Below are positions 1 through 64,000 of a stretch of 64,000 nucleotides of DNA, in pieces. Every line of letters starts with the position of its first letter. The stretch's first letter is position 1. The notes beneath the pieces are model-generated. The model was given only the letters and a program-made list of their open reading frames with translations. It searched no databases and had not been told where the DNA came from. The DNA is taken from positions 2,239,501 through 2,303,500 of the forward strand of contig NZ_CP150166.1 in assembly GCF_037963765.1 (NCBI RefSeq), in the 5' to 3' direction. Source of the DNA: Sporosarcina sp. FSL W8-0480 (GTDB taxonomy: Bacteria; Bacillota; Bacilli; Bacillales_A; Planococcaceae). The translations under genes and the position numbers were made by a program.

Positions 1-2
1 GT

Positions 3-305
3 GATCCTAACGGGCTTTTGCTTTCAAGGATGGATATCGGAAGGCATAATGCCCTTGATAAAATTTACGGTCATTGTCTACGAAATAATATTTCTGTTGA
101 TGGCAAGGTGATTGCATTCAGCGGCCGGATTTCTTCGGAGATCCTCTTAAAAGTAGCCAAAATCGGCTGTGAAATCGTCCTATCCAAATCAGCCCCAACC
201 GAACTTGCCTTGGAACTTGCCGAAGAATTAGGAATAACTACAGTAGGCTTCATCCGGGGGCAATCTTTCAATCTTTATACACATCCCGAACGGATTAGAA
301 TATAA
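3..305 (+). CDS. fdhD: FdhD, formate dehydrogenase sulfurtransferase (3' part)
   Basis: C-terminal about 100 residues of FdhD, whose 5' end lies left of the window; the frame is open from base 3. FdhD transfers sulfur from a cysteine desulfurase to the molybdenum cofactor of formate dehydrogenase in the cytoplasm. Visible family marks are DIGRHNALDK near the left edge (usual form DVGRHNALDK), then SGRISSEIL, and the ending GFIRGQSFNLYTHPERI. The catalytic Cys-x-x-Cys region would lie upstream and cannot be seen. It ends before a hairpin shared with the converging oxidase operon. Confidence 0.9.
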   Translation, partial: DPNGLLLSRMDIGRHNALDKIYGHCLRNNISVDGKVIAFSGRISSEILLKVAKIGCEIVLSKSAPTELALELAEELGITTVGFIRGQSFNLYTHPERIRI

Positions 306-354
306 TCCCTAACTTTAAAAGAAATCAACGGTCTTCCAAGCATTTACAGATAAA

Positions 355-390
355 AAAGCTGTCCAGTGAATAAATCACAAGGACAGCTTT
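355..390. terminator. Bidirectional hairpin between fdhD and the oxidase operon
   Basis: AAAGCTGTCC (355-364) pairs with GGACAGCTTT (381-390), flanked by A and T runs. It overlaps the stop codon of the minus-strand membrane gene and follows fdhD by about 50 bases, so it can end both converging transcripts. Confidence 0.8.
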
Positions 391-955
391 ACTTTTGCTC
401 AATCGGTTCCTGCTTATCAGTAAAAGCAATATAAATCAAATAGATTGAAAAACAAATTGCCATCGTCATATAACCCCAGCCAAGCGTAATTTGATCAATC
501 AGCAAATAATTATTACATAATTGGATCGGCGCCTTAATATAAAGGAACCCCATAACATAAAAGAGAGCAGTGAAAAGGATAAATACCGCCTTTTTCATAT
601 TCGGTCCAATTTTATTCCAACTATCTCGTAAAGGAATACCCGCCAAAAACGGTAAACTAATGAATTTGAACACTTCAACACTAACTGTTGTCAACGCATC
701 ATCCATCGTTTTCGGAATCATCCAGTACACCATCACAACAATAAATAATAAAATCCCCGGTATACCATCCTCATTCCAATTTGAAAACAGCTTAGGGAAT
801 TTTGATTGGAAAAAAGGAGCCATTAAAAACCCTGCAAAAACAAGGAGAGGCATTTGCATATGCATATGCATAATCATAATCGACTCAAGAATACTTGCCA
901 CTGGAGGTATTGCAAGAAACACGAATAAGATTAAGCCATATTTCAACTGTTTCAT
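389..955 (-). CDS. Multi-pass membrane protein, last gene of the ba3 oxidase operon
   Basis: A 188-residue, strongly hydrophobic protein with about five predicted membrane segments and a Met/His-rich stretch near residues 27-34 (MIMHMHMQMP) that could bind copper. I do not recognise a named family with certainty. Its start codon overlaps the stop of the sco gene by four bases (ATGA), so it is translationally coupled to a copper chaperone and lies downstream of oxidase subunits. By position a role in assembly or copper handling of the ba3 oxidase is likely, but this is inference. It could be a distant CtaG-like assembly factor, although I see no clear CtaG motif. Confidence 0.7.
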   Translation of the reverse strand: MKQLKYGLILFVFLAIPPVASILESIMIMHMHMQMPLLVFAGFLMAPFFQSKFPKLFSNWNEDGIPGILLFIVVMVYWMIPKTMDDALTTVSVEVFKFISLPFLAGIPLRDSWNKIGPNMKKAVFILFTALFYVMGFLYIKAPIQLCNNYLLIDQITLGWGYMTMAICFSIYLIYIAFTDKQEPIEQK

Positions 956-1584
956 GATTGCCCCTCCCCTACTTCAAGAATTTCAATAATTCTTTCCGCT
1001 GCAGCATCGACATCCTTATAATCCATTACTTCTTGTAAGACTCCATTTCCATCCACTAAATAGAAAGCTGAATTATGTGCGAAATTCCCATAATCATCCG
1101 GAATGACAATTACTCCGAATTCCTCCAATAAATTATTTAATTGTTTTTGATCCCGAATCCTTGCCATGCGCCAAGTTTCCCCATCGCTACTGAACATATT
1201 CTTATAAACATCGAGAGTGGCTGGGTCATCCCTCTCCGGATCGAAACTGATACTTAGAAAATCGATTTTGTCTCCGATATATTCCTTAGGGATTTTATCA
1301 TACAGCTCCGACATATTCATCTCAAGGTCGATACAAACGGTTGTACATGAGGAATAAAAGAAAGTGATTAAGACATGATTCTCTTTAAATTCTTCAATTG
1401 AGTATTCTCGCTCTTTACTATCCTCGAAAGTGACATCCGGAAACTGCGGCTTCTCTTCAAGCAGTTTATTGACACGAGCTGTTTCTGCGGTAAATGCAGT
1501 AAACCCATCCGTTCCGATAAAAATCAGCAGGATCCCGAAAAGCAAGACAACTATAGATGCTATTTTCGTATAAAGATTTGACAT
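952..1584 (-). CDS. Sco1/SenC-family copper chaperone
   Basis: A 210-residue thioredoxin-fold Sco protein that delivers copper to the CuA centre of cytochrome oxidase on the outer face of the membrane. An N-terminal membrane anchor spans about residues 8-25. The copper site is complete: the CxxxC motif at C80 and C84 (SSCTTVC) and the distal histidine at H170 (NFAHNSAFYLVDGNG). The conserved ISFDPERDDPATL stretch follows the first motif. The start has an AGGAGG site. It lies 67 bases after oxidase subunit I and overlaps the next membrane gene, which fits maturation of the ba3 CuA site encoded upstream. Confidence 0.92.
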   Translation of the reverse strand: MSNLYTKIASIVVLLFGILLIFIGTDGFTAFTAETARVNKLLEEKPQFPDVTFEDSKEREYSIEEFKENHVLITFFYSSCTTVCIDLEMNMSELYDKIPKEYIGDKIDFLSISFDPERDDPATLDVYKNMFSSDGETWRMARIRDQKQLNNLLEEFGVIVIPDDYGNFAHNSAFYLVDGNGVLQEVMDYKDVDAAAERIIEILEVGEGQS

Positions 1585-1651
1585 GATTTTTCCTCCTGAA
1601 CGGTTAGTGATGAAAGGGCAATCTGCATGAGACCGCCCTCTCTTTACTTAT

Positions 1652-3358
1652 TTACCATGTAACAAATGGTGGTGAACCTGGAGGTGCATTGACGATCATA
1701 TCGACAACCGGCACGACATACCCCATGGATACGACCAATAGCATGATGACAATCCATAATCCCCAACGATCTGTCCACATTGGTGTTTTTTCCTGAGGTT
1801 CCTCTGATTCTGCAATAGGGAACTCTGTTTCCCCTTTTGGTGCGAAGAACATCATATGAAAGACAGCGAATACTTGTATCAGCACACCGATGATCAGGAA
1901 TGTTCCACCTACAGCAAGGAACATCAAGTATGGATCCCATCCAAGAGCTGTGGCGTTATCACCGTATGTTGTATAGGAAGTTCTACGAGGTGATCCAAGT
2001 AAGCCTACCCAGTGCATTGCACCCGACATGAATATCATACCGATCGTCCAAATGATTGTTTGAATGATACCGACTTTATTCATCCGAGGCGTCAAAACTC
2101 GTTTAGAAATATACGGGATCAACCAATAACTGATACCGAAGAATGTCAAGATTACGGAAGTTCCTACTGTTAAGTGAAAGTGTCCGACAATCCACATTGT
2201 ATTGTGAACGACTTGGTTCAATTGGTTTGTTGTTTGCGCAATACCACCAGCCCCAGCAGGTATGAAGGCAATCATCGCAATCATTGGTGCAAGGAAACGC
2301 ACATCTCCCCAAGGAAGTTTCTTGAACCAACCTAAAAGTCCTTTTCCTCCAAGTTTTCGACCTGTTTTTTCAAAGACGTAGAACATCGCAAATGCTGTCA
2401 TCAATGAAGGGAAACCGATGGACAAACTCATGAATACGTGAAGGAATTTCAAAGTTTGTGACATACCTGGGTCGACGATTTGGTGATGGAACCCACCAGG
2501 AATATTCGAAATGACTAACAAGACGACGACAACCCGTGTCAATGTATCACTGAAACGACGTCCACCGATAATTTTCGGTACGACAACATACCAGGCAGAC
2601 ACTGCTGTTAAATACCAAATGTTTACTAATGTATGGCCAAATGCCCAGAATAATGTTCTGCTAAGCAAGACGTTTACGGTTGCTTTCCAGCCGAATGACC
2701 ACGCGATCAGTGTTAACACTTCAATTGTTACTCCGATGCTCCCGAAGAATAATAGTACGAATACGCCTGTTGCAAAGAAAGCGAAAATCGGAATATGTTT
2801 TCCTGGATTTTGTTTACGCCATTTTGCTATATTGATGAATGCACCGAATGCACACATCCAAACACCGATTACAATTAGTGCGAGACCGATGTAAAAATAG
2901 GGTGAAGCTGCCATCGGCGGATAGAAAGTATAGAGTACAGATGCTTTATTCATCAAAATTGGTACGACTGCAAATACGAAGCCAGTAATTTTCAACCAAA
3001 ATCCTACCCATGCCATCTTCCTGACTTGTGGTAATAAGCCGCCAAGTGTATGTGAAAGCCCTGCGTAGAAATAACCGATTGTGAAGAATGCTGTTAACAC
3101 AAGTACAAGTAATACGCCATGAGCAGTCAGCACTTGATAATAGTTAAACCAATGCGGCAACTGCAAGAGTCCTGCACGTTCCAGACCTTGAAGCAATCCT
3201 AAAATCCCACCTAATAGCAAAGCGATAAACGCAACGGCCATATAGCATTTTGTCAGTTTGGCATCTTCAGGACTGATCCCCATCAGTTTAGTTGACTTCT
3301 CTTTTAATGAACCTTTAATGGATTTTTCCTTTTTAGGTACTTTTACTGTTGAATTCAT
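1652..3358 (-). CDS. cbaA: ba3-type cytochrome c oxidase subunit I
   Basis: Heme-copper oxidase catalytic subunit, 568 residues with at least twelve membrane segments. It reduces oxygen at a heme/CuB site and pumps protons. The protein belongs to the B (ba3) class: the helix VI motif is GHTLVNIWYLTAVSAWY instead of the HPEVY of A-type enzymes, followed by the CuB di-histidine GGFHHQIVDPGM and the heme ligand region VGHFHLTVG. It starts ATG behind AAGGAGGG, 14 bases after subunit II. The length matches Bacillus/Geobacillus CbaA-like proteins. B-type oxidases generally have high oxygen affinity, which fits the FNR-type site upstream of the operon. Confidence 0.95.
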   Translation of the reverse strand: MNSTVKVPKKEKSIKGSLKEKSTKLMGISPEDAKLTKCYMAVAFIALLLGGILGLLQGLERAGLLQLPHWFNYYQVLTAHGVLLVLVLTAFFTIGYFYAGLSHTLGGLLPQVRKMAWVGFWLKITGFVFAVVPILMNKASVLYTFYPPMAASPYFYIGLALIVIGVWMCAFGAFINIAKWRKQNPGKHIPIFAFFATGVFVLLFFGSIGVTIEVLTLIAWSFGWKATVNVLLSRTLFWAFGHTLVNIWYLTAVSAWYVVVPKIIGGRRFSDTLTRVVVVLLVISNIPGGFHHQIVDPGMSQTLKFLHVFMSLSIGFPSLMTAFAMFYVFEKTGRKLGGKGLLGWFKKLPWGDVRFLAPMIAMIAFIPAGAGGIAQTTNQLNQVVHNTMWIVGHFHLTVGTSVILTFFGISYWLIPYISKRVLTPRMNKVGIIQTIIWTIGMIFMSGAMHWVGLLGSPRRTSYTTYGDNATALGWDPYLMFLAVGGTFLIIGVLIQVFAVFHMMFFAPKGETEFPIAESEEPQEKTPMWTDRWGLWIVIMLLVVSMGYVVPVVDMIVNAPPGSPPFVTW

Positions 3359-3372
3359 TTTTCATCCCTCCT

Positions 3373-3840
3373 TTATTTTACCGTAATTGTAGTACTCATA
3401 AATTGATGCCCGGCACCGCAATATTCGTTACATAAGACGAGATACTCACCCGGCTTATCAAATTTTTGGGTTGCTCGTTGTATATGCCCTGGCATAACCA
3501 TTGCATTTAAGTTCGTATCAACAACTTGGAATCCGTGAACGACGTCCTTCGATGTCATAACGAATGTAACCGTTGACCCTGCCGGAATCTCAATCTTTCC
3601 TGGATTGAAATTAAATACTTCAAGAGTCATAACGACTTCATATTCATTTTCACCTGTTTTGAAAACACCCGGATTATCGAAAGGTGCTGTTTGATCTACT
3701 TTTTGCGGATCGATTGTTTCTTTATTACTTGGTGGCCCCATGCCTAATGCGAATGTTTGGTAGCCCGTTATAAGCATGAATATCACAAGCATACCTCCAC
3801 TAAGTGCCAACCAAATCTCTTCGTACCGATTCATTTTCAT
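3373..3840 (-). CDS. cbaB: ba3-type cytochrome c oxidase subunit II (CuA)
   Basis: A 155-residue subunit with one N-terminal membrane helix and an external cupredoxin domain that takes electrons from cytochrome c. The CuA site is intact: the histidine in VVHGFQVV near residue 102, then C-x3-C-x3-H-x2-M in CNEYCGAGHQFM near residues 137-148. The ATG at 3840 is preferred over an in-frame GTG one codon earlier because AAGGAGG lies seven bases before it. It is short compared with A-type subunit II proteins and lacks a heme c domain, as is usual for ba3 enzymes. Co-transcribed with subunits IIa and I. Confidence 0.94.
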   Translation of the reverse strand: MKMNRYEEIWLALSGGMLVIFMLITGYQTFALGMGPPSNKETIDPQKVDQTAPFDNPGVFKTGENEYEVVMTLEVFNFNPGKIEIPAGSTVTFVMTSKDVVHGFQVVDTNLNAMVMPGHIQRATQKFDKPGEYLVLCNEYCGAGHQFMSTTITVK

Positions 3841-3878
3841 CACTGTTCCTCCTTACCGAATCTATTAAACGATTTACC

Positions 3879-4025
3879 TTAATACCGGTACATATAAATA
3901 ACAAACAATAACAACCAAGTTAACAAGATTACAAACCCGACAACACCTACTGAAAACATCGTTCCTTTCACTGACTGTTCGGCTTCTTTATTCTTGTCTT
4001 CCACTTGAATATTTGGAGCTTTCAT
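3879..4025 (-). CDS. Oxidase subunit IIa-like micro-protein (48 aa)
   Basis: A small ORF of 48 residues with one membrane helix (about residues 26-45, VGVVGFVILLTWLLLFVIY) and a charged N-terminus (KAPNIQVEDKNKEAEQ). A GGAGGTGATACGAA context precedes the ATG. It is the first gene of the ba3 operon, 38 bases before subunit II. ba3 oxidases of Thermus and Bacillales carry a single-helix subunit IIa that replaces the second helix of subunit II, and position, size and topology match. The family assignment is by context and topology rather than by a motif. Confidence 0.8.
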   Translation of the reverse strand: MKAPNIQVEDKNKEAEQSVKGTMFSVGVVGFVILLTWLLLFVIYMYRY

Positions 4026-4052
4026 TTCGTATCACCTCCGGTGTCTTGTTCT

Positions 4053-4102
4053 TGATTTCATATTAATTGATAACGCTTCTCATCAATGTGATGTACATCA
4101 CA
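4053..4102 (-). promoter_or_regulatory. FNR/CRP-type promoter of the ba3 oxidase operon
   Basis: A perfect 16-base palindrome TGTGATGTACATCACA (4087-4102) matches the TGTGA-N6-TCACA consensus of Crp/Fnr regulators. On the minus strand a TAATAT hexamer (4060-4065) follows, which predicts transcription start near 4053. The palindrome centre (4094.5) is then 41.5 bases upstream, the classic class II activator position. No good -35 hexamer is present, as expected for activator-dependent promoters. The start site is predicted, not measured. Confidence 0.75.
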
Positions 4103-4145
4103 CATATGTAGCCAAATGTTACAAAGCCGTGACAGCAGAAAATAT

Positions 4146-4197
4146 AAAAAAGCCATTTTGCAAATCCACAAGATGTGGTTTGCAAAATGGCTTTTTT
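4146..4197. terminator. Long hairpin terminator behind the Crp/Fnr gene
   Basis: A roughly 23-bp stem: AAAAAAGCCATTTTGCAAA on the left pairs with TTTGCAAAATGGCTTTTTT on the right, with the inner CCACA/TGTGG pairing across one bulged T. It has T runs on both strands. It immediately follows the stop of the minus-strand regulator and separates it from the oxidase promoter. Confidence 0.9.
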
Positions 4198-4198
4198 A

Positions 4199-4891
4199 TT
4201 AACTATAGCTAAGTAAATCGTCTTTAAGTTTTTCAGGGAAGACCAAGTAGTCCCCATCTTTTAGTTCTACAGCTTCATCTTTTCGAAGCTGAGATATCAT
4301 TCGATTCACGGACTCTCTGGATGTTCCGATCATATTCGCAAGATCCACGTTTTTAAAACGGGTATTCAACTTCACCCACCCATTTTCTAACTCTGTTCCA
4401 TGGGTTTCTGAAAGCCTGATCAATAATAATAAGATCCGTTCATTTGCACTTCGCAAAGCCATTTCTTCAAGTCGTTGTTGAAGGCTAACAATTCGATCTC
4501 CAAGAATTTTTACCATTTTGACAGATGCAGATGGATGGGTCATTAAAACTTGTTCGAATTCCTTGATGTCAATTGAATATACTTCACTGTCCTCAATGGC
4601 TTGAGCATGGGCAGGAAAATTGCCTTGTCGGAAAAATCCTACATGGGGGAAAAGATCGCCTTGTTGTTTAAAGTGCAGGACTTGTTCTTTGCCGGTGTAA
4701 TCGTTGCGGAATATTTTAATTTTACCTGTCTTGGCGATGAAAACATGTGTGATTGGATCACCTTGGAAAAATAACATTGTTTTATCGGGAAGTTTTCTTT
4801 TATGCATTATCGGTAAGAAGGGTTCGAGTTCCTTTTCTGATAAATCCTTAAAAAACATAGTATTTTTCAAAAAACCAGCCGGAAAATCCAT
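4199..4891 (-). CDS. Crp/Fnr-family transcriptional regulator without Fe-S cysteines
   Basis: A 230-residue regulator: cyclic-nucleotide-binding-like beta barrel at about residues 12-125, a dimerisation helix at about 125-145, and a Crp-type helix-turn-helix at about 178-203. The recognition helix SRESVNRMISQL keeps the Arg-Glu-x3-Arg pattern that in E. coli CRP reads TGTGA half-sites. There is no cysteine anywhere in the protein, so it cannot hold the iron-sulfur cluster of Bacillus Fnr; the barrel also lacks a clear cAMP phosphate-binding motif. The effector is unknown. The RBS is AAAGGGTGATGAC. A matching palindrome lies just downstream of the gene, in front of the oxidase operon, so that operon is the obvious candidate target. 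Confidence 0.88.
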   Translation of the reverse strand: MDFPAGFLKNTMFFKDLSEKELEPFLPIMHKRKLPDKTMLFFQGDPITHVFIAKTGKIKIFRNDYTGKEQVLHFKQQGDLFPHVGFFRQGNFPAHAQAIEDSEVYSIDIKEFEQVLMTHPSASVKMVKILGDRIVSLQQRLEEMALRSANERILLLLIRLSETHGTELENGWVKLNTRFKNVDLANMIGTSRESVNRMISQLRKDEAVELKDGDYLVFPEKLKDDLLSYS

Positions 4892-4956
4892 GTCATCACC
4901 CTTTCATTCCAAACATTTCCCTTCAATTATACCATTTACACTATCACTGCAAAACA

Positions 4957-4990
4957 AAAGCCGCCTTCATCGATTGATAAGGACGGCTTT
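4957..4990 (-). terminator. Terminator of the first opp operon
   Basis: AAAGCCG (4957-4963) pairs with CGGCTTT (4984-4990), extended inward by CCTT/AAGG around a bulged A. A T-rich tract follows on the minus strand just after the oppF stop at 4994. Confidence 0.8.
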
Positions 4991-4993
4991 GTT

Positions 4994-5926
4994 TCACTTT
5001 ATTTCTTTCTTCATTTGTGCAAACTCTTTATCGGAGCACAAAACGAAGTGGCCTGGTGTGATTTCGCGGAATTCCACTTTTTCATCCGAGCCGTATTTAT
5101 GATCTTCCGGATTGTATGGCGTTCTCACACGTGAACGCTCATAGATTGGATCCGGCAATGGAATAGCAGAAAGCAATGATTTTGTATAGGGGTGCATCGG
5201 ATTCTTATAAAGTTCTTCCGCAGTTGCCATTTCGACAAGCTTCCCAAAATACATGACACCGATCCGGTCTGAAATATATTTAACCATCGACAAATCATGC
5301 GCGATGAATAAATATGTAAGCCCCTTCTCTTTCTGCAAATCTCTTAGCAGGTTAACAACTTGTGCCTGGATTGAAACGTCCAATGCAGAGATCGGCTCAT
5401 CCGCAATAATGAATTCAGGATTTACGGCTAACGCACGTGCAATACCAATCCGCTGGCGCTGACCGCCAGAGAATTCATGTGGATACCGCTCCGCATGTTC
5501 CTTATTCAAACCTACTGTTTCAAGCAGTTCGATAACTTTCGCTTTACGTTCTTTGGCATTTTTCACAAGACCATGAATATCAAGGCCTTCAGCGATAATA
5601 TCAAGGACCTTCATCCTTGGGTTCAAAGAAGCGTAAGGATCTTGGAAAATCATTTGCATCTTCTGATTCAGCGATTTAACTTCAGCTTTCGATTTATTCC
5701 CATGGACACTGACACCATCATAGAGGACTTCGCCGTCTGTAGCGTCGTAAAGTCTGATAATCGTCCTGCCCGTCGTTGATTTGCCACAACCCGACTCACC
5801 AACTAAGCCGAATGTTTCACCACGATAAATGTCAAAGCTGATATTATCAATTGCCTTAACTTCGGAAGGTTTTCCGGCATTAAAGTATTGTTTCAAGTTT
5901 TTCACTTCAAGCAATTTCTCTGCCAT
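4994..5926 (-). CDS. oppF: Oligopeptide ABC transporter ATPase OppF (copy 1)
   Basis: A 310-residue ABC ATPase that pairs with OppD to power peptide uptake. Walker A is GLVGESGCGKSTTGRTI (residues about 37-53), the ABC signature is HEFSGGQRQRIGIARAL, and Walker B is FIIADEPISALDVSIQAQ. The C-terminal extension SAIPLPDPIYERSRVRTPYN is typical of the OppF/DppF group. The start overlaps the oppD stop by one base (TAATG), so the ATPases are translationally coupled. It differs from copy 2 mainly at the C-terminus. Confidence 0.96.
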   Translation of the reverse strand: MAEKLLEVKNLKQYFNAGKPSEVKAIDNISFDIYRGETFGLVGESGCGKSTTGRTIIRLYDATDGEVLYDGVSVHGNKSKAEVKSLNQKMQMIFQDPYASLNPRMKVLDIIAEGLDIHGLVKNAKERKAKVIELLETVGLNKEHAERYPHEFSGGQRQRIGIARALAVNPEFIIADEPISALDVSIQAQVVNLLRDLQKEKGLTYLFIAHDLSMVKYISDRIGVMYFGKLVEMATAEELYKNPMHPYTKSLLSAIPLPDPIYERSRVRTPYNPEDHKYGSDEKVEFREITPGHFVLCSDKEFAQMKKEIK

Positions 5927-6999
5927 TATGCTTTACCTCCTTGTTTTCCATCAGAACCTTCGTAATATCTGCTACCGCGGAATGTCTTCATCCGCTCAAT
6001 GATCGTTGCTGGCGGATCGACTTTCGGTGCGTTCGGATGAAGCAGCCATGTAGCTGCGTAATGCGTATCACTTACCTTGAACATAGGTGGAGCTTGTTCC
6101 AAGTCAATCTTCAATGCATATTCACTACGTAGCGCAAATGCATCCCCTACTGGTGGATTCAAAAGATCTGGCGGTGTTCCAGGAATCGCATAAAGTCTTT
6201 CCTCTTCAAGATCCATCGACGGCATGGAGCTTAATAGTCCCCATGTGTATGGATGTTGAGGGTTGTAGAAAATTTCATCGACAGTTCCGACTTCAACGAT
6301 TCGTCCCCCATACATAACTGCGACGCGATCAGCTACATTCGCTACAACACCAAGGTCGTGCGTGATGAAAATGATGGAAGTATCTACTTTCTTCTGGATG
6401 TCCTTCATAAGCTCCAAAATCTGAGCTTGGATTGTAACGTCAAGCGCCGTTGTTGGTTCATCGGCGATTAACACCTTAGGATTACATGCAAGTGCAATGG
6501 CAATGACAATCCGTTGTCTTTGTCCACCAGAAAATTGGTGCGGATACATCTTATAACGATTTTCCGCATTTGGAATCCCAACCATTTTCAATAGGTCGAT
6601 TGCAACTTCCTTAGCCTTCGCTTTACTCACTTTTTGGTGTTTTAAAATCGGTTCCATTACTTGTTTCCCGATTGTCATCGTCGGATTCAAGGATGTCATC
6701 GGATCCTGGAATATCATTGAAATCTCTCTACCTCTGATTTTCTGCATTTCTTTATCAGAGAGTTTCGTCAGGTCTTTATTATCGAATAGAATTTGTCCAT
6801 TTTTAAACTCGGAGCTCGATTCAGGTAGTAATCGCATAATGGATTTCGTCGTTACGGATTTACCCGAACCTGACTCACCTACGATTGCGAGGGTTTCCCC
6901 TTTGTTCAAATCAAAGCTTACTCCGCGGATTGCTTTCACTTCACCGGCAAACGTATGGAAGGAAAGCTCCAAGTCTTTTACTTGCAATATTTTTTCCAT
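5926..6999 (-). CDS. oppD: Oligopeptide ABC transporter ATPase OppD (copy 1)
   Basis: A 357-residue partner ATPase. Walker A is AIVGESGSGKSVTTKSIM, the signature is HQFSGGQRQRIVIAIAL, and Walker B is VLIADEPTTALDVTIQ. A C-terminal oligopeptide-transporter domain follows (about residues 230-330, with AIPGTPPDLLNPPVGDAFA). The usual cluster cysteines of that domain are not visible: the segment expected to read C-x-F-x-x-R-C reads FALRSEYALKI instead, in both copies. It follows oppC by 16 bases with an AGGAGG-type RBS. Confidence 0.95.
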   Translation of the reverse strand: MEKILQVKDLELSFHTFAGEVKAIRGVSFDLNKGETLAIVGESGSGKSVTTKSIMRLLPESSSEFKNGQILFDNKDLTKLSDKEMQKIRGREISMIFQDPMTSLNPTMTIGKQVMEPILKHQKVSKAKAKEVAIDLLKMVGIPNAENRYKMYPHQFSGGQRQRIVIAIALACNPKVLIADEPTTALDVTIQAQILELMKDIQKKVDTSIIFITHDLGVVANVADRVAVMYGGRIVEVGTVDEIFYNPQHPYTWGLLSSMPSMDLEEERLYAIPGTPPDLLNPPVGDAFALRSEYALKIDLEQAPPMFKVSDTHYAATWLLHPNAPKVDPPATIIERMKTFRGSRYYEGSDGKQGGKA

Positions 7000-7015
7000 C
7001 TTGGCTTTCCTCCTA

Positions 7016-8035
7016 TTAATCTTTCATTTTCGGATCAAGTGCATCACGCAAACCATCACCGATTAAGTTGAACGCAATCATCAAAATACTGATGACCAGC
7101 GCTGGGAATAATAGTACGTACGGCTGGAACTCCATAACCTTGTAGCCATCATTGATAAGCGTACCAAGCGAAGCTGCAGGCGGTTGAAGACCAATCCCGA
7201 TAAAGCTTAGGAACGCTTCGAAGAAGATAGCACTTGGAATAGTGAACATCGTATTGATGATGACAATCCCTAATATATTTGGCAATAAATGTTTTGTAAT
7301 GATACGACTATGACCCGCTCCAAGTGTTCTTGAAGCAAGAACGAATTCTTGCCCTTTGAATTTCAAAATTTGAGCACGCACGATACGTGACATCCCAATC
7401 CAACCTGTGATGGAGATCGCAATGATGATTGCCGTTATCCCAGGCTCCATAATAAGAATCATAAGTATTACGACAATTAATGTTGGAATACCGATAAGAA
7501 TTTCAACTATCCGTTGCATGACATCATCTGTTCGGCCTCCGAAATAGCCCGAAATACCTCCGTAGGCAACCCCGATTACAACATCGATCAAAGCCGCGAT
7601 GAAAGCGATCAATAATGAAATCTGAGTACCTTCCCAAAGACGAGTGAATAGATCTCGTCCTAGTCCGTCAGTACCGAACCAATAATATTCGTCAACTTTC
7701 TTTACTTCATAAAGATCAAGTTTTTGTCCACCAAGTTCGCCAACACCATTAAAAATACCTAACTTCTCTATGCCAGGAATTTTAGGTGGCAAGTTAGCGT
7801 GACGAAGATTTTGAACATCTCCCGAGCGACCGTTTAAATGCGGTCCCACAAGCGCCATCAAAACTAATAAAACAAGGACAACCATACTTACGATAGCCGC
7901 TTTGTTTTTACGTAAACGCAGCCAAGCATCTTGCCAAAAACTTAAACTTGGTTTCGTAATACGTTCAGCTGAATCGTTATCGATCACCACTCGTTCAAAT
8001 TTTTCCGGCGGTAATTGTTGTTTATCAAGTTGCAT
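7016..8035 (-). CDS. oppC: Oligopeptide permease membrane protein OppC (copy 1)
   Basis: A 339-residue inner permease. It has a cytoplasmic N-terminus, a first membrane helix at about residues 44-66, a large external loop, and then five helices with the BPD_transp_1 EAA loop around LASRTLGAGHSRIITKHLLPNIL, which docks onto OppD/OppF. Its ATG overlaps the oppB stop by one base. It differs from copy 2 at two residues only (Leu/Val and Glu/Asp in the external loop GGQK-DLYEVKKVD-YYWF). Confidence 0.96.
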   Translation of the reverse strand: MQLDKQQLPPEKFERVVIDNDSAERITKPSLSFWQDAWLRLRKNKAAIVSMVVLVLLVLMALVGPHLNGRSGDVQNLRHANLPPKIPGIEKLGIFNGVGELGGQKLDLYEVKKVDEYYWFGTDGLGRDLFTRLWEGTQISLLIAFIAALIDVVIGVAYGGISGYFGGRTDDVMQRIVEILIGIPTLIVVILMILIMEPGITAIIIAISITGWIGMSRIVRAQILKFKGQEFVLASRTLGAGHSRIITKHLLPNILGIVIINTMFTIPSAIFFEAFLSFIGIGLQPPAASLGTLINDGYKVMEFQPYVLLFPALVISILMIAFNLIGDGLRDALDPKMKD

Positions 8036-8967
8036 TAGTTTTTACCTCCAGACAGACGGATTCTTGGATCAATGATTCCGTAAAGAATATCAACGATGAA
8101 AATAACGACAATCAGGAATGCAGAGAAGAATAAAGTCGTTCCCATAATCGTCGCATGGTCATTCGTCATAATAGAAGAAACGAATTGCTCACCGATACCC
8201 GGGATTGCGAAAATCTGCTCAACAACAAGCGATCCTGTAACAAGACCAGCTGCAACCGGCCCCAAAACTGTAACTAAAGGAATCAATGCATTTCGAAGTG
8301 CATGTTTAAATGCAATTTCGAAACCGTTCGCACCTTTAGCTTTTGCGAGAGTAATATAGTCCGAGCTTAATACTTCAATCATTTCTGTACGGATAAATCT
8401 TGCAGACAATGCAAGCGGTCCCATTGCTAATGCGATGGAAGGCAAGATACTGGACTTCCACCCATCATTCCATAAACCAACCGGTAGCAAATGCCATTCT
8501 GAGGCGATCCAATATTGGAGTAACGATGCGAAGACAAAGGATGGAATCGATATCCCCAATATCGCAAAGAAGGTACTTCCATAATCCCAAAAAGTATTTT
8601 GCCGGAGAGCGGCAATCATACCTAACAAGATACCTATAATCGTACCGAACACCATCGCCTGAGCACCTAAGATGAATGACGGTTTAAAACGACTTGAAAG
8701 AAGGTCGTTAACGCTTTTTCCCTTAAAGACGAATGATGTACCCAAATCCCCTTTAGCGAGGTTTTTCATATAGATTGCGTACTGTACTGGCTTCGGTTTA
8801 TCGATGCCATACTTCTTTTCAACTATTGCTCTTTGCGATTCATTTAGCTTGTTATATGAAGCTATTGGTGAACCTGGTAGCGTTTGCATAAGAAAAAATG
8901 TTGCTGTCGCAATGAGGAACATCGTGAGGAACATATAAACTAGACGTTTACCAACATATTTAACCAT
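8035..8967 (-). CDS. oppB: Oligopeptide permease membrane protein OppB (copy 1)
   Basis: A 310-residue permease with six membrane segments, an OppB-type N-terminal external region (NKLNESQRAIVEKKYGIDKP) and the EAA loop near LAKAKGANGFEIAFKHALRN. The start is set at the ATG at 8967, which has GGAGGTGCGAA directly before it; an upstream in-frame ATG at 8991 would add eight residues without a good RBS. A strong hairpin lies between oppA and this gene. It differs from copy 2 at two residues (V/I near residue 10, F/Y in the EAA loop). Confidence 0.95.
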   Translation of the reverse strand: MVKYVGKRLVYMFLTMFLIATATFFLMQTLPGSPIASYNKLNESQRAIVEKKYGIDKPKPVQYAIYMKNLAKGDLGTSFVFKGKSVNDLLSSRFKPSFILGAQAMVFGTIIGILLGMIAALRQNTFWDYGSTFFAILGISIPSFVFASLLQYWIASEWHLLPVGLWNDGWKSSILPSIALAMGPLALSARFIRTEMIEVLSSDYITLAKAKGANGFEIAFKHALRNALIPLVTVLGPVAAGLVTGSLVVEQIFAIPGIGEQFVSSIMTNDHATIMGTTLFFSAFLIVVIFIVDILYGIIDPRIRLSGGKN

Positions 8968-9076
8968 TTCGCACCTCCAAATTAGGGTCATTCATCTATG
9001 TCAAATTGAATACTCAATACTTTTCCAAGTTGATAATACAATAAATTTTCGAATTATTCCCTACAACTAAAAAGAG

Positions 9077-9113
9077 AGAGAGTATATGAACAAATTAAAT
9101 TCATATACTCTCT
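9077..9113 (-). terminator. Perfect oppA-oppB intergenic hairpin (copy 1)
   Basis: AGAGAGTATATGAA (9077-9090) pairs over 14 bp with TTCATATACTCTCT (9100-9113) around a nine-base loop. It lies 28 bases after the oppA stop and about 110 bases before oppB. Without a long U run it is more likely a partial terminator or mRNA-stabilising stem that keeps oppA mRNA in excess than a full stop. The second operon keeps the same structure. Confidence 0.75.
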
Positions 9114-9141
9114 TCCATATTAAATTGTCTTATCTTATTTC

Positions 9142-10857
9142 TTACTCTTTACCAGAAATGTAAGCCCATTTGTAGCTGTAGTCAGCTCCGAATGGATGAA
9201 CTGCAAGACCTTTAAAGTATGGCTTTTGCAATTGTAGCAAACCACGTTGGTAAATCGGTGCGATTGCTGCGTCATCTTCTATAAGGATTTTCTCAGCTTT
9301 TGCAAATGCTTCATAACGAGCAGCTGGATCCAAAGCAAGTTCAGCTTTTGAAGATTCGATCAATGCATCATATTCAGGGTTAGAATAAGACATCAAGTTG
9401 TTAGTTCCGTCAGTAACGAACAGATCCAAGAATGAAATCGGGTCTTGGAAGTCAGGGCCCCATCCGGAAATTTGGATGTCATATTGTTGATTTGTATCAA
9501 GTTCCAAACGAACTGAGAATGGAACTTCTTTCAATTTGATTTTCAAACCTTCAAGGTTGCCTTCAAGTTGTGATTTGAAGTACTCATTCATTTTTTTGGA
9601 AAGTTCAGTGTCTCCACCAAGGATTTCAAGTTCCAAGTTAGTTACACCAAGCTCATCCAATCCTTTTTGCCAGAAATCTTTAGCTTCTTCAGCATTATAT
9701 ACCAAGAAATCTCCAGCGATATCACGGAAGTCTTTCCCGCTTTCGTCAAACGCGAAATCTTTTGGTACAAGGAAGTTAGCAGGAATTGATCCATTAGCAA
9801 GGATTACATCAGCCAAATCTTGTTTTTCAAAAGACTTAGCGATTGCCTTACGAATATTTACGTTCGCAAGTGGTGTTTCTTTACCGTCTTTTTCTTGGTT
9901 AAATTTCATGTAGAATACAGAAGTTTCAGGTTGTACGATTGCTTCAGCATGTGAACTGTATTGTAACGCAAGGTCACCAGATACACCTGCACGGTCTTTC
10001 TTACCATCATTGTAAAGCTTAATAGCGGTTGCAGAGTCTTTTACAACGTCAACGTTGATTGTTTCAAGTTTAACGTTTTCTGCATCCCAATAATGTTCGT
10101 TTTTCTTGTAAACCCAGCTATCTCCAGTTCCGTCCCATTCAGTTAGAACGAATGGACCGTTGTAAAGAAGGTTATCAGAGTTTGTTGCATATGCATCACC
10201 TTTAGCTGTTACAAACTCTTCTTTTTGTGGGTAGAATGTTCCGAAAGACATAAGTGATAAGAAGTATGGCACTGGACGCTCCAAAGTAACAACCAATGTT
10301 TTGTCGTCTTCAGCAACAATACCTAATTCAGACTTGTCCATTTTTCCTTCACTAATATCTGTTGCGTTTTTAATAACGCCTGACATCATGAATGGACCAT
10401 AAGGTGATCCAGTTTCAGGGTCGATTGCACGTTGCCATGCAAATACGAAGTCATGTGCAGTAACTTCTGATCCATCAGACCATTTTGCGTCACGAAGTTT
10501 GAATGTGTAAGTCAATCCATCTTCGCTCACTACTGCTTCTTCAGCAGCCATAGCAGGTTCAGCAACGTTTTCCAAGTTCAAACGGTACAGACCCTCGTTT
10601 ACGTTATTCAATACGTTGAAACCTACTGCGTCTTCTACGATAGCAGAGTCTACAGAAGGAATAGCAGCAGATTCGATCAAGTTAAGAACTTGTTCCGCAT
10701 CTGGCTCCCCAGCTTCTTCTTGTTGTGTACCTTTGTCATTTTCTTTATCAGGTGCAGCGTTTTTGTCTTCTGTCTTGTCTTTACCGCCACAAGCAGCAAG
10801 AACGACGCTTAACACTAAAGAAAGTGCCAAAAGCAATAGCATTTTGCTTCTCTTCAT
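9142..10857 (-). CDS. oppA: Oligopeptide-binding lipoprotein OppA (copy 1)
   Basis: A 571-residue extracellular solute-binding protein of family 5. A lipoprotein signal ends in VLSVVLAACGG with Cys at about residue 22. A low-complexity acidic/Lys linker (about residues 24-53) follows, then the binding domain with LRDAKWSDGSEVTAHDFVFAW and the C-terminal GWGPDFQDPISFLDLF region. It captures peptides outside the membrane for OppBC. ATG start behind AAGGAGGTC. A near-consensus sigma-A promoter and a CodY-like box precede it. Confidence 0.96.
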   Translation of the reverse strand: MKRSKMLLLLALSLVLSVVLAACGGKDKTEDKNAAPDKENDKGTQQEEAGEPDAEQVLNLIESAAIPSVDSAIVEDAVGFNVLNNVNEGLYRLNLENVAEPAMAAEEAVVSEDGLTYTFKLRDAKWSDGSEVTAHDFVFAWQRAIDPETGSPYGPFMMSGVIKNATDISEGKMDKSELGIVAEDDKTLVVTLERPVPYFLSLMSFGTFYPQKEEFVTAKGDAYATNSDNLLYNGPFVLTEWDGTGDSWVYKKNEHYWDAENVKLETINVDVVKDSATAIKLYNDGKKDRAGVSGDLALQYSSHAEAIVQPETSVFYMKFNQEKDGKETPLANVNIRKAIAKSFEKQDLADVILANGSIPANFLVPKDFAFDESGKDFRDIAGDFLVYNAEEAKDFWQKGLDELGVTNLELEILGGDTELSKKMNEYFKSQLEGNLEGLKIKLKEVPFSVRLELDTNQQYDIQISGWGPDFQDPISFLDLFVTDGTNNLMSYSNPEYDALIESSKAELALDPAARYEAFAKAEKILIEDDAAIAPIYQRGLLQLQKPYFKGLAVHPFGADYSYKWAYISGKE

Positions 10858-10902
10858 GTTGTTGACCTCCTTTTGTAATTGTCTGAAGAATTAACACTTT
10901 TT

Positions 10903-10959
10903 ATTATACCCCGAAAACGTCTCCTGTCAAAGTCTTTTTCACGATTTTTTCAGAAACAA
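10903..10959 (-). promoter_or_regulatory. oppA copy 1 promoter with CodY-like box
   Basis: On the minus strand TTGACA (10925-10930) and TATAAT (10903-10908) are separated by 16 bases, a near-ideal sigma-A promoter. About 15 bases upstream, at 10945-10959, TTTTTTCAGAAACAA keeps the core TTTTCAGAAA of the CodY consensus AATTTTCWGAAAATT (10 of 15 matches). A better-matching site lies in the same place in copy 2. CodY control is inference. Confidence 0.6.
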
Positions 10960-11112
10960 TATTATGTTAAAGTAATTAGAAGTTTTTTTATTGTCAATTA
11001 TTTATTCAAGAACATTGATATAACAAGGTTTTCAGTTAATTGATTTATTTTCTTGTTTATTATAATATACAGTAATAAACAATTATATTAACAATAAAAA
11101 AGAGGTTAGAAA

Positions 11113-11457
11113 ATGAAGAGAATTGTAATTAATGCTATTGCAAGCCAATTATTAATTATTTTACTATTGCTTATATTTTATGGAAAATTGTCGCTTATAA
11201 ACTATATCAATGTATCGTTCAATATAGGATCAGCACTACTATTCTTAGGCCTGACAGTACTTGTTTTTCAGTCCGGTTTTTTTGATTTCTTTTCGACCAG
11301 CATGAAAAAAGTCTTCTATAGAAAGCATGTTCAGGAAGAAATAATGTCGATGCGGCCACCATCTGAAGTTATCACGATAAAACCTAACTTCTTTTTCCGT
11401 CTTGGAGTACCAGTTGTCCTCCTCATGTTAGTTGCCCTATTGGTCTATTCTATATAA
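11113..11457 (+). CDS. DUF3899-like small membrane protein
   Basis: A 114-residue protein with three hydrophobic helices: about residues 5-24, 33-56 and 94-113. The segment between helices 2 and 3 is basic and cytoplasmic (KKVFYRKHVQEEIMSMRPPSEV). The overall pattern resembles the DUF3899 family of Bacillales, for which no function is known to me. It sits alone on the plus strand between the two opp operons, preceded by an AGAGG site, in an AT-rich upstream region of about 250 bases that it shares with oppA copy 1. A role linked to peptide transport is only suggested by position. Confidence 0.75.
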   Translation: MKRIVINAIASQLLIILLLLIFYGKLSLINYINVSFNIGSALLFLGLTVLVFQSGFFDFFSTSMKKVFYRKHVQEEIMSMRPPSEVITIKPNFFFRLGVPVVLLMLVALLVYSI

Positions 11458-11461
11458 TAAA

Positions 11462-11495
11462 AAGCCGCCTCCCTGAATTTAATTGGAGGCGGCTT
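11462..11495. terminator. Bidirectional terminator between DUF3899 and opp copy 2
   Basis: AAGCCGCCTCC (11462-11472) pairs perfectly with GGAGGCGGCTT (11485-11495). It ends the plus-strand DUF3899 gene and the minus-strand oppF copy 2. Confidence 0.88.
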
Positions 11496-11499
11496 CTAT

Positions 11500-12432
11500 T
11501 TATTTTAATCGCTTTTTCATTTCTTCAAACTCTTTTTCCGAACATAGCACGAAGTGTTCTGGGGAAACTTCGCGGAACTCGACTTTTTCTGCCGGGCCAT
11601 ATTTATGATCTTCAGGATTATACGGAGTCCGCTTACGCGCGCGCTCATAAATCGGGTCTGGCAATGGAATAGCAGAAAGCAATGATTTTGTATAGGGATG
11701 CATCGGATTCTTGTACAACTCTTCTGCAGTTGCCATTTCGACAAGTTTCCCAAAATACATGACACCAATCCGGTCTGAAATATATTTAACCATCGACAAA
11801 TCATGAGCGATAAATAAATACGTAAGACCTTTCTCTTTCTGCAAATCCCTTAATAAGTTAACGACCTGCGCTTGGATCGAAACGTCTAATGCAGAGATTG
11901 GCTCATCCGCAATGATGAATTCTGGATTTACGGCTAACGCACGTGCAATACCGATCCGCTGGCGCTGACCGCCTGAGAATTCATGTGGATACCGTTCAGC
12001 ATGTTCCTTATTCAACCCAACCGTTTCAAGCAATTCAATAACTTTCGCTTTACGTTCTTTAGTATTTTTGACAAGACCATGGATATCCAGACCTTCTGCA
12101 ATGATATCAAGCACTTTCATACGCGGATTCAATGAAGCATATGGATCTTGGAAAATCATTTGCATCTTCTGATTCAATGATTTCACTTCTGCATTTGACT
12201 TATTCCCATGGACACTGACACCATCATAAAGGACTTCACCGTCGGTGGCGTCGTAAAGTCTGATAATCGTCCGGCCCGTCGTTGATTTACCACAACCGGA
12301 CTCACCAACTAAACCGAATGTTTCACCACGGTATATATCAAAGCTAATATTATCAATCGCCCTGACTTCGGAAGGTTTTCCGGCATTAAAGTATTGTTTC
12401 AAGTTTCTCACTTCAAGCAATTTCTCTGCCAT
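11500..12432 (-). CDS. oppF: Oligopeptide ABC transporter ATPase OppF (copy 2)
   Basis: A 310-residue ATPase nearly identical to copy 1, with the same Walker A (GLVGESGCGKST), signature (SGGQRQRIGIARAL) and Walker B (IIADEPISALD). Changes are scattered (for example NLKQ/NLRQ context, SKAEV to SNAEV, KNAKE to KNTKE) and cluster at the C-terminus (ERARKRTPYN, EEMKKRLK). The ATG at 12432 overlaps the oppD stop as TGATG; a GTG one codon earlier is in frame but less likely. Confidence 0.95.
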   Translation of the reverse strand: MAEKLLEVRNLKQYFNAGKPSEVRAIDNISFDIYRGETFGLVGESGCGKSTTGRTIIRLYDATDGEVLYDGVSVHGNKSNAEVKSLNQKMQMIFQDPYASLNPRMKVLDIIAEGLDIHGLVKNTKERKAKVIELLETVGLNKEHAERYPHEFSGGQRQRIGIARALAVNPEFIIADEPISALDVSIQAQVVNLLRDLQKEKGLTYLFIAHDLSMVKYISDRIGVMYFGKLVEMATAEELYKNPMHPYTKSLLSAIPLPDPIYERARKRTPYNPEDHKYGPAEKVEFREVSPEHFVLCSEKEFEEMKKRLK

Positions 12433-13505
12433 CACGCTTCACCCCCTAAATTCCCATCAGTACTTTCATAATATCTGCTGCCACGGAAAGTCTTCATCCG
12501 CTCAATGATTGTTGCTGGTGGATCGACTTTCGGTGCGTTCGGATGAAGCAACCATGTAGCTGCGTAATGCGTATCACTTACTTTGAACATCGGCGGAGCT
12601 TGTTCTAGGTCAATTTTCAATGCATATTCACTACGTAGCGCAAATGCATCCCCCACCGGCGGATTCAATAGATCCGGCGGTGTCCCGGGAATCGCATAAA
12701 GTCTTTCCTCTTCAAGATCCATCGAAGGCATGGAGCTTAACAGCCCCCATGTATACGGATGTTGAGGATTATAGAATATTTCATCGACTGTACCAACTTC
12801 AACAATACGACCGCCATACATAACCGCGACACGATCTGCGACATTCGCTACAACACCAAGATCATGGGTGATGAAGATGATGGAAGTATCGACTTTCTTC
12901 TGGATATCTTTCATCAACTCAAGGATCTGGGCTTGAATTGTAACGTCAAGCGCTGTCGTTGGTTCATCGGCGATTAACACCTTTGGATTACATGCAAGCG
13001 CAATGGCGATGACAATCCGTTGTCGTTGTCCACCTGAAAATTGGTGCGGATACATTTTATATCGGTTTTCCGCATTCGGAATCCCAACCATTTTCAACAG
13101 GTCGATGGCAACTTCCATGGCCTTTGACTTACTTACTTTTTGGTGTTTTAAAATCGGTTCCATTACTTGTTTCCCGATTGTCATCGTCGGATTCAAGGAT
13201 GTCATCGGGTCTTGAAAAATCATCGAAATGTCTTTCCCTCTGATTTTCTGCATTTCCTTTTCAGGCAACTTCGTTAAGTCCTTATTCTCAAAAAGGATTT
13301 CCCCGTTTTTAAACTCGGAGCTCGACTCGGGTAGCAATCGCATGATTGACTTTGTCGTCACCGATTTTCCTGATCCTGACTCACCTACAATCGCCAAAGT
13401 TTCCCCTTTGTTCAGGTCAAAGCTTACTCCTCGTATCGCTTTCACTTCACCGGCAAACGTATGGAAGGAAAGCTCCAAGTCTTTTACTTGCAATATTTTC
13501 TCCAT
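12432..13505 (-). CDS. oppD: Oligopeptide ABC transporter ATPase OppD (copy 2)
   Basis: A 357-residue ATPase, same architecture as copy 1. Differences concentrate in the helical segment after Walker A (NGEILFENKDLTKLPEKEM against NGQILFDNKDLTKLSDKEM), in SKSKAMEVA, and in the last ten residues. All nucleotide-binding motifs are intact. The conserved catalytic and domain sequence argues that both copies are under purifying selection rather than one decaying. Confidence 0.95.
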   Translation of the reverse strand: MEKILQVKDLELSFHTFAGEVKAIRGVSFDLNKGETLAIVGESGSGKSVTTKSIMRLLPESSSEFKNGEILFENKDLTKLPEKEMQKIRGKDISMIFQDPMTSLNPTMTIGKQVMEPILKHQKVSKSKAMEVAIDLLKMVGIPNAENRYKMYPHQFSGGQRQRIVIAIALACNPKVLIADEPTTALDVTIQAQILELMKDIQKKVDTSIIFITHDLGVVANVADRVAVMYGGRIVEVGTVDEIFYNPQHPYTWGLLSSMPSMDLEEERLYAIPGTPPDLLNPPVGDAFALRSEYALKIDLEQAPPMFKVSDTHYAATWLLHPNAPKVDPPATIIERMKTFRGSRYYESTDGNLGGEA

Positions 13506-13521
13506 CTCGGCTTTCCTCCAT

Positions 13522-14541
13522 TCAATCTTTCATTTTCGGATCAAGCGCATCACGCAGACCGTCACCGATCAGGTTGAACGCAATCATCAAAATACTAATA
13601 ACAAGCGCAGGGAATAAAAGAACATATGGTTGGAATTCCATTACTTTATATCCGTCGTTGATAAGTGTACCAAGCGAAGCTGCTGGCGGTTGAAGTCCAA
13701 TCCCAATAAAGCTAAGGAATGCTTCAAAGAAAATTGCACTTGGAATCGTGAACATCGTATTAATGATGACAATCCCTAAAATGTTCGGCAATAGATGTTT
13801 TGTGATGATACGACTATGACCTGCTCCAAGTGTTCTTGAAGCAAGAACGAATTCCTGGCCTTTGAATTTCAATATTTGCGCACGGACGATACGGGACATC
13901 CCTATCCAGCCCGTGATGGAAATCGCAATGATGATCGCTGTTATTCCGGGTTCCATAATAAGAATCATGAGAATAACGACGATCAACGTCGGAATCCCGA
14001 TTAGAATCTCAACTATCCGTTGCATGACATCGTCAGTTCGACCTCCGAAGTATCCCGAAATACCGCCATATGCTACTCCAATGACCACGTCGATCAAAGC
14101 CGCAATGAAAGCGATCAATAATGAGATCTGGGTCCCTTCCCATAAGCGAGTAAATAGATCGCGTCCGAGTCCGTCAGTACCGAACCAATAATAGTCATCG
14201 ACTTTTTTAACTTCATACAAATCGACCTTTTGTCCACCAAGTTCCCCGACGCCATTAAAAATCCCCAACTTTTCAATTCCCGGTATTTTAGGTGGCAAGT
14301 TGGCGTGACGAAGATTTTGGACATCTCCCGAGCGACCGTTCAAATGCGGTCCCACAAGCGCCATCAAAACTAATAAAACAAGGACAACCATGCTTACGAT
14401 AGCCGCTTTGTTTTTACGTAAACGCAGCCAAGCATCTTGCCAAAAACTTAAACTTGGTTTCGTAATACGTTCAGCTGAATCGTTATCGATCACCACTCGT
14501 TCAAATTTTTCTGGCGGTAATTGTTGTTTATCAAGTTGCAT
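13522..14541 (-). CDS. oppC: Oligopeptide permease membrane protein OppC (copy 2)
   Basis: A 339-residue permease differing from copy 1 at two conservative positions by my reading, although the DNA carries many silent changes. Six membrane segments and the EAA loop are unchanged. The first 180 coding bases are almost identical in DNA to copy 1, whereas the 3' half is visibly diverged, a mosaic pattern described in the findings. Confidence 0.96.
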   Translation of the reverse strand: MQLDKQQLPPEKFERVVIDNDSAERITKPSLSFWQDAWLRLRKNKAAIVSMVVLVLLVLMALVGPHLNGRSGDVQNLRHANLPPKIPGIEKLGIFNGVGELGGQKVDLYEVKKVDDYYWFGTDGLGRDLFTRLWEGTQISLLIAFIAALIDVVIGVAYGGISGYFGGRTDDVMQRIVEILIGIPTLIVVILMILIMEPGITAIIIAISITGWIGMSRIVRAQILKFKGQEFVLASRTLGAGHSRIITKHLLPNILGIVIINTMFTIPSAIFFEAFLSFIGIGLQPPAASLGTLINDGYKVMEFQPYVLLFPALVISILMIAFNLIGDGLRDALDPKMKD

Positions 14542-15473
14542 TAGTTTTTACCTCCAGACAGACGGATTCGTGGGTCAATGATTCCGTAAAGAATATCTAC
14601 GATGAAAATAACGACAATCAGGAATGCGGAGAAGAATAAAGTCGTCCCCATAATCGTCGCATGGTCATTCGTCATAATAGAAGAAACGAACTGCTCACCG
14701 ATACCAGGAATTGCGAAAATCTGCTCGACAACAAGTGATCCCGTCACAAGACCAGCCGCAACAGGACCCAAAACTGTAACCAATGGGATTAATGCATTTC
14801 GAAGCGCATGCTTGAAGGCAATTTCATAACCATTCGCCCCTTTAGCTTTCGCCAACGTTATATAGTCCGAACTCAACACTTCAATCATTTCAGTCCGTAT
14901 GAATCTTGCGGATAAAGCAAGAGGGCCCATAGCTAACGCGATTGACGGTAAGATACTGGATTTCCAGCCGTCGTTCCATAAGCCAACTGGCAGTAGATGC
15001 CATTCGGAAGCGATCCAATATTGAAGTAATGATGCGAAGACGAAGGACGGAATCGATATCCCCAATATCGCAAAGAAAGTACTCCCATAATCCCAAAATG
15101 TATTTTGCCGTAAGGCGGCAATCATACCTAATAGAATGCCGATAATTGTACCGAACACCATCGCCTGTGCACCAAGGATGAAGGAAGGTTTAAAGCGACT
15201 TGAAAGAAGGTCGTTAACGCTTTTCCCCTTAAAGACGAATGATGTACCCAAATCCCCTTTTGCCAAGTTTTTCATATAGATGGCATATTGAACTGGCTTC
15301 GGTTTATCAATGCCATACTTTTTCTCAACAATAGCCCTTTGTGACTCATTCAGCTTGTTATATGAGGCTATCGGCGAACCTGGTAGCGTTTGCATAAGGA
15401 AAAAAGTCGCTGTCGCAATGAGGAACATCGTGAGGAACATATAAATTAGACGCTTACCAACATATTTAACCAT
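14541..15473 (-). CDS. oppB: Oligopeptide permease membrane protein OppB (copy 2)
   Basis: A 310-residue permease starting at the ATG at 15473 behind GGAGGTGCGAA; the longer open frame reaching 15581 runs into the intergenic hairpin and has no RBS. Differs from copy 1 by V to I near residue 10 and F to Y in the EAA loop. Stop overlaps the oppC start by one base as in copy 1. Confidence 0.95.
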   Translation of the reverse strand: MVKYVGKRLIYMFLTMFLIATATFFLMQTLPGSPIASYNKLNESQRAIVEKKYGIDKPKPVQYAIYMKNLAKGDLGTSFVFKGKSVNDLLSSRFKPSFILGAQAMVFGTIIGILLGMIAALRQNTFWDYGSTFFAILGISIPSFVFASLLQYWIASEWHLLPVGLWNDGWKSSILPSIALAMGPLALSARFIRTEMIEVLSSDYITLAKAKGANGYEIAFKHALRNALIPLVTVLGPVAAGLVTGSLVVEQIFAIPGIGEQFVSSIMTNDHATIMGTTLFFSAFLIVVIFIVDILYGIIDPRIRLSGGKN

Positions 15474-15552
15474 TTCGCACCTCCATATTTCTCTAATTGT
15501 AGAATAACCTATTTCATGCAATTTAAAGATTTCCAACCGATTAGTTAAAAAG

Positions 15553-15590
15553 AGAGAGTATATGAACAAATTTCCGTCCATATACTCTCT
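15553..15590 (-). terminator. oppA-oppB intergenic hairpin (copy 2)
   Basis: AGAGAGTATATG (15553-15564) pairs with CATATACTCTCT (15579-15590) over 12 bp with a 14-base loop. The stem sequence is kept between the copies while loop and flanks have changed, which suggests the structure is selected. Confidence 0.75.
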
Positions 15591-15618
15591 GGCATATTCA
15601 GCATTTACTTAATATCCC

Positions 15619-17313
15619 TTATTGTTTCCCGGAGATATAAGCCCATTTATAGCTATAATCCGCCCCAAATGGATGCACACCAAGATCCTTGAAGTAAGGC
15701 TTTTGTAATTGGATTGATCCTTTTTGGTAAATCGGGGCGATTGCAGCATCGTCTTCTAAAAGAATCTGTTCCGCTTTAGCGAATGCTTCATAACGCGCTT
15801 TTGGATCTAATGCAAGTTCATCTTTTGTGGAGTTGATTAATGCATCGTACTCTGGATTTGAATAAGACATTAGGTTGTTAGTGCCATTCGTGACGAACAG
15901 ATCCAAGAACGAAATAGGATCTTGGAAGTCAGGGCCCCATCCAGACACTTCGATATCGTAATCTTGATTGGATTCAAGCTCCAAGCGAACTGAAAACGGT
16001 ACTTCTTTCAACTTGATTTTCAATCCTTCAAGATTGCCTTCAAGTTGAGCTTTGAAGTATTCATCCATCTTCTTGGAAAGTTCACTGTCCCCACCAAGGA
16101 TTTCAAGTTGGAGTTCAGTCACTCCAAGCTCGTCCAAACCTTTTTGCCAGTAATCTTTCGCTTCTTCAGTATCGTAGACCAATAGGTCGCCGGCAATTTC
16201 ACGGAAGTCATTTCCGTTTTCATCAAAAGCGAATTCTTTTGGAACGATGAAGTTTGCAGCACTTGAACCATTTGCAAGGACTACGTCAGCTAAATCCTCT
16301 TTTTGGAAAGACTTCGCAATTGCTTTACGAATGTTTTCATTTGCAAGCGGTGTTTCTTTGCCGTCTTTCATATGGTTGAACTTCAAAAAGAATATAGATG
16401 TATCAGGTTCAATTACCGCTTCAGCATGACCTGCATATTGCATTGCCAAGTCACCAGATACACCAGCACGATCTTTTTTGCCATCATTATACAGTTTTAC
16501 AGCGGTTGCAGAGTCTTTTACAACGTCAACATTGATCGTATCAAGTTTTACGCTTTCTGCATCCCAATAATTTTCATTTTTCTTATACACCCAGCTGTCC
16601 CCTGTACCGTCCCACTCAGTAAGAATGAATGGCCCGTTGTAAAGAAGATTATCGGAGTTTGTTGCATAAGCATCGCCCTTCGCTTTTACAAATTCTTCTT
16701 TTTGAGGATAGAATGTCCCGAATGACATTAGAGATAAGAAATACGGTACTGGACGTTCCAACGTTACAACAAACGTTTTGTCATCTTCGGCAACAACGCC
16801 AAGTTCAGACTTGTCCATTTTTCCTTCACTAATTGCAGTTGCGTTTTTAACAACCCCAGACATCATGAATGGTCCGTAAGGTGAACCAGTATCAGGGTCG
16901 ATTGCACGTTGCCATGCAAACACGAAGTCATGTGCTGTTACCGGAGTACCATCGGACCAGTTAGCGTCTCGAAGCTTGAATGTGTAAGTAAGTCCGTCCT
17001 CACTTATTTCAGCCTCTTCCCCAGCCATAGCAGGTTCCGCTACATTGTCCAAATTCAATCGGTATAGACCTTCATTTACGTTATTCAATACATTGAATCC
17101 AACTGAATCTTCAACAATCGCTGAGTCTACGGAAGGAATTGCCGCCCCTTCGATCAAGTTAAGCACTTGCTCGGCATCCGGTTCGCCGGATCCATTTTGC
17201 CCTGTTGCATTGCCGCTTTTATTAGGCGCCTCGTCTTTTCCTCCACAAGCTGTAAGAACGACACTAAGCACTAAAGAAAGGGCCATAAGCAATAGCATTT
17301 TGTTTCTCTTCAA
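15619..17313 (-). CDS. oppA: Oligopeptide-binding lipoprotein OppA (copy 2)
   Basis: A 564-residue solute-binding lipoprotein (lipobox VLTACGG, Cys at about 22). The linker after the cysteine is different in sequence and shorter than in copy 1, and substitutions are spread through the binding domain (for example HMKDGKETPLANENIRKAIA against QEKDGKETPLANVNIRKAIA), so ligand range may differ. Translation starts at TTG (17313) behind GGGAGGTC, whereas copy 1 uses ATG in the same place; this may lower its translation. It is the most diverged gene of the duplicated pair. Confidence 0.95.
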   Translation of the reverse strand: MKRNKMLLLMALSLVLSVVLTACGGKDEAPNKSGNATGQNGSGEPDAEQVLNLIEGAAIPSVDSAIVEDSVGFNVLNNVNEGLYRLNLDNVAEPAMAGEEAEISEDGLTYTFKLRDANWSDGTPVTAHDFVFAWQRAIDPDTGSPYGPFMMSGVVKNATAISEGKMDKSELGVVAEDDKTFVVTLERPVPYFLSLMSFGTFYPQKEEFVKAKGDAYATNSDNLLYNGPFILTEWDGTGDSWVYKKNENYWDAESVKLDTINVDVVKDSATAVKLYNDGKKDRAGVSGDLAMQYAGHAEAVIEPDTSIFFLKFNHMKDGKETPLANENIRKAIAKSFQKEDLADVVLANGSSAANFIVPKEFAFDENGNDFREIAGDLLVYDTEEAKDYWQKGLDELGVTELQLEILGGDSELSKKMDEYFKAQLEGNLEGLKIKLKEVPFSVRLELESNQDYDIEVSGWGPDFQDPISFLDLFVTNGTNNLMSYSNPEYDALINSTKDELALDPKARYEAFAKAEQILLEDDAAIAPIYQKGSIQLQKPYFKDLGVHPFGADYSYKWAYISGKQ

Positions 17314-17359
17314 GATGATGACCTCCCTTTGTAATTGTCAGAAGAATTAACCCTTTTTA

Positions 17360-17419
17360 TTATACAACGAAAGCAATCTAAGTCAAAGTGTTTTTATTGA
17401 ATACATTTTCCGAAAATAT
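17360..17419 (-). promoter_or_regulatory. oppA copy 2 promoter with CodY-like box
   Basis: On the minus strand TTGACT (17382-17387) and TATAAT (17360-17365) are 16 bases apart. Upstream, CATTTTCCGAAAATA (17405-17419) matches 12 of 15 positions of the CodY consensus AATTTTCWGAAAATT. The site is in the equivalent place to the weaker one at copy 1. Repression by CodY in rich medium would be consistent with control of peptide transport in Bacillales, but is inferred. Confidence 0.65.
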
Positions 17420-17435
17420 AAACATAAACTTATTC

Positions 17436-17451
17436 ATTTTGCGCAAAATGT
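17436..17451. promoter_or_regulatory. Perfect 16-bp palindrome upstream of oppA copy 2
   Basis: CATTTTGCGCAAAATG is its own reverse complement. It lies about 50 bases upstream of the oppA copy 2 -35 element and has no counterpart at copy 1. It could be an operator for an unknown dimeric regulator. The remaining bases 17452-17592 between it and the cax stop are AT-rich, with nothing else I recognise. Confidence 0.4.
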
Positions 17452-17592
17452 TGATTAAACCTCACAACAAAAGAGTTTGTGACCTTGACATCAATTTACC
17501 ATTAACCCAAACGAGGTGTAATAAACAGTTATATTTAAATTAAAACAATAGGGGTACAATTCAAATTAAAATTATTGTAATAAAATTTATTC

Positions 17593-18648
17593 TTATAAGA
17601 AATAAAACCCTATACCGATAATAAGATAAGCAGATAATAATGTTAGACCCTCAAACCAGTTGGATTCTCCATCATTACATAAATTGATAACAAGGAAAGT
17701 CGCAGTCACCATGGCTACCAATTCAGGAATTGTGAACACTAAAGGCATTGTCACTGGCATGAATAACGAAACGATAACAAGTATAGGTGCAACAAACATC
17801 GCTACTTGCAATGTGGAACCGACTGCAATTTCGACAGCCACGTCCATCCTATTCTTCATAGCCATCGTAATTGCCGAGAAATGCTCCGCAGCGTTCCCAA
17901 CAATAGCTACAATGATGACTCCGATAAATAATTCCGTCCATCCGAATCGGTTACCAAGTGTTTCGAATGTATGCACCAATCTTTCAGAAACAAATGCAAC
18001 AGCAATCGTCGATAATAGAAGGACGATGATCGCCTTTAACTTTGACCATTCGGGTGTTTCAACTTCCTCTTCCACGTTTTTATCAGAGGAGGCAAACACA
18101 CCACGATGTGTGACGAGTTTAAAAAACAAGCCCGCCATATAGAGTGCTATTAAAATGATCGAGACGCCCACACTTAAAGTAACCGTATTTTGATAATTCA
18201 TTTTCTGCGAAAAGATTTCAGGAATGACAAATGCAACAATAACGGCAAATATTAACAGACCTGAATTATATCGGGCATCATGAATACTGAAGTTTTGCGT
18301 TTTATATTTAATCCCACCCGCAAAAAAAGAAAAACCCAATACAAGCAACAAGTTCCCAAGGACGGATCCTGTTAGCGATGCAAGAACGATTCCGATTAAG
18401 CCTGCTTTTAATGTGAATATAGAAATGATCAATTCGACTGCATTTCCGAAAGTGGCATTCAATAAGCCACCCACTCTTGGCCCACTCACTATAGCAAGAC
18501 TTTCCGTTGCTCGGCCAATAAAGCCCGAGAGAGCAATGATACTCGCACAGCTTATTAAAAATATAGGAATGGCTGGCCAATTTAATAAAGAGCCTACCAA
18601 CACGGATGGGACTCCAATGAATGCAAGAAACAAAAATACACGATTCAT
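17593..18648 (-). CDS. cax: Calcium/proton antiporter (CaCA family, Cax type)
   Basis: A 351-residue exchanger with about eleven membrane segments that expels Ca2+ (or another divalent cation) in exchange for protons. The two inverted alpha repeats are clear: GLLNATFGNAVELIISIF in the first half and GNAAEHFSAITMAMKNRMD followed by AVGSTLQVAMFVAP in the second, each with the acidic cation-binding Glu. An acidic cytoplasmic loop separates the halves (SSDKNVEEEVETPEW). The RBS is AAAGGGAGTG. It stands alone, diverging from the 6S RNA gene. Confidence 0.93.
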   Translation of the reverse strand: MNRVFLFLAFIGVPSVLVGSLLNWPAIPIFLISCASIIALSGFIGRATESLAIVSGPRVGGLLNATFGNAVELIISIFTLKAGLIGIVLASLTGSVLGNLLLVLGFSFFAGGIKYKTQNFSIHDARYNSGLLIFAVIVAFVIPEIFSQKMNYQNTVTLSVGVSIILIALYMAGLFFKLVTHRGVFASSDKNVEEEVETPEWSKLKAIIVLLLSTIAVAFVSERLVHTFETLGNRFGWTELFIGVIIVAIVGNAAEHFSAITMAMKNRMDVAVEIAVGSTLQVAMFVAPILVIVSLFMPVTMPLVFTIPELVAMVTATFLVINLCNDGESNWFEGLTLLSAYLIIGIGFYFL

Positions 18649-18738
18649 AATCTACACTCCCTTTCGCTACCTTATCTTTCCCTGTAGAGGAAAATGCAAA
18701 CTGCCACCATTCCACTTTGGAACTAAAAGTTATTTTCA

Positions 18739-18767
18739 TTGCCACATTGCATGATGTCGTGTAAGAT
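18739..18767 (+). promoter_or_regulatory. Sigma-A promoter of the 6S RNA gene
   Basis: TTGCCA (18739-18744) and TAAGAT (18762-18767) are separated by exactly 17 bases. The predicted start, near A at 18774, coincides with the first base of the RNA's closing stem, which supports both calls. Confidence 0.7.
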
Positions 18768-18773
18768 GAATTC

Positions 18774-18963
18774 ACAGGCTGCATTGTTCGTATTCACATT
18801 AAGTTTTAACCTTTAAGCTGTAAAAGGGAGTTTTATATTGAAACAGGAATGGTATGCCCGATTCATCATCAATCGGGACGGACAGGAGCGTTTCTGCGAA
18901 CACCCACTTTTAGGAGTGGTGGTTTAAAACTTTCTATGATTCGATACGGCAAAAGCGGCTTGT
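18774..18963 (+). ncRNA. ssrS: 6S RNA
   Basis: About 190 bases, the normal 6S size. The predicted 5' end ACAGGCTGC (18774-18782) pairs over nine positions (with G-U pairs) with GCGGCTTGT (18955-18963). CGTAT/ATACG and AAGTTTTAA/TTAAAACTT extend the lower arm. A large central bubble follows, with a small hairpin CCACT-AGTGG on its 3' side, and the apical arm has GAAAC/GTTTC closing and a CCCGATT/AATCGGG hairpin. 6S RNA imitates an open promoter and sequesters sigma-A RNA polymerase in stationary phase. The call rests on structure and layout; no ORF fits here. Confidence 0.8.
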
Positions 18964-18982
18964 TCGTACATAATCAATCAAT

Positions 18983-19008
18983 ACCATCCCTTGTGGATGG
19001 TGTTTTTT
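18983..19008 (+). terminator. Terminator of the 6S RNA transcript
   Basis: ACCATCC (18983-18989) pairs with GGATGGT (18995-19001), followed by GTTTTTT. The primary transcript would therefore extend about 40 bases past the mature 3' end and need trimming. Confidence 0.85.
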
Positions 19009-19096
19009 ATTTTATGGATATTTTTTAAAACGTTGGACATCATACATTGTGTAAGTGAACATTTCACTTAAAAATCATTTAAGGAGATGTCTCATA

Positions 19097-19315
19097 ATGC
19101 CGGACAACAGACAAAACAGGAACAATAATAACAACAGGAACAACCAGAACAACCAGAACGATCGAAATCAAAACAGAAATAACAATACTGAATTCGGTCA
19201 AGATTTTTTTGATGTAAACAATCAAGACAATAACAATAACAACAACAGAAACAACAATGACAGGAACAAGAACAACCGCAATAATAGAAACAACAACAAT
19301 AACAACAATCGTTAA
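19097..19315 (+). CDS. Asn/Arg-rich low-complexity protein (72 aa)
   Basis: A 72-residue protein that is mostly Asn, Arg, Gln and Asp, interrupted by one ordered segment, TEFGQDFFDVN, in the middle. The ATG at 19097 is chosen because AAGGAGATG lies before it; an upstream ATG at 19055 has no RBS. There is no signal peptide or membrane segment. The TEF element and amide richness recall gamma-type small acid-soluble spore proteins or spore-coat-associated proteins, but I cannot assign a family. A perfect terminator follows, so it is a single-gene unit, which supports it being real despite its composition. Confidence 0.65.
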   Translation: MPDNRQNRNNNNNRNNQNNQNDRNQNRNNNTEFGQDFFDVNNQDNNNNNNRNNNDRNKNNRNNRNNNNNNNR

Positions 19316-19327
19316 TATGTAGAAAAG

Positions 19328-19369
19328 AAAAAGCATCGAAGCGGTTTAATTGCCGATTCGATGCTTTTT
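19328..19369. terminator. Bidirectional terminator, Asn-rich gene and yunC
   Basis: AAAAAGCATCGAA (19328-19340) pairs with TTCGATGCTTTTT (19357-19369), a 13-bp perfect stem between converging genes. Confidence 0.92.
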
Positions 19370-19371
19370 CT

Positions 19372-19674
19372 TTATACCATTTTTAGTAAGGCTTCTTTAC
19401 CGATCATACCTACATGGATCCCTAAAGTTTCTGCTTCTTTTGTAATTGACTCTAACGGAGCTTCAAGGAGTTGTTCGATTGTTTTTACACCGACGGCTCT
19501 CCCTGCGATAATTTTCCGATCTGATAAGACGTTATTTAGTAATGCTACGTCGAGGGCACCACACATGATGTATCCTTTGTCGTTTGAAACGGTAAGTAGG
19601 GTTGTTTTCGGTAATAGAACGGTCACTGCAGTAAATGTATGACCATTGATTGTAATGGGTGTCATTGAAACCAA
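19372..19674 (-). CDS. yunC: YunC family protein (DUF1805)
   Basis: A 100-residue protein with the YunC pattern TAVTVLLPKTTLLTVSNDKG, YIMCGALDVALLN and IIAGRAVGVKTIEQLL. Its biochemical function is unknown to me; a small alpha/beta fold is expected. TTG at 19674 is preferred as start because GGGGAG lies six bases before it; ATG at 19665, three codons later, is the alternative. The longer frame reaching 19719 has no RBS. In B. subtilis yunC is a single conserved gene. Confidence 0.88.
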   Translation of the reverse strand: MVSMTPITINGHTFTAVTVLLPKTTLLTVSNDKGYIMCGALDVALLNNVLSDRKIIAGRAVGVKTIEQLLEAPLESITKEAETLGIHVGMIGKEALLKMV

Positions 19675-19743
19675 TTTGCTCTCCCCTTTCCCTTTTATAC
19701 ATATGGTGGCGGGAAACAAAATGTGAAAGGTTAGGTTATAACT

Positions 19744-19944
19744 GTTGCTTTCCGTTCCGGCGCTCGCTTTCCGCGGGCATGGCTTGAGCCAATCGAACCA
19801 CGAAGAGTTCGATTTGCCGTATTTCTGCGTTCTTTGCAGAAATTAAGGCATCCTCCCACCTGCTCTCAACGCTTCGCTTTTGTTCGCAAAAGCCGTTCTT
19901 CGTAACGGCTTTCGCAGGAGTCGAGCGCCTACACTCCAAGCAAC
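19744..19944. repeat. Palindromic repeat element, copy A (201 bp)
   Basis: The ends are inverted repeats: GTTGCTT (19744-19750) with AAGCAAC (19938-19944), and GGCGCTCG (19759-19766) with CGAGCGCC (19922-19929). The body starts with the marker GCTTTCCGCGGGCATGGCTT and ends with GCAGGAGTCGA. GC content is above that of its surroundings. A 78-codon frame on the minus strand (19736-19972) runs through it but is Arg/Cys-rich repeat read-through, not a gene. It fills most of the gap between yunC and the protease gene. A second full element is at 55819-55947. Confidence 0.8.
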
Positions 19945-20038
19945 GGAATGCCCGATACTTATTTAAGTTCATTCTAAATTAATTCGAATTTTTGTTATAA
20001 TAATAGATAGTTCTTACTTGCGGGGAAGTGAATGTTAA

Positions 20039-20884
20039 TTGACTACTGAAAAAGATGATGTTGTCCTTGAAGAGAATGATGATCAATTTGAACAGATGAG
20101 TGATGAGGAGATAAATGAACTTGTGTTGGAGGCTCAACGGGAGGCTTTGCTAAGATCATCTGAGGATGTAGCAAAACCAAAAAGACGGGTTCCGAAATGG
20201 TTTGTTTGGTTGATGTCGATTATGTTAGCACTGAGTACGTTTGCGGGGCTTTTTCAAGTGTTTTCGATTCCGGCGATTGAGTTTCTTATAACGTCGGCGA
20301 CACTTTCGAAACAGGAAAGCATAGCAGACTATAAAAAATCTGTTGTCGTTGTTTCGACTGAGAATGGAAAAGGTACGGGGTTCTCCATATCTAATGAAGG
20401 AAAAATACTAACAAATTATCATGTAATTGAAGATGATAAATTTATAACGGTCGTTTTTCCGGAGGATGGCCGGTATAATGCAACCGTACTCGAAGCATAT
20501 CCAGAGATTGATGTGGCTGTACTTGAAATTGAAGGAAATGACCTTCCTTCCCTAACTCTTGCAAATAATAATATTGCTATGGAAGAAAATGATCCGATTA
20601 CTTTTATCGGGAATCCATTGAGCTTTAAAGGAATCGCAAATGAAGGAACCATTTTATCACCTATTACGTTAAATAACTGGACGAATGAGGTAATGATGAT
20701 AAAGGCTCCGGTATATCGTGGTAATAGTGGCAGTCCGGTTATTAATGAAAACGGACAAGTGATCGGAGTCGTTTTTGCTACATTAGATCACGAAGAGCAT
20801 GGCAAAGTTGGATTATTTATCCCAATTGATTTGTTTTATGATTATCAAGAACATCACTTACCTAATAATAAAAAGGCAAATTAG
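20039..20884 (+). CDS. Membrane-anchored trypsin-like serine protease (HtrA-like, no PDZ)
   Basis: A 281-residue protein: acidic cytoplasmic N-terminus (about 1-45), basic patch KPKRRVPK, membrane helix (about 52-74), then an extracytoplasmic S1C protease domain. The catalytic triad is visible: His128 (LTNYHVI), Asp158 (EIDVAVLEI) and Ser230 (YRGNSGSPV). It stops after the protease domain and has no PDZ domain, unlike HtrA/DegP. TTG start behind GGGGAAG; the only nearby ATG and GTG are out of frame and stop at once. An extended -10 (TGTTATAAT, 19993-20001) lies just upstream. Likely roles are cleavage of misfolded or specific surface proteins. Confidence 0.88.
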   Translation: MTTEKDDVVLEENDDQFEQMSDEEINELVLEAQREALLRSSEDVAKPKRRVPKWFVWLMSIMLALSTFAGLFQVFSIPAIEFLITSATLSKQESIADYKKSVVVVSTENGKGTGFSISNEGKILTNYHVIEDDKFITVVFPEDGRYNATVLEAYPEIDVAVLEIEGNDLPSLTLANNNIAMEENDPITFIGNPLSFKGIANEGTILSPITLNNWTNEVMMIKAPVYRGNSGSPVINENGQVIGVVFATLDHEEHGKVGLFIPIDLFYDYQEHHLPNNKKAN

Positions 20885-20956
20885 TATAGTTTACTTTTGA
20901 AATGAATTATACTATTTTAGGTACATCTCAGTTTTTTTACAGCTTACTGGAGGGAA

Positions 20957-21418
20957 ATGAAATTGAAGAAAATCTTGTCTGCGCTAATTGCCTTAACGAT
21001 TGTTATGTCGCCTATCGGCAGCTTAGTGTTAAATGATCATGCAACAACTGTTGAAGCGAAGAGGTATAAATCAGGAAAGAAAGGCTTTAATACAAATCCA
21101 CAACAAAACAGCATTAATAATCAACCAAAAGTGGATAAGAAAAAACAAGATGAAAACACGTCATTTAATAAATCTACCCAAAACAACACCACGAAGGGCG
21201 GCTTCTTCTCGGGTGGACTGATGAAAGGATTGTTCATCGGAGGGCTTGCAGGCTTACTTTTCGGTAGTCTATTTGCCAATATGGGAGTTTTGGGATCGAT
21301 TTTAGGCTTAATGATTAATGTCCTTGCTATCGTGTTTGCGATTAGTCTAATACGGAAGATTTTCGCGCTTCTTAAAGCGAAGAAAGAAAAAGAGGATGTT
21401 AATCCATGGCGGAATTGA
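20957..21418 (+). CDS. Secreted/membrane protein with Gly-rich helix, function unknown
   Basis: A 153-residue protein with an N-terminal signal peptide (about 1-34, ending VEAKR), a polar Asn/Lys/Gln-rich linker (35-75), and a Gly-rich hydrophobic region FFSGGLMKGLFIGGLAGLLFGS followed by a second hydrophobic helix and a Lys/Glu-rich tail. The layout resembles the N-terminal half of bacterial Tim44-like proteins, without the Tim44 domain. GGAGG lies only three bases before the ATG; an in-frame TTG two codons later has better spacing and may be the real start. It overlaps the next gene by 13 bases, so the pair is probably one operon. Confidence 0.75.
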   Translation: MKLKKILSALIALTIVMSPIGSLVLNDHATTVEAKRYKSGKKGFNTNPQQNSINNQPKVDKKKQDENTSFNKSTQNNTTKGGFFSGGLMKGLFIGGLAGLLFGSLFANMGVLGSILGLMINVLAIVFAISLIRKIFALLKAKKEKEDVNPWRN

Positions 21419-21699
21419 TGATGTCGGAACAAGATATTATTAATGCGATTTGTCTTGACCAAGCATGGAAACATGAAGATGTTTTACCAGAAAACGTTGA
21501 AGTTGAGCTAATTTATGACGACGACGAAGGCTTTTCTGCGGAAGTGGAGTTTTTCGATAAAAAATATGTGATTGGCTCATTCGACATGATTCAATCAATC
21601 CGCTTCTATATAAAGGAAGTATTACAAGGCGATCCTTATGCAGCAAGCATAAAACTATTGTTAGATCGAGATGAAGGAATTATCGCTTCGATTCAATAA
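21406..21699 (+). CDS. DUF2653 (YxcD-like) protein
   Basis: A 97-residue soluble acidic protein with the DUF2653 pattern: SEQDIINAICL near the N-terminus, then VEVELIYDDDEGFSAEVEF and a short C-terminal helix region. The function is unknown to me. It overlaps the preceding membrane-protein gene and ends before a strong terminator. The start could be ATG 21406 or the ATG at codon 5 or 6 (LMMSEQD); the overlap supports coupled translation. Confidence 0.82.
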   Translation: MAELMMSEQDIINAICLDQAWKHEDVLPENVEVELIYDDDEGFSAEVEFFDKKYVIGSFDMIQSIRFYIKEVLQGDPYAASIKLLLDRDEGIIASIQ

Positions 21700-21711
21700 C
21701 ATTTTCTGATC

Positions 21712-21745
21712 AAGGCCGGGCGGGCAATAACCGCCTGGCCTTTTT
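21712..21745. terminator. Terminator between DUF2653 and vanW
   Basis: AAGGCCGGGCGG (21712-21723) pairs with CCGCCTGGCCTT (21731-21742) around a seven-base loop, followed by T5. GC-rich and close to both converging stop codons. Confidence 0.88.
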
Positions 21746-22559
21746 AACTAATAGCGACTAACTCCTTCTCATTCACCTCATACTTCACTTCGGAATTATT
21801 CTTTATAAGTAGTTCTTCACCAACACAGTCCCCAGTCCGTTTATCAATTGTCCGACGCCAAATTTCGTTCTGTCTGTAGTCTTTTTCATTATGTCGATAA
21901 AATTGATGTTCCCTTTCTTCTATATGGTAACTGTATTCCATTTCTTCATTCACAAAAATAGCACCTTTCAAATGTCGATTCGTCAGCCATATACGGATTT
22001 GAAACGTGTACGGAGTCGTATTCTTAAACCGCAAATCCACATAATTGTAGAAAACGCTTGCCCCGCTACCGAACGGAAGAACCCTTCCCTCATCCGGAAA
22101 AGGATCAAAGCTATGGTGATGCCGTTCAATAACAGTCATCGGCGTATGTAGCACCATCCAATAGAGAAGGTTTGCCAACTGACAAATCCCGCCTCCAATT
22201 CCGGTCTTCACTTCTCCTCTTGACAACTGCATTCCTTCAATATAACCTTTTTTCTTCGTGGCCCTCCCAACCAATTTCCAAAATGAAAAAACTTCCCCAG
22301 GTTGAATGAGTATACCGTCAATTCGACTTGCAGCTATCCCTAAGTTCACGATTTTATTCTCCTGTAGAACAGGATCACTGTCCCCCAACCGTCTCCGCAA
22401 TAAGGATTGATGTTTTTTACAGGAGAATTGAAAATTCTTTTCGACTTTTTGCCTGGCGAACTGCTTTTTAGCCTTCAAATTACTGATGTATCGAAAAAAC
22501 CTTTTCTGCTCAATTCGAGCATGATAAAAAAACGGATGAATCTCTGACAATCGCATCAT
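21744..22559 (-). CDS. VanW family protein
   Basis: A 271-residue protein of the VanW family. The core is visible: GRATKKKGYIEGMQLSRGEV, GIGGGICQLANLLYWMVLH, and TVIERHHHSFDPFPDEGRVL, leading to FYNYVDLRFKNTTPYTFQIR. There is no signal peptide or membrane helix. VanW proteins occur near glycopeptide-resistance genes and in many Bacillales, but no activity is established; the surroundings here give no hint of vancomycin resistance. Start ATG behind GGGGAGAAA; a second ATG follows immediately. Confidence 0.88.
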   Translation of the reverse strand: MMRLSEIHPFFYHARIEQKRFFRYISNLKAKKQFARQKVEKNFQFSCKKHQSLLRRRLGDSDPVLQENKIVNLGIAASRIDGILIQPGEVFSFWKLVGRATKKKGYIEGMQLSRGEVKTGIGGGICQLANLLYWMVLHTPMTVIERHHHSFDPFPDEGRVLPFGSGASVFYNYVDLRFKNTTPYTFQIRIWLTNRHLKGAIFVNEEMEYSYHIEEREHQFYRHNEKDYRQNEIWRRTIDKRTGDCVGEELLIKNNSEVKYEVNEKELVAIS

Positions 22560-22733
22560 TTTCTCCCCTTGTAATTATCATAGCGACTCTCTACTATATT
22601 CATCTCGTAAATCTTATTTTCCTTCCTAACATAAAAATAAATTTCATGAAAGTGCTCTATTTTTCGAATTCAAATGATAGGATATATAAATCTAACTAAA
22701 TTCGTAAATTGAACTAAAAAGGAGGAGAAATAA

Positions 22734-23666
22734 ATGAAAAAGCAAAATAGCAAAAATGACTTCCCTTTTTTAACTTGGCTCATCGCTACATTCATTCTGT
22801 TCATTGCTGCTGTCAATACGGTGCCAAGCCTAACTGCACGTATTTCTAATACTCCTGTTTTAGGACACTTAGTAAAAGCGGTTGAGTTTGGTAACGTACC
22901 CGTATCCAAGGAACAGGAGACAAATGAGGTCTTCGCCACAACCCCCTCCAAAAGCAATGACATTTCAGATACCGGTAATACAGTAAAGACATTTGCATTT
23001 GAGTATGGATTGGCAACTGGAGGTACTATTACAGATAATGTAAATGTCAAATCGATTACTGTTGAAAAAGAAGATGATGTGGAGCATATCAGCATTCATT
23101 TCACTCAAAGAGGTGAAGAAGAGGAATATCAACTTTTGGCACCGGTCTATATTATTGAATACCAAGAAAATCCGTATACGATGACCTTTACGATACATGG
23201 TGCACGAGCTTTTGAAGCAAATGAATTCATTCATTTGAAAAACAGTGAGTTGGTTGAAGATGCCTATTGGTTAGTCACCCATGATGATTCAGCAATTCGA
23301 TTTACAATCGTTTTTAAAGGGCCGGTTAAAATCGCAGGTGAGGAATATTCCGATCCTGCGCAGCTTGTAGTTAGTGTTGCCGCGGATGAAGAACCGATCG
23401 CGACAAAACTTTACACAGTACGAACCCCCTCCCATTTATTCGGTGGTGATATTCCGGATTACGAGGAATATTTATTAAAGGAAAAAGATTTAAGGGTACT
23501 CCGAGAAAACGGAATCCTGTTTTCCACTTGGGAAAGTGAGTTTTACCTTGAAGTAGGATTATATGAAAACAAGGAGGACGCCGAAAAAAAAGCCCATGAA
23601 ATCAATGAAGAGTATGGACCTGATTTAAAGGTGTTTGTTGAGGAGCGAGATGTAATAGGTAGATAA
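22734..23666 (+). CDS. Membrane-anchored extracytoplasmic protein of unknown function
   Basis: A 310-residue protein with one N-terminal membrane helix (about 13-31) and a large acidic external part. The segment after the helix (SLTARISNTPVLGHLVKAVEF) resembles the region after the membrane helix in RsgI/DUF4179 anti-sigma-like proteins. A beta-rich middle domain (about 80-230) follows, and the C-terminus (LEVGLYENKEDAEKKAHEIN) looks like a short SPOR-type repeat. I do not recognise a defined family. Good RBS (AAAAAGGAGGAG), its own terminator, and no operon partners. Confidence 0.8.
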   Translation: MKKQNSKNDFPFLTWLIATFILFIAAVNTVPSLTARISNTPVLGHLVKAVEFGNVPVSKEQETNEVFATTPSKSNDISDTGNTVKTFAFEYGLATGGTITDNVNVKSITVEKEDDVEHISIHFTQRGEEEEYQLLAPVYIIEYQENPYTMTFTIHGARAFEANEFIHLKNSELVEDAYWLVTHDDSAIRFTIVFKGPVKIAGEEYSDPAQLVVSVAADEEPIATKLYTVRTPSHLFGGDIPDYEEYLLKEKDLRVLRENGILFSTWESEFYLEVGLYENKEDAEKKAHEINEEYGPDLKVFVEERDVIGR

Positions 23667-23681
23667 ATAGTTTTTCAAGTG

Positions 23682-23708
23682 AAAAACCGTTCATTGAAGC
23701 GGTTTTTT
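23682..23708 (+). terminator. Terminator
   Basis: AAAAACCG (23682-23689) pairs with CGGTTTTT (23700-23707), followed by T, shortly after the preceding plus-strand stop. Bases 23709-23952 up to the LCP gene are AT-rich with no ORF or structure that I can support. Confidence 0.85.
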
Positions 23709-23952
23709 ACATGGAATGCCCGTTGTAAGGAAGTTATCGGTCACTATTGAAAAATTAGCCCGCCGCCTTGAATTTTAATTTTTTTAGAAATAATCTTTTA
23801 ATATATATTAAGAAAACCTTTTCTGATGTTATACGTCTATATCTATTGAAATATTACTTGCCCATCGAGTTATTAGATGATATGATTTTCCGCGTGTTAC
23901 GTTAGCGGCTAAATCAATATCTATTTATATTAGTTAAGGCGGTGATCTATAG

Positions 23953-24930
23953 ATGAATAGACACGACATAAGGAAGCTAAAGAAAAGAAAAAAGAAGCTT
24001 GGAATCGGTATCGGCATCATTTTAGTGTTGCTTGCCTTCGGAGTTTATTATTGGGTCGACCAATACAATAAAGGATTATCGCTTTCCGGAGATGGAACCT
24101 TAAAAGGTCAAAATGAAGATTTCGGTATTTTTGACGGTCCTGAACCGCAATTCGGCGAGATCAATGTATTACTCTTAGGGTCTGACGCCCGTAAAAACGA
24201 GGAAGGACATTCAGACACATTAATGATAGCCAACTACAATCAGGAAACAAAAAAAGTGAAATTGATATCGATCATGCGGGATATTTACGTGGATATACCG
24301 GGACATAAAAAGCAAAAGATTAATGCTGCGTATCCACTTGGAGGGCCGGAATTGGTCCGTCAGACGATAAAAGAAAACTTCGGCTTAGATATACACTACT
24401 ACGCAATGGTTGACTTTAAAGGTTTTCCAAAGATAGCCGATATCATTGCACCGGACGGAATTGAAGTCGACATCCCCTACACGATGTCACACGGTATTTA
24501 TATGACATTAAAGCCAGGCAAGCAAATTTTACATGGTGACCAACTATTAGGATATGTCCGTTTCAGACATGATTATAAAAATGACTTTGGTCGCGTGGAG
24601 CGTCAACAGGAAGTACTGTCAAAATTAAAAGACGAAGCTGTAAGTATTCATAGCATTTTGAGCTTACCAAAGCTCTTAGGTGCAGCTGATGCATATGTCG
24701 ATACAAATCTCGATAAAATGACAATTCTTTCGATCGGTAAAGGGGTCATGGATAATAAATCCGAAAAGGTCGAGACTTTGCGTCTTCCGATAGATGGCTC
24801 ATTCTCAGATAAACGAGTTGATTATGTAGGTGCTGTCCTTGATATCGATATGGAGAAAAACATTGAGGCATTGAATGACTTCTTAAGTGATAAAAAAGAG
24901 ATAGCAGATACGGAAAATGTAACGAATTAA
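23953..24930 (+). CDS. LytR-CpsA-Psr family cell-wall ligase
   Basis: A 325-residue LCP protein: basic cytoplasmic start, membrane helix (about 19-37), then an external LCP domain. The motifs are present: NVLLLGSDAR, HSDTLMIANYN, LISIMRDIYVDIPGHKKQKINAAY, and RVERQQEVLSKL near the end of the domain. LCP enzymes transfer undecaprenyl-linked glycopolymers such as wall teichoic acid onto peptidoglycan. Closest in style to TagT/TagU/TagV; which one cannot be told from this. Single gene with its own terminator. Confidence 0.92.
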   Translation: MNRHDIRKLKKRKKKLGIGIGIILVLLAFGVYYWVDQYNKGLSLSGDGTLKGQNEDFGIFDGPEPQFGEINVLLLGSDARKNEEGHSDTLMIANYNQETKKVKLISIMRDIYVDIPGHKKQKINAAYPLGGPELVRQTIKENFGLDIHYYAMVDFKGFPKIADIIAPDGIEVDIPYTMSHGIYMTLKPGKQILHGDQLLGYVRFRHDYKNDFGRVERQQEVLSKLKDEAVSIHSILSLPKLLGAADAYVDTNLDKMTILSIGKGVMDNKSEKVETLRLPIDGSFSDKRVDYVGAVLDIDMEKNIEALNDFLSDKKEIADTENVTN

Positions 24931-24931
24931 T

Positions 24932-24967
24932 AAAAGAGGCACCCTGATTCAAAAGGGTGCCTCTTTT
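24932..24967. terminator. Bidirectional terminator, LCP gene and yitT
   Basis: AAAAGAGGCACCCT (24932-24945) pairs perfectly with AGGGTGCCTCTTTT (24954-24967). It overlaps the stop codon of the converging yitT-family gene. Confidence 0.93.
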
Positions 24968-25823
24968 ATTTTACAGGCTCTCCTTCACGTCTGAAGAAGC
25001 CGAAGATGCCTACTGTTTGAACGACGTTTGTAAAAGCATGAGGATCAACTTCATTAATGATTTTTTCCAAATCATATAATTCGTACCTTGTAATTACTAA
25101 ATACAACATACTTTTATCTTCTTTAGAATAAGCTCCCTTCGCTGGCACAATTGTAATCCCGCGCACCATTTTGTCATGAATCGCTTGTTGGAGATCATCC
25201 GCCTTATGCGTGATGATCATTGCCGTAACCTTCTCATGTCTTGTGTGAAGCATGTCAATGACAGAAGTAGTAACGTAAAGGGCAACCATCGTATAAAGTG
25301 CATTCTCGGGTTCATAGAGGAAGCCTGCAAGCACAATGATAATTCCATTCAATAACAAGAAATACATACCGATTGGTTTATCCTGCAGGCGAGACAATAC
25401 CATTGCGACAATATCCATTCCCCCGGTAGATGCACCAAGCTTCAATGATATCCCAACTCCAACTCCTGCAATTACCCCACCGAATACCGCATTTAGAATA
25501 ATATCGTTGGATAGTGAAAGTATAGGTAATAACTCAAGGAACAAAGTTGTAAAGGCAACAGAAATAATACTGTAAATAGTGAAGCCTCTTCCGACTTTAA
25601 ACCATCCCAAAATAAATACAGGAATATTGAATAACAAAAGTAAAATTCCGGTGCTAAGCGATATCCCGAATTGATCACTCAAAACACTTGATACAAGCTG
25701 GGCCGCTCCAGAAAATCCGCTTGCATAGACATTGGCGTTTATGAGGAAGAAATTCAATGAAATCGCCATCAATAAAGCACCGAATATGACCACTACAATT
25801 CGTTTCGCTTCGATAAAAAACAT
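24966..25823 (-). CDS. YitT/YpjC family membrane protein (DUF161 + DUF2179)
   Basis: A 285-residue protein with five to six membrane segments (about 1-190) and a cytoplasmic DUF2179 domain (about 205-285; KVTAMIITHKADDLQQAI). The sequence GGVIAGVGVGISLKLGASTGGMDIV is the family hallmark. The function is not established. The start is the ATG at 25823 behind GGAGGTACTT; an upstream ATG at 25865 has no RBS. Several paralogs per genome are usual in Bacillales. Confidence 0.92.
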   Translation of the reverse strand: MFFIEAKRIVVVIFGALLMAISLNFFLINANVYASGFSGAAQLVSSVLSDQFGISLSTGILLLLFNIPVFILGWFKVGRGFTIYSIISVAFTTLFLELLPILSLSNDIILNAVFGGVIAGVGVGISLKLGASTGGMDIVAMVLSRLQDKPIGMYFLLLNGIIIVLAGFLYEPENALYTMVALYVTTSVIDMLHTRHEKVTAMIITHKADDLQQAIHDKMVRGITIVPAKGAYSKEDKSMLYLVITRYELYDLEKIINEVDPHAFTNVVQTVGIFGFFRREGEPVK

Positions 25824-26056
25824 AAGTACCTCCTTCAATAATCTATCGATTATACTACACTTCAAGAAAGTAATCTTCTATTCACTATTCCACGTTTTAT
25901 CCATAAAAAACACTGGTGTATTTGCAATTGACGAACAAGTGGTAATGGTTATTCAACTACAATTTGAAGTTATATTTATAATAGGACTTGTTTTCTGCAA
26001 ATCTAAGTATATAATTCTGTTTACGAGGGTTTTTACATAGAAATGTGGAGTGACGA

Positions 26057-27271
26057 ATGCGTACATACAATGAGAAAATAAGCATCTATCATGGCATGGC
26101 TTCAACAGTTGCAGTAAACTTTTCCGGAAACTTTTTTCCGATTTTTGCAATCACTATTTTAGGAGCTACCAATTACCAGGTCGGGTTAATCAGTTCACTC
26201 CCCCCACTTATGGCATTACTTATGACGATTCCGGCAGCGATTCTTTTAAATCGTGCACAAACACAGAAAAAACTTGTAGCTGTTTCTGTATTAATGGCGC
26301 GATTGATGTTCCTGTTAATCATCGCTCTTGTTTTTATTCCGTCTCAGCCTACACAAGCGTGGATGTTTTTAGTCATCATCGCCCTTATGAACTTGCCGAA
26401 TACTGTGGCAAACGTAGGGTGGCAGACATTCATAAGCGGTCTCGTACCTGAATCCAACCGCGGAACCTTTTTCAGTGACCGAAACCGGATGTTAACGATT
26501 GTCGGACTTTGTTCCACACTTTTGATTGGTATTTTAATGAAAGACGCTTCGGATAGTGTCATTGCGTATCAAATATTGTTCGGAATCGCCTTTTGCTTTG
26601 GTTTACTTGAAGTTTTCCTACTGATGAAACATGATGAACAACCTGTACAAACGGATGAAACATCACTTAAAAAGAAAACTATGGACTGGTCGATTTTTAA
26701 ATATAAGAATTACGTATCATTTTTAGTTGCGGCGTTGTTCTTTAATTTTGCTTGGCAGATGGCATGGGGCATCTTCAATATCTATCACGTTAGGGTTGTC
26801 GGTGTAACGATCTTTTGGATTAGCATGTTTTCTGTTGGAAGCATGTTAGCTCAAATTATTTCATTTCCACTCTGGAGAAAGTGGGCGGAAAAACGGTCAA
26901 ACACATTGGTTTTCGTCTGGGCGGCAATTGGTATGGCAACCACCCCCTTCCTAACCGTTTTGTCTACAAACTTAATATATATTACGATTATCCAGACCTC
27001 TTCGGGTTTCTTTCTTGCTGGTGTTGTGTTATTGCTATTTAACTTGCTACTGGAACAGTCACCGACTGAAGTCAGAACATATTGTATTACTACATACAAT
27101 GTATTATTGTCGGTTGTGGCATTCATCGCACCACAGATTGGAATTTGGTTGTTAAACAGTTTAGGCATAGAGGCAGCGATGTACATAAATTCAGTATTCC
27201 GATTGCTCGCCGCCTGTTTGTTTTTTATCGTCTATTTGAAATATGCGAGAAAAATAGGTTTAACACTATGA
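26057..27271 (+). CDS. MFS transporter, substrate unknown
   Basis: A 404-residue major facilitator with twelve predicted membrane segments and a charged central loop (about residues 195-215, EQPVQTDETSLKKKTMDW). The loop 2-3 region reads NRAQTQKKLVAVSVLMARL, a loose match to the MFS motif. A conserved GWQTFISGLVPESNRGTFFS segment in helix 4-5 is typical of the Bacillales YfkF/YkoA-like transporters, whose substrates are unknown. GGAGTGACGA precedes the ATG. The 190-base upstream gap is AT-rich with no recognised site. Confidence 0.85.
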   Translation: MRTYNEKISIYHGMASTVAVNFSGNFFPIFAITILGATNYQVGLISSLPPLMALLMTIPAAILLNRAQTQKKLVAVSVLMARLMFLLIIALVFIPSQPTQAWMFLVIIALMNLPNTVANVGWQTFISGLVPESNRGTFFSDRNRMLTIVGLCSTLLIGILMKDASDSVIAYQILFGIAFCFGLLEVFLLMKHDEQPVQTDETSLKKKTMDWSIFKYKNYVSFLVAALFFNFAWQMAWGIFNIYHVRVVGVTIFWISMFSVGSMLAQIISFPLWRKWAEKRSNTLVFVWAAIGMATTPFLTVLSTNLIYITIIQTSSGFFLAGVVLLLFNLLLEQSPTEVRTYCITTYNVLLSVVAFIAPQIGIWLLNSLGIEAAMYINSVFRLLAACLFFIVYLKYARKIGLTL

Positions 27272-27379
27272 TAAAGAGCATTTCCCAATGACAACGATGA
27301 AATCATATCCCATAAGTATCCCATATACTTTCTGACTAACCTATTCGATAATGATGATACAATCTCCTTTTTTCATGAA

Positions 27380-27414
27380 AAAAGCAGCTGGAATGAATTC
27401 ATTCCAACTGCTTT
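27380..27414. terminator. Near-perfect palindromic terminator behind helD
   Basis: AAAAGCAG and CTGCTTTT enclose TGGAATGAATTCATTCCA, itself a perfect palindrome, with one unpaired base on each side. It ends helD (minus) and can also act on the MFS transcript (plus). A closely similar hairpin lies on the other side of helD at 29944-29986. Confidence 0.85.
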
Positions 27415-27423
27415 TATTTCATT

Positions 27424-29760
27424 TCAATTCTGAATATAACTCTCATTTGAAACGTCTTTTAATAATTTAGTTGGTTCACCGACACAGTATAATTGCAAAT
27501 CATGCATGGCTCTCGTACAGGCAGTGTAGAATATTCTGCGTAGGGCCTCATTGTTATAAACTTGCTCCGAAGCATCATAAATAATGACCGCATCGAATTC
27601 AATTCCCTTAGCCAAATACGAAGGAATGACGACGACTCCTTGTTCATATTCCATCGATCCATTCTTTATATGCTTGATATCCTCAATGTCAGACAAGGCT
27701 TGGTAAGCACGTTCACTTTCTTCTCCCGATTTACAAATGATTGCAATCGTGTTGTAGCCAATATTTTGCAACTCACTAATTTTAAAGGAAATATGTCTAT
27801 GCAATTCATCATAAGTAGCTAACTTTATTAATTCCGGTTTCTCACCATTACGTTCAAACGGAATGATCTGCTCACTATTAGCCACAAGTTGACGTGTGAA
27901 TTCGATAATTGGTTTTGTGGAACGATAGCTTCGCGATAAGTTTACAACTTCCGTATTATCCGGCCCGAAAAGTCCGGTTAATGCTTTGAAGTCAACTCGT
28001 GTACTTGCATGCGCAAAAATTGCTTGATTGAAATCACCTAAAACAGTCATTTTTGCCGCTGGAAAAAGACGACGCAAGTATTCAAATTGGAATGGCGAGT
28101 AATCTTGTGCTTCATCGACAACGATGTGCTTAATCGTCCTATTTGTTTGAAAGCCACGGATAAGCTCATTTAATAATAGATACGGTGTAGCGTCTTCATA
28201 GAACAACTTGCCTTGATCAATCATGTTAATTGTAGTCAAACAAATAGACTGCCACTCGGCTGGCAAATCTCCTTTATGCCATCGTTCGATAAATAAGGGG
28301 CTTGTAAATAGCTGTTTATAAATCCCATTCATATCTATGAAAGCATACTCTTCGATTTGTTTACGAAGCGGTTTAAATCTCTGTTGAACGATCAAGCGGC
28401 CAAGTTCTTTCGGTTCCATTTCATAGTCAGCAACCGACTCACCCTTAAAACCTTTCTTTTTCGCTAAATGCTTATGCGCCTTATGATAAGCCTCATCGCT
28501 AAGTAATTCGATTTCCTCTTCTACCCAGGGCTTCGTTAGTTCGTTTTTCCGAACTCCATTCACCTTCTTCATTAGCCAATCTTTTAACTTTTCAAGGCGA
28601 TTATGGAAACGGAGTGACGTGTCGTTGCTGTAGAATCTTTCTTCAATTTCCTGTTTGGTTACAATCGGTTTTCCCCTAAAGAGAATATCCTTAAACAGCA
28701 TTTTAGATGTCTCTAACCCTCTTCTATACGACTCGATCGCTTCAAAAAATGGTGTGGAAGCCTTAAAGCGGATACCTTCTACCCTTGATCGATACGACGG
28801 AGTGTTTTCAGCTGTCAGTACATATTCCAATTGCTCATAAGGGTTTTCCACTTTAAACCCATCGCTAAGACGGTGGTTCAAGTACTCTTGAAATGTCACT
28901 TGCTGCATATTTTCTTCACCAAGTTCCGGAAGGACATTGGAAACATAATTATTGAACAATGAATTTGGCGAAAATAATATGATCTGGTCGGCGCTCATAC
29001 TATCCCGATATTTATAAAGTAAATAAGCGATTCGTTGTAGGGCTGCAGACGTTTTACCGCTACCTGCTGCACCATGTACGATAAGAAGCTTACCTGAATC
29101 GTGACGGATAATCCGATTTTGCTCCGATTGGATCGTTGCCACGATATTATGCATATGCTTATCGGTGCCTTTCCCTAAAACAATCTGTAAAATCTCATCT
29201 CCAATCGTAAGACTTGTGTCAAACATCGATTGAAGTACTCCTTCACGTATCAAATATTGCCACTTTTTCTCCAACCTGCCATGCACGACGCCTCCAGGTG
29301 TTTCATATGTGGCCAACCCGGGTTGATGATCGTAGTAAATACTTGAAATCGGGGCTCTCCAGTCATAGATCAGGAAATCTTCCCCGCTTTCATCTGTTAA
29401 TGTGGCTATTCCGATATAAATCTGTTCCTCGGTCGGAACCCCTTCTTCGCTAAAATCGATCCGTCCAAAGTACGGTGATTTTTTCATTCTTTGTAGCGTG
29501 GACAACCTTTTAGATGAAAGCCGGTGTGTGCTTTGACTAACAGCAAGTGCTTGAGCTTCTTGTCTTAGTCCAATAATCGTTTCAAGATAATCATCAAATG
29601 TATCCACATTGACTTTAACTTCATCCCAAAAATGTTTTCGAATCTTTACAACTTCATCCCGTTGCCGAGTTGCATCTGCCCCCAACTTGAGAATTCGTTC
29701 TTCAATAAGTTCAGTGACTCGATTTACGCGCTGTTGTTCGTGCTGAAACGTCGATTCCAT
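27424..29760 (-). CDS. helD: HelD, UvrD-like RNA polymerase recycling ATPase
   Basis: A 778-residue superfamily I helicase-like ATPase. The N-terminal long helices (about 1-75) match the HelD arm that enters the RNA polymerase secondary channel. Walker A is HGAAGSGKTSA at about 229-239, the DEAQD motif is IVVDEAQDYSPFQ, and the later motifs GDFNQAIF, LSRSYRST and YTACTRAMHDLQLY (motif VI) are in order. In Bacillus HelD removes and recycles stalled RNA polymerase. ATG start behind AAAGGAGTG. Confidence 0.93.
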   Translation of the reverse strand: MESTFQHEQQRVNRVTELIEERILKLGADATRQRDEVVKIRKHFWDEVKVNVDTFDDYLETIIGLRQEAQALAVSQSTHRLSSKRLSTLQRMKKSPYFGRIDFSEEGVPTEEQIYIGIATLTDESGEDFLIYDWRAPISSIYYDHQPGLATYETPGGVVHGRLEKKWQYLIREGVLQSMFDTSLTIGDEILQIVLGKGTDKHMHNIVATIQSEQNRIIRHDSGKLLIVHGAAGSGKTSAALQRIAYLLYKYRDSMSADQIILFSPNSLFNNYVSNVLPELGEENMQQVTFQEYLNHRLSDGFKVENPYEQLEYVLTAENTPSYRSRVEGIRFKASTPFFEAIESYRRGLETSKMLFKDILFRGKPIVTKQEIEERFYSNDTSLRFHNRLEKLKDWLMKKVNGVRKNELTKPWVEEEIELLSDEAYHKAHKHLAKKKGFKGESVADYEMEPKELGRLIVQQRFKPLRKQIEEYAFIDMNGIYKQLFTSPLFIERWHKGDLPAEWQSICLTTINMIDQGKLFYEDATPYLLLNELIRGFQTNRTIKHIVVDEAQDYSPFQFEYLRRLFPAAKMTVLGDFNQAIFAHASTRVDFKALTGLFGPDNTEVVNLSRSYRSTKPIIEFTRQLVANSEQIIPFERNGEKPELIKLATYDELHRHISFKISELQNIGYNTIAIICKSGEESERAYQALSDIEDIKHIKNGSMEYEQGVVVIPSYLAKGIEFDAVIIYDASEQVYNNEALRRIFYTACTRAMHDLQLYCVGEPTKLLKDVSNESYIQN

Positions 29761-29792
29761 ACCAACACTCCTTTAAAAAATAAGTAAAAGGG

Positions 29793-29870
29793 TTGACTAA
29801 TGAATAGACGATGATGTATAATTAAGATAGGGATAATATATTCATATTAATTATACAGTGTCTATCTTAA
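29793..29870 (+). promoter_or_regulatory. Orphan plus-strand promoter with inverted repeat
   Basis: TTGACT (29793-29798) and TATAAT (29817-29822) are separated by 18 bases on the plus strand, directly followed by TTAAGATAG (29822-29830) and, 31 bases later, its inverted copy CTATCTTAA (29862-29870). No plus-strand ORF follows before the terminator at 29944. A TATAAT on the minus strand inside the loop could serve helD. The area may be a divergent control region or the start of a small RNA of about 160 bases. Confidence 0.4.
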
Positions 29871-29943
29871 TAAATTTACCATACAATCTCATTTCGTTCA
29901 ATAGGCGAAGTAGAGGTTTTTTGACGATTCATGCGCTAATGCT

Positions 29944-29987
29944 AAAAAGGCAGTTGGAATGTTAATTTCATCCCAACTGCCTTTTTT
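29944..29987. terminator. Terminator behind the lipoprotein gene
   Basis: AAAAAGGCAGTTGG (29944-29957) pairs with CCAACTGCCTTTTT (29973-29986). It ends the minus-strand lipoprotein gene and would end any plus-strand transcript from the orphan promoter. Confidence 0.88.
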
Positions 29988-29997
29988 CTATATTTTC

Positions 29998-30432
29998 CTA
30001 TTTGGAATCAGCATCTTCGTTTAGCAAGGTAAATACTTCACTGTTTCCATTCCATTCTATTTTAATTTCCAACTTATCATTTTTATTTGTTAAACGGCTG
30101 TTGGAGATTGGAAAGTCCGTAAAAAATATGCCTTCTTTATTTAAAGTAAAATCATCCCCACCAAAACTTATTACACCGTTATTTTTCGATTGAACATAGA
30201 AACCAAATGTTTTAGTATCCTGTAGATTCTCTCCTTTGTATTCAAAATGAACCCGATAGGTTTCTTCCCCATCATTCTGAGTAACAGTTACCTCAGAGAA
30301 CCAATTTTTATCCTCGCCCACAAAAATTAGGTCCTGAACCATATTATTTGCCTGACATGCAAACAATAATAGGATTGGAAAGAATATGAATGGTACGAAT
30401 AACTTTTTGATAGTGATACCCTCCTCAGTCAC
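29998..30432 (-). CDS. Small lipoprotein of unknown function
   Basis: Up to 144 residues, with a lipoprotein signal KKLFVPFIFFPILLLFAC and the modified Cys near residue 26 of the long form. The mature part is beta-rich (EVTVTQNDGEETYRVHFEYKG), compatible with an immunoglobulin-like fold. The start is odd: the GTG at 30432 lies before a strong GAGGAGGG site, and the place where a start is expected, seven bases after it, is an ATC codon directly before AAA AAG. Either the GTG is used, or a non-canonical or mutated start is present. It overlaps the previous gene by eight bases. Confidence 0.65.
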   Translation of the reverse strand: MTEEGITIKKLFVPFIFFPILLLFACQANNMVQDLIFVGEDKNWFSEVTVTQNDGEETYRVHFEYKGENLQDTKTFGFYVQSKNNGVISFGGDDFTLNKEGIFFTDFPISNSRLTNKNDKLEIKIEWNGNSEVFTLLNEDADSK

Positions 30433-31246
30433 GGCTTCTATAGGTTAGCCTTCTTGCTTCATCCTTTAAATTTAGGGATTCCATTAAATCTATAACCAAG
30501 TTTAAAATTTCACTGTCATAATCGTACGATAGTACATACCAAAACATCGCATCCCGAATAAAACCCAATTTTTCTTCATATGTTGCGTCTTTTAAAAAGA
30601 CTTTCATTCTCTCAATTTGTTCTTTATCTTGCCTTCTTTCAGGATCAAAAGAGTAGCGTCTATGAAGATCAGCTGCAGTTCCCAAAATTCCCAAGCCATC
30701 ATAAGTTTTTAAAACTATACTTTCTTCACGTTCTCGGAGAACCGTTTGAACATATTCGGAAACGTCTACTTTCTTAGTGCTGAACACTTCTTGTAGAAGA
30801 TCCAAAAGCTTATCTCTTTTTAACTGCCAACTGTCTGACAGATAATCACTCAAAATTAGCTTGGTCGATTCAGAATTTTCCCAAGGCCAACAATCATCCA
30901 ATAACCCGACATGCGGAACAGACGAGGCAATCAACAAAAACTCATTAATATTTCGTGCTGTTAGGCGAATTGGTGGATCATTCGTAGGCGTAACACAAAC
31001 AATCGGTGCTTCATTCAAATCAGTTATTGATCCAAAATCAGTTAAAAACCCAAAATGTACTCCATCCCCACCAGTATGGGCAAACGGAATTACATCTGGT
31101 GGAGTTATCGAATATGAAAAAGAATCTTGAATAGGCACCATGCCTATTGAATCCAGTGTTAATCCCTTTTTCCTCAATTTATTTTCCAATTCTATCAATT
31201 TTTCTACTTCATTAGGAACTCCATATTCTCCGTATTCTATCTTCAT
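30425..31246 (-). CDS. Unknown soluble protein, SUKH-like features possible
   Basis: A 273-residue cytoplasmic protein from ATG 31246 (GGGAG nine bases before); a longer frame to 31315 is open. The middle has PPDVIPFAHTGGDGVHFGFL and NDPPIRLTARNINEFLLIAS, a layout that resembles SMI1/KNR4 (SUKH) domains, in which a Gly-Asp core is followed by a helix; the match is weak. The C-terminal half is helical and charged. SUKH proteins often act as immunity proteins, but no toxin gene is next to it. The downstream lipoprotein gene overlaps, so the two form an operon. Confidence 0.6.
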   Translation of the reverse strand: MKIEYGEYGVPNEVEKLIELENKLRKKGLTLDSIGMVPIQDSFSYSITPPDVIPFAHTGGDGVHFGFLTDFGSITDLNEAPIVCVTPTNDPPIRLTARNINEFLLIASSVPHVGLLDDCWPWENSESTKLILSDYLSDSWQLKRDKLLDLLQEVFSTKKVDVSEYVQTVLREREESIVLKTYDGLGILGTAADLHRRYSFDPERRQDKEQIERMKVFLKDATYEEKLGFIRDAMFWYVLSYDYDSEILNLVIDLMESLNLKDEARRLTYRSRD

Positions 31247-31378
31247 AACGCCAACTCCCACTCTCCCTGAATAGCCATTTTCCTTAATTTTACTATTTTC
31301 TAACAAAACCGACAACTACAAAATAGAAGAATTATGAATTATACTATAACTAATTCATTTAAAAGGGTGGTTGGAATT

Positions 31379-31819
31379 ATGGCAGAACATTTATTTCATT
31401 TAAAAGCAAACTGGCCTGGATTGCGTAATGATATCGGAACAATTGAAACGTTGAACTTGCAGACAGAAGTTTCGATACCTGTCGAAATGGATGGCCCCGG
31501 AATAGGGACAAATCCGGATGAAATGTTGCTTGGAGCAGCCGCAACGTGCTATATCATCACACTTGCAGCGATGCTTGAGCGAAGCGGCATTGAGAAAACG
31601 AGTCTGACGATGGAATCCGTTGGTGTTGTCGACTATACGAATGGTGTTGTTACATATAAGAAGATCATACATAAGCCGGTGCTTGTTTTGGCTGTAGACA
31701 CTTCGGAAGATAAAAAACGAATTGCGGAGAGACTTGTTATTAAAGCGGAAGATTCGTGTATGATCAGCAGGGCTTTAAAAGGAAATGTAGAAGTTACAGC
31801 CGAAGCGATTATTAAATAG
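31379..31819 (+). CDS. OsmC/Ohr-family peroxiredoxin-like protein
   Basis: A 146-residue OsmC-family protein. The two redox cysteines are present: C57 (GAAATCYIITL) and C127 (KAEDSCMISRALKG). Family members reduce organic hydroperoxides with a thiol partner. The start is the ATG at 31379, after AAAGGGTGG; the upstream ATG at 31334 would add a non-conserved leader. It is a YhfA/YmaD-like rather than a classical Ohr protein by its first motif. It is transcribed away from the unknown protein gene and followed by a DUF2500 gene. Confidence 0.88.
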   Translation: MAEHLFHLKANWPGLRNDIGTIETLNLQTEVSIPVEMDGPGIGTNPDEMLLGAAATCYIITLAAMLERSGIEKTSLTMESVGVVDYTNGVVTYKKIIHKPVLVLAVDTSEDKKRIAERLVIKAEDSCMISRALKGNVEVTAEAIIK

Positions 31820-31884
31820 TGGTCAGCTGAAATCTTCTTCCCTAATGCACGTATTCTATAGTAGATTCATACGGAGGTGGCTCC

Positions 31885-32247
31885 ATGGGATTTAATGCAT
31901 ATGATGATTTTATGTTTTCATTTGGACCTATTTTTTTCGTTATTGTGTTTGCATTAGTTATTGGCTTTTTCATTGTCGTGATTGTTAAGAGTATCGGACA
32001 ATGGTCCAAGAACAATAATTCACCACGACTGACTGTTCCTGCACATGTTGTAACAAAGCGGGCGCACACCTCAGGCGGAAGCGGCGATTCCTCTGCATCT
32101 ACATGGTATTATGCAACATTTCAAGTGGAAAGCGGAGATCGGATGGAGTTGGGTGTAGGCGCAAAAGAATACGGAATGCTCGCAGAAGGAGACATCGGCA
32201 TGCTGACATTCCAAGGAAATAGATATATTGGATTTGAAAGGAAATAA
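31885..32247 (+). CDS. DUF2500 family membrane protein
   Basis: A 120-residue protein: one N-terminal membrane helix (about 12-36) followed by a small beta-rich domain with VPAHVVTKRAHTSGG, STWYYATFQVESGDRMEL and GDIGMLTFQGNRYIGFER, the pattern of DUF2500. Function unknown. Strong RBS (CGGAGGTGG). It is probably transcribed with the OsmC gene 65 bases upstream, since the only clear terminator comes after this gene. Confidence 0.88.
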   Translation: MGFNAYDDFMFSFGPIFFVIVFALVIGFFIVVIVKSIGQWSKNNNSPRLTVPAHVVTKRAHTSGGSGDSSASTWYYATFQVESGDRMELGVGAKEYGMLAEGDIGMLTFQGNRYIGFERK

Positions 32248-32255
32248 GTTGAATG

Positions 32256-32287
32256 AACCCGCCAATAACGAATTGGCGGGTTTTTTA
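32256..32287. terminator. Terminator behind DUF2500
   Basis: AACCCGCCAAT (32256-32266) pairs perfectly with ATTGGCGGGTT (32272-32282), followed by T runs; the minus strand also serves the converging DUF2785 gene. Confidence 0.92.
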
Positions 32288-32300
32288 CATTATCAGCGAA

Positions 32301-33101
32301 TCAAACATTCTGCCATTCTTGGATAAAATACGAGATAGCACTGCGCAATTTATGTCCATTGTTCACCTTCATCAAAGCAAAATAAAGTGTCTTCGTGAAT
32401 TGCAAAATATTTGTGCGAGCATGATAAAAAGAAAGTGATCGATCCATTCGAGATGCCGCCGCATCCAAACGGTCAAATAGCTGTTCAAACCATTCAATGA
32501 GAACTTCTTCTGGATAATCCTGTTTAACGAGGGATAGGATAATAGTTACTAGGCGTTCATCCTCATCGTCAGTATAAACACCGCCTTTCCAAAAACAAGA
32601 TGCCACCCCGTCTAAAATCGTAGGGATCACCTTTCGCTCCAACAATGGATGCTTCACCAACATTGTCGCTAAATCTGCCCCATGAGCAATACTATGTGCC
32701 CATCCTTTGCCATTCACAAATCCGCGGGTATCCATTTCTTTTGATAAGTAAAGCGAGCTTCTTTCAAAAGTCTGTTTTCGCAAATCTGGGTTTAAAAATT
32801 GTTGTTGCTGATCCTTCCATAAAAGTGCAGTCAACCATAATGATGCAAAAGACCGTGTGAACACTGTATCCGTATTCATTTCGCCAATTGATGCGTATAA
32901 ATAGTGATCGCTTACTAACTCCACCGCAGTCTTCTCTAAAAGATCATTCTTAAGTACATCAATCGAAATCAATTTGACGAACAATCGATAGATTAATTCA
33001 TCCCGCAGTTCCCCGTCGGTTGATCCCAAGTTTTCAAGCATAAAGGAAAAAAGATTTTCCCCATACTCGTCCATATATGCAATGCACTGTCCGTCTTCCA
33101 T
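32301..33101 (-). CDS. DUF2785 family protein
   Basis: A 266-residue helical repeat-like protein of the DUF2785 family, with LENLGSTDGELRDELIY near the N-terminus and the central GWAHSIAHGADLATMLVKHP. The function is not known. The ATG at 33101 has no RBS and truncates the expected N-terminus; in-frame codons before it read KQQIKELLE and begin at an ATA codon (33129-33131) placed nine bases after AAAGGGG. The true start may be that ATA, or the original start was lost. It follows the HprK-like gene by about 15 bases, so the two are an operon. Confidence 0.82.
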   Translation of the reverse strand: MEDGQCIAYMDEYGENLFSFMLENLGSTDGELRDELIYRLFVKLISIDVLKNDLLEKTAVELVSDHYLYASIGEMNTDTVFTRSFASLWLTALLWKDQQQQFLNPDLRKQTFERSSLYLSKEMDTRGFVNGKGWAHSIAHGADLATMLVKHPLLERKVIPTILDGVASCFWKGGVYTDDEDERLVTIILSLVKQDYPEEVLIEWFEQLFDRLDAAASRMDRSLSFYHARTNILQFTKTLYFALMKVNNGHKLRSAISYFIQEWQNV

Positions 33102-33146
33102 TTCTAATAGTTCTTTTATCTGCTGTTTTATCTGAAATTTCCCCTT

Positions 33147-34079
33147 TCAATGTTGTCCTTCTTCAAATTCCGGTTCAAGTCGTTTCATGAATTCATCGGC
33201 AGCGCTATAGCCTTGCTGTTGCAAATACCAATTATTCGCCGCAGCTTCAATCAAGCCTGCTACGTCTCTTCCAGGTTGCAATTGTATTTGAATATGCGGA
33301 ATTGGGACATCCATATACGTCTTGAATTTTTCATCCAGTTCAAGTTCATTATTCAATGCATTTTCCTGCCACTCCGTCAATTCGATATCAAGTGCGATCC
33401 GGCTTTCCTCCTGAAATGCCGCCCGGCCATAAAGTCGAACGACGTTCAATAACCCGATGCTTCGTAGTGCAAGGAATTCTTTATTCTTTTGGTTATGTGT
33501 ACCTAAAAGTGTCTGCGGACTTAGTTTTTTCAATACGACGATATCATCGGCAATCAGTCGATGCCCTCTACCGATCAATATATGTGCAGTCTCACTTTTC
33601 CCAACTCCTGATTTGCCGCGCAATAAAATTCCGATCCCCGCAACGTTGACGCATACTCCATGAACCGCAATCTCAGGTGCCATCATCTTTGTAACATACG
33701 CGTCCAATTTGGCACTCAACTCAGACATCGAATCATGTGACCGTAAAACAGGTATATGCTTCTTTGTACAGTAACGCAATAGCCCAAGCGGTTCTTCCTG
33801 ATTGGAGGTGATAATAATACACGGCGGGTCATATTGGACAATATTGGCGATGCGCAACTTGCACTCCTCGTCTGATAACGTATGCAAATAATTAATTTCA
33901 TTTTTTCCAAGGATTTGTACATGTTCTGTAGCGATGAAATCGAACTTATCCATGAATTCTAATCCCGGCCTTCTCACTTTTGTCTTTTTTAATACTCTAT
34001 TTAATTGGTCATGACCTACTAACACTTCCAACTTAAACAGTCTCACGATATCCATAATCGTAACCGTTTTCATTCCCAC
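33147..34079 (-). CDS. HprK-like kinase/phosphorylase, divergent paralog
   Basis: A 310-residue HPr kinase/phosphorylase homolog: N-terminal DRTGG-like domain (1-130) and C-terminal kinase domain. His140 (IAVHGV), the P-loop RGKSGVGKSETA (154-165), and D178/D179 (HRLIADDIV) are kept. The family signature, normally L-E-I-R-G-L-G, reads LALRSIG (203-209), so the Glu and first Gly are lost, while Arg206 and the later PGR (269-271) remain. HprK phosphorylates HPr at Ser46 for carbon control. The canonical gene usually sits next to lgt; this one is next to DUF2785. I read it as a paralog with altered activity. Confidence 0.85.
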   Translation of the reverse strand: MGMKTVTIMDIVRLFKLEVLVGHDQLNRVLKKTKVRRPGLEFMDKFDFIATEHVQILGKNEINYLHTLSDEECKLRIANIVQYDPPCIIITSNQEEPLGLLRYCTKKHIPVLRSHDSMSELSAKLDAYVTKMMAPEIAVHGVCVNVAGIGILLRGKSGVGKSETAHILIGRGHRLIADDIVVLKKLSPQTLLGTHNQKNKEFLALRSIGLLNVVRLYGRAAFQEESRIALDIELTEWQENALNNELELDEKFKTYMDVPIPHIQIQLQPGRDVAGLIEAAANNWYLQQQGYSAADEFMKRLEPEFEEGQH

Positions 34080-34203
34080 ACTTCCCTGCTCATATAATTT
34101 GCAATTAGTATAACATGGAAAGGAATAATTTAGCTTATTCTACATAGTTATTTACATGTTTTTAGTGGTTCGGTTAAGACTACGAAGGAAAGGAGGGGAA
34201 AAG

Positions 34204-34485
34204 ATGGCAAGAAAAAATAAAATTTTAGTACCTGAGGCACGTGAACAACTGGACCAATTAAAAGCGGATGTCATGCGGGCTAAAGGATACGATGTTGATA
34301 GCAGACGTCCGGATGCGGTTAAATATGAGGTCGCGAAGGAATTAGGGATTCCGTTATCAGACGGTTATAACGGAAAATTGACTTCTGAGCAAGCTGGAAA
34401 GATCGGTGGCCCAATTGGGGGCAATATGGTGAAAGAAATGGTGAGATTGGCACAGAAACAAATGGCGAAAAACGAGCGGTTGTGA
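34204..34485 (+). CDS. Alpha/beta-type small acid-soluble spore protein
   Basis: A 93-residue DNA-binding spore protein. Both family segments are visible: YEVAKELGIPLSDGYNGKLT, with the spore protease recognition region, and GKIGGPIGGNMVKEMVRLAQ. It is longer than the usual 60-75 residues because of an insert MRAKGYDVDSRRPDAV between the helices. The ATG at 34204 follows AAAGGAGGGG; the frame open upstream to 34156 is not used. The last codons and stop fall inside the first unit of a 20-bp repeat array. Sigma-G promoters are expected upstream, but I could not identify one with confidence. Confidence 0.92.
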   Translation: MARKNKILVPEAREQLDQLKADVMRAKGYDVDSRRPDAVKYEVAKELGIPLSDGYNGKLTSEQAGKIGGPIGGNMVKEMVRLAQKQMAKNERL

Positions 34486-34610
34486 GGATAAACGAGCGGA
34501 TTCGCGATTAAACGAGCGCTTTTCGAAATTAACGAGCGCATTTACGATTAAACGAGCGCTTTTCGGCATTAACGAGCGGATTTACGATTAAACGAGCGCG
34601 TGCCTATAAC
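34471..34610. repeat. Seven-unit 20-bp phased tandem repeat
   Basis: AACGAGCG begins at 34471, 34491, 34511, 34531, 34551, 34571 and 34591, exactly 20 bases apart. The other twelve bases of each unit alternate between an (A/G/C)ATTTNCGATTA type (units 2, 4, 6) and a CTTTTCG--ATT type (units 3, 5), giving a 40-base higher period. The first unit encodes the C-terminus and stop of the spore protein. There are no unique spacers, so it is not CRISPR. A terminator follows at 34618. Confidence 0.92.
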
Positions 34611-34617
34611 TCCAATG

Positions 34618-34648
34618 AAAATAGCTGTCGCGAAGACAGCTATTTTTT
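34618..34648. terminator. Bidirectional terminator, ssp and SDR gene
   Basis: AAAATAGCTGTC (34618-34629) pairs with GACAGCTATTTT (34635-34646) followed by TT. It overlaps the stop region of the converging SDR gene. Confidence 0.9.
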
Positions 34649-35395
34649 CATGAAATATTTCCGTCCAAGCTTTTCAACTAATCCCGGCGCTACTGAATAA
34701 AGTTTACTTGTCAACCCCATAAGCCCTGGTAGATTGACTTCCCGAACAGGCTTTTCAATTGTTTTCAAGACTGCTTCCGCTACAGTATCTACATGCAATA
34801 AATGCTTACCTAATGATGACCTATACTTCCCCGTCCGATCCGCTCCATCAATGAAAGGTGTGTCAATCGGTCCCGGATGAATGACACTGACATCAATTCC
34901 GAAATCAGCAACTTCCATGCGCAACGCGTTTGTATAACCGATCAATGCATGCTTTGTCGCTGCATATACAGACGCTTTCGGCGTCGCCACCTTGCCAGCC
35001 TGGGAACCGATGTAGATAAGATGGCCATTCCCACGTTCCATCATTTGCGGCAAGATATGTTTGGTTAAGACAACCGGAGCTATTACATTCGTTTCCATCA
35101 TAGCGCGGATTGATTGCTCGGGCATTAAGTGGGCTGCCTCGAATAAACCGACACCAGCGGAAAAAATGACAATATCTGGTGAACCAATTTTATCCAATAC
35201 CCTTTCCATTTCCTCCATGTTCGTCACATCTGCCGGAATGGCTTCTGCCCCTTCGTTTTGCAATTCCCATAATTTATCCGGAGCCCTTCCCGTGCCAATT
35301 ACTGTAAAATTATCTGTGTCCGCCAGTAAGCGCATTGTCACTGCAAAACCGACTCCGCTTGTTGCACCTGTTATCAAAACTTTACGCTTGGTCAT
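34640..35395 (-). CDS. Short-chain dehydrogenase/reductase (YqjQ-like)
   Basis: A 251-residue SDR. The NAD(P) motif TGATSGVG is at about residues 9-16, and the catalytic Ser and Tyr-x-x-x-Lys are in GSQAGKVATPKASVYAATKHA. The ATG at 35395 overlaps the end of the MBL gene by 14 bases; a longer frame to 35467 is shadowed by that gene. In B. subtilis the yqjP (MBL) and yqjQ (SDR) genes are neighbours in the same order near proI, which this arrangement matches. Substrate unknown. Confidence 0.88.
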   Translation of the reverse strand: MTKRKVLITGATSGVGFAVTMRLLADTDNFTVIGTGRAPDKLWELQNEGAEAIPADVTNMEEMERVLDKIGSPDIVIFSAGVGLFEAAHLMPEQSIRAMMETNVIAPVVLTKHILPQMMERGNGHLIYIGSQAGKVATPKASVYAATKHALIGYTNALRMEVADFGIDVSVIHPGPIDTPFIDGADRTGKYRSSLGKHLLHVDTVAEAVLKTIEKPVREVNLPGLMGLTSKLYSVAPGLVEKLGRKYFMKK

Positions 35396-36326
35396 AATAC
35401 AAGATGCCGCCTTCTCCGAGAGTTTCCCGAATAAGCCCTTTTGACAATAAATAATCCACTTGTCCAATCGTTTCAGACAAAGTGAGTCCTAATTCCTTTT
35501 CATACACAGCCGGGAACAATTGCTTCGTAAGCTCATAAATCGTTTTACTTCCTTCACTCAGCATGCCATGTATTTTCATCGCTCGTTCATGCTGTTTTTG
35601 TAGTCTTGTTTCGATTAAGGCATGAACATTACGCACTTCATTCCCATGCCCTCCATATACCACGTCAATTGGAAGATCTAATAAACGTGTCAATGAGGCA
35701 TTGTATTGCAACATCGATTTTGGTCGATCCGCTTTCGGATTTGCAGGTGGTTCAATCAATGGATTGGAAGATACTTTTTCTAAAACAAGATCCCCTCCAA
35801 TCATTTCACCCGTCTTCTCGTTAAATAATGCAATATGACTTTGTGCGTGTCCAAGTGTTTCCATTACAACCCAGTTAGGATGCCCCGTCCATTCATCGCC
35901 TTCCCCAATTGTTCGATTCAGTGTCCGTTCCCCCATCAACCTAATTGGACGTTTCATCTTTTCAATCCAATTGAATTTGGACTCCGGTACTCCTTCTTCT
36001 TTTAAGCACTTTAGGTAAAAGCTATCATGATACTTCATGAACTCCGCATCTCTTTTTAACCAAAGATCATTATATGGATGACCGATAACTTCTGCCTTGT
36101 CAAAGGCGTCCATCCAACCTGCATGATCAGGATGATGGTGGGTTAGAATTACCTGTTCTATATCTTTGAATGTATAGCCTATCTCTTTCAATCCTTGTTT
36201 TAATGCTTCATAAGCATCTGGCGTTTTTGGTCCGGCATCGACAAGTGATAGCGCATCTCCTTTTACGACAAATGCATTTACATCGCCAACCGCGAATGGT
36301 GTTGGAATTGCAATTTTATGTATCAT
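35382..36326 (-). CDS. MBL-fold metallo-hydrolase (YqjP-like)
   Basis: A 314-residue metallo-beta-lactamase-fold hydrolase. The metal-binding motif THHHPDHAGWMD is at about residues 61-72, with later ligands in ETLGHAQSHIALF, GGDLVLEK and VYGGHGNEV. A C-terminal winged-helix-like region (about 250-314) is common to the YqjP/LACTB2 group. The start is the ATG at 36326 behind GAAGGAGTT, six codons inside the longest frame. Substrate unknown; coupled to the SDR gene by overlap. Confidence 0.9.
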   Translation of the reverse strand: MIHKIAIPTPFAVGDVNAFVVKGDALSLVDAGPKTPDAYEALKQGLKEIGYTFKDIEQVILTHHHPDHAGWMDAFDKAEVIGHPYNDLWLKRDAEFMKYHDSFYLKCLKEEGVPESKFNWIEKMKRPIRLMGERTLNRTIGEGDEWTGHPNWVVMETLGHAQSHIALFNEKTGEMIGGDLVLEKVSSNPLIEPPANPKADRPKSMLQYNASLTRLLDLPIDVVYGGHGNEVRNVHALIETRLQKQHERAMKIHGMLSEGSKTIYELTKQLFPAVYEKELGLTLSETIGQVDYLLSKGLIRETLGEGGILYYDQA

Positions 36327-36483
36327 ATTTAGTAACTCCTTCATATAACAAAAGATTTTATAATAATGAATAGGTATTCAGTCTATTCTACCTCTTTCGG
36401 AAACCTATGTCACCCCTTGAAACTTTCAAGTTCCTAATACGTATATGATATAATAACCATAACTTTTTTCGAGGGGGATCGAT

Positions 36484-37626
36484 ATGGGATTTTTTAATTT
36501 TTTCAAGAGCCAATTTATCGAAGTCATAGAATGGACAGACCAAAGTTCTAATACAATGGTATATCGTTTTCCAGTGCAAAATAATGAAATCAAAATGGGG
36601 GCAAGCCTGATTGTCAGAGAATCGCAAGTCGCGATTTTTGTGAATGAAGGGGAAATCGCTGATGTATTCACCCCTGGCCACCATGTTTTATATACGCAGA
36701 ACATGCCCATTCTAACAAAACTCAAGTCTTGGAAAACTGGATTCAATTCCCCTTTTAAGGCGGAAGTCTATTTTATTAATACAAAGCAATTCATCGACCA
36801 AAAATGGGGAACTTCAAATCCTATTATGATGCGTGATCCCGATTTCGGGATGATTCGCTTACGTGGTTACGGAATTTATTCTTACAGAGTATCAGAACCG
36901 GTCGTCTTTCTTAAAGAGTTATTCGGAACAAATGCCTCATATGATACAAGCAGCATCGAAAGCCATTTGAAAAAGATGGTCCTGTCAGGGTTGACGGATC
37001 TTTTTGCAGAATCGCAAATCCCGGCACTCGATCTTGCCATGCATTATGACGAACTTAGCACGGAAGGCAAAGAAAAGATGCAGGAGCGTTTTGCAAAATT
37101 CGGTTTTGAAATCACTTCCTTATATATTGAGAATTTGTCATTACCGAAAGAAGTCGAGCAAGCGATGGATAAGCGGACGACAATGGGTGTACTTGGAAAT
37201 ATGAATACGTATACGCAATACCAAGCTGCTGAAGCAATACGGGATGCGGCGCAAAACGAAGGTGGAGGGATGGCTGCAACAGGTGCTGGCATTGGTGCCG
37301 GTGCCGCAATTGGTAATATAATGGCCAATGCATTCAATCAAAACCAGCAACAACCTACCCCCTCTGCTGACCAAGAAAAAATGCCTTGTCCTCATTGCCA
37401 GGCCCAAATTAGAACGACAGCAAAATTCTGTCCCGAATGCGGGAATTCCGTACAGCAAAAAAAGGTTCCATGCATTAGTTGTAAAGTTGAAATTAATGAA
37501 GGATCAAAGTTTTGCGGTGAATGCGGAACTAAACAAGTAACCGAGAAAAAATGCAATGCTTGTGGTGCGGTAAATGGGCCTACTGCCAAGTTTTGCGGCG
37601 ATTGTGGAGAGGGACTTGAAAGTTAA
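36484..37626 (+). CDS. ydjI: SPFH-domain protein with three zinc ribbons (YdjI-like)
   Basis: A 380-residue protein. The SPFH/virion-core-like domain covers about residues 10-250 (with ANMGVL-type linker YIENLSLPKEVEQAMDKR), then a Gly/Ala-rich hinge (AATGAGIGAGAAIG) and three C-terminal zinc ribbons: CPHC...CPEC, CISC...CGEC and CNAC...CGDC. In B. subtilis YdjI acts with YdjG/H and PspA in membrane stress. Here it is paired with a YdjG-like gene 15 bases downstream, but no pspA or ydjH is seen. RBS GAGGGGG. Confidence 0.88.
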   Translation: MGFFNFFKSQFIEVIEWTDQSSNTMVYRFPVQNNEIKMGASLIVRESQVAIFVNEGEIADVFTPGHHVLYTQNMPILTKLKSWKTGFNSPFKAEVYFINTKQFIDQKWGTSNPIMMRDPDFGMIRLRGYGIYSYRVSEPVVFLKELFGTNASYDTSSIESHLKKMVLSGLTDLFAESQIPALDLAMHYDELSTEGKEKMQERFAKFGFEITSLYIENLSLPKEVEQAMDKRTTMGVLGNMNTYTQYQAAEAIRDAAQNEGGGMAATGAGIGAGAAIGNIMANAFNQNQQQPTPSADQEKMPCPHCQAQIRTTAKFCPECGNSVQQKKVPCISCKVEINEGSKFCGECGTKQVTEKKCNACGAVNGPTAKFCGDCGEGLES

Positions 37627-37640
37627 AGAGGTGAAGCTGT

Positions 37641-38765
37641 GTGACTAAATTGGGTAATTCCGATGACTTCATGGATGAAAATATTACCGAAGATACCGAA
37701 GTGAACCAGTGCACCTCTTGCGGTGGGAATGCAGTTTATGACCCCACTACAAGGGGATTGAAATGCCCTTTTTGCGGTACCGAAGTGGAAATCGAGGCTA
37801 CCCGAGAAAATACGACCGAGCATGATTATTTGGATGCTCTTGATAAGGCTGATCATAGCTGGGGAGATGAAAAAAGGGTATTCAAATGTGACAGCTGTGG
37901 CGCGGAGACATTATTGGATAAAGATAAAGTGGCGGATTTCTGTACATTTTGCGGGTCTTCCCATATAACGGTAACCGAAAACGATGCTGGCATAAAACCA
38001 GCCCTTGTCATTCCTTTTCAAATTTCAAAAGACGAGGCCGTAAATAAATTCAAGAAATGGATAACAAAACGATATTTCGCTCCTTCAAAATTAAAACATA
38101 ATTATGAATTACAAAAGATAAACGGTACTTACATTCCCTATTGGACATTCGATTCCGACACTGATTCCGATTACATTGTTAAAATCGGAACCTACTACTA
38201 CGTAACGGAAACTCGGACTGTACATCGTGATGGTAAGACCGAGCAGATTACAGAACAGGTCCGAAAGATCAGATGGCGTACAAAGCGCGGCACTTATCAA
38301 AAGTTCTACGATGATGTCCTTGTAAAGGCTTCAAAAAATGTTGCATCAGGATTGATTGACAAGGTTGAGCCTTTCCAACTATCCAGCCTTCTTGATTACC
38401 GTACGGAGTATCTTTCAGGTTTTCTTGCTGAACGGTATTCGATTTCTCTGAAGAGCGGTTGGTATTCAGCAAGGGACATAATTGACTCACGAATCCGAAA
38501 CGGAATTCTTCGTAAGGAAACCGGTGATGAGGTTCGGATTGTTAATGTGAAAACAAATTATGATGGCATCACATTTAAGCATATTTTACTGCCAATCTGG
38601 ATTTCTTCATTTAATTATAATAATAAGGTTTACCGCTTTTTAGTAAATGGTCAAACTGGTAAGGTTAGCGGTCATGCTCCTGTCAGCGTATGGAAAATTT
38701 TAATAATAGTGGCTTTGTTGGCAATTGTAGTTGGCGTTATTTACTTTTTTCAAGATTATATGTGA
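37641..38765 (+). CDS. ydjG: Zinc-ribbon membrane protein (YdjG-like)
   Basis: A 374-residue protein with two N-terminal TFIIB-type zinc ribbons (CTSCGGNAVYDPTTRGLKC..CPFCG at about 22-48, CDSCGAETLL..CTFCG at about 80-105), a soluble beta-rich middle, and one C-terminal membrane helix (about 352-372). GTG start behind AGAGGTGAAG. With the upstream YdjI-like gene it forms the core of the ydjG-ydjH-ydjI module, thought to tether PspA-type stress proteins to the membrane. Confidence 0.87.
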   Translation: MTKLGNSDDFMDENITEDTEVNQCTSCGGNAVYDPTTRGLKCPFCGTEVEIEATRENTTEHDYLDALDKADHSWGDEKRVFKCDSCGAETLLDKDKVADFCTFCGSSHITVTENDAGIKPALVIPFQISKDEAVNKFKKWITKRYFAPSKLKHNYELQKINGTYIPYWTFDSDTDSDYIVKIGTYYYVTETRTVHRDGKTEQITEQVRKIRWRTKRGTYQKFYDDVLVKASKNVASGLIDKVEPFQLSSLLDYRTEYLSGFLAERYSISLKSGWYSARDIIDSRIRNGILRKETGDEVRIVNVKTNYDGITFKHILLPIWISSFNYNNKVYRFLVNGQTGKVSGHAPVSVWKILIIVALLAIVVGVIYFFQDYM

Positions 38766-38792
38766 GCCATGATATTCGAAGGGACTGAGATA

Positions 38793-39623
38793 ATGGGAAA
38801 AATCGTATTTGTAGGCGCAGGTTCAATGGCAGAAGCGATAATAGCCGGAATTGTGGATTGTGGCGTAATGTCTCCGGATGATATATATGTCATGAATAAG
38901 TCGGATGACGAACGGCTCCACTATATGCAACAAACGTATGGAGTATCTATTCTCTGTCCCGAGCGAAAGGCATTACATGAAGCAGATCTTGTCGTACTCG
39001 CAACAAAGCCAAAAGATATCTACCAGGCTATGAAAGATATTGTAGATGAGTTAAATGAAAAGTCTGCTGTATTGTCAGTAATTGCCGGTGTCCCAATCTC
39101 GACAATTGAAAAAGGGCTTGGAAAACGTCCTATTGCACGTTCGATGCCGAATACATCTGCTACAATCGGAAAATCAGCAACTGGTGTGTCATGGAATAGT
39201 GCGATTGATGCACAACTACAAGATCGAATCGTAGAACTGTTATCATCGATTGGAATTGTAAAGCAAGTGAATGAGGATCAATTACATGCGGTAACAGCTT
39301 TGTCAGGTAGCGGACCAGCATATGTGTATTATATGGTAGAGGCTTTGGAAGAAGCTGCGGTTGAAGAAGGCTTGTCAAAAGAAGTTGCTCGGGAATTAGT
39401 TATCCAGACTTTTGTTGGAGCTGCAGCGATGTTGAAACAAAAAGGTGAAGAGCCTGCATTGCTGCGGAAGAATGTAACAAGTCCTAACGGAACAACAGAG
39501 GCTGGCATTAAGGCACTTGAAAGGAATTCTTTTAAAAGAATAATTGCGGAATGCGTTCATAGTGCTGAAATCCGCTCACGGGAATTAGGGTACCTTTCCT
39601 CTCCTGCCCCAAAGAAAGAGTAG
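38793..39623 (+). CDS. proI: Pyrroline-5-carboxylate reductase
   Basis: A 276-residue P5C reductase, last step of proline synthesis with NADPH. The Rossmann start is KIVFVGAGSMAEAIIAG, and the C-terminal family signature region has VTALSGSGPAYVYYMVEALE and LRKNVTSPNGTTEAGIKAL. The ATG at 38793 is chosen (GGGACTGAG before it); an in-frame ATG at 38769 adds eight non-family residues. The position next to namA and rnz matches B. subtilis proI (yqjO). Confidence 0.92.
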   Translation: MGKIVFVGAGSMAEAIIAGIVDCGVMSPDDIYVMNKSDDERLHYMQQTYGVSILCPERKALHEADLVVLATKPKDIYQAMKDIVDELNEKSAVLSVIAGVPISTIEKGLGKRPIARSMPNTSATIGKSATGVSWNSAIDAQLQDRIVELLSSIGIVKQVNEDQLHAVTALSGSGPAYVYYMVEALEEAAVEEGLSKEVARELVIQTFVGAAAMLKQKGEEPALLRKNVTSPNGTTEAGIKALERNSFKRIIAECVHSAEIRSRELGYLSSPAPKKE

Positions 39624-39693
39624 AGCAAACAAAACGCTTTTTGTCAGGCGGTTTGTTATACTTTGGTTATTGTAGCTGTTAGGAGGAAAGTAA

Positions 39694-40713
39694 ATGGCAA
39701 AATTATTTTCACCGTATTCAATACGTGGTGTGGAGTTCAAAAATCGTATCGTTATGGCACCTATGTGCATGTACTCTTCTCATAATATGGACGGTAAAGT
39801 AGAAGATTGGCATAAAACACATTACGCAACTCGCGCTGTCGGACAAGTCGGTTTGATAATCGTCGAAGCGACAGCAGTTTTACCTGAAGGTCGCATTTCT
39901 GCCCAGGATTTAGGAATTTGGAGTGATGACCATCTTGAAGGACTTTCTGAAATTGTACGTCTTATGAAACAGCATGGTGCAAAGACAGGAATCCAACTTG
40001 CTCATGCCGGTCGGAAAGCGACTGTAGATGGTGACATTTATGCGCCAAGTGCTATCCGATTCAATGAACAATATAAAACTCCTGTTGAAATGACAGTTGA
40101 AGATATTAAAACAGTAGTCAATGCGTTTAAAGATGGTGCAATCCGAGCGAAGAAAGCCGGTTTTGATGTGATTGAATTGCATGGCGCACATGGTTATTTG
40201 ATCAATGAATTTCTTTCCCCTCTTTCAAATAAGCGAGACGATGCATATGGTGGTTCATCCGAAAACCGCTACCGCATCTTACGAGAAATTATTGATGCAG
40301 TCCGTTCGGTTTGGGATGGCCCGTTATTCGTACGAATTTCTGCTGAGGATTATGTAGAAGGTGGTATGTCTCCAACTCTTTACATAGAGATGGTGAATTG
40401 GATGAAAACACAAGGCGTTGACTTAATAGATGTGAGTTCTGGCGCTGTTGTTCCAGCCAAAATTGACGCTTACCCTGGGTATCAAGTACCTTACTCTGAA
40501 GAAATTAAAAAGGGTGCTAAAATTGCAACTGGGGCAGTCGGATTAATAACAACTGGAATTCAAGCGGAAGAAATTTTGAAAAACGACCGTGCCGATTTAG
40601 TCTTGTTAGCCCGTGAATTGTTGAGGAATCCATACTGGGCGTATTCAGCCGCAATGGAATTGGGTGTAGAGATTGAGTCGCCTGTTCAATACAAACGAGG
40701 CTGGATTTTTTAG
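39694..40713 (+). CDS. namA: NADPH dehydrogenase NamA (old yellow enzyme)
   Basis: A 339-residue FMN-dependent ene reductase close to B. subtilis YqjM. The active-site pieces are visible: VMAPMCMYS (with the FMN-near Cys), [29 protein letters not shown] and the C-terminal RELLRNPYW with the arginine-finger region. It reduces alkenes of alpha,beta-unsaturated carbonyls and responds to oxidative stress in Bacillus. Strong RBS (TTAGGAGG). A weak hairpin (AACAAAACGC..GGCGGTTTGTT) between proI and namA could partly end the proI transcript. Confidence 0.94.
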
Positions 40714-40731
40714 GTTTACAAAATAGCAAAG

Positions 40732-40773
40732 AGCTGTCGCGGTCATTTTATGACTGGGCGACAGCTTATTTTT
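40732..40773. terminator. Bidirectional terminator, namA and rnz
   Basis: AGCTGTCGC (40732-40740) pairs with GCGACAGCT (40758-40766), extended inside by GGTCAT/ATGACT, followed by T7. It overlaps the rnz stop. Confidence 0.9.
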
Positions 40774-41704
40774 TTATCAGTTGCTCGTCTTTCCATTCAA
40801 ACTGGCTGAAATCATCAGCGATATGAAGATTTGGAAAGATTGCGGTGCCTTGTTCCTTTAATTTCATGAGATCACTTGGCATGAACCGCGCACTGATATG
40901 ATTTGCGATTAAAGCCCTAACATTAGCCTCTTTTGCAGTCCTTGCTGCATCTGCGATTGTTGAATGCCCATATTCATTCGCAAGCTCACCTGTTTCACTA
41001 TCAAAAGTCGCTTCATGAACTAAAATGTCTGCGTCTGTTGCCAACTCAAGTGCAGCTTCACAATATCGCGTATCTCCAAGGATTGTTATCGTAAAGCCTT
41101 TTTGCGGAGCGCCTGTTACATCTTGGCTATAAACAAATTGTCCATTTTCTAACTGAATATCTTCCCCGTCTTTTAACTTTTTTAATAAAGGTCCTTTCGG
41201 CACACCTGCCTCAACCGCTTTTTCAATCAACAATTTACCAGGCAGTGGCTTTTGTTCAATCCTGAAACCAAAACATTCAATCACATGTTCAAGTTCCTTC
41301 GTCGTGATTTTAAATTGATCATCCTCAAAAAGGATGCTTGAGTCGATTTCCTTTATAGTTACTGGATAGGTCAAATGGGTTTTTGTAATTCTAAGTGAAG
41401 TGGTGATCCATTCTTTTATCCCGACTGGGCCATAAATGGTCAATTCTTCTTCTCCACCTAAAAACGATCGAGAACCAAGGAAGCCCGGCAAGCCGAAAAT
41501 ATGATCTCCGTGTAAATGGGTGATGAAAATCTTATTGATTTTCCTTGGTTTAATTGAGGTTCTAAGCAACTGATGCTGGGTCGCTTCACCGCAATCAAAC
41601 ATCCAGTAGCCTTCCTGTTCAGCAGAAAGATTCAGGATCAATGAAGACGTATTGCGTAACTTGGAGGGCATGCCTGCGCCCGTCCCCAAAAAAAAGATTT
41701 CCAT
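40766..41704 (-). CDS. rnz: Ribonuclease Z (tRNA 3' endonuclease)
   Basis: A 312-residue zinc-dependent endonuclease that trims the 3' trailers of tRNA precursors lacking CCA. The metal motif THLHGDHIFGLPGF is at about residues 61-74, with further ligands in LGDTRYC, ILVHEATF and YGHSTIADAA. The ATG at 41704 follows AGAAGGGAG. The longer frame to 41845 lies inside dinB and is not used. The start is 16 bases after the dinB stop, as in the yqjK region of B. subtilis. Confidence 0.95.
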   Translation of the reverse strand: MEIFFLGTGAGMPSKLRNTSSLILNLSAEQEGYWMFDCGEATQHQLLRTSIKPRKINKIFITHLHGDHIFGLPGFLGSRSFLGGEEELTIYGPVGIKEWITTSLRITKTHLTYPVTIKEIDSSILFEDDQFKITTKELEHVIECFGFRIEQKPLPGKLLIEKAVEAGVPKGPLLKKLKDGEDIQLENGQFVYSQDVTGAPQKGFTITILGDTRYCEAALELATDADILVHEATFDSETGELANEYGHSTIADAARTAKEANVRALIANHISARFMPSDLMKLKEQGTAIFPNLHIADDFSQFEWKDEQLIKK

Positions 41705-41720
41705 CTGAGTCGCTCCCTTC

Positions 41721-42902
41721 TTACATACCTCGTTTAACTGAGTTTGGACCAAATTTCTTCTCAAGTTTTGCAACGAGTTCATCCACTGTAGCTTCTTTCG
41801 CATGCATCTCAAAATTATCAATCGACAATTGTTCATACAACTCATTCATTGGGATGGTATTCGAAATAGTAATCCCCAATAACCGAACGGGCTCCCCGTC
41901 CCAATGCCGTTTGAATAAGTCTGCCGCTTCCTTGTAAATATCATTCGATTTATACAATGGGTTCAATACTGTACGACTCCTTGTTTGGTTACGCCACTCG
42001 GATGTACGGATTTGTATCATGACAACATTTCCTGCTACTCCATTCCTCTCCAACCGTTTGGAAACTTTGACTGCCAAATGCTTAAATATTTCAAGGCAAG
42101 AACTTAATTCGGTCTCGTCGATTGGTAAAGTTGTAGAGCTTCCAACACTTTTACGCTCCTCCGCCGCTTCTGGATCAACCGGACGGTGGTCAATACCGTT
42201 CGCACGGTTACGGAGACGCACTCCATTTTTACCTAACGACGCTTTAATAAGCACTTCATCAACTTTTGCAAGATCTCCGATTGTCTTAATACCTATTTCA
42301 TTCAATCGCTTTTCTGTACTCTGCCCAACGCCATGCATTTCAATAACCGGAAGTGGCCATAGAATATCGGGTACCTGCCTTTTCCGTAAAATTGTGATAC
42401 CCATCGGTTTTTTCATATCGGATGCCGTCTTAGCAAGAAATTTATTCGGAGCAATTCCTATAGAGCACGGCAGATCTAATTCAGCCAATATACGCTGTTG
42501 CATATGCGATGCAATTTGAACAGCATTCGTAAGACCGCCAATATTGGTAATATCGATAAAAGCCTCATCAATCGAAACAGGTTCAACAAGATCAGTATAG
42601 GTCCGTAAAATCGAAAAAACCGCATCAGAAGCGATCCGGTATTTCTCGTGATCAGGTGGGACAAGGACCAGTTCAGGGCATATTCTTTTAGCTTCACCTA
42701 CAGACATCGTTGTATAAATACCAAGCGCCCTTGCCTCATACGAGCATGTGACAAGGATTCCGCGTCTTTCCTTCGGATTCCCAGCTACCGCCATCGGAAT
42801 TCCTTTCAATTTCGGGTCATGGGCTTGTTCGACCGAAGCAAAAAAACTATTCATATCAAGATGTAGGATGACTCTAGCATGTGATGCTCTAATCTCAGTC
42901 AT
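41721..42902 (-). CDS. dinB: DNA polymerase IV (Y family)
   Basis: A 393-residue translesion polymerase. The catalytic acidic motifs are HLDMNSFFASVE (about 14-25) and VSIDEAFIDIT (about 110). The helix-hairpin-helix region is MHGVGQSTEKRLNEIGIKTIGDLA, and the little-finger domain follows. The C-terminal YEQLSIDNF near residue 365 fits a beta-clamp binding motif (QLSLF type), after which about 30 residues extend. ATG at 42902 behind TTGGAGAGAG. Corresponds to B. subtilis yqjH (polY1) by position. Confidence 0.94.
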   Translation of the reverse strand: MTEIRASHARVILHLDMNSFFASVEQAHDPKLKGIPMAVAGNPKERRGILVTCSYEARALGIYTTMSVGEAKRICPELVLVPPDHEKYRIASDAVFSILRTYTDLVEPVSIDEAFIDITNIGGLTNAVQIASHMQQRILAELDLPCSIGIAPNKFLAKTASDMKKPMGITILRKRQVPDILWPLPVIEMHGVGQSTEKRLNEIGIKTIGDLAKVDEVLIKASLGKNGVRLRNRANGIDHRPVDPEAAEERKSVGSSTTLPIDETELSSCLEIFKHLAVKVSKRLERNGVAGNVVMIQIRTSEWRNQTRSRTVLNPLYKSNDIYKEAADLFKRHWDGEPVRLLGITISNTIPMNELYEQLSIDNFEMHAKEATVDELVAKLEKKFGPNSVKRGM

Positions 42903-42927
42903 GTGCCTCTCTCCAATTGAAAAATGA

Positions 42928-42952
42928 ACCGGATGGATGCACACCATCCGGT
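42928..42952 (-). terminator. Terminator between cheW and dinB
   Basis: ACCGGATGG (42928-42936) pairs perfectly with CCATCCGGT (42944-42952), with a T-rich tract on the minus strand. It follows the cheW stop and precedes dinB, so dinB needs its own promoter. Confidence 0.8.
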
Positions 42953-42958
42953 AGTCTT

Positions 42959-43435
42959 TTAAGATTCCTCTATCTTTAGTGAGCGGATATAGTCCCCTAT
43001 TACGTCCATTCCTGTTAGCCTTTCCGATAGAATTTGCGGATCGACAACCGTGATCATCCGTTCTTCCAAATTAGCTATCGTTGTAAAATAAGGTGTTTTT
43101 GAATGGGAAAGTAGTTCGGATGATGAAAATGTATCCTTAGATATATCAAGAATCTCCTTTGCATCAAGGACGAGTAATCCGATATCGAGACCTTCTGTAC
43201 GGACAACAACTACTTTCGCAGTTTTATGGTCCTTAGCTGAATTGTCGTATAGTATCCATTGGAAATCCAAAATAGGTACTAATTCTCCTCTTATTTTCAT
43301 CAACCCAAGCATATATTCCGGTAGATGTGGTATTGGGTTCACTTGTTGCAACTTTTCAACGGAAATGACAATATCCAAGGGCAGCGCGTATTCTTCTTGC
43401 CCGCATTGAACGATGACCGCCTTTAGATCGCCCAT
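42959..43435 (-). CDS. cheW: CheW-domain protein
   Basis: A 158-residue single CheW domain: LKAVIVQCGQEEYALPLDIVI, VNPIPHLPEYMLGLMKIRGELVP, and LLVLDAKEILDIS. It would couple a chemoreceptor to the CheA kinase. The ATG at 43435 is preferred since AAAGGAG lies seven bases before it; the TTG at 43441 is two codons earlier. It overlaps or abuts the stop of the peptidase gene (43438) and so is coupled to it. No other chemotaxis gene is in the window. Confidence 0.9.
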   Translation of the reverse strand: MGDLKAVIVQCGQEEYALPLDIVISVEKLQQVNPIPHLPEYMLGLMKIRGELVPILDFQWILYDNSAKDHKTAKVVVVRTEGLDIGLLVLDAKEILDISKDTFSSSELLSHSKTPYFTTIANLEERMITVVDPQILSERLTGMDVIGDYIRSLKIEES

Positions 43436-43437
43436 CG

Positions 43438-44565
43438 TCAAGCTCCTTTTGCAGCTGCAATTCGAACAATTTCAATCAATAACTCTGTCAGCTTATTCAA
43501 TTCTTCTACTGGCATGCGCTCATTTTTCGTATGAATTTCTTCATAGCCGACGGATAAAGTGACAGTTGGAACACCCGCACCATTAAAGACGTTTCCATCG
43601 CTCCCGCCACCACTTGTCATCAATTCCGGAGTTCTTCCAATATTGCGTATAGCCTGCATCGCTGTCTGAACAACTTCCGCCTCTTCACCAAAACTGAAGC
43701 CAGGATACGCTAACTTCACTTCTGTTTCAGCCTTTCCGCCCATTGCAGCTGCAGTCTTTTCGAAAGTCTCAACCATATGCGCAATTTGTTTATCCAGTTT
43801 TTCAGGATTAATGGAACGAGCTTCCGCTAAGATCCGAACTTCATCGCATACAATATTTGTAGCTTGCCCACCTTCGAAGCGGCCGATATTTGCTGTCGTC
43901 TCGGAGTCAATTCTGCCAAGTGTCATAGCAGCAACCGATTTCGCAGCAATATTTATTGCCGAAATTCCCTTTTCCGGTGCCACACCCGCATGTGCTGTCT
44001 TCCCGTAAATTGTTGTAAGCAGTTTTGCTTGGTATGGGGCAGCTGTTACAATGCCTCCGACTTTACCATCGCTGTCAACAGCATAACCATATTTTGCTTT
44101 TAAATGGGAAGGATCCATTGCCTTTGCTCCAACAAGCCCACTCTCTTCACCTGCTGTAATGATAAATTGGATATCCCCATGAGGCTGTCCGCTTTCTTTT
44201 AATACCCTTACCATTTCAAATAAAGCTGCAAGGCCAGCTTTATCATCTGCTCCCAAAATCGTCGTTCCGTCAGAATAAATATAGCCATCTTCTCGTAACT
44301 CAGGTTTAATACCTTTACCTGGCACTACCGTATCCATATGGCAAGTGAAATAAATGGGATCCGCGTTTTCTACTGTACCCTTTAAAGTTGCAATTAAGTT
44401 TCCAGCTCCGTGGCCTGTAACTTCTTTTGAATCATCTTCAAAAACGGAAAAGCCAAGTGCTTCCATTTTCTCTTTTAATACAGTTACAATCACTTCTTCA
44501 TGTTTTGTTTCTGAGTCGATTTGTACAAGTTCAAAAAATTCATCCAATAATCTTTGCTCATTCAT
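43438..44565 (-). CDS. M20 family metallopeptidase, PepT-like (YqjE)
   Basis: A 375-residue zinc peptidase. The M20 metal ligands are in FTCHMDTVVPG, GADDKAGLAALF and TAGEESGLVGAKAM, and the dimerisation domain is at about 185-290. It resembles B. subtilis YqjE, annotated as a tripeptidase T-like enzyme. It probably finishes degradation of imported small peptides in the cytoplasm, which would fit the duplicated Opp uptake systems, but this link is inferred. Confidence 0.9.
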   Translation of the reverse strand: MNEQRLLDEFFELVQIDSETKHEEVIVTVLKEKMEALGFSVFEDDSKEVTGHGAGNLIATLKGTVENADPIYFTCHMDTVVPGKGIKPELREDGYIYSDGTTILGADDKAGLAALFEMVRVLKESGQPHGDIQFIITAGEESGLVGAKAMDPSHLKAKYGYAVDSDGKVGGIVTAAPYQAKLLTTIYGKTAHAGVAPEKGISAINIAAKSVAAMTLGRIDSETTANIGRFEGGQATNIVCDEVRILAEARSINPEKLDKQIAHMVETFEKTAAAMGGKAETEVKLAYPGFSFGEEAEVVQTAMQAIRNIGRTPELMTSGGGSDGNVFNGAGVPTVTLSVGYEEIHTKNERMPVEELNKLTELLIEIVRIAAAKGA

Positions 44566-44592
44566 CTTGTATCGCTCCTTTGATAGTCTTTC

Positions 44593-46140
44593 TTATAGTG
44601 GAATATTTCCATGCTTTTTACGAGGTCGGGTTTCCTGTTTATTTCTCATCATTTCGAGTGCCTGTAACAATTTGATGCGGGTTTCCCGGGGATCTATGAC
44701 ATCGTCCACCATACCGTGTGATGCTGCTACGTATGGATTCGAGAATTTCGTCCGATATTCCTCAATCTTTTCCGCCCTTGTAACCTCCGGATTCTCACTG
44801 TTCATGATTTCTCTTGCGAAAATAATGTTCGCCGCGCCTTCTGCTCCCATTACCGCAATTTCAGCATTCGGCCAAGCATAGACGACATCTGCTCCAATTG
44901 CTTTCGAATTCAATGCCACGTAAGCTCCACCAAAAGCTTTGCGAAGGATGACCGTAATCTTAGGAACGGTAGCTTCAGAATAGGCATAAAGGATTTTAGC
45001 TCCATGACGAATTATGCCCCCATGCTCCTGTTTGACACCTGGGAAGAATCCAGTCACATCTTCAAATGTGATTAACGGGATATTGAAAGAATCACATGTC
45101 CTGATGAACCGGGCAATCTTATCGGATGAATTGATATCCAACCCACCAGCCATTACTTTAGGCTGATTACAAATCAAACCGACCGACTCGCCATTCATTC
45201 TTGCAAATCCAACGACCGCATTTTTCGCGAACTCAGCCTGAACCTCAAGGAAAGAATCTTTGTCTACAACCTGCTCTATAACTTTCCGAACGTCATAAGG
45301 GCGGGTCGTTTCATATGGCACAACATCTGCCAAATCACTTCGATAATGGTCATTCGAATCCACTTTCACCATAGGTGCTTTCTCATTGTTATTTTGAGGA
45401 AGATAGGAAAGTAGATGACGGACTTGCTCCAAGACTGTTTTTTCGTCTTTCCCACGGAAGTGAGCATTTCCGCTAATTGAATTATGTACTTTTGATCCAC
45501 CTAAGTCTTCTGAAGAAATTTTTTCACCTGTAACCGTCTCTATCACTTTAGGTCCTGTGATAAACATCTGGCTCGTTTCATCAGTCATAAGAACAAAATC
45601 AGTAATAGCTGGCGAATAAACAGCTCCGCCCGCACATGGACCTAAGATGACTGAAATTTGCGGAATCACGCCCGAATAGATAGCATTCCGGTAGAAAATT
45701 TCCCCATATCCGTCCAATGAAACAACGCCTTCCTGAATGCGCGCTCCGCCTGAATCATTAAGACCTATGAATGGTGCTCCGTTTTTCGCTGCGAGGTCCA
45801 TGACGTTTGCAATTTTCATAGCATGCATTTCACCAAGTGCGCCGCCGAAAACGGTGAAGTCTTGAGAAAAAAGGTAAACTGGACGTCCGTCGATTTTTCC
45901 GTAACCAGTCACTACACCATCACCTGGCCCCATCTGTTTATCCATTCCAAAATCACGTGTTCGATGGATGACAAATGGATTTAACTCAACAAAAGACCCT
46001 TCGTCTAACAATAGACTAATACGTTCCCGAGCGGTCAACTTACCTTTTTCATGCTGTCTTGCAATTCGCTCGTCACCACCGCCTAATTCTATTTCTCTCT
46101 TCTTATCATATAATTCATTGATTTTATCATAAATGTCCAT
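44593..46140 (-). CDS. Acyl-CoA carboxylase carboxyltransferase subunit (YqjD/MmdA type)
   Basis: A 515-residue crotonase-fold carboxyltransferase beta subunit, as in propionyl-CoA carboxylase or methylmalonyl-CoA decarboxylase. It has GGARIQEGVVSLDGYGEIF, LGPCAGGAVYSPAITDF, and RKAFGGAYVALNSKAIGADV. The ATG at 46140 (AAAGGGGACATG before it) overlaps the end of the epimerase gene by 14 bases. No biotin carboxylase or biotin carrier gene is in the window, so the direction of the reaction (carboxylation of propionyl-CoA or decarboxylation) cannot be decided here. Confidence 0.9.
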   Translation of the reverse strand: MDIYDKINELYDKKREIELGGGDERIARQHEKGKLTARERISLLLDEGSFVELNPFVIHRTRDFGMDKQMGPGDGVVTGYGKIDGRPVYLFSQDFTVFGGALGEMHAMKIANVMDLAAKNGAPFIGLNDSGGARIQEGVVSLDGYGEIFYRNAIYSGVIPQISVILGPCAGGAVYSPAITDFVLMTDETSQMFITGPKVIETVTGEKISSEDLGGSKVHNSISGNAHFRGKDEKTVLEQVRHLLSYLPQNNNEKAPMVKVDSNDHYRSDLADVVPYETTRPYDVRKVIEQVVDKDSFLEVQAEFAKNAVVGFARMNGESVGLICNQPKVMAGGLDINSSDKIARFIRTCDSFNIPLITFEDVTGFFPGVKQEHGGIIRHGAKILYAYSEATVPKITVILRKAFGGAYVALNSKAIGADVVYAWPNAEIAVMGAEGAANIIFAREIMNSENPEVTRAEKIEEYRTKFSNPYVAASHGMVDDVIDPRETRIKLLQALEMMRNKQETRPRKKHGNIPL

Positions 46141-46546
46141 TTGGCATGTCCCCTTTGTCACATAGTTCGTATAGCACGCCGAAGGAAGATTTCGGATGCA
46201 TGAAGGCTACCTCGGCACCTCCTGCACCAATACTCGGCTCCGCCTGAAGTAGCTGAACACCTTTTTCCTTCAGTTCAATCATTCGATTTCTAATATCCGT
46301 TACACCGAAGGCGATATGATGAATTCCCTCTCCGCGCTTTTCGATGAACTTCGCAATCGCGCCTTCTTCACCGATAGGCTCTAACAATTCGAGCTTGACG
46401 TTGCCGGCATCTATGAAAGCCACTTTCACTTTCTGATTTTCAACTTCTTCGATACCAAGCAAAGTAAGCCCCAATGTATCTATGTAATGTGGAAGCGCAT
46501 TCGTAATATCTTTGACTGCTATACCGATGTGATCTACTTTTTTCAT
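46127..46546 (-). CDS. mce: Methylmalonyl-CoA epimerase
   Basis: A 139-residue vicinal-oxygen-chelate protein that interconverts (S)- and (R)-methylmalonyl-CoA. It has the metal ligand histidines in VDHIGIAVKD and EGIHHIAFGV and the ligand Glu in FGVLYELCD. Position and size match B. subtilis YqjC. Its end overlaps the carboxyltransferase start, and mutAB-meaB lie 1 kb away, completing the propionyl-CoA to succinyl-CoA route. Confidence 0.93.
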   Translation of the reverse strand: MKKVDHIGIAVKDITNALPHYIDTLGLTLLGIEEVENQKVKVAFIDAGNVKLELLEPIGEEGAIAKFIEKRGEGIHHIAFGVTDIRNRMIELKEKGVQLLQAEPSIGAGGAEVAFMHPKSSFGVLYELCDKGDMPNGHL

Positions 46547-46600
46547 CTCGCATTCCCTCCCTATTTCATTGTAACGTTTTGTGAATAATTCCGCTACACC

Positions 46601-46628
46601 TTGAGAATTTCTGTGTTTCTGTTAAAAT
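46601..46628 (+). promoter_or_regulatory. Promoter of prli42
   Basis: TTGAGA (46601-46606) and TAAAAT (46623-46628) are 16 bases apart, 33 bases before the prli42 start codon. It looks like sigma-A; no sigma-B (GTTT..GGGTAT) pattern is seen. Confidence 0.55.
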
Positions 46629-46660
46629 GTATGTATATTGAATGTAAGGAGAATTGCCCA

Positions 46661-46756
46661 ATGAGCAATAAAAAAGTTCAAAAGTTCGTTGTATATATGA
46701 TGGTTGTGGCAATGGTCGCTTCTAGTATTTTATTTGGATTAAGCATGTTTCTATAA
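46661..46756 (+). CDS. prli42: Prli42-like stressosome micro-protein (31 aa)
   Basis: A 31-residue single-helix protein: basic N-terminus NKKVQKFVVY, then a hydrophobic helix to the C-terminus ending LFGLSMFL. Prli42 of Listeria, also 31 residues with the same basic-then-hydrophobic pattern, anchors the stressosome protein RsbR to the membrane. TAAGGAG lies eight to nine bases before the ATG, and a promoter and a terminator bound it as a separate unit. Its place near brxB and the yqjC/yqjD genes matches where Bacillales annotate this gene. Confidence 0.82.
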   Translation: MSNKKVQKFVVYMMVVAMVASSILFGLSMFL

Positions 46757-46759
46757 TAA

Positions 46760-46789
46760 AAAAACAGTCCCGAATTGGACTGTTTTTTT
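46760..46789. terminator. Bidirectional terminator, prli42 and brxB
   Basis: AAAAACAGTCC (46760-46770) pairs perfectly with GGACTGTTTTT (46777-46787), followed by further T. Confidence 0.92.
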
Positions 46790-46794
46790 ATTTA

Positions 46795-47235
46795 TTAAAC
46801 TTCTTCGCAGTATTCTTCGAAATAGCCTTGTAGGTTTGTAACGACCGACATTGGGTCATGTCCTTCTATTTCGTAGCGCCCTACTTCTGCTACAAGTTTT
46901 CCATCTTTTAATAATGCGAATGATGGTGATGATGGAAGATGGTCTTCGCCGAAGATCATACGTGCGAATGCGGTAGCTTCCTTATCTTGTCCTGCAAACA
47001 CTGTGACAAGGTGGTCAGGGCGTTTGTCGTAATGGACGGCGTGTGCTGCTGCTGGACGTGCGATGCCTCCTGCACAACCGCATACGGAGTTTACCATTAC
47101 TAGTGTAGTTCCTGGGCGTTTGAATGCCGCGTCTACTTCTTCTGGTGTTGTTAGTTGTTCGTAGCCGCTTGCTTCCATTTCTGTGCGGGCTGTTTTTGTG
47201 ATTTCATCCATATAAAAATTGAAGTCCATTGTCAT
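46795..47235 (-). CDS. brxB: Bacilliredoxin BrxB
   Basis: A 146-residue thioredoxin-fold protein with the CGC active site at 52-54 ([16 protein letters not shown]). Bacilliredoxins remove bacillithiol from S-bacillithiolated proteins after oxidative stress, so the host probably makes bacillithiol. Start ATG behind AAAGGGGAC. Corresponds to B. subtilis YqiW by position close to the bkd region. Confidence 0.94.
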
Positions 47236-47357
47236 TTTAGTCGTCCCCTTTCTTTGTATGAGTTTATCATAGCAGGTGGTACATATAGTTGCAAAAAAGA
47301 TATATTAGGAATGAATAATTTCGTGAAAACGGATTTTTGCTTCAATCCTAATACATT

Positions 47358-48443
47358 CTAATCATTTGAGAAAATCCTGTCTACTGCATTTGCGACTGTA
47401 ATATCGCCTGACAACAACTGTCCTTCTAAATCGGTTACAAGTTCTTTTTTTCCTTTTTCGGAGAAGAAGTTGTCGATTAGTCGGTCGCGGATCATGGAGT
47501 GGAACCAGTCTTTTGTCTGTATTTGTCTGCGTTCGTTCCATACACCACTTGCCATCATTTCTTTCTGAAAGTTTGTGATTGTCTCCCATGCTTGGTCGAG
47601 TCCGGTATTTTGTAGGGATGAGACTAACATGGCGGTGGTTGTCCATCCCGGTGTTGCGGGTTGGAGGAAATGAAGCAATTGACTGTATTCTCTTACTGTC
47701 TTTTTGGCAAGCTTCAAGTTATCGCCATCCGCTTTATGGACGATTATGGCGTCTGCGAGCTCCATTATCCCCTTTTTCATTCCTTGTAATTCATCACCCG
47801 CCCCGGTCAGGACAAGTAGCATGAAGAAGTCGACCATTCCTCTAACGACGGTTTCACTTTGACCGACTCCGACCGTTTCGATTAGTATGATGTCGTATCC
47901 GGCGGCCTCGCATAAGAGCATTGTCTCTCGCGTCTTTCTGTGGACACCGCCAAGTGTTCCGGATGAAGGCGATGGCCGGATGAAGGCGTTCTTATGCCTC
48001 GCGAGCGTCTCCATTCTTGTCTTATCGCCTAATATGCTTCCGCCAGTTACTGTTGAACTTGGGTCAATCGCTAAAACGGCGACTTTATGGCCAAGTTCGG
48101 CTAACTGAAGCCCGAAAGCTTCGATGAATGTGCTTTTCCCTGCCCCTGGAACTCCTGTAATGCCAATTCGAATACTGTTTCCAGTTTTCGGGAGCAGCAT
48201 TTTCAACAAATCCTGACCTGCATTTTTATCCGTTTCATTGATGCTTTCGAGCAATGTGATTGCTTTGGATAAATGAAGCCTTGATCCGTTAAGGATTTCT
48301 GTGTAAAGATCCTCTATCTCAATCGTTCGTTCTTTTTTAACAAATCGTTTGCGAGTTGGGGCAACCATGCCATCATGTGAGGACTCAATGCCGTTCATTA
48401 CATGCAATGCGCTGTCGTCCTGTAAACGATTCTTTTTATTCAC
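47358..48443 (-). CDS. meaB: MeaB, methylmalonyl-CoA mutase GTPase chaperone
   Basis: A 361-residue G3E GTPase that loads and protects the adenosylcobalamin of methylmalonyl-CoA mutase. The P-loop GVPGAGKST is at 97-105, Walker B/switch in [22 protein letters not shown], the Mg region in [12 protein letters not shown], and the base-specificity element VHKADGDN. Its start overlaps the mutB stop by four bases, the expected partner arrangement. The first 40 residues are an extra polar extension. Confidence 0.95.
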
Positions 48444-50593
48444 TCTGTCACTTCCTCATAACCGAGCGCTTTGTAAATATCTTCAATCACTTTCTGGGCA
48501 GCAACAGGGATGACCGTTCCAGGACCGAATATTGCCGTGGCGCCATTCTTTCTTAGGAAGTCATAATCCTGGGCAGGAATGACTCCGCCGACAACAATCA
48601 GGATGTCTTCACGTCCAATTTTCTTCAGTTCGTTATGCAATGTAGGCACAAGTGTTTTATGGCCTGCAGCAAGTGAACTTACTCCGATAACATGCACATC
48701 ATTTTCTGCAGCTTGCAAAGCAGTCTCTTCCGGTGTTTGGAATAATGGACCAATATCCACGTCGAAGCCTAAGTCGGCGAATGATGAGGCAATTACTTTC
48801 GCGCCACGGTCATGTCCATCCTGACCCATTTTCGCAATTAGAATTCGCGGTCGACGCCCTTCATTTTCCAAAAACTCGTCGGACATTCTTTTAACTTCTT
48901 CGATTTCTTCCGCATTGCTGAAATTCGAGCTGTATACGCCACTCACCGAACGAATCACCGCCTTATGTCTGCCGGACACTTTCTCAATTGCATCCGAGAT
49001 TTCCCCTATTGTCGCCCTTGCCCTTGCTGCGTCCACCGATAACGCTAATAGATTTCCTTCACCATTCCCCGCAGCGTGAGTAAGTGCTTCCAACGCCTTT
49101 TTGACTTCATTTTCATCTCGATTCTTTTTCATGTCATGAATACGTTCGATTTGTTTTTGGCGCACAAGCGTATTGTCGATATCCAAAATATCAATCGGCT
49201 CTTCTTTTTCAAGACGGTATTTATTTACTCCAACAATCGTTTCGGCACGGGAATCGATCTTCGCTTGACGTTTTGCAGCCGCTTCCTCGATTTTCATCTT
49301 CGGAAGTCCTGTTTCAATTGCTTTCGCCATACCACCCAATTCTTCGATCTCTTCGATTAAAGCCCAAGCTTTTTCCGTCAATTCGTCGGTGAGCTTTTCG
49401 ACATAATAAGAACCACCCCATGGGTCAATCGTCTTCGTCATATACGTTTCTTCTTGAAGGAATAATTGTGTATTTCGAGCAATTCTTGCCGAGAAATCTG
49501 TCGGCAAAGCAATGGCCTCGTCAAGTGCATTGGTATGCAATGATTGTGTATGCCCCATCGCTGCAGCATTCGCCTCAATCAATGTCCGTGTAACATTATT
49601 AAACGGATCCTGCTCTGTCAAACTCCATCCTGAAGTTTGTGAATGTGTTCGTAAAGCGAGTGATTTCGGGTTTGATGGGTTAAAGGATTGCATCATTTGT
49701 GCCCATATTTTACGCGCCGCGCGCATTTTGGCTATTTCCATAAAGTAATTCATGCCAATTGCCCAGAAGAAAGACAAGCGCGGGGCGAATGAATCGATAT
49801 CGATTCCCGCTTTCAGACCAGTGCGGACATACTCTAACCCGTCCGCCAATGTATAAGCTAACTCGATATCCGCTGTGGCACCGGCTTCTTGCATATGGTA
49901 GCCCGAAATTGAAATGGAGTTGAATTTCGGCATATTCTTCGATGTATACTCAAAAATATCTGCAATTATACGCATCGACATTTCCGGTGGGAAGATATAC
50001 GTGTTACGTACCATATATTCTTTCAAAATATCATTTTGAATCGTTCCGGAGAGCTTTTCAGTAGTAACGCCTTGTTCCTCTGCAGCAACGATATAAAACG
50101 CCATGATTGGAAGAACTGCACCATTCATCGTCATTGATACCGACATTTGATCGAGAGGGATCCCGTCAAAAAGTATCTTCATATCTTCTACAGAATCGAT
50201 CGCGACACCAGCCTTACCAACATCTCCTGTTACCCTTGGATGATCGGAGTCATACCCGCGGTGTGTCGCAAGGTCAAATGCCACAGACAATCCTTTTTGT
50301 CCCATTGCCAAGTTTCGACGATAGAATGCATTACTTTCTTCAGCAGTTGAAAACCCTGCGTACTGCCTAACCGTCCATGGACGTGCTACATACATTGTTG
50401 GATAGGGTCCACGAGTATTCGGTGCGATACCCGGAAAATCCTCTAAATGAGAAACTCCATTAAAATCCTCATTTGAATAGCTCTTCTTTATTTCAATCCC
50501 TTCATTCGTCAGGAAAGGCTTTTCATTGTTGATCGAACGGTTTGAGATTTTCAACTTGCTAATATCGACTTTATTGAAATCCGGTTTCATCAT
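48440..50593 (-). CDS. mutB: Methylmalonyl-CoA mutase large (catalytic) subunit
   Basis: A 717-residue adenosylcobalamin enzyme converting (R)-methylmalonyl-CoA to succinyl-CoA. The substrate TIM barrel (about 40-560) has RGPYPTMY and [15 protein letters not shown]. The C-terminal cobalamin domain has the lower-ligand motif [11 protein letters not shown] (DxHxxG). The ATG at 50593 lies behind GAGGGGG and overlaps the mutA stop by four bases. Working with MutA it forms the heterodimer. Confidence 0.95.
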
Positions 50594-52266
50594 TTCGCAG
50601 CCCCCTCTTGCCATGCATCAAAAATGGAATAGAGTTTTTCAATTTTGTTTTGACCATTGTAAATAATGCCGTTCAACCCTTTTTCAATCCACTTTTGCTC
50701 AGTCTCTTTATCGACTTTACCGGCAACATCCAATAAAAGGCCTTCAGGCATTTTTTCAAGGATTGACTCTACAATTCTACCGGAAAGTTCTTCGTCCGTA
50801 GTACAGACTATCGCATAATCAGGTTTCACTGTTTCCAACCATTCAATAGCCTGTTCAGCTGATTGGAATGAAGGACTCCATTCGCTTTTTATACCACCAG
50901 AAGCCAAGAATCCCGTAACGAAATCAGCACGTGGCTTGAAGTTTTTCAACTCTCCGAATGTCAGTAATACGGTTTTAGGTTGGTTTTCACTTGCTTTTTT
51001 CCGAAGATTCTCGAATGGTTTCGCCAATCGATTCAGTTGCTTATATGCATCGTTATCCGCAAAATTCGTAGTTCCAAGATCAGCATAGATATTTGTTCCG
51101 ATCAGTGACTTTTTGTTAGTATTCACTTCTGATTGACGTTTTGATAAAAGTTCTTTCAATTCGTCCCTTTGAAGAAAGACGTGAATCCCACCATTTTTTT
51201 CAATCTCCAAGAACAATGCCCACGCCTTTTCAACAAGCTCATCTGTTAAGTCTTCGATGAAATACGATCCGCCTGCAGGGTCCAACACTTTTTCCACATG
51301 TGTTTCTTCCTTTAATACAAGTTGAATATTTTTTGCGTATCGTATCGAACTTTCATTTGGACCTGTCAAAATATCGTGTGGATGAACTGTAATTATGTCA
51401 GCCCCACCCAAAATTGATGCAAATGTTTCATTCCCCGCCCGCAGTAAATTCACGTAAGGGTCAAGTTTCGAGTAAGATCTTAAAGAAGTGACAGCCATTA
51501 CAGGAATATGTGGTGCATCTTCTATTTCGTATGCGTTTGAAAAAGCTTTCCATAGTATGCGGAATGCCCGTAATTTAGCGATTTCCATGAAGAAATGCGT
51601 GTCAATTGCAAAACGGACGAAGAAATTATCTGCAAACGTTTGGAATGATTCCGCTGCTCCAGCAATTCGGGCAGCCTCAGAAAGGGCTATCGCAAGTTCA
51701 GTTACAGCATCGGCACCATCATGATGTACTTTCCAAAGATCCGCACCGTCCGTCCTTAATTTTTTATACCCGACCGGAATTACCCAATCCTTCAATTGAA
51801 CGACACCCTGCACTGTCTCCCTATTTTCATGATGAACAAAATCAAAAGCTCTTAAAATAGGATCATCACTTGCGATGTTCATAAAAAACACCGGGTACTC
51901 CGATAGCAATGAAGCCAACTGCAGTAATTCTTCATCTCCCCAGTCAAATTGAAACATGCCATCGTAAACGATGGATTCATTTCCTTTTTCAAGTGAACTT
52001 TTTAGTTGGTTAATAAAAGATGATGCATCATCGGCAATAGTTTGTTGTGCAATTATCCAATCCGGACTATCTTTCATCGTTTGAATGATTTTGGTGTTTT
52101 TTGAGTTTGTTTTTTCATAGTAGAGAGGTTGTAGGTTGATGCCTTCCCAAGTTTCTGTTAATAAACTCTCATAAGGCTTTCCTTTTAGTGATTGTTCGGC
52201 AAGTACTTTCCACTGCCTGAAGTCTGCTTTTTCAAATGTTGTTTTTTTCATATTCTCAATTGTCAA
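50590..52266 (-). CDS. mutA: Methylmalonyl-CoA mutase small subunit
   Basis: A 558-residue non-catalytic subunit with a degenerate barrel and a C-terminal cobalamin-like domain that lacks DxHxxG, as in other MutA proteins. It keeps [24 protein letters not shown], parallel to [15 protein letters not shown] in MutB. TTG at 52266 behind AAAGGAG is the likely start; ATG at 52251 is an alternative. First gene of mutA-mutB-meaB, with no terminator before brxB. Confidence 0.93.
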
Positions 52267-52400
52267 TGGAATTGCTCCTTTCGTTATTCATGAGGAGTCG
52301 TGTAAATTATATAGAATTTTTTCTTTTATGCCTAATTATAGTGTACCCGACATGTAATTTCATTGAAAGTCAGAACGACAAATTAGCCTTTTTCATACAA

Positions 52401-52428
52401 AAAACTGTCCCTCTTATAGAGAGACAGC
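52401..52428 (-). terminator. Terminator of the bkd operon
   Basis: CTGTC (52405-52409) and CTC pair with GAG and GACAG (52423-52427), and the minus strand continues into T6. It lies directly after the bkdB stop at 52439. Confidence 0.75.
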
Positions 52429-52438
52429 TGAAATTCTA

Positions 52439-53761
52439 TCAATAGACAGATGTGTTATCTGCGGTGATGTTTTCGAGTATTTCTTTTACGCGTGCAAGGA
52501 AACGACCAGCTACGAGTCCGTCCAATACACGGTGATCAAGTGATAGGCATAGGTTTACCATATCTCTAACAGCAATCATGCCGCCATTCATAACGACAGG
52601 ACGTTTCACGATGGATTCGACCTGTAAGATAGCAGCTTGTGGATAATTGATAATTCCCATCGATTGGATAGATCCGAAAGATCCTGTGTTGTTTACAGTA
52701 AATGTACCGCCTAACATTTCATCGGATTTGAGTTTTCCTGAACGGACTTTTGAAGCCAATTCATTGATTTCCCTTCCGATTCCTTTGATCGTTTTTTCAT
52801 CGGCATGTTTGATGACAGGTACATATAAAGCATCTTCCGTTGCGACTGCGATGGAAATATTAATGTCTTTCTTTTGGATGATTTTGTCCCCTGCCCACAT
52901 CGAATTCATCATAGGGAATTCCTTCAACGCCTGTGATACTGCCTTCACGAAGAACGCGAAGTATGTCAGATTGAAGCCTTCTTTTTGTTTGAAATCGTTT
53001 TTCAAAGAATCTCGGTATTGGACGAGATTCGTGACATCGACTTCAATCATTGTCCAAGCATGAGGTGCTTCATGCTTAGAACGGAGCATATTCGTAGCAA
53101 TAGCCCGGCGCACACCAGTGATTGGAATTTCGATATCTCCAGCCGCAGTAGGAATTGACTCAGCGACAGCCGGTTTAGATACAGGGCGTGCTTCCTGGAC
53201 TGGAGCCGCCTGAACGACTTCAGCTACTTGTTCAGCTGCAACTGGTACTGCTGTTGGAATTTCACCACTGTCGATAATTGCTTGTAGGTCTTTACGGGTA
53301 ATACGTCCTTCTTTTCCGGATCCTTGAACGAGAGAAAGATCGATATTGTTTTCTTGCGCCATTCTCATGACTGCTGGTGAGAAGCGAGCTGCCCCTGCAC
53401 CGCGTTGAAGAGGTGAAGCCGGTTTTTGTGATCCAGCTGCCGGCATTTCGTTTGCAGGTTCTTCCTTTGCTGGAACCGCAACAGGTTGACTTTCTTGTTC
53501 AGCGTTTCCTTCTGCGCCGCCTTCTGTTTCAATTGTACAAACGACGACACCTACATCAACAGTTTCGCCTTCTTTTACGATAATTTCTTTAATTGTACCA
53601 GCGAATGATGAAGGGATTTCTGCAGTAACTTTATCCGTATTCACTTCTGCCAATGGATCGTATTTATTAACCGTATCGCCTATTTTCACAAGCCACTTTT
53701 CAATCGTTCCTTCTGTAACACTTTCACCAAGTTTGGGCATTTCGATTTTTTCAATTGCCAC
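52439..53761 (-). CDS. bkdB: Branched-chain keto-acid dehydrogenase E2 (BkdB)
   Basis: A 440-residue dihydrolipoyl acyltransferase. It has a lipoyl domain with the lipoylated Lys in EVNTDKVTAEIPS (about residue 44), a Pro/Ala/Glu linker, a peripheral-subunit-binding domain (FSPAVMRMAQENNIDLSLV), a second linker, and the catalytic domain ending with SLDHRVLDGLVAGRFL (HxxxDG). It forms the core of the complex with BkdAA/AB (E1) and LpdV (E3). Last gene of the operon. Confidence 0.96.
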   Translation of the reverse strand: MAIEKIEMPKLGESVTEGTIEKWLVKIGDTVNKYDPLAEVNTDKVTAEIPSSFAGTIKEIIVKEGETVDVGVVVCTIETEGGAEGNAEQESQPVAVPAKEEPANEMPAAGSQKPASPLQRGAGAARFSPAVMRMAQENNIDLSLVQGSGKEGRITRKDLQAIIDSGEIPTAVPVAAEQVAEVVQAAPVQEARPVSKPAVAESIPTAAGDIEIPITGVRRAIATNMLRSKHEAPHAWTMIEVDVTNLVQYRDSLKNDFKQKEGFNLTYFAFFVKAVSQALKEFPMMNSMWAGDKIIQKKDINISIAVATEDALYVPVIKHADEKTIKGIGREINELASKVRSGKLKSDEMLGGTFTVNNTGSFGSIQSMGIINYPQAAILQVESIVKRPVVMNGGMIAVRDMVNLCLSLDHRVLDGLVAGRFLARVKEILENITADNTSVY

Positions 53762-53781
53762 TTCGAAATCCTCCTTTCATA

Positions 53782-54765
53782 TTAAAATTCTGCTAATTCA
53801 CGCGCTGCTTTTTCAACTTTATCCGGGTTGACCATGAAGAACTTCTCCATTGTAGGAGCATATGGCATAGCCGGAACATCAGGTCCCGCAAGACGTTTGA
53901 TAGGTGCATCAAGGTCAAATAGGCAGTTTTCTGCGATTATCGCTGAAACTTCACTCATTACGCTTCCTTCAAGGTTGTCTTCAGTAACTAACAATACTTT
54001 ACCTGTTTTTGAAGCTGCTTCAATGATAGATTCTTTATCAAGTGGATAAATTGTACGTAAGTCTAAAATATGTGCAGAAATTCCATCTTCAGCAAGTCTT
54101 TCAGCTGCTTGCAATGCAAAATGTACACATAGTCCGTAAGTAATGATTGTAATATCATCACCCTCACGCTTCACATCGGCCTTTCCGATTGGCAAAACGT
54201 ATTCCTCTTCAGGAACTTCGCCTTTGATCAATCGGTATGCACGCTTATGCTCAAAGAAAAGGACAGGATCATCATCCCTGATAGCAGCTTTCAATAGACC
54301 TTTAGCGTCGTAAGGAGTGGAAGGAATTACAATTTTCAATCCCGGTGTACTTGCAAACATGGACTCGACTGATTGGGAATGGTATAACGCACCATGAATT
54401 CCACCACCAAATGGCGCGCGGATAACAATCGGACAAGACCAATCATTGTTTGAACGGTAACGGATTTTCGCTGCTTCTGAAACAATCTGGTTCACTGCAG
54501 GCATGATGAAATCCGCGAATTGCATTTCTGCAATTGGACGCATTCCGTACATCGCTGCTCCGATTCCAACACCAGCAATTGCAGATTCAGCAAGTGGTGT
54601 ATCAAGTGCACGGTATTCACCGAATTGGTCATAAAGGCCAGTTGTCGCTTTAAATACGCCACCCTTTCTACCAACGTCCTCTCCAAGTACGAAGACGTTT
54701 TCATCCCGTTCCATTTCTTCCTTCATCGCAAGTGTAATCGCGTCAATATATGAAAGTACAGCCAT
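53782..54765 (-). CDS. bkdAB: Branched-chain keto-acid dehydrogenase E1 beta
   Basis: A 327-residue thiamine diphosphate enzyme subunit. Typical elements: VLGEDVGRKGGVFKAT, TPLAESAIAGVGIGAA, RAPFGGGIHGALYHSQ and the C-terminal LDLRTIYPLD. It overlaps the E1 alpha stop by one base, so the E1 heterotetramer subunits are translationally coupled. Confidence 0.96.
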   Translation of the reverse strand: MAVLSYIDAITLAMKEEMERDENVFVLGEDVGRKGGVFKATTGLYDQFGEYRALDTPLAESAIAGVGIGAAMYGMRPIAEMQFADFIMPAVNQIVSEAAKIRYRSNNDWSCPIVIRAPFGGGIHGALYHSQSVESMFASTPGLKIVIPSTPYDAKGLLKAAIRDDDPVLFFEHKRAYRLIKGEVPEEEYVLPIGKADVKREGDDITIITYGLCVHFALQAAERLAEDGISAHILDLRTIYPLDKESIIEAASKTGKVLLVTEDNLEGSVMSEVSAIIAENCLFDLDAPIKRLAGPDVPAMPYAPTMEKFFMVNPDKVEKAARELAEF

Positions 54766-55772
54766 TATTGGTCTCCCCCTTCCTCTTTATAGACATGGCG
54801 AAGTGCATATTCCGGTTCAGCGTAAGGTGCTTTCTCCGCATAGTCAGTCGCCTCATTCACAATCGCCTTAATGCGATCGTCCATTTCTTTTTCAAGTGAA
54901 TCATCCAAGACACCAACTTCTTTCAAATAAGCTGCGAATTTAGGAATTGGATCGTTTTTCCGTTCTGCCTCAAGTTCCTCAGCATCACGGTATAGACGAT
55001 GGTCATCGTCTGATGAGTGCGCAGTCAAACGGTAACAAACTGCTTCAACAAGGCTTGGTCCTTCCCCACTACGTGCACGATCTGCAGCTTCCTTCACGAC
55101 ACGGTAGACTTCAAGTGGGTCTGTACCGTCAACCGTTACTCCAGGCATGCCGTATCCAACTGCACGATCTGAAACGTTCTCACAAGCAAGTTGCTTTTCA
55201 AGCGGTACTGAAATTGCATATTTATTATTTTCAACCATTATGACAGTCGGTAATTTATGAACTCCAGCAAAGTTCATCCCTTCGTGGAAGTCCCCTTGGT
55301 TGGATGAACCTTCTCCTAATGTGACAAATGTGATGAAGTCTTCATTTTTCATTTTAGCCGCAAGTGCAACTCCGACTGCATGCGGAAGTTGTGTTGTAAC
55401 AGGGGAAGATCCTGTTAAGATGCGATTTTTACGTTGTCCGAAGTGACCTGGCATTTGACGACCGCCGGAGTTTGGATCTTCGGCTTTAGCGAATGCCGAT
55501 AGCATTAGTTCTTTTGGTGTCATTCCGAAATGGAGGACGACACCCATGTCACGGTAGTATGGGGCAATCCAGTCTTTGTTCTTGTCAAGTGCGTATGCTG
55601 CTCCGGCTTGTGCGGCTTCTTGGCCTTGGCAGGAGATGACGAATGGAATTTTTCCGGCACGATTTAATAGCCACATGCGTTCGTCCAAACGTCTAGCCAT
55701 TACCATTGTTTCGTAGATTTCTAGAACATTTTCGTTCGTCAATCCTAATTCTTCATGACGCGTTTTCGCCAT
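54765..55772 (-). CDS. bkdAA: Branched-chain keto-acid dehydrogenase E1 alpha
   Basis: A 335-residue ThDP-binding subunit. The GDG-type cofactor motif is altered to LGEGSSNQGDFHEGMNFA, as in other Bacillus BkdAA; the phosphorylation-loop equivalent is RLTAHSSDDDHRLYRD. The ATG at 55772 follows GAAGGGGAT; the frame open to 55856 runs into the repeat element upstream and is not used. A 200-base gap with a palindromic repeat separates it from lpdV. Confidence 0.95.
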   Translation of the reverse strand: MAKTRHEELGLTNENVLEIYETMVMARRLDERMWLLNRAGKIPFVISCQGQEAAQAGAAYALDKNKDWIAPYYRDMGVVLHFGMTPKELMLSAFAKAEDPNSGGRQMPGHFGQRKNRILTGSSPVTTQLPHAVGVALAAKMKNEDFITFVTLGEGSSNQGDFHEGMNFAGVHKLPTVIMVENNKYAISVPLEKQLACENVSDRAVGYGMPGVTVDGTDPLEVYRVVKEAADRARSGEGPSLVEAVCYRLTAHSSDDDHRLYRDAEELEAERKNDPIPKFAAYLKEVGVLDDSLEKEMDDRIKAIVNEATDYAEKAPYAEPEYALRHVYKEEGGDQ

Positions 55773-55818
55773 TTTATGAATCCCCCTTCGTTTCGGTTGA
55801 TATAATTGGAAATTAACA

Positions 55819-55947
55819 GTTGCTTTACGTTTCAGGCGGACGCTTTCCGCGGGCATGGCTTCAGCCTCCTCACTACGCTACGCTTCGTTGCGGGGTCTTC
55901 AGCTCATGCTATTCCCGCAGGAGTCGCCGCCTTCCACTTCAAGCAAC
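55819..55947. repeat. Palindromic repeat element, copy B, inside the bkd operon
   Basis: The 129-bp element has the same ends as copy A: GTTGCTT (55819-55825) and AAGCAAC (55941-55947), an inner GGCGGACG/GTCGCCGCC pair, and the same body marker GCTTTCCGCGGGCATGGCTT. The centre contains CTTCAGCC with inverse partners near TCTTCAGCTCATGC and a local CACTACGC-GCGTTGC-like hairpin. It sits between lpdV and bkdAA. Confidence 0.8.
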
Positions 55948-55971
55948 GGAAATAATAAGGAACATAGAAAT

Positions 55972-57399
55972 TTACATATGAATTGCTTTTCCATCGACTG
56001 CGAGTGATGCTTCGCCCATTACTTCGGAAAGGGATGGGTGCGGGTGGATGGTTGATGCTACTTCCCATGGAGTGGCGTCAAGGACCATCGCGAGGCCTGC
56101 TTCGGAAATTAAATCTGTTACGTGTGCTCCGATCATGTGGATCCCTAATAGGTCGTCGGTATCTTTGTCGGCGATTATTTTTACGAATCCGTCCGCGTTA
56201 CCGTTAACGAGTGCTTTGCCGATTGCTGCGAATGGGAATTTACCGACCTTTACATTGAACCCTTGCTCTTTTGCTTGTGCTTCAGTCAACCCGACACTCG
56301 CCGCTTCAGGGCTTGAATAGATACAACGTGAAATGTTTGTATAATTGATAGGTTCCGGTGAAAGTCCAGCTATATGTTCAACTGCAGCGATCCCTTCGTG
56401 TGATGCTACATGTGCCAATTGAAGTCCGCCGATTGCATCGCCAATTGCATAGATATGGCTTTCTTTCGTTTGGAATGTCGATTTTGTTTGTATGTAGCCT
56501 TTGTCTAACTGGATTTCTGTGTTCTCGATACCGATTCCTTCTGTATTGGCCTGTCTTCCCACGGATACAAGCATTTTCTCAGCTGTAAACTCTTCCGTTT
56601 CACCAGCAATTTCAGCTGAAATGGTAACTGCTTCTTCTGTTTTCTTGAGTGTTTCAGGCAATACTTTTGCACCTGTGATTAAAGTGACTCCTCTTTTCGA
56701 AAGAAGCTTTTTCATTTCTTTTGAAATGTCTTCGTCTTCGGTCGGTATGATTCTGTCAGCATATTCAATCACCGTGACCTCAACTCCAAAGTCATTTAAC
56801 ATGGAAGCCCATTCGATACCGATGACTCCGCCGCCGACGATTAGCATCGACTTCGGTAATTCGGTCATTCTTAATGCACCGTCTGAAGAAAGTACTTGGA
56901 TTTCATCTAGTTCAAGTCCCGGCAATGTTCGGGGTCTTGATCCGGTAGCTAAAATAAGGTTTTTTAAGATAAGCATTTCATTTTCTTCACCGTTATTCAT
57001 TTCAACAGAAATGGTGCCAGGCATTGGAGAGAATATAGATGGCCCTAACATTCTGCCAAAACCTTCGTAGACATCTATTTTTCCTTTCTTCATCAAGGCA
57101 GTGACTCCTTTATGAAGCTGTTGGACGATTTCTTCTTTCCTTGCTTGTACTCGGGTAAAGTTCAGCGTAGCGCCGTCTGTGTCCACACCGAAATGTGCAG
57201 AATCCGTTTTAGCCATTTTGTATACTTCAGCGCTTTTCAGCAATGCTTTGCTTGGAATGCATCCTTTATGCAAGCAAGTTCCACCTAAAAGCTCCTTTTC
57301 AACTAAAGCTGTTTTAAGACCTAATTGTGCTGCGCGAATCGCTGCTACATATCCGCCCGTTCCGCCGCCTAAAATAACTACATCATATTCGACTGCCAT
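55972..57399 (-). CDS. lpdV: Dihydrolipoamide dehydrogenase E3 (LpdV)
   Basis: A 475-residue flavoprotein. The FAD motif is ILGGGTGGYVAAIRAAQLG, the redox disulfide is GGTCLHKGCIPSKALL, the NAD motif is IVGGGVIGIEWASML, and the C-terminal catalytic His-Glu is in TIHPHPSLSEVMGEA. It reoxidises the lipoyl groups of BkdB. A branched-chain-specific E3 within the bkd operon is usual in Bacillus. Confidence 0.95.
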   Translation of the reverse strand: MAVEYDVVILGGGTGGYVAAIRAAQLGLKTALVEKELLGGTCLHKGCIPSKALLKSAEVYKMAKTDSAHFGVDTDGATLNFTRVQARKEEIVQQLHKGVTALMKKGKIDVYEGFGRMLGPSIFSPMPGTISVEMNNGEENEMLILKNLILATGSRPRTLPGLELDEIQVLSSDGALRMTELPKSMLIVGGGVIGIEWASMLNDFGVEVTVIEYADRIIPTEDEDISKEMKKLLSKRGVTLITGAKVLPETLKKTEEAVTISAEIAGETEEFTAEKMLVSVGRQANTEGIGIENTEIQLDKGYIQTKSTFQTKESHIYAIGDAIGGLQLAHVASHEGIAAVEHIAGLSPEPINYTNISRCIYSSPEAASVGLTEAQAKEQGFNVKVGKFPFAAIGKALVNGNADGFVKIIADKDTDDLLGIHMIGAHVTDLISEAGLAMVLDATPWEVASTIHPHPSLSEVMGEASLAVDGKAIHM

Positions 57400-57427
57400 C
57401 TGTTTATGGCCTCCTCTTTGCTATCCA

Positions 57428-58516
57428 TCACGCGGGATAGGTTTTTGCTTTCTCCTCACCGTTCAAGACGCGTAAAGCACCTTCTGCAAGTGCTTGCAAT
57501 TCATCTTCACCGGGATAGACGACTACATCTGCAATCCATTGCACCCTGGAGTTTATCATTTCTACGTATTGTTTCCCGTACGCAAGGCCACCGGTAAGAA
57601 TTATGGCATCTACATTCCCTTCAAGGACAGTTGCGGCACTTCCAATTTCCTTTGCCACCTGATATGCCATTGCTTCATAGACAAGAGCTGCTTCTTCATC
57701 GCCTGCATCAATCCGTTTTTCTACAGTGACTGCATCATTTGTTCCAAGGTATCCGACGAGTCCGCCTTTGCCGACCAACTTGGACATGATTTCTGTTCTG
57801 AAATAAGTTCCTGAATAGCATAGATCGACTAAATCCCCAGTTGGAACAGTTCCCGCACGTTCCGGGCTAAATGGACCATCTCCGTGCAAGCCGTTATTGA
57901 CATCGATCACTCTTCCAAAACGATGTGCGCCAACAGTTATACCTCCACCCATATGGGTGACAATAAGGCGCAGGTCTTCATAACGTTTGCCTATTTCTTT
58001 GGCATATCGTCTTGCAACCGCTTTTTGATTCAATGCGTGAAAAATCGATTTTCGATTGATTAAAGAAAATCCTGAAATACGGGCGAGCGGATGCATTTCA
58101 TCAACGACTACTGGATCGACGATGAATGCCGGAATCTTAGTCGCACTAGCAATTTCGTCTGCTATGATGCCACCAAGATTTGATGCATGCTGTCCGGAAT
58201 AGCCCTTTTTCAAGTCTTCGATCATTCTTGCATTCACAGTATATGTTCCGCCCGCAATCGGACGGAGAAGTCCACCTCGACCGCAAACTGCATGCAGTTC
58301 ATCCAAGGCGACTCCTCCGCGTTCTAAAGATGCGATAATAGAATCTTTCCTGAAAACGTATTGATCGATGACTGAAGGATATTGTGCAAGTTCCTCTGCT
58401 GAATGTCTCAATGTGTCTTCAAATACAAGGTGCTCGTTATCGTACACACCGATTTTCGTTGATGTAGACCCTGGATTGATGACCAGGATTCTAAAGATAT
58501 CTTTATGCACGAACAT
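57428..58516 (-). CDS. buk: Butyrate kinase (branched-chain fatty acid kinase)
   Basis: A 362-residue acetokinase-family enzyme making ATP from acyl-phosphate: [15 protein letters not shown] at the N-terminus, [21 protein letters not shown], and [13 protein letters not shown]. With Ptb it converts isobutyryl-, isovaleryl- or methylbutyryl-CoA to free acid and ATP. Positioned between lpdV and bcd as in B. subtilis. Confidence 0.94.
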
Positions 58517-58546
58517 CCCTCCTACTCTTCCGAGATGCGCCGTTTG

Positions 58547-59644
58547 TTATTTTCTTCTTGAAAGAACGCTTTTTTCATTTTGCAAAAATTGGCTACGAGA
58601 TTTTGCAACCCTTGCAATTCTTTCTTCTGCAAGACGGTCTGCGGCTACGTAAGTTGGGATATTATCACGTTTTGAAATCGCGAAGATTTGTTCAATCGTA
58701 TCGTAAATTCCTGCAACTCGTTTCATCGCCCGTTCACGGTTATAGCCTGCAAGCTCATCAGCAACGTTGATAACACCGCCTGAGTTGATGACATAGTCTG
58801 GGGCGTAAACGATTCCCATTTCATGAATCATGTCGCCGTGTTCTGGATTTTTCAATTGATTGTTCGCAGAACCTGCGATTACTTTACATTTCAATTGTGG
58901 AATTGTTTCGTCATTGATGATCGCTCCAAGTGCACATGGTGCAAAAATATCCGCATCTTGTGAGTAGATCTCATCAGTTTCGACAGCAATTGCACCGAAC
59001 GCATCAACAGCTCGTTGTACGGCCTCTTTGTTGATATCCGTTACGATCAATTTCGCGCCTTCTTCATGAAGATACTCACAAAGTGTATAGGCAACGTTTC
59101 CAACACCTTGTACTGCAATCGTTTTGCCTTCAAGGGAATCACTTCCGAATGCTTCTTTTGCTGCAGCTTTCATTCCTTTATAGACGCCGTATGCTGTAAC
59201 TGGTGATGGATTTCCTGATGAACCGAATTCTGCGGAAACCCCTGTGACATAATCAGTTTCGAGGTGGATTAAATCCATATCTTCTTCAGTTGTACCAACA
59301 TCTTCGGCAGTAATATATCTACCATTTAAACCTTCAATAAAACGGCCAAACGCACGGAACATTTCATCATTTTTATCCGTTTTTGGATTTCCGATAATAA
59401 CTGTTTTTCCGCCTCCAAGATTCAATCCGGCTGCTGCGTTTTTATATGTCATACCTTTAGCAAGTCGTAGTGCATCTTCAATTGCTTCTTCTTCACTTGC
59501 GTATGTCCACATGCGAGTTCCACCTAATGCTGGTCCAAGTGTTGTGTCATGAATCGCGATGATTGCTTTAAGGCCGGATGTTTTATCCTGACAGATAACC
59601 AGTTGTTCATAATCGTGAGTTTCCATATATTTAAATAATTCCAT
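58547..59644 (-). CDS. bcd: Leucine dehydrogenase
   Basis: A 365-residue Glu/Leu/Phe/Val dehydrogenase that deaminates branched-chain amino acids to 2-keto acids with NAD. The catalytic Lys region is [18 protein letters not shown], and the NAD fold has [16 protein letters not shown]. It feeds the Bkd complex encoded downstream. RBS AAGGAGG. The C-terminus after VAKSRSQFL is variable, as usual. Confidence 0.95.
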
Positions 59645-59673
59645 GATGTATTTCCTCCTTGGGATAATCCGTT

Positions 59674-60582
59674 TTATTTTTTTGAAGTCTGTATGGCTAG
59701 CGCCAATGAATACAACTTTGTTTCTGCACTATCAGATCTCGAAGTGAGAACGATCGGCGCTCTTGCACCTTGTATAATTCCACCGACTTTTGCATTGGCG
59801 AAATACATAAGTGATTTATATAGAATATTTCCTGCTTCTATCGACGGCACGACAAGGATATCCGCCTTCCCAGCCGTTACACTTGTGATTCCTTTATGTT
59901 GGGCCGATTTGATAGACACAGCATTATCTAAAGCAAGCGGGCCGTCGATAATGCAGTCTTTAATTTGCCCTCTATGATTCATAACAACCAGGTTTGCCGC
60001 ATCCGTCGTAGCTGCCATTACAGGATTGATAGTTTCAATCGCTGCGAGGGGTGCAACAATCGGTACATCAACTCCACAAGCTTTAGCAACTGCCACTGAA
60101 TTTTGGATGATTTGTGCTTTCTCTTCAAGGTTAGGAGCAATATTCATTCCCGCATCCGTGACAAATAGCAAACGGTTGTATCCTTCAACTTCAAAGGCTG
60201 CTACATGGGAAAGCACCTTTCCCGTTCGCAAGCCGTATTCAGAGTTCAAAACAGCTTTTAAGACGATTGCTGTCGGTAAATTCCCCTTCATCAGAACTTG
60301 TGCTTCACCGCTTGAAACGAAACGGACAGCTTTCTCGGCTGCTTCCTGAATAGTATCGGCATGCACGATAGAAATATAAGGGTTGCTCCGAAGTTCGGGA
60401 AAGCGTTCCTTAATAAGTTGCTCTAATATTCGTTCATTATCAATGAGTATAAAGGAGGCAATCCCTTTCATCATAGCCATCTCCACAGCTTGAAGCACTT
60501 CCGGGTCCGCTGCACAGGCTACTGCGACTGTCCGTGAACCCGACGCAGCGGTTTTTTCAACAAGTGATTTTAGTGTCGTCAT
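59674..60582 (-). CDS. ptb: Phosphate butyryltransferase
   Basis: A 302-residue phosphate acyltransferase exchanging CoA for phosphate on branched acyl-CoA. Marks: [41 protein letters not shown], and [18 protein letters not shown]. The start is only 15 bases after the bkdR stop (GGAGGAGGG in between), so ptb must be read from the bkdR transcript unless a promoter lies inside bkdR. Confidence 0.94.
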
Positions 60583-60597
60583 TTCAGCCCTCCTCCA

Positions 60598-62352
60598 TCA
60601 GATCAGTTTGAATTTCTCTAGTTTGTAATATAAGGAGCGCAACGAAATACCAAGACGATTTGCTGTCAATGATTTATTTCCATTATGCTCTTCAAGAGCT
60701 TTTTCAAGGACGGATCGTTCGTAATCGTCCATAACTGATGCAAGTGTACTCTTCTCGGGAAGAATCTCTTCAGTCGTTTTTACTTCACTCGTAAATAGGG
60801 ATCTTCTAATATCTTCTGCTTGAATTATCGAGGAACCAGGCCCTATGTAAATCATTGCTCGACTTAGGACATTTTCAAGCTCCCGAACGTTTCCTGGCCA
60901 TTCATATTGCTGCAATTTATTCATTGCTTCGCCTGATATTTCACCGACATTCATGCCAAATTCCTGATTTAATTTCTTCAGTAATTGAGCTGCTATTTCA
61001 GGAATATCTGCCTTCCTAGTTCGCAAGGAGGGAATTTGTATCGTAATACGGTTTAATGCATAGTACAAATCGACATTGAATGAACCTTCATGAATCGCTT
61101 TTTCTAAATTTTTGGATGTTGCTGCAATGATGCGTACCGGATTGAATTTTAGATGTTCATTCATTTGGGTAGGTCTTTGTTTCAAGTGTTCCAATAACCT
61201 AGACTGAACGCTTAACGGCAAGTCAGTCACTTCGTCAAGGAAAATACTTCCACTCATTGCTTCATCAAATAATCCCAATTTGACAGGTATCGAAGGATTT
61301 TGTTCAATTTCCCCAAATAATTCCCTTTCAATGACGGAAGGGTCAATCGCGGTGCAGTTCACGCGAATGAATTTAGAGGATTTTCTATTGCTCTCACTAT
61401 GAATTGCATTTGCAAAAAGCTCTTTTCCAGAGCCAGGTTCACCTCTTAATAAAACAGGTATATCCGATTTCGCTGCAATTTTCGCCTGGTCAATCGATAG
61501 ACGTATATCTGCGGAACTCCCGTGTATATCAGAAAATGTAAAAGTCGACTCTAATTTTCGAATGATTTGCTTCGCCCAATCAAGCTCTTTCATCAGATTA
61601 CGCATTTCTGTGATGTCATGGATGACACCGACACTGCCTTTCATCTGATTATTGACGATAATAGGCGCTACATTTACAATGACATCCCTATTATCTTCCC
61701 CTATTCGCATATTTACACCACGAATTGGTTTTTGTGTCTCCAACACTTTCATATGGATACTTTCACCCTCGTTTATATCGACGGTGGCAGGTTTTCCGAT
61801 TACTTCATCTTCAGACAATCCGGTGATTCTTGTGTACGCCCGATTGACAAGAACGCCATTACCTTTTTCATCTACGACCGAAATTGCGTCATCACTTGAT
61901 TGAATAATGGCTTCAAGCATCGTTTTTATAGATTTCAAGTCTGTAACTTCCTCAGCCAATTTAACGACTTCGGATACGTCTTTGAAAACCGCAAACGCAC
62001 CAAATGTTTCCCCATCTGATGAAATTAGTGGATAACGTGAGCTGATTATTGTTAAGCCATTCGGAAGAACCAATTCGTTATTCAGTTCGGCTTTTTTAGT
62101 ATCAAGAACTCTGACTAATTTACTGTCGGGAATGATCTCGAAAATCGATTTGCCAATTGTGTTGAAATCAGAAACTTCTAACATCCTGCAAGCGCTTTCA
62201 TTTATGAAGTCGACAATTCCTTTTTGATCAATCCCAATCATACCTTCATCAATTGAATTGATTATCATACGCTGCCTATCCATTTCCGTTCGAATCCTTC
62301 GAAAGAATTGTTCATTTGTTTTCAACAAGTCAATTAAAAGAACACTTTGCAA
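60598..62352 (-). CDS. bkdR: BkdR, sigma-54-activator-like regulator lacking GAFTGA
   Basis: A 584-residue regulator with two PAS domains (about 28-130 and 148-250), an AAA+ domain (about 272-500), and a Fis-type HTH (556-580). Walker A is GEPGSGKE (304-311) and Walker B is SIFLDEV (369-375). The L1 loop that should carry GAFTGA for sigma-54 contact reads ELFGEIEQNPSIPVKLGLF (344-362): the motif is gone. The usual DLFYRLN is DLYYALN, losing an Arg. In B. subtilis BkdR activates bkd with SigL. TTG start, AAGGAG 11 bases upstream. Here it is the first gene of the operon it should control. Confidence 0.9.
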   Translation of the reverse strand: MQSVLLIDLLKTNEQFFRRIRTEMDRQRMIINSIDEGMIGIDQKGIVDFINESACRMLEVSDFNTIGKSIFEIIPDSKLVRVLDTKKAELNNELVLPNGLTIISSRYPLISSDGETFGAFAVFKDVSEVVKLAEEVTDLKSIKTMLEAIIQSSDDAISVVDEKGNGVLVNRAYTRITGLSEDEVIGKPATVDINEGESIHMKVLETQKPIRGVNMRIGEDNRDVIVNVAPIIVNNQMKGSVGVIHDITEMRNLMKELDWAKQIIRKLESTFTFSDIHGSSADIRLSIDQAKIAAKSDIPVLLRGEPGSGKELFANAIHSESNRKSSKFIRVNCTAIDPSVIERELFGEIEQNPSIPVKLGLFDEAMSGSIFLDEVTDLPLSVQSRLLEHLKQRPTQMNEHLKFNPVRIIAATSKNLEKAIHEGSFNVDLYYALNRITIQIPSLRTRKADIPEIAAQLLKKLNQEFGMNVGEISGEAMNKLQQYEWPGNVRELENVLSRAMIYIGPGSSIIQAEDIRRSLFTSEVKTTEEILPEKSTLASVMDDYERSVLEKALEEHNGNKSLTANRLGISLRSLYYKLEKFKLI

Positions 62353-62404
62353 GGATATTCATTCTCCTTCTATGCACCATGCAATCTTTTGCAAATCTAT
62401 TTTC

Positions 62405-62433
62405 ATCATACACGATTGCACTGTTCTTGACAA
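62405..62433 (-). promoter_or_regulatory. Sigma-A promoter of the bkdR operon
   Basis: On the minus strand TTGTCA (62428-62433) and TATGAT (62405-62410) are 17 bases apart, about 53 bases before the bkdR TTG. Each hexamer matches the sigma-A consensus at five of six positions. Its -35 overlaps the -35 of the yqzF promoter on the other strand. Confidence 0.65.
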
Positions 62434-62454
62434 TCTTTGTTGAGAAGGTAAAAT
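62427..62454 (+). promoter_or_regulatory. Sigma-A promoter of yqzF
   Basis: TTGACA (62427-62432) and TAAAAT (62449-62454) are 16 bases apart, 25 bases before the yqzF start codon. The -35 shares five base pairs with the divergent bkdR promoter, so polymerase binding should be mutually exclusive. Confidence 0.65.
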
Positions 62455-62479
62455 AAAAATTGTTAAGGAGATTGATAAT

Positions 62480-62710
62480 ATGGCGCGTATGGCAGCTTTC
62501 ATCGTTCTTTTGATACCTATTTTAATAACGGCCGGTGGGATTAAATTGATGCGTGATTCACTTTTCGGCATTCTGTTTAGCCCATTTCCGTTCATTTGGC
62601 TTCAATTTATAGTTGGTTTGTTAATGTTCGGTGCAGGCCTTGCATTTTTTGCTGGTTTTCTTTTACGTCGAGATCGCCGTAAAGGTAGGGTTCAGCAGAG
62701 ATTCAAATAA
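62480..62710 (+). CDS. yqzF: DUF2627 membrane protein (YqzF-like)
   Basis: A 76-residue protein with two membrane helices (about 4-24 and 41-63), a short loop GIKLMRDSLFGILFSPFPFI, and a very basic tail (RRDRRKGRVQQRFK). The pattern and position beside bkdR and the glycerophosphodiesterase gene match B. subtilis yqzF. Function unknown. RBS TAAGGAG. Confidence 0.87.
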   Translation: MARMAAFIVLLIPILITAGGIKLMRDSLFGILFSPFPFIWLQFIVGLLMFGAGLAFFAGFLLRRDRRKGRVQQRFK

Positions 62711-62721
62711 TAAGCTAATAC

Positions 62722-62760
62722 TGTTGATTTACGCTACAGGCGGAGCAACTATAATCAACA
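62722..62760. repeat. Degenerate remnant of the palindromic repeat
   Basis: TGTTGATT (62722-62729) pairs with AATCAACA (62753-62760), and the start GTTGATTTACGCTACAGGCG resembles the left end of copy B (GTTGCTTTACGTTTCAGGCG). The body is missing, as if internally deleted. It sits between yqzF and its terminator. Confidence 0.5.
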
Positions 62761-62785
62761 AAAAGTATTAACGAAACTAATAAGA

Positions 62786-62824
62786 AAAAAGGGACATCAG
62801 CAATTTGCGCTGTTGTCCCTTTTT
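62786..62824. terminator. Bidirectional terminator, yqzF and glpQ-like gene
   Basis: AAAAAGGGACA and CAGC (62786-62801) pair with GCTG and TGTCCCTTTTT (62809-62824) around one mismatch. Confidence 0.9.
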
Positions 62825-63549
62825 CATCTTTTGAATCTACCTGGATAATCTGTTATCCAGCCGTTAATCGAGGGTGGCGGATTTTGGGTGATGTCTTCCT
62901 TACCCGTTACACCATACATCCTAAGAGTTTTTCCAGTATTTATTAGATTGCTCATATACGGTTCTGCCATTAGCCTCTTGTGGAAATGGAACCCATCCGC
63001 AAAACTGTATTTCCCCAAGTTATCCCAGTCCGTCGTTTTCTTTTTTACAAGCAAGGCAATTTCGAGTGATGGTTCCATCATTTTTGCTTTTTCAAGAATT
63101 CCAACATCAAAAGATGACAGATGTACATTGTTCAAAAGTAGAGCCATATCTAAGATGTCCCTAAGGTACTCAGGCCTTTCTGAAACGGTTTCCTTTAATT
63201 CGATATTCAATGCAAGATTATTCATACTGCAAAACGAGACTACTTCACTCAATGTAGGAATGTTATGTCCACAGAAATTCCGAAAAAACCTCCTGCCAAC
63301 TTTAATACCATTCAATTCACTATAGGTGAAGGAAGAAACCGGTCTATTAATTCCAGCGAGCCTGCTTAGATCCTCATCATGAATAACTACAGGTATCCCA
63401 TCGGCAGTAAGCTGCACATCCAATTCTAAGCCGTCTGCTCCTTGTCTCAGCGCTTCCTTGAATGCACTCATCGTATTTTCAAAACAATGCCCAGAGGCTC
63501 CTCTATGCGCGTAAACAAGCGGTTTGCAATGTGAAGGTTCAGTTGACAC
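62824..63549 (-). CDS. Glycerophosphodiester phosphodiesterase (YqiK-like)
   Basis: A 241-residue GDPD TIM-barrel enzyme releasing glycerol-3-phosphate from glycerophosphodiesters. The catalytic segment is VYAHRGASGHCFENTMSAFK, then GADGLELDVQLTADGIPVVIHDEDL (metal-binding Glu and Asp), and later LALNIELKE. GTG at 63549 is taken as start because AAAGGTG lies eight bases before it; the frame runs open to 63663 without a better start. No signal peptide, so cytoplasmic. Corresponds to yqiK next to spo0A in B. subtilis. Confidence 0.9.
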   Translation of the reverse strand: MSTEPSHCKPLVYAHRGASGHCFENTMSAFKEALRQGADGLELDVQLTADGIPVVIHDEDLSRLAGINRPVSSFTYSELNGIKVGRRFFRNFCGHNIPTLSEVVSFCSMNNLALNIELKETVSERPEYLRDILDMALLLNNVHLSSFDVGILEKAKMMEPSLEIALLVKKKTTDWDNLGKYSFADGFHFHKRLMAEPYMSNLINTGKTLRMYGVTGKEDITQNPPPSINGWITDYPGRFKR

Positions 63550-63634
63550 GTCCAAAACACCTTTCGAGTTTTTACTAGTATACTCCAATCCGACAAGAAA
63601 CTCTCCAAAAATAATCAGGGGACCCAATTGAAAA

Positions 63635-63658
63635 GGACACAAGCTTCGGCCAGTGTCC
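63635..63658 (-). terminator. Terminator of spo0A
   Basis: On the minus strand GGACAC-T-GGC and GCT-T-GTGTCC form a stem around CGAA, followed by TTTT. It lies 22 bases after the spo0A stop. It overlaps the upstream frame of the glycerophosphodiesterase gene, which supports the shorter GTG start for that gene. Confidence 0.75.
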
Positions 63659-63680
63659 GTCAATAATTTTTAATATGAGT

Positions 63681-64000
63681 TCAACTTGCTACATTTTCAA
63701 GTCTGATCTTATCTGCGATCATCGCGATGAATTCACTATTTGTTGGCTTACTTTTCAGATGATGTACTGTATAACCAAATATCTTGGAAATAGTATCGTA
63801 ATTACCTCTGTTCCATGCCACTTCAATTGCATGTCGAATTGCCCTTTCCACTCGTGACGGGGTTGTTTTGTATCTTTCTGCAATGTCTGGATAAAGAACT
63901 TTTGTAACTGAGCCAAGTAGATCATTATCTGTATATACCATTTGAATGGCTTCCCGTAAAAAAGCGTACCCCTTAATATGTGCAGGAACGCCAATCTCTT
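63681..64000 (-). CDS. spo0A: Spo0A, sporulation master regulator (C-terminal part)
   Basis: The last 106 residues of Spo0A; the receiver domain and start lie right of the window. The visible part is the DNA-binding effector domain: [37 protein letters not shown], and [20 protein letters not shown] near the C-terminus, nearly as in Bacillus. Phosphorylated Spo0A binds 0A boxes to begin sporulation. This anchors the window in an endospore former and fixes synteny with the B. subtilis bkd-spo0A region. Confidence 0.96.

Follow-up and report, generated by a model that had tools for sequence, protein, structure and literature searches.

Operon layout and the question raised by bkdR

What becomes of a sigma-54 activator, and of the operon behind it, when the motif for sigma-54 contact is gone? 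The question is raised by a bkdR gene in the window, by which is meant the whole 64,000-nucleotide stretch that was analysed. The gene encodes the switch protein of branched-chain amino-acid catabolism and stands first in the minus-strand order bkdR-ptb-bcd-buk-lpdV-bkdAA. Its product shares 48-82% identity with 14 family members, and the order bkdR-ptb-bcd-buk-lpdV is shared as well; sequence and gene order identify the ORF as the BkdR orthologue. The layout is as follows.

60598..62352, minus strand: bkdR, encoding a PAS-PAS-AAA+-Fis-type HTH regulator (584 codons, TTG start after AAGGAG)
60583..60597, minus strand: bkdR-ptb gap of 15 nt; in other genera this gap holds a -24/-12 promoter and, upstream of it, a pair of enhancer sites, both gone here
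59674..60582, minus strand: ptb (phosphate butyryltransferase), named from sequence and gene order
58547..59644, minus strand: bcd (branched-chain/leucine dehydrogenase)
57428..58516, minus strand: buk (butyrate kinase)
55972..57399, minus strand: lpdV (dihydrolipoyl dehydrogenase)
54765..55772, minus strand: bkdAA (E1 alpha), starting at MAKTRHEE

A preliminary description of this DNA had placed ptb 15 bases past bkdR with no -24/-12 promoter between them, and the gap is indeed of that length and holds no such element. The lpdV-bkdAA gap (55773-55971) is unusually long and contains GC-rich sequence, AAGGCGGCGACTCCTGCGGGAATAGC...GAGGAGGCTGAAGCCATGCCCGCGGAAAGCGTCC, resembling a dispersed repeat element of bacilli.

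BkdR retains its Walker motifs and lacks the sigma-54 contacts

Pfam matches in BkdR comprise two PAS regions, in agreement with the preliminary description, together with Sigma54_activat (139.8 bits), AAA_lid_14 and HTH_8. The relevant motifs are listed below.

61420..61443, minus strand: Walker A, GEPGSGKE (K310), with the Lys invariant in all clades
61231..61242, minus strand: Walker B, FLDE (D373, E374), invariant in all clades
61282..61317, minus strand: L1 loop, EIEQNPSIPVKL, the expected place of GAFTGA, read from sequence and alignment
61051..61080, minus strand: arginine-finger segment, FNVDLYYALN, with both Arg (FRED, YYRLN) gone, 0/48 in the genus
60607..60735, minus strand: C-terminal Fis-type HTH region (HTH_8)

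The AAA+ domain had been described as keeping Walker A and Walker B intact, lacking GAFTGA after ELFG and having DLFYRLN changed to DLYYALN, and all three points were borne out. After ELFG the protein reads EIEQNPSIPVKLGLF, in which GAFTGA is absent, and when BkdR is aligned by HMMER to NifA, ZraR, DmpR and an NtrC-family protein, the gap falls precisely on L1, the sigma-54-contacting loop. The third change goes further than had been described: FRED-LYYRLN has become FNVDLYYALN, and the arginine-finger positions (PspF R162/R168) are occupied by N426 and A432. Among 48 sequences of the genus, the Walker A Lys and Walker B Asp-Glu are kept in 48/48 and the arginine fingers in 0/48, with L1 varying in length by up to 14 residues. 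Every genus member examined shows the same loop loss, with differing loop lengths (14-28 aligned residues), which rules out a sequencing error or a frameshift as its origin. The AAA+/HTH half was modelled with AlphaFold (mean pLDDT 89), and the model resembles the AAA+ structures of enhancer-binding proteins (EBPs), namely the NtrC1, ZraR, FleQ and VpsR folds, so the EBP fold is predicted to be retained despite the deletion or disruption of L1. Among the hallmarks of a sigma-54-dependent EBP, only Walker A and B are found; GAFTGA, the arginine fingers, the -24/-12 promoter and rpoN are all absent. The N-terminal ~90 residues of most BkdR orthologues, a GxGxxG segment for which there was no Pfam match, are cleanly deleted in the window and in genomes G171 and G224.

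Pairwise dN/dS of BkdR within the genus is about 0.04-0.09; therefore, bkdR is maintained under purifying selection. The ratio of amino-acid divergence in AAA+ (loop excluded) to that in the lid-HTH part is 0.11-0.13 in the GAFTGA-containing genera g15 and g19, 0.30-0.40 in g12, g13 and g5, 0.75 in g14 and 1.15-1.36 in g1, g2 and g4. Three far-apart Bacillaceae sequences gave 0.46. Judged from these ratios, the AAA+ domain of the window's BkdR has lost its extra constraint, and the kind of constraint has changed.

Sigma-54 is not found in the genome

The genome is a single contig of 3.25 Mb, rated 98.4% complete. The search for rpoN/sigL suggested in the preliminary description yielded no match over cut-off: profile searches returned none at all for the sigma-54 DNA-binding family PF04552, and the sole match to the core-binding family PF04963 was a sub-cut-off one to a 195-aa ORF. 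Counterparts of this ORF are also present in genomes that have a true sigma-54. Weak matches to PF04552/PF04963 (E ~1e-4) were considered as divergent sigma-54 and rejected, since those to PF04963 are ORFs of 195-208 aa that occur alongside a real sigma-54 as well, and sigma-54 is therefore treated as absent. A degenerate codon pattern for GAFTGA had 0 matches across the genome. The sole other EBP-like protein is RocR, adjoining rocA-rocD-rocG.

L228:6006-7382 (own genome C1, about 1556505-1557881), minus strand: RocR, without GAFTGA and with a degenerate Walker B (LFCERID)

RocR relatives were found in 65/68 genomes of the genus, and all those with a readable aligned loop are without GAFTGA and have a degenerate Walker B. 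No -24/-12 element was found near the rocA/RocR locus. RocR and BkdR, the two EBP-like proteins left in this genome, have both departed from sigma-54. The distribution of sigma-54 in the genus is patchy, and across the family rpoN occurs in many unrelated neighbourhoods (L229-L271), for example beside hut or proline-racemase/hydroxyproline genes; it looks like an accessory gene. A good match to a -24/-12 element, TGGCATAACCATTGCA, lies at window position 3490 (plus strand) in this genome without sigma-54, and is a relic or due to chance.

A conserved promoter and palindrome precede bkdR

The region upstream of bkdR contains the following elements.

62405..62433, minus strand: sigma-A-type promoter TTGTCA-N17-TATGAT of the bkdR-ptb-... 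operon, with 10/12 consensus matches and conserved in the genus
62380..62393, minus strand: palindrome TGCAAAAGATTGCA, the putative BkdR operator, 11 nt past the -10
62427..62454, plus strand: divergent promoter TTGACA-N16-TAAAAT of a small membrane-protein gene starting at 62480, overlapping the bkdR -35

Consensus scans for promoters and terminators are alone at chance level, the shuffled mean being equal to the number found in this region. Despite this, the sigma-A-like promoter that had been proposed upstream of bkdR is taken as real because its -35 and 17-nt spacing are identical in 50/50 readable loci of the genus, with TTGTCA-N17-TATGAT exact in 46 and near in 4. The earlier claim of one bkdR-ptb-... 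operon behind this promoter is supported. The bkdR and divergent promoters (62405-62454) overlap at a shared TTGTCAA/TTGACAA -35.

A perfect TGCAA-N4-TTGCA was found 10-11 nt past the -10 in 49/50 loci of the genus. Assuming a transcription start 6-8 nt past the -10, this site lies at about +4 to +18, which, being downstream of the -10, is a repressor position. Most of the other genera examined, g15 excepted, have this promoter and palindrome or a close variant of the pair ahead of bkdR, as does a GAFSGA-bearing Bacillus; the arrangement is therefore ancestral and probably autoregulatory. The autoregulated operon of the preliminary description is likely on account of this conserved palindrome, with repression as its presumed form. 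Seven exact TGCAA-N4-TTGCA sites exist in the genome, and 62380-62393 is the only intergenic one; the other six are inside genes, and a wider BkdR regulon drawn from them was rejected on that ground. Two palindromes in buk (57485-57498 and 57530-57543) were considered as internal operators in 20 genomes and discarded, the first tracking the codons for the conserved LQALAEGA peptide and the second not being conserved. At 62348-62361, the conserved and rare TTG start of bkdR belongs to a TTGCA half-site, which in g4 and g14 makes up one half of a second palindrome, 31 bp away from the first. Operator function may thus be what preserves this odd start codon.

GAFTGA and the -24/-12 promoter were lost together

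The family series comprises 90 BkdR loci, and 87 orthologues entered the count of GAFTGA losses. This comparison, also suggested in the preliminary description, confirmed a clade-wide absence: GAFTGA is confined to genera g15, g19 and part of g12, and no examined member of the window's genus carries it. On the BkdR tree this corresponds to about 4 losses if loss is irreversible (unrooted parsimony minimum 3), which would lie at the base of g1+g2+g4+g14 (the window's clade), in g13+g5 and twice in g12. BkdR without GAFTGA is universal in the window's genus, also where sigma-54 exists, and occurs in 42 genomes that have sigma-54. On the strength of these 42 genomes, we reject the simple view that GAFTGA disappeared from the window's clade because sigma-54 was lost; its disappearance there long predates today's patchy distribution of sigma-54. 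Such a cause fits the small g12 group G073/G075/G076 only, in which GAFTGA loss accompanies sigma-54 loss, the loop reads GAFVGA or DAFAGA and the -24 has decayed to AAGGTAC. The order of loop and sigma-54 events may differ between lineages.

In 8/8 family loci with GAFTGA and 1/76 without it, bkdR is followed by a -24/-12 element (Fisher p 2e-10, uncorrected for relatedness), and thus loop and promoter changed together. Outgroup BkdRs from Bacillaceae have GAFSGA/GAFTGA, with TGGCAC/T-N5-TTGCA (-24/-12) after bkdR. Additional palindromes, presumed to be the enhancer, lie just past the bkdR stop in g12, g13, g5 and g19, and in 2/3 in g15; those in g1, g2, g4 and g14 are gone. In g13/g5, tandem palindromes 21 bp apart remain upstream of the old -12 position, and in g13 an extended -10-like TGTTTTAAT stands in place of the old -12.

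Sister genomes without bkdR keep the promoter

Sixteen genomes of the genus had no BkdR match, and bcd is kept in all of them. In 15 of the 16 (L272-L283, L285-L287), what was once the bkdR promoter, as TTGTCA-N17-TACGAT or TAGGAT, is found directly before bcd-lpdV, and most of these 15 also have a second candidate promoter, TTGCAT-N17-TARAAT. The palindrome was found in 0/15. As the 15 genomes probably represent a single evolutionary event, the Fisher value of 8e-14 overstates the evidence. The promoter outlives bkdR and the palindrome does not, which fits a BkdR operator at a promoter where BkdR is not an obligatory activator.

A proposed mechanism and its alternatives

The independence of BkdR from sigma-54 is strongly supported, there being no sigma-54 gene, no GAFTGA and no -24/-12 element. 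Beyond this, we consider BkdR to be, with fair probability, a repressor of the single sigma-A-transcribed operon in which it lies, derived from a former sigma-54 activator and no longer working through sigma-54. The sigma-54 promoter between bkdR and ptb, with its pair of enhancer sites, would have disappeared by deletion along with the GAFTGA loop in the ancestor of the clade to which the window belongs, and sigma-A RNA polymerase would now transcribe the whole catabolic operon from what had been the promoter of bkdR (TTGTCA-N17-TATGAT). BkdR would bind TGCAA-N4-TTGCA just past the start site and most likely repress the operon, and hence bkdR too, until released by ATP state or by a ligand sensed by the PAS domains, which are the likely sensors. 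The AAA+ ring would be kept for nucleotide binding or oligomerisation, and might bind ATP without hydrolysing it efficiently. The motif pattern is compatible with binding without hydrolysis, and the absence of the two arginine fingers speaks against efficient hydrolysis in trans. However, Walker motifs kept in 48/48 sequences suggest that nucleotide matters in a way that simple repression does not explain. TyrR-type proteins are capable of both repression and activation. More tentatively, across the whole clade a sigma-54 activator may have become a repressor that binds ATP without hydrolysing it and acts on its own operon at a sigma-A promoter, and in a second lineage a sigma-A activator on the retained enhancer.

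The preliminary description had instead inferred that BkdR acts on sigma-A polymerase, as TyrR and some NtrC variants do. Read as activation at the bkdR promoter, this would be the manner of TyrR, R. capsulatus NtrC or VpsR. There are reports of GAFTGA-less EBPs that work at sigma-70 promoters, certain of them dependent on the binding but not the hydrolysis of ATP (PMC3162934; PMC10274813), and in the independent lineage g13/g5 the tandem palindromes stay upstream of the extended -10-like sequence seen in g13. Moreover, the 15 bkdR-less genomes probably amount to one event and most have the second candidate promoter, so activation may have preceded the loss of bkdR. Yet the sole conserved site in the window's genus is downstream of the -10 with no upstream site left, 15 genomes keep the promoter though they have no BkdR, and a -35 and -10 this near to consensus leave little need for an activator. 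With the site at about +4 to +18, a promoter that outlives bkdR and no upstream enhancer pair, activation is unlikely here and that claim is probably wrong for the clade. For the independent lineage g13/g5, in which upstream tandem sites survive, activation from a sigma-A promoter is more likely than here, and plausible.

Three further readings are less probable still. A functionless BkdR on its way out, with a constitutive operon, would account for the relaxed AAA+ domain, the lost arginine fingers and N-terminal segment and the frame broken in G224, but is made improbable by a dN/dS of about 0.04-0.09, Walker residues kept in 48/48 and an operator conserved in 49/50. The palindrome could belong to another regulator, with BkdR acting elsewhere, as the site of a Fis-type HTH is not readable from sequence alone; this is rather more doubtful given that tandem copies occupy the enhancer position after bkdR in genera keeping the sigma-54 promoter, and that the palindrome adjoins bkdR family-wide and in a Bacillus and vanishes along with it. 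Least probable, and scarcely credible, is a sigma-54 missed on a plasmid or in an assembly gap, which BkdR would use through a divergent loop. Its patchy occurrence in the genus and a completeness below 100% leave some room for this, against which stand a one-contig genome with no DNA-binding or core-binding match over cut-off, an operon with no -24/-12 element and a BkdR that is GAFTGA-less throughout the genus even where sigma-54 exists. Autorepression at the sigma-A promoter is thus the reading that we prefer.

Significance and comparison with known systems

EBPs without GAFTGA have hitherto been known mostly as single odd proteobacterial proteins. Here, in about 90 orthologues of one family, the loop, arginine fingers, enhancer and promoter change together, with about 4 losses and with intermediates (GAFVGA, DAFAGA, and -24 to AAGGTAC), and the series includes a control clade lacking both regulator and palindrome. 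The long-standing question of how an operon leaves obligatory sigma-54 control yet stays regulated, and which step comes first, is made directly testable. Should both the repressor outcome and the g13/g5 activator outcome hold, every stage of the passage from sigma-54 to sigma-A control would be found among living species. A genome with a BkdR or RocR annotated as 'sigma-54-dependent' may hold no sigma-54 at all. Among open-licence papers, none was found on GAFTGA-less BkdR or on sigma-54 loss in the family.

The closest known systems are the BkdRs of B. subtilis and B. thuringiensis, which likewise have the bkd operon after bkdR, two PAS regions with AAA+ and a Fis HTH, and a sigma-54-independent bkdR promoter (PMC4428206, PMC4941409). 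They differ in having GAFSGA/GAFTGA and a -24/-12 promoter at ptb (TTGGCACGGTATTTGCT in B. thuringiensis, of which BkdR is an experimentally supported sigma-54 activator; PMC4428206), whereas the window's BkdR has neither the loop nor the arginine fingers, and the -24/-12 promoter, its enhancer and sigma-54 are missing too. A documented case of an EBP gene under negative autoregulation is that of B. thuringiensis SoxR (PMC4941409). Francke et al. 2011 list TyrR, DhaR, HupR, VpsR and YplP as GAFTGA-defective, sigma-54-independent EBP descendants (PMC3162934). TyrR, DhaR, VpsR and PhhR resemble the window's BkdR in this altered GAFTGA and independence (PMC3162934), but belong to a different operon and clade. 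NCBIfam scores of BkdR are 365 bits for PrdR, then 252 for DhaR and 235 for TyrR, and orthology with any of these was rejected as the scores are far below the curated cut-offs of 551, 576 and 795 (576 for TyrR). YplP of B. subtilis and RocR of the genus are also Gram-positive EBP-like proteins without GAFTGA; however, YplP is a different protein (PMC3162934), and RocR has lost the Walker B that BkdR keeps. The well-studied cases of loop deletion are the NtrC proteins of Caulobacter and Rhodobacter capsulatus, which share an L1 deletion in an NtrC-type AAA+ protein and work at sigma-70 promoters, ATP binding rather than hydrolysis being reported to matter in R. capsulatus (PMC10274813). Unlike BkdR, which is of the PAS type, they are alphaproteobacterial response regulators; the window's BkdR has in addition lost its arginine fingers, and its promoter switch can be traced across species.
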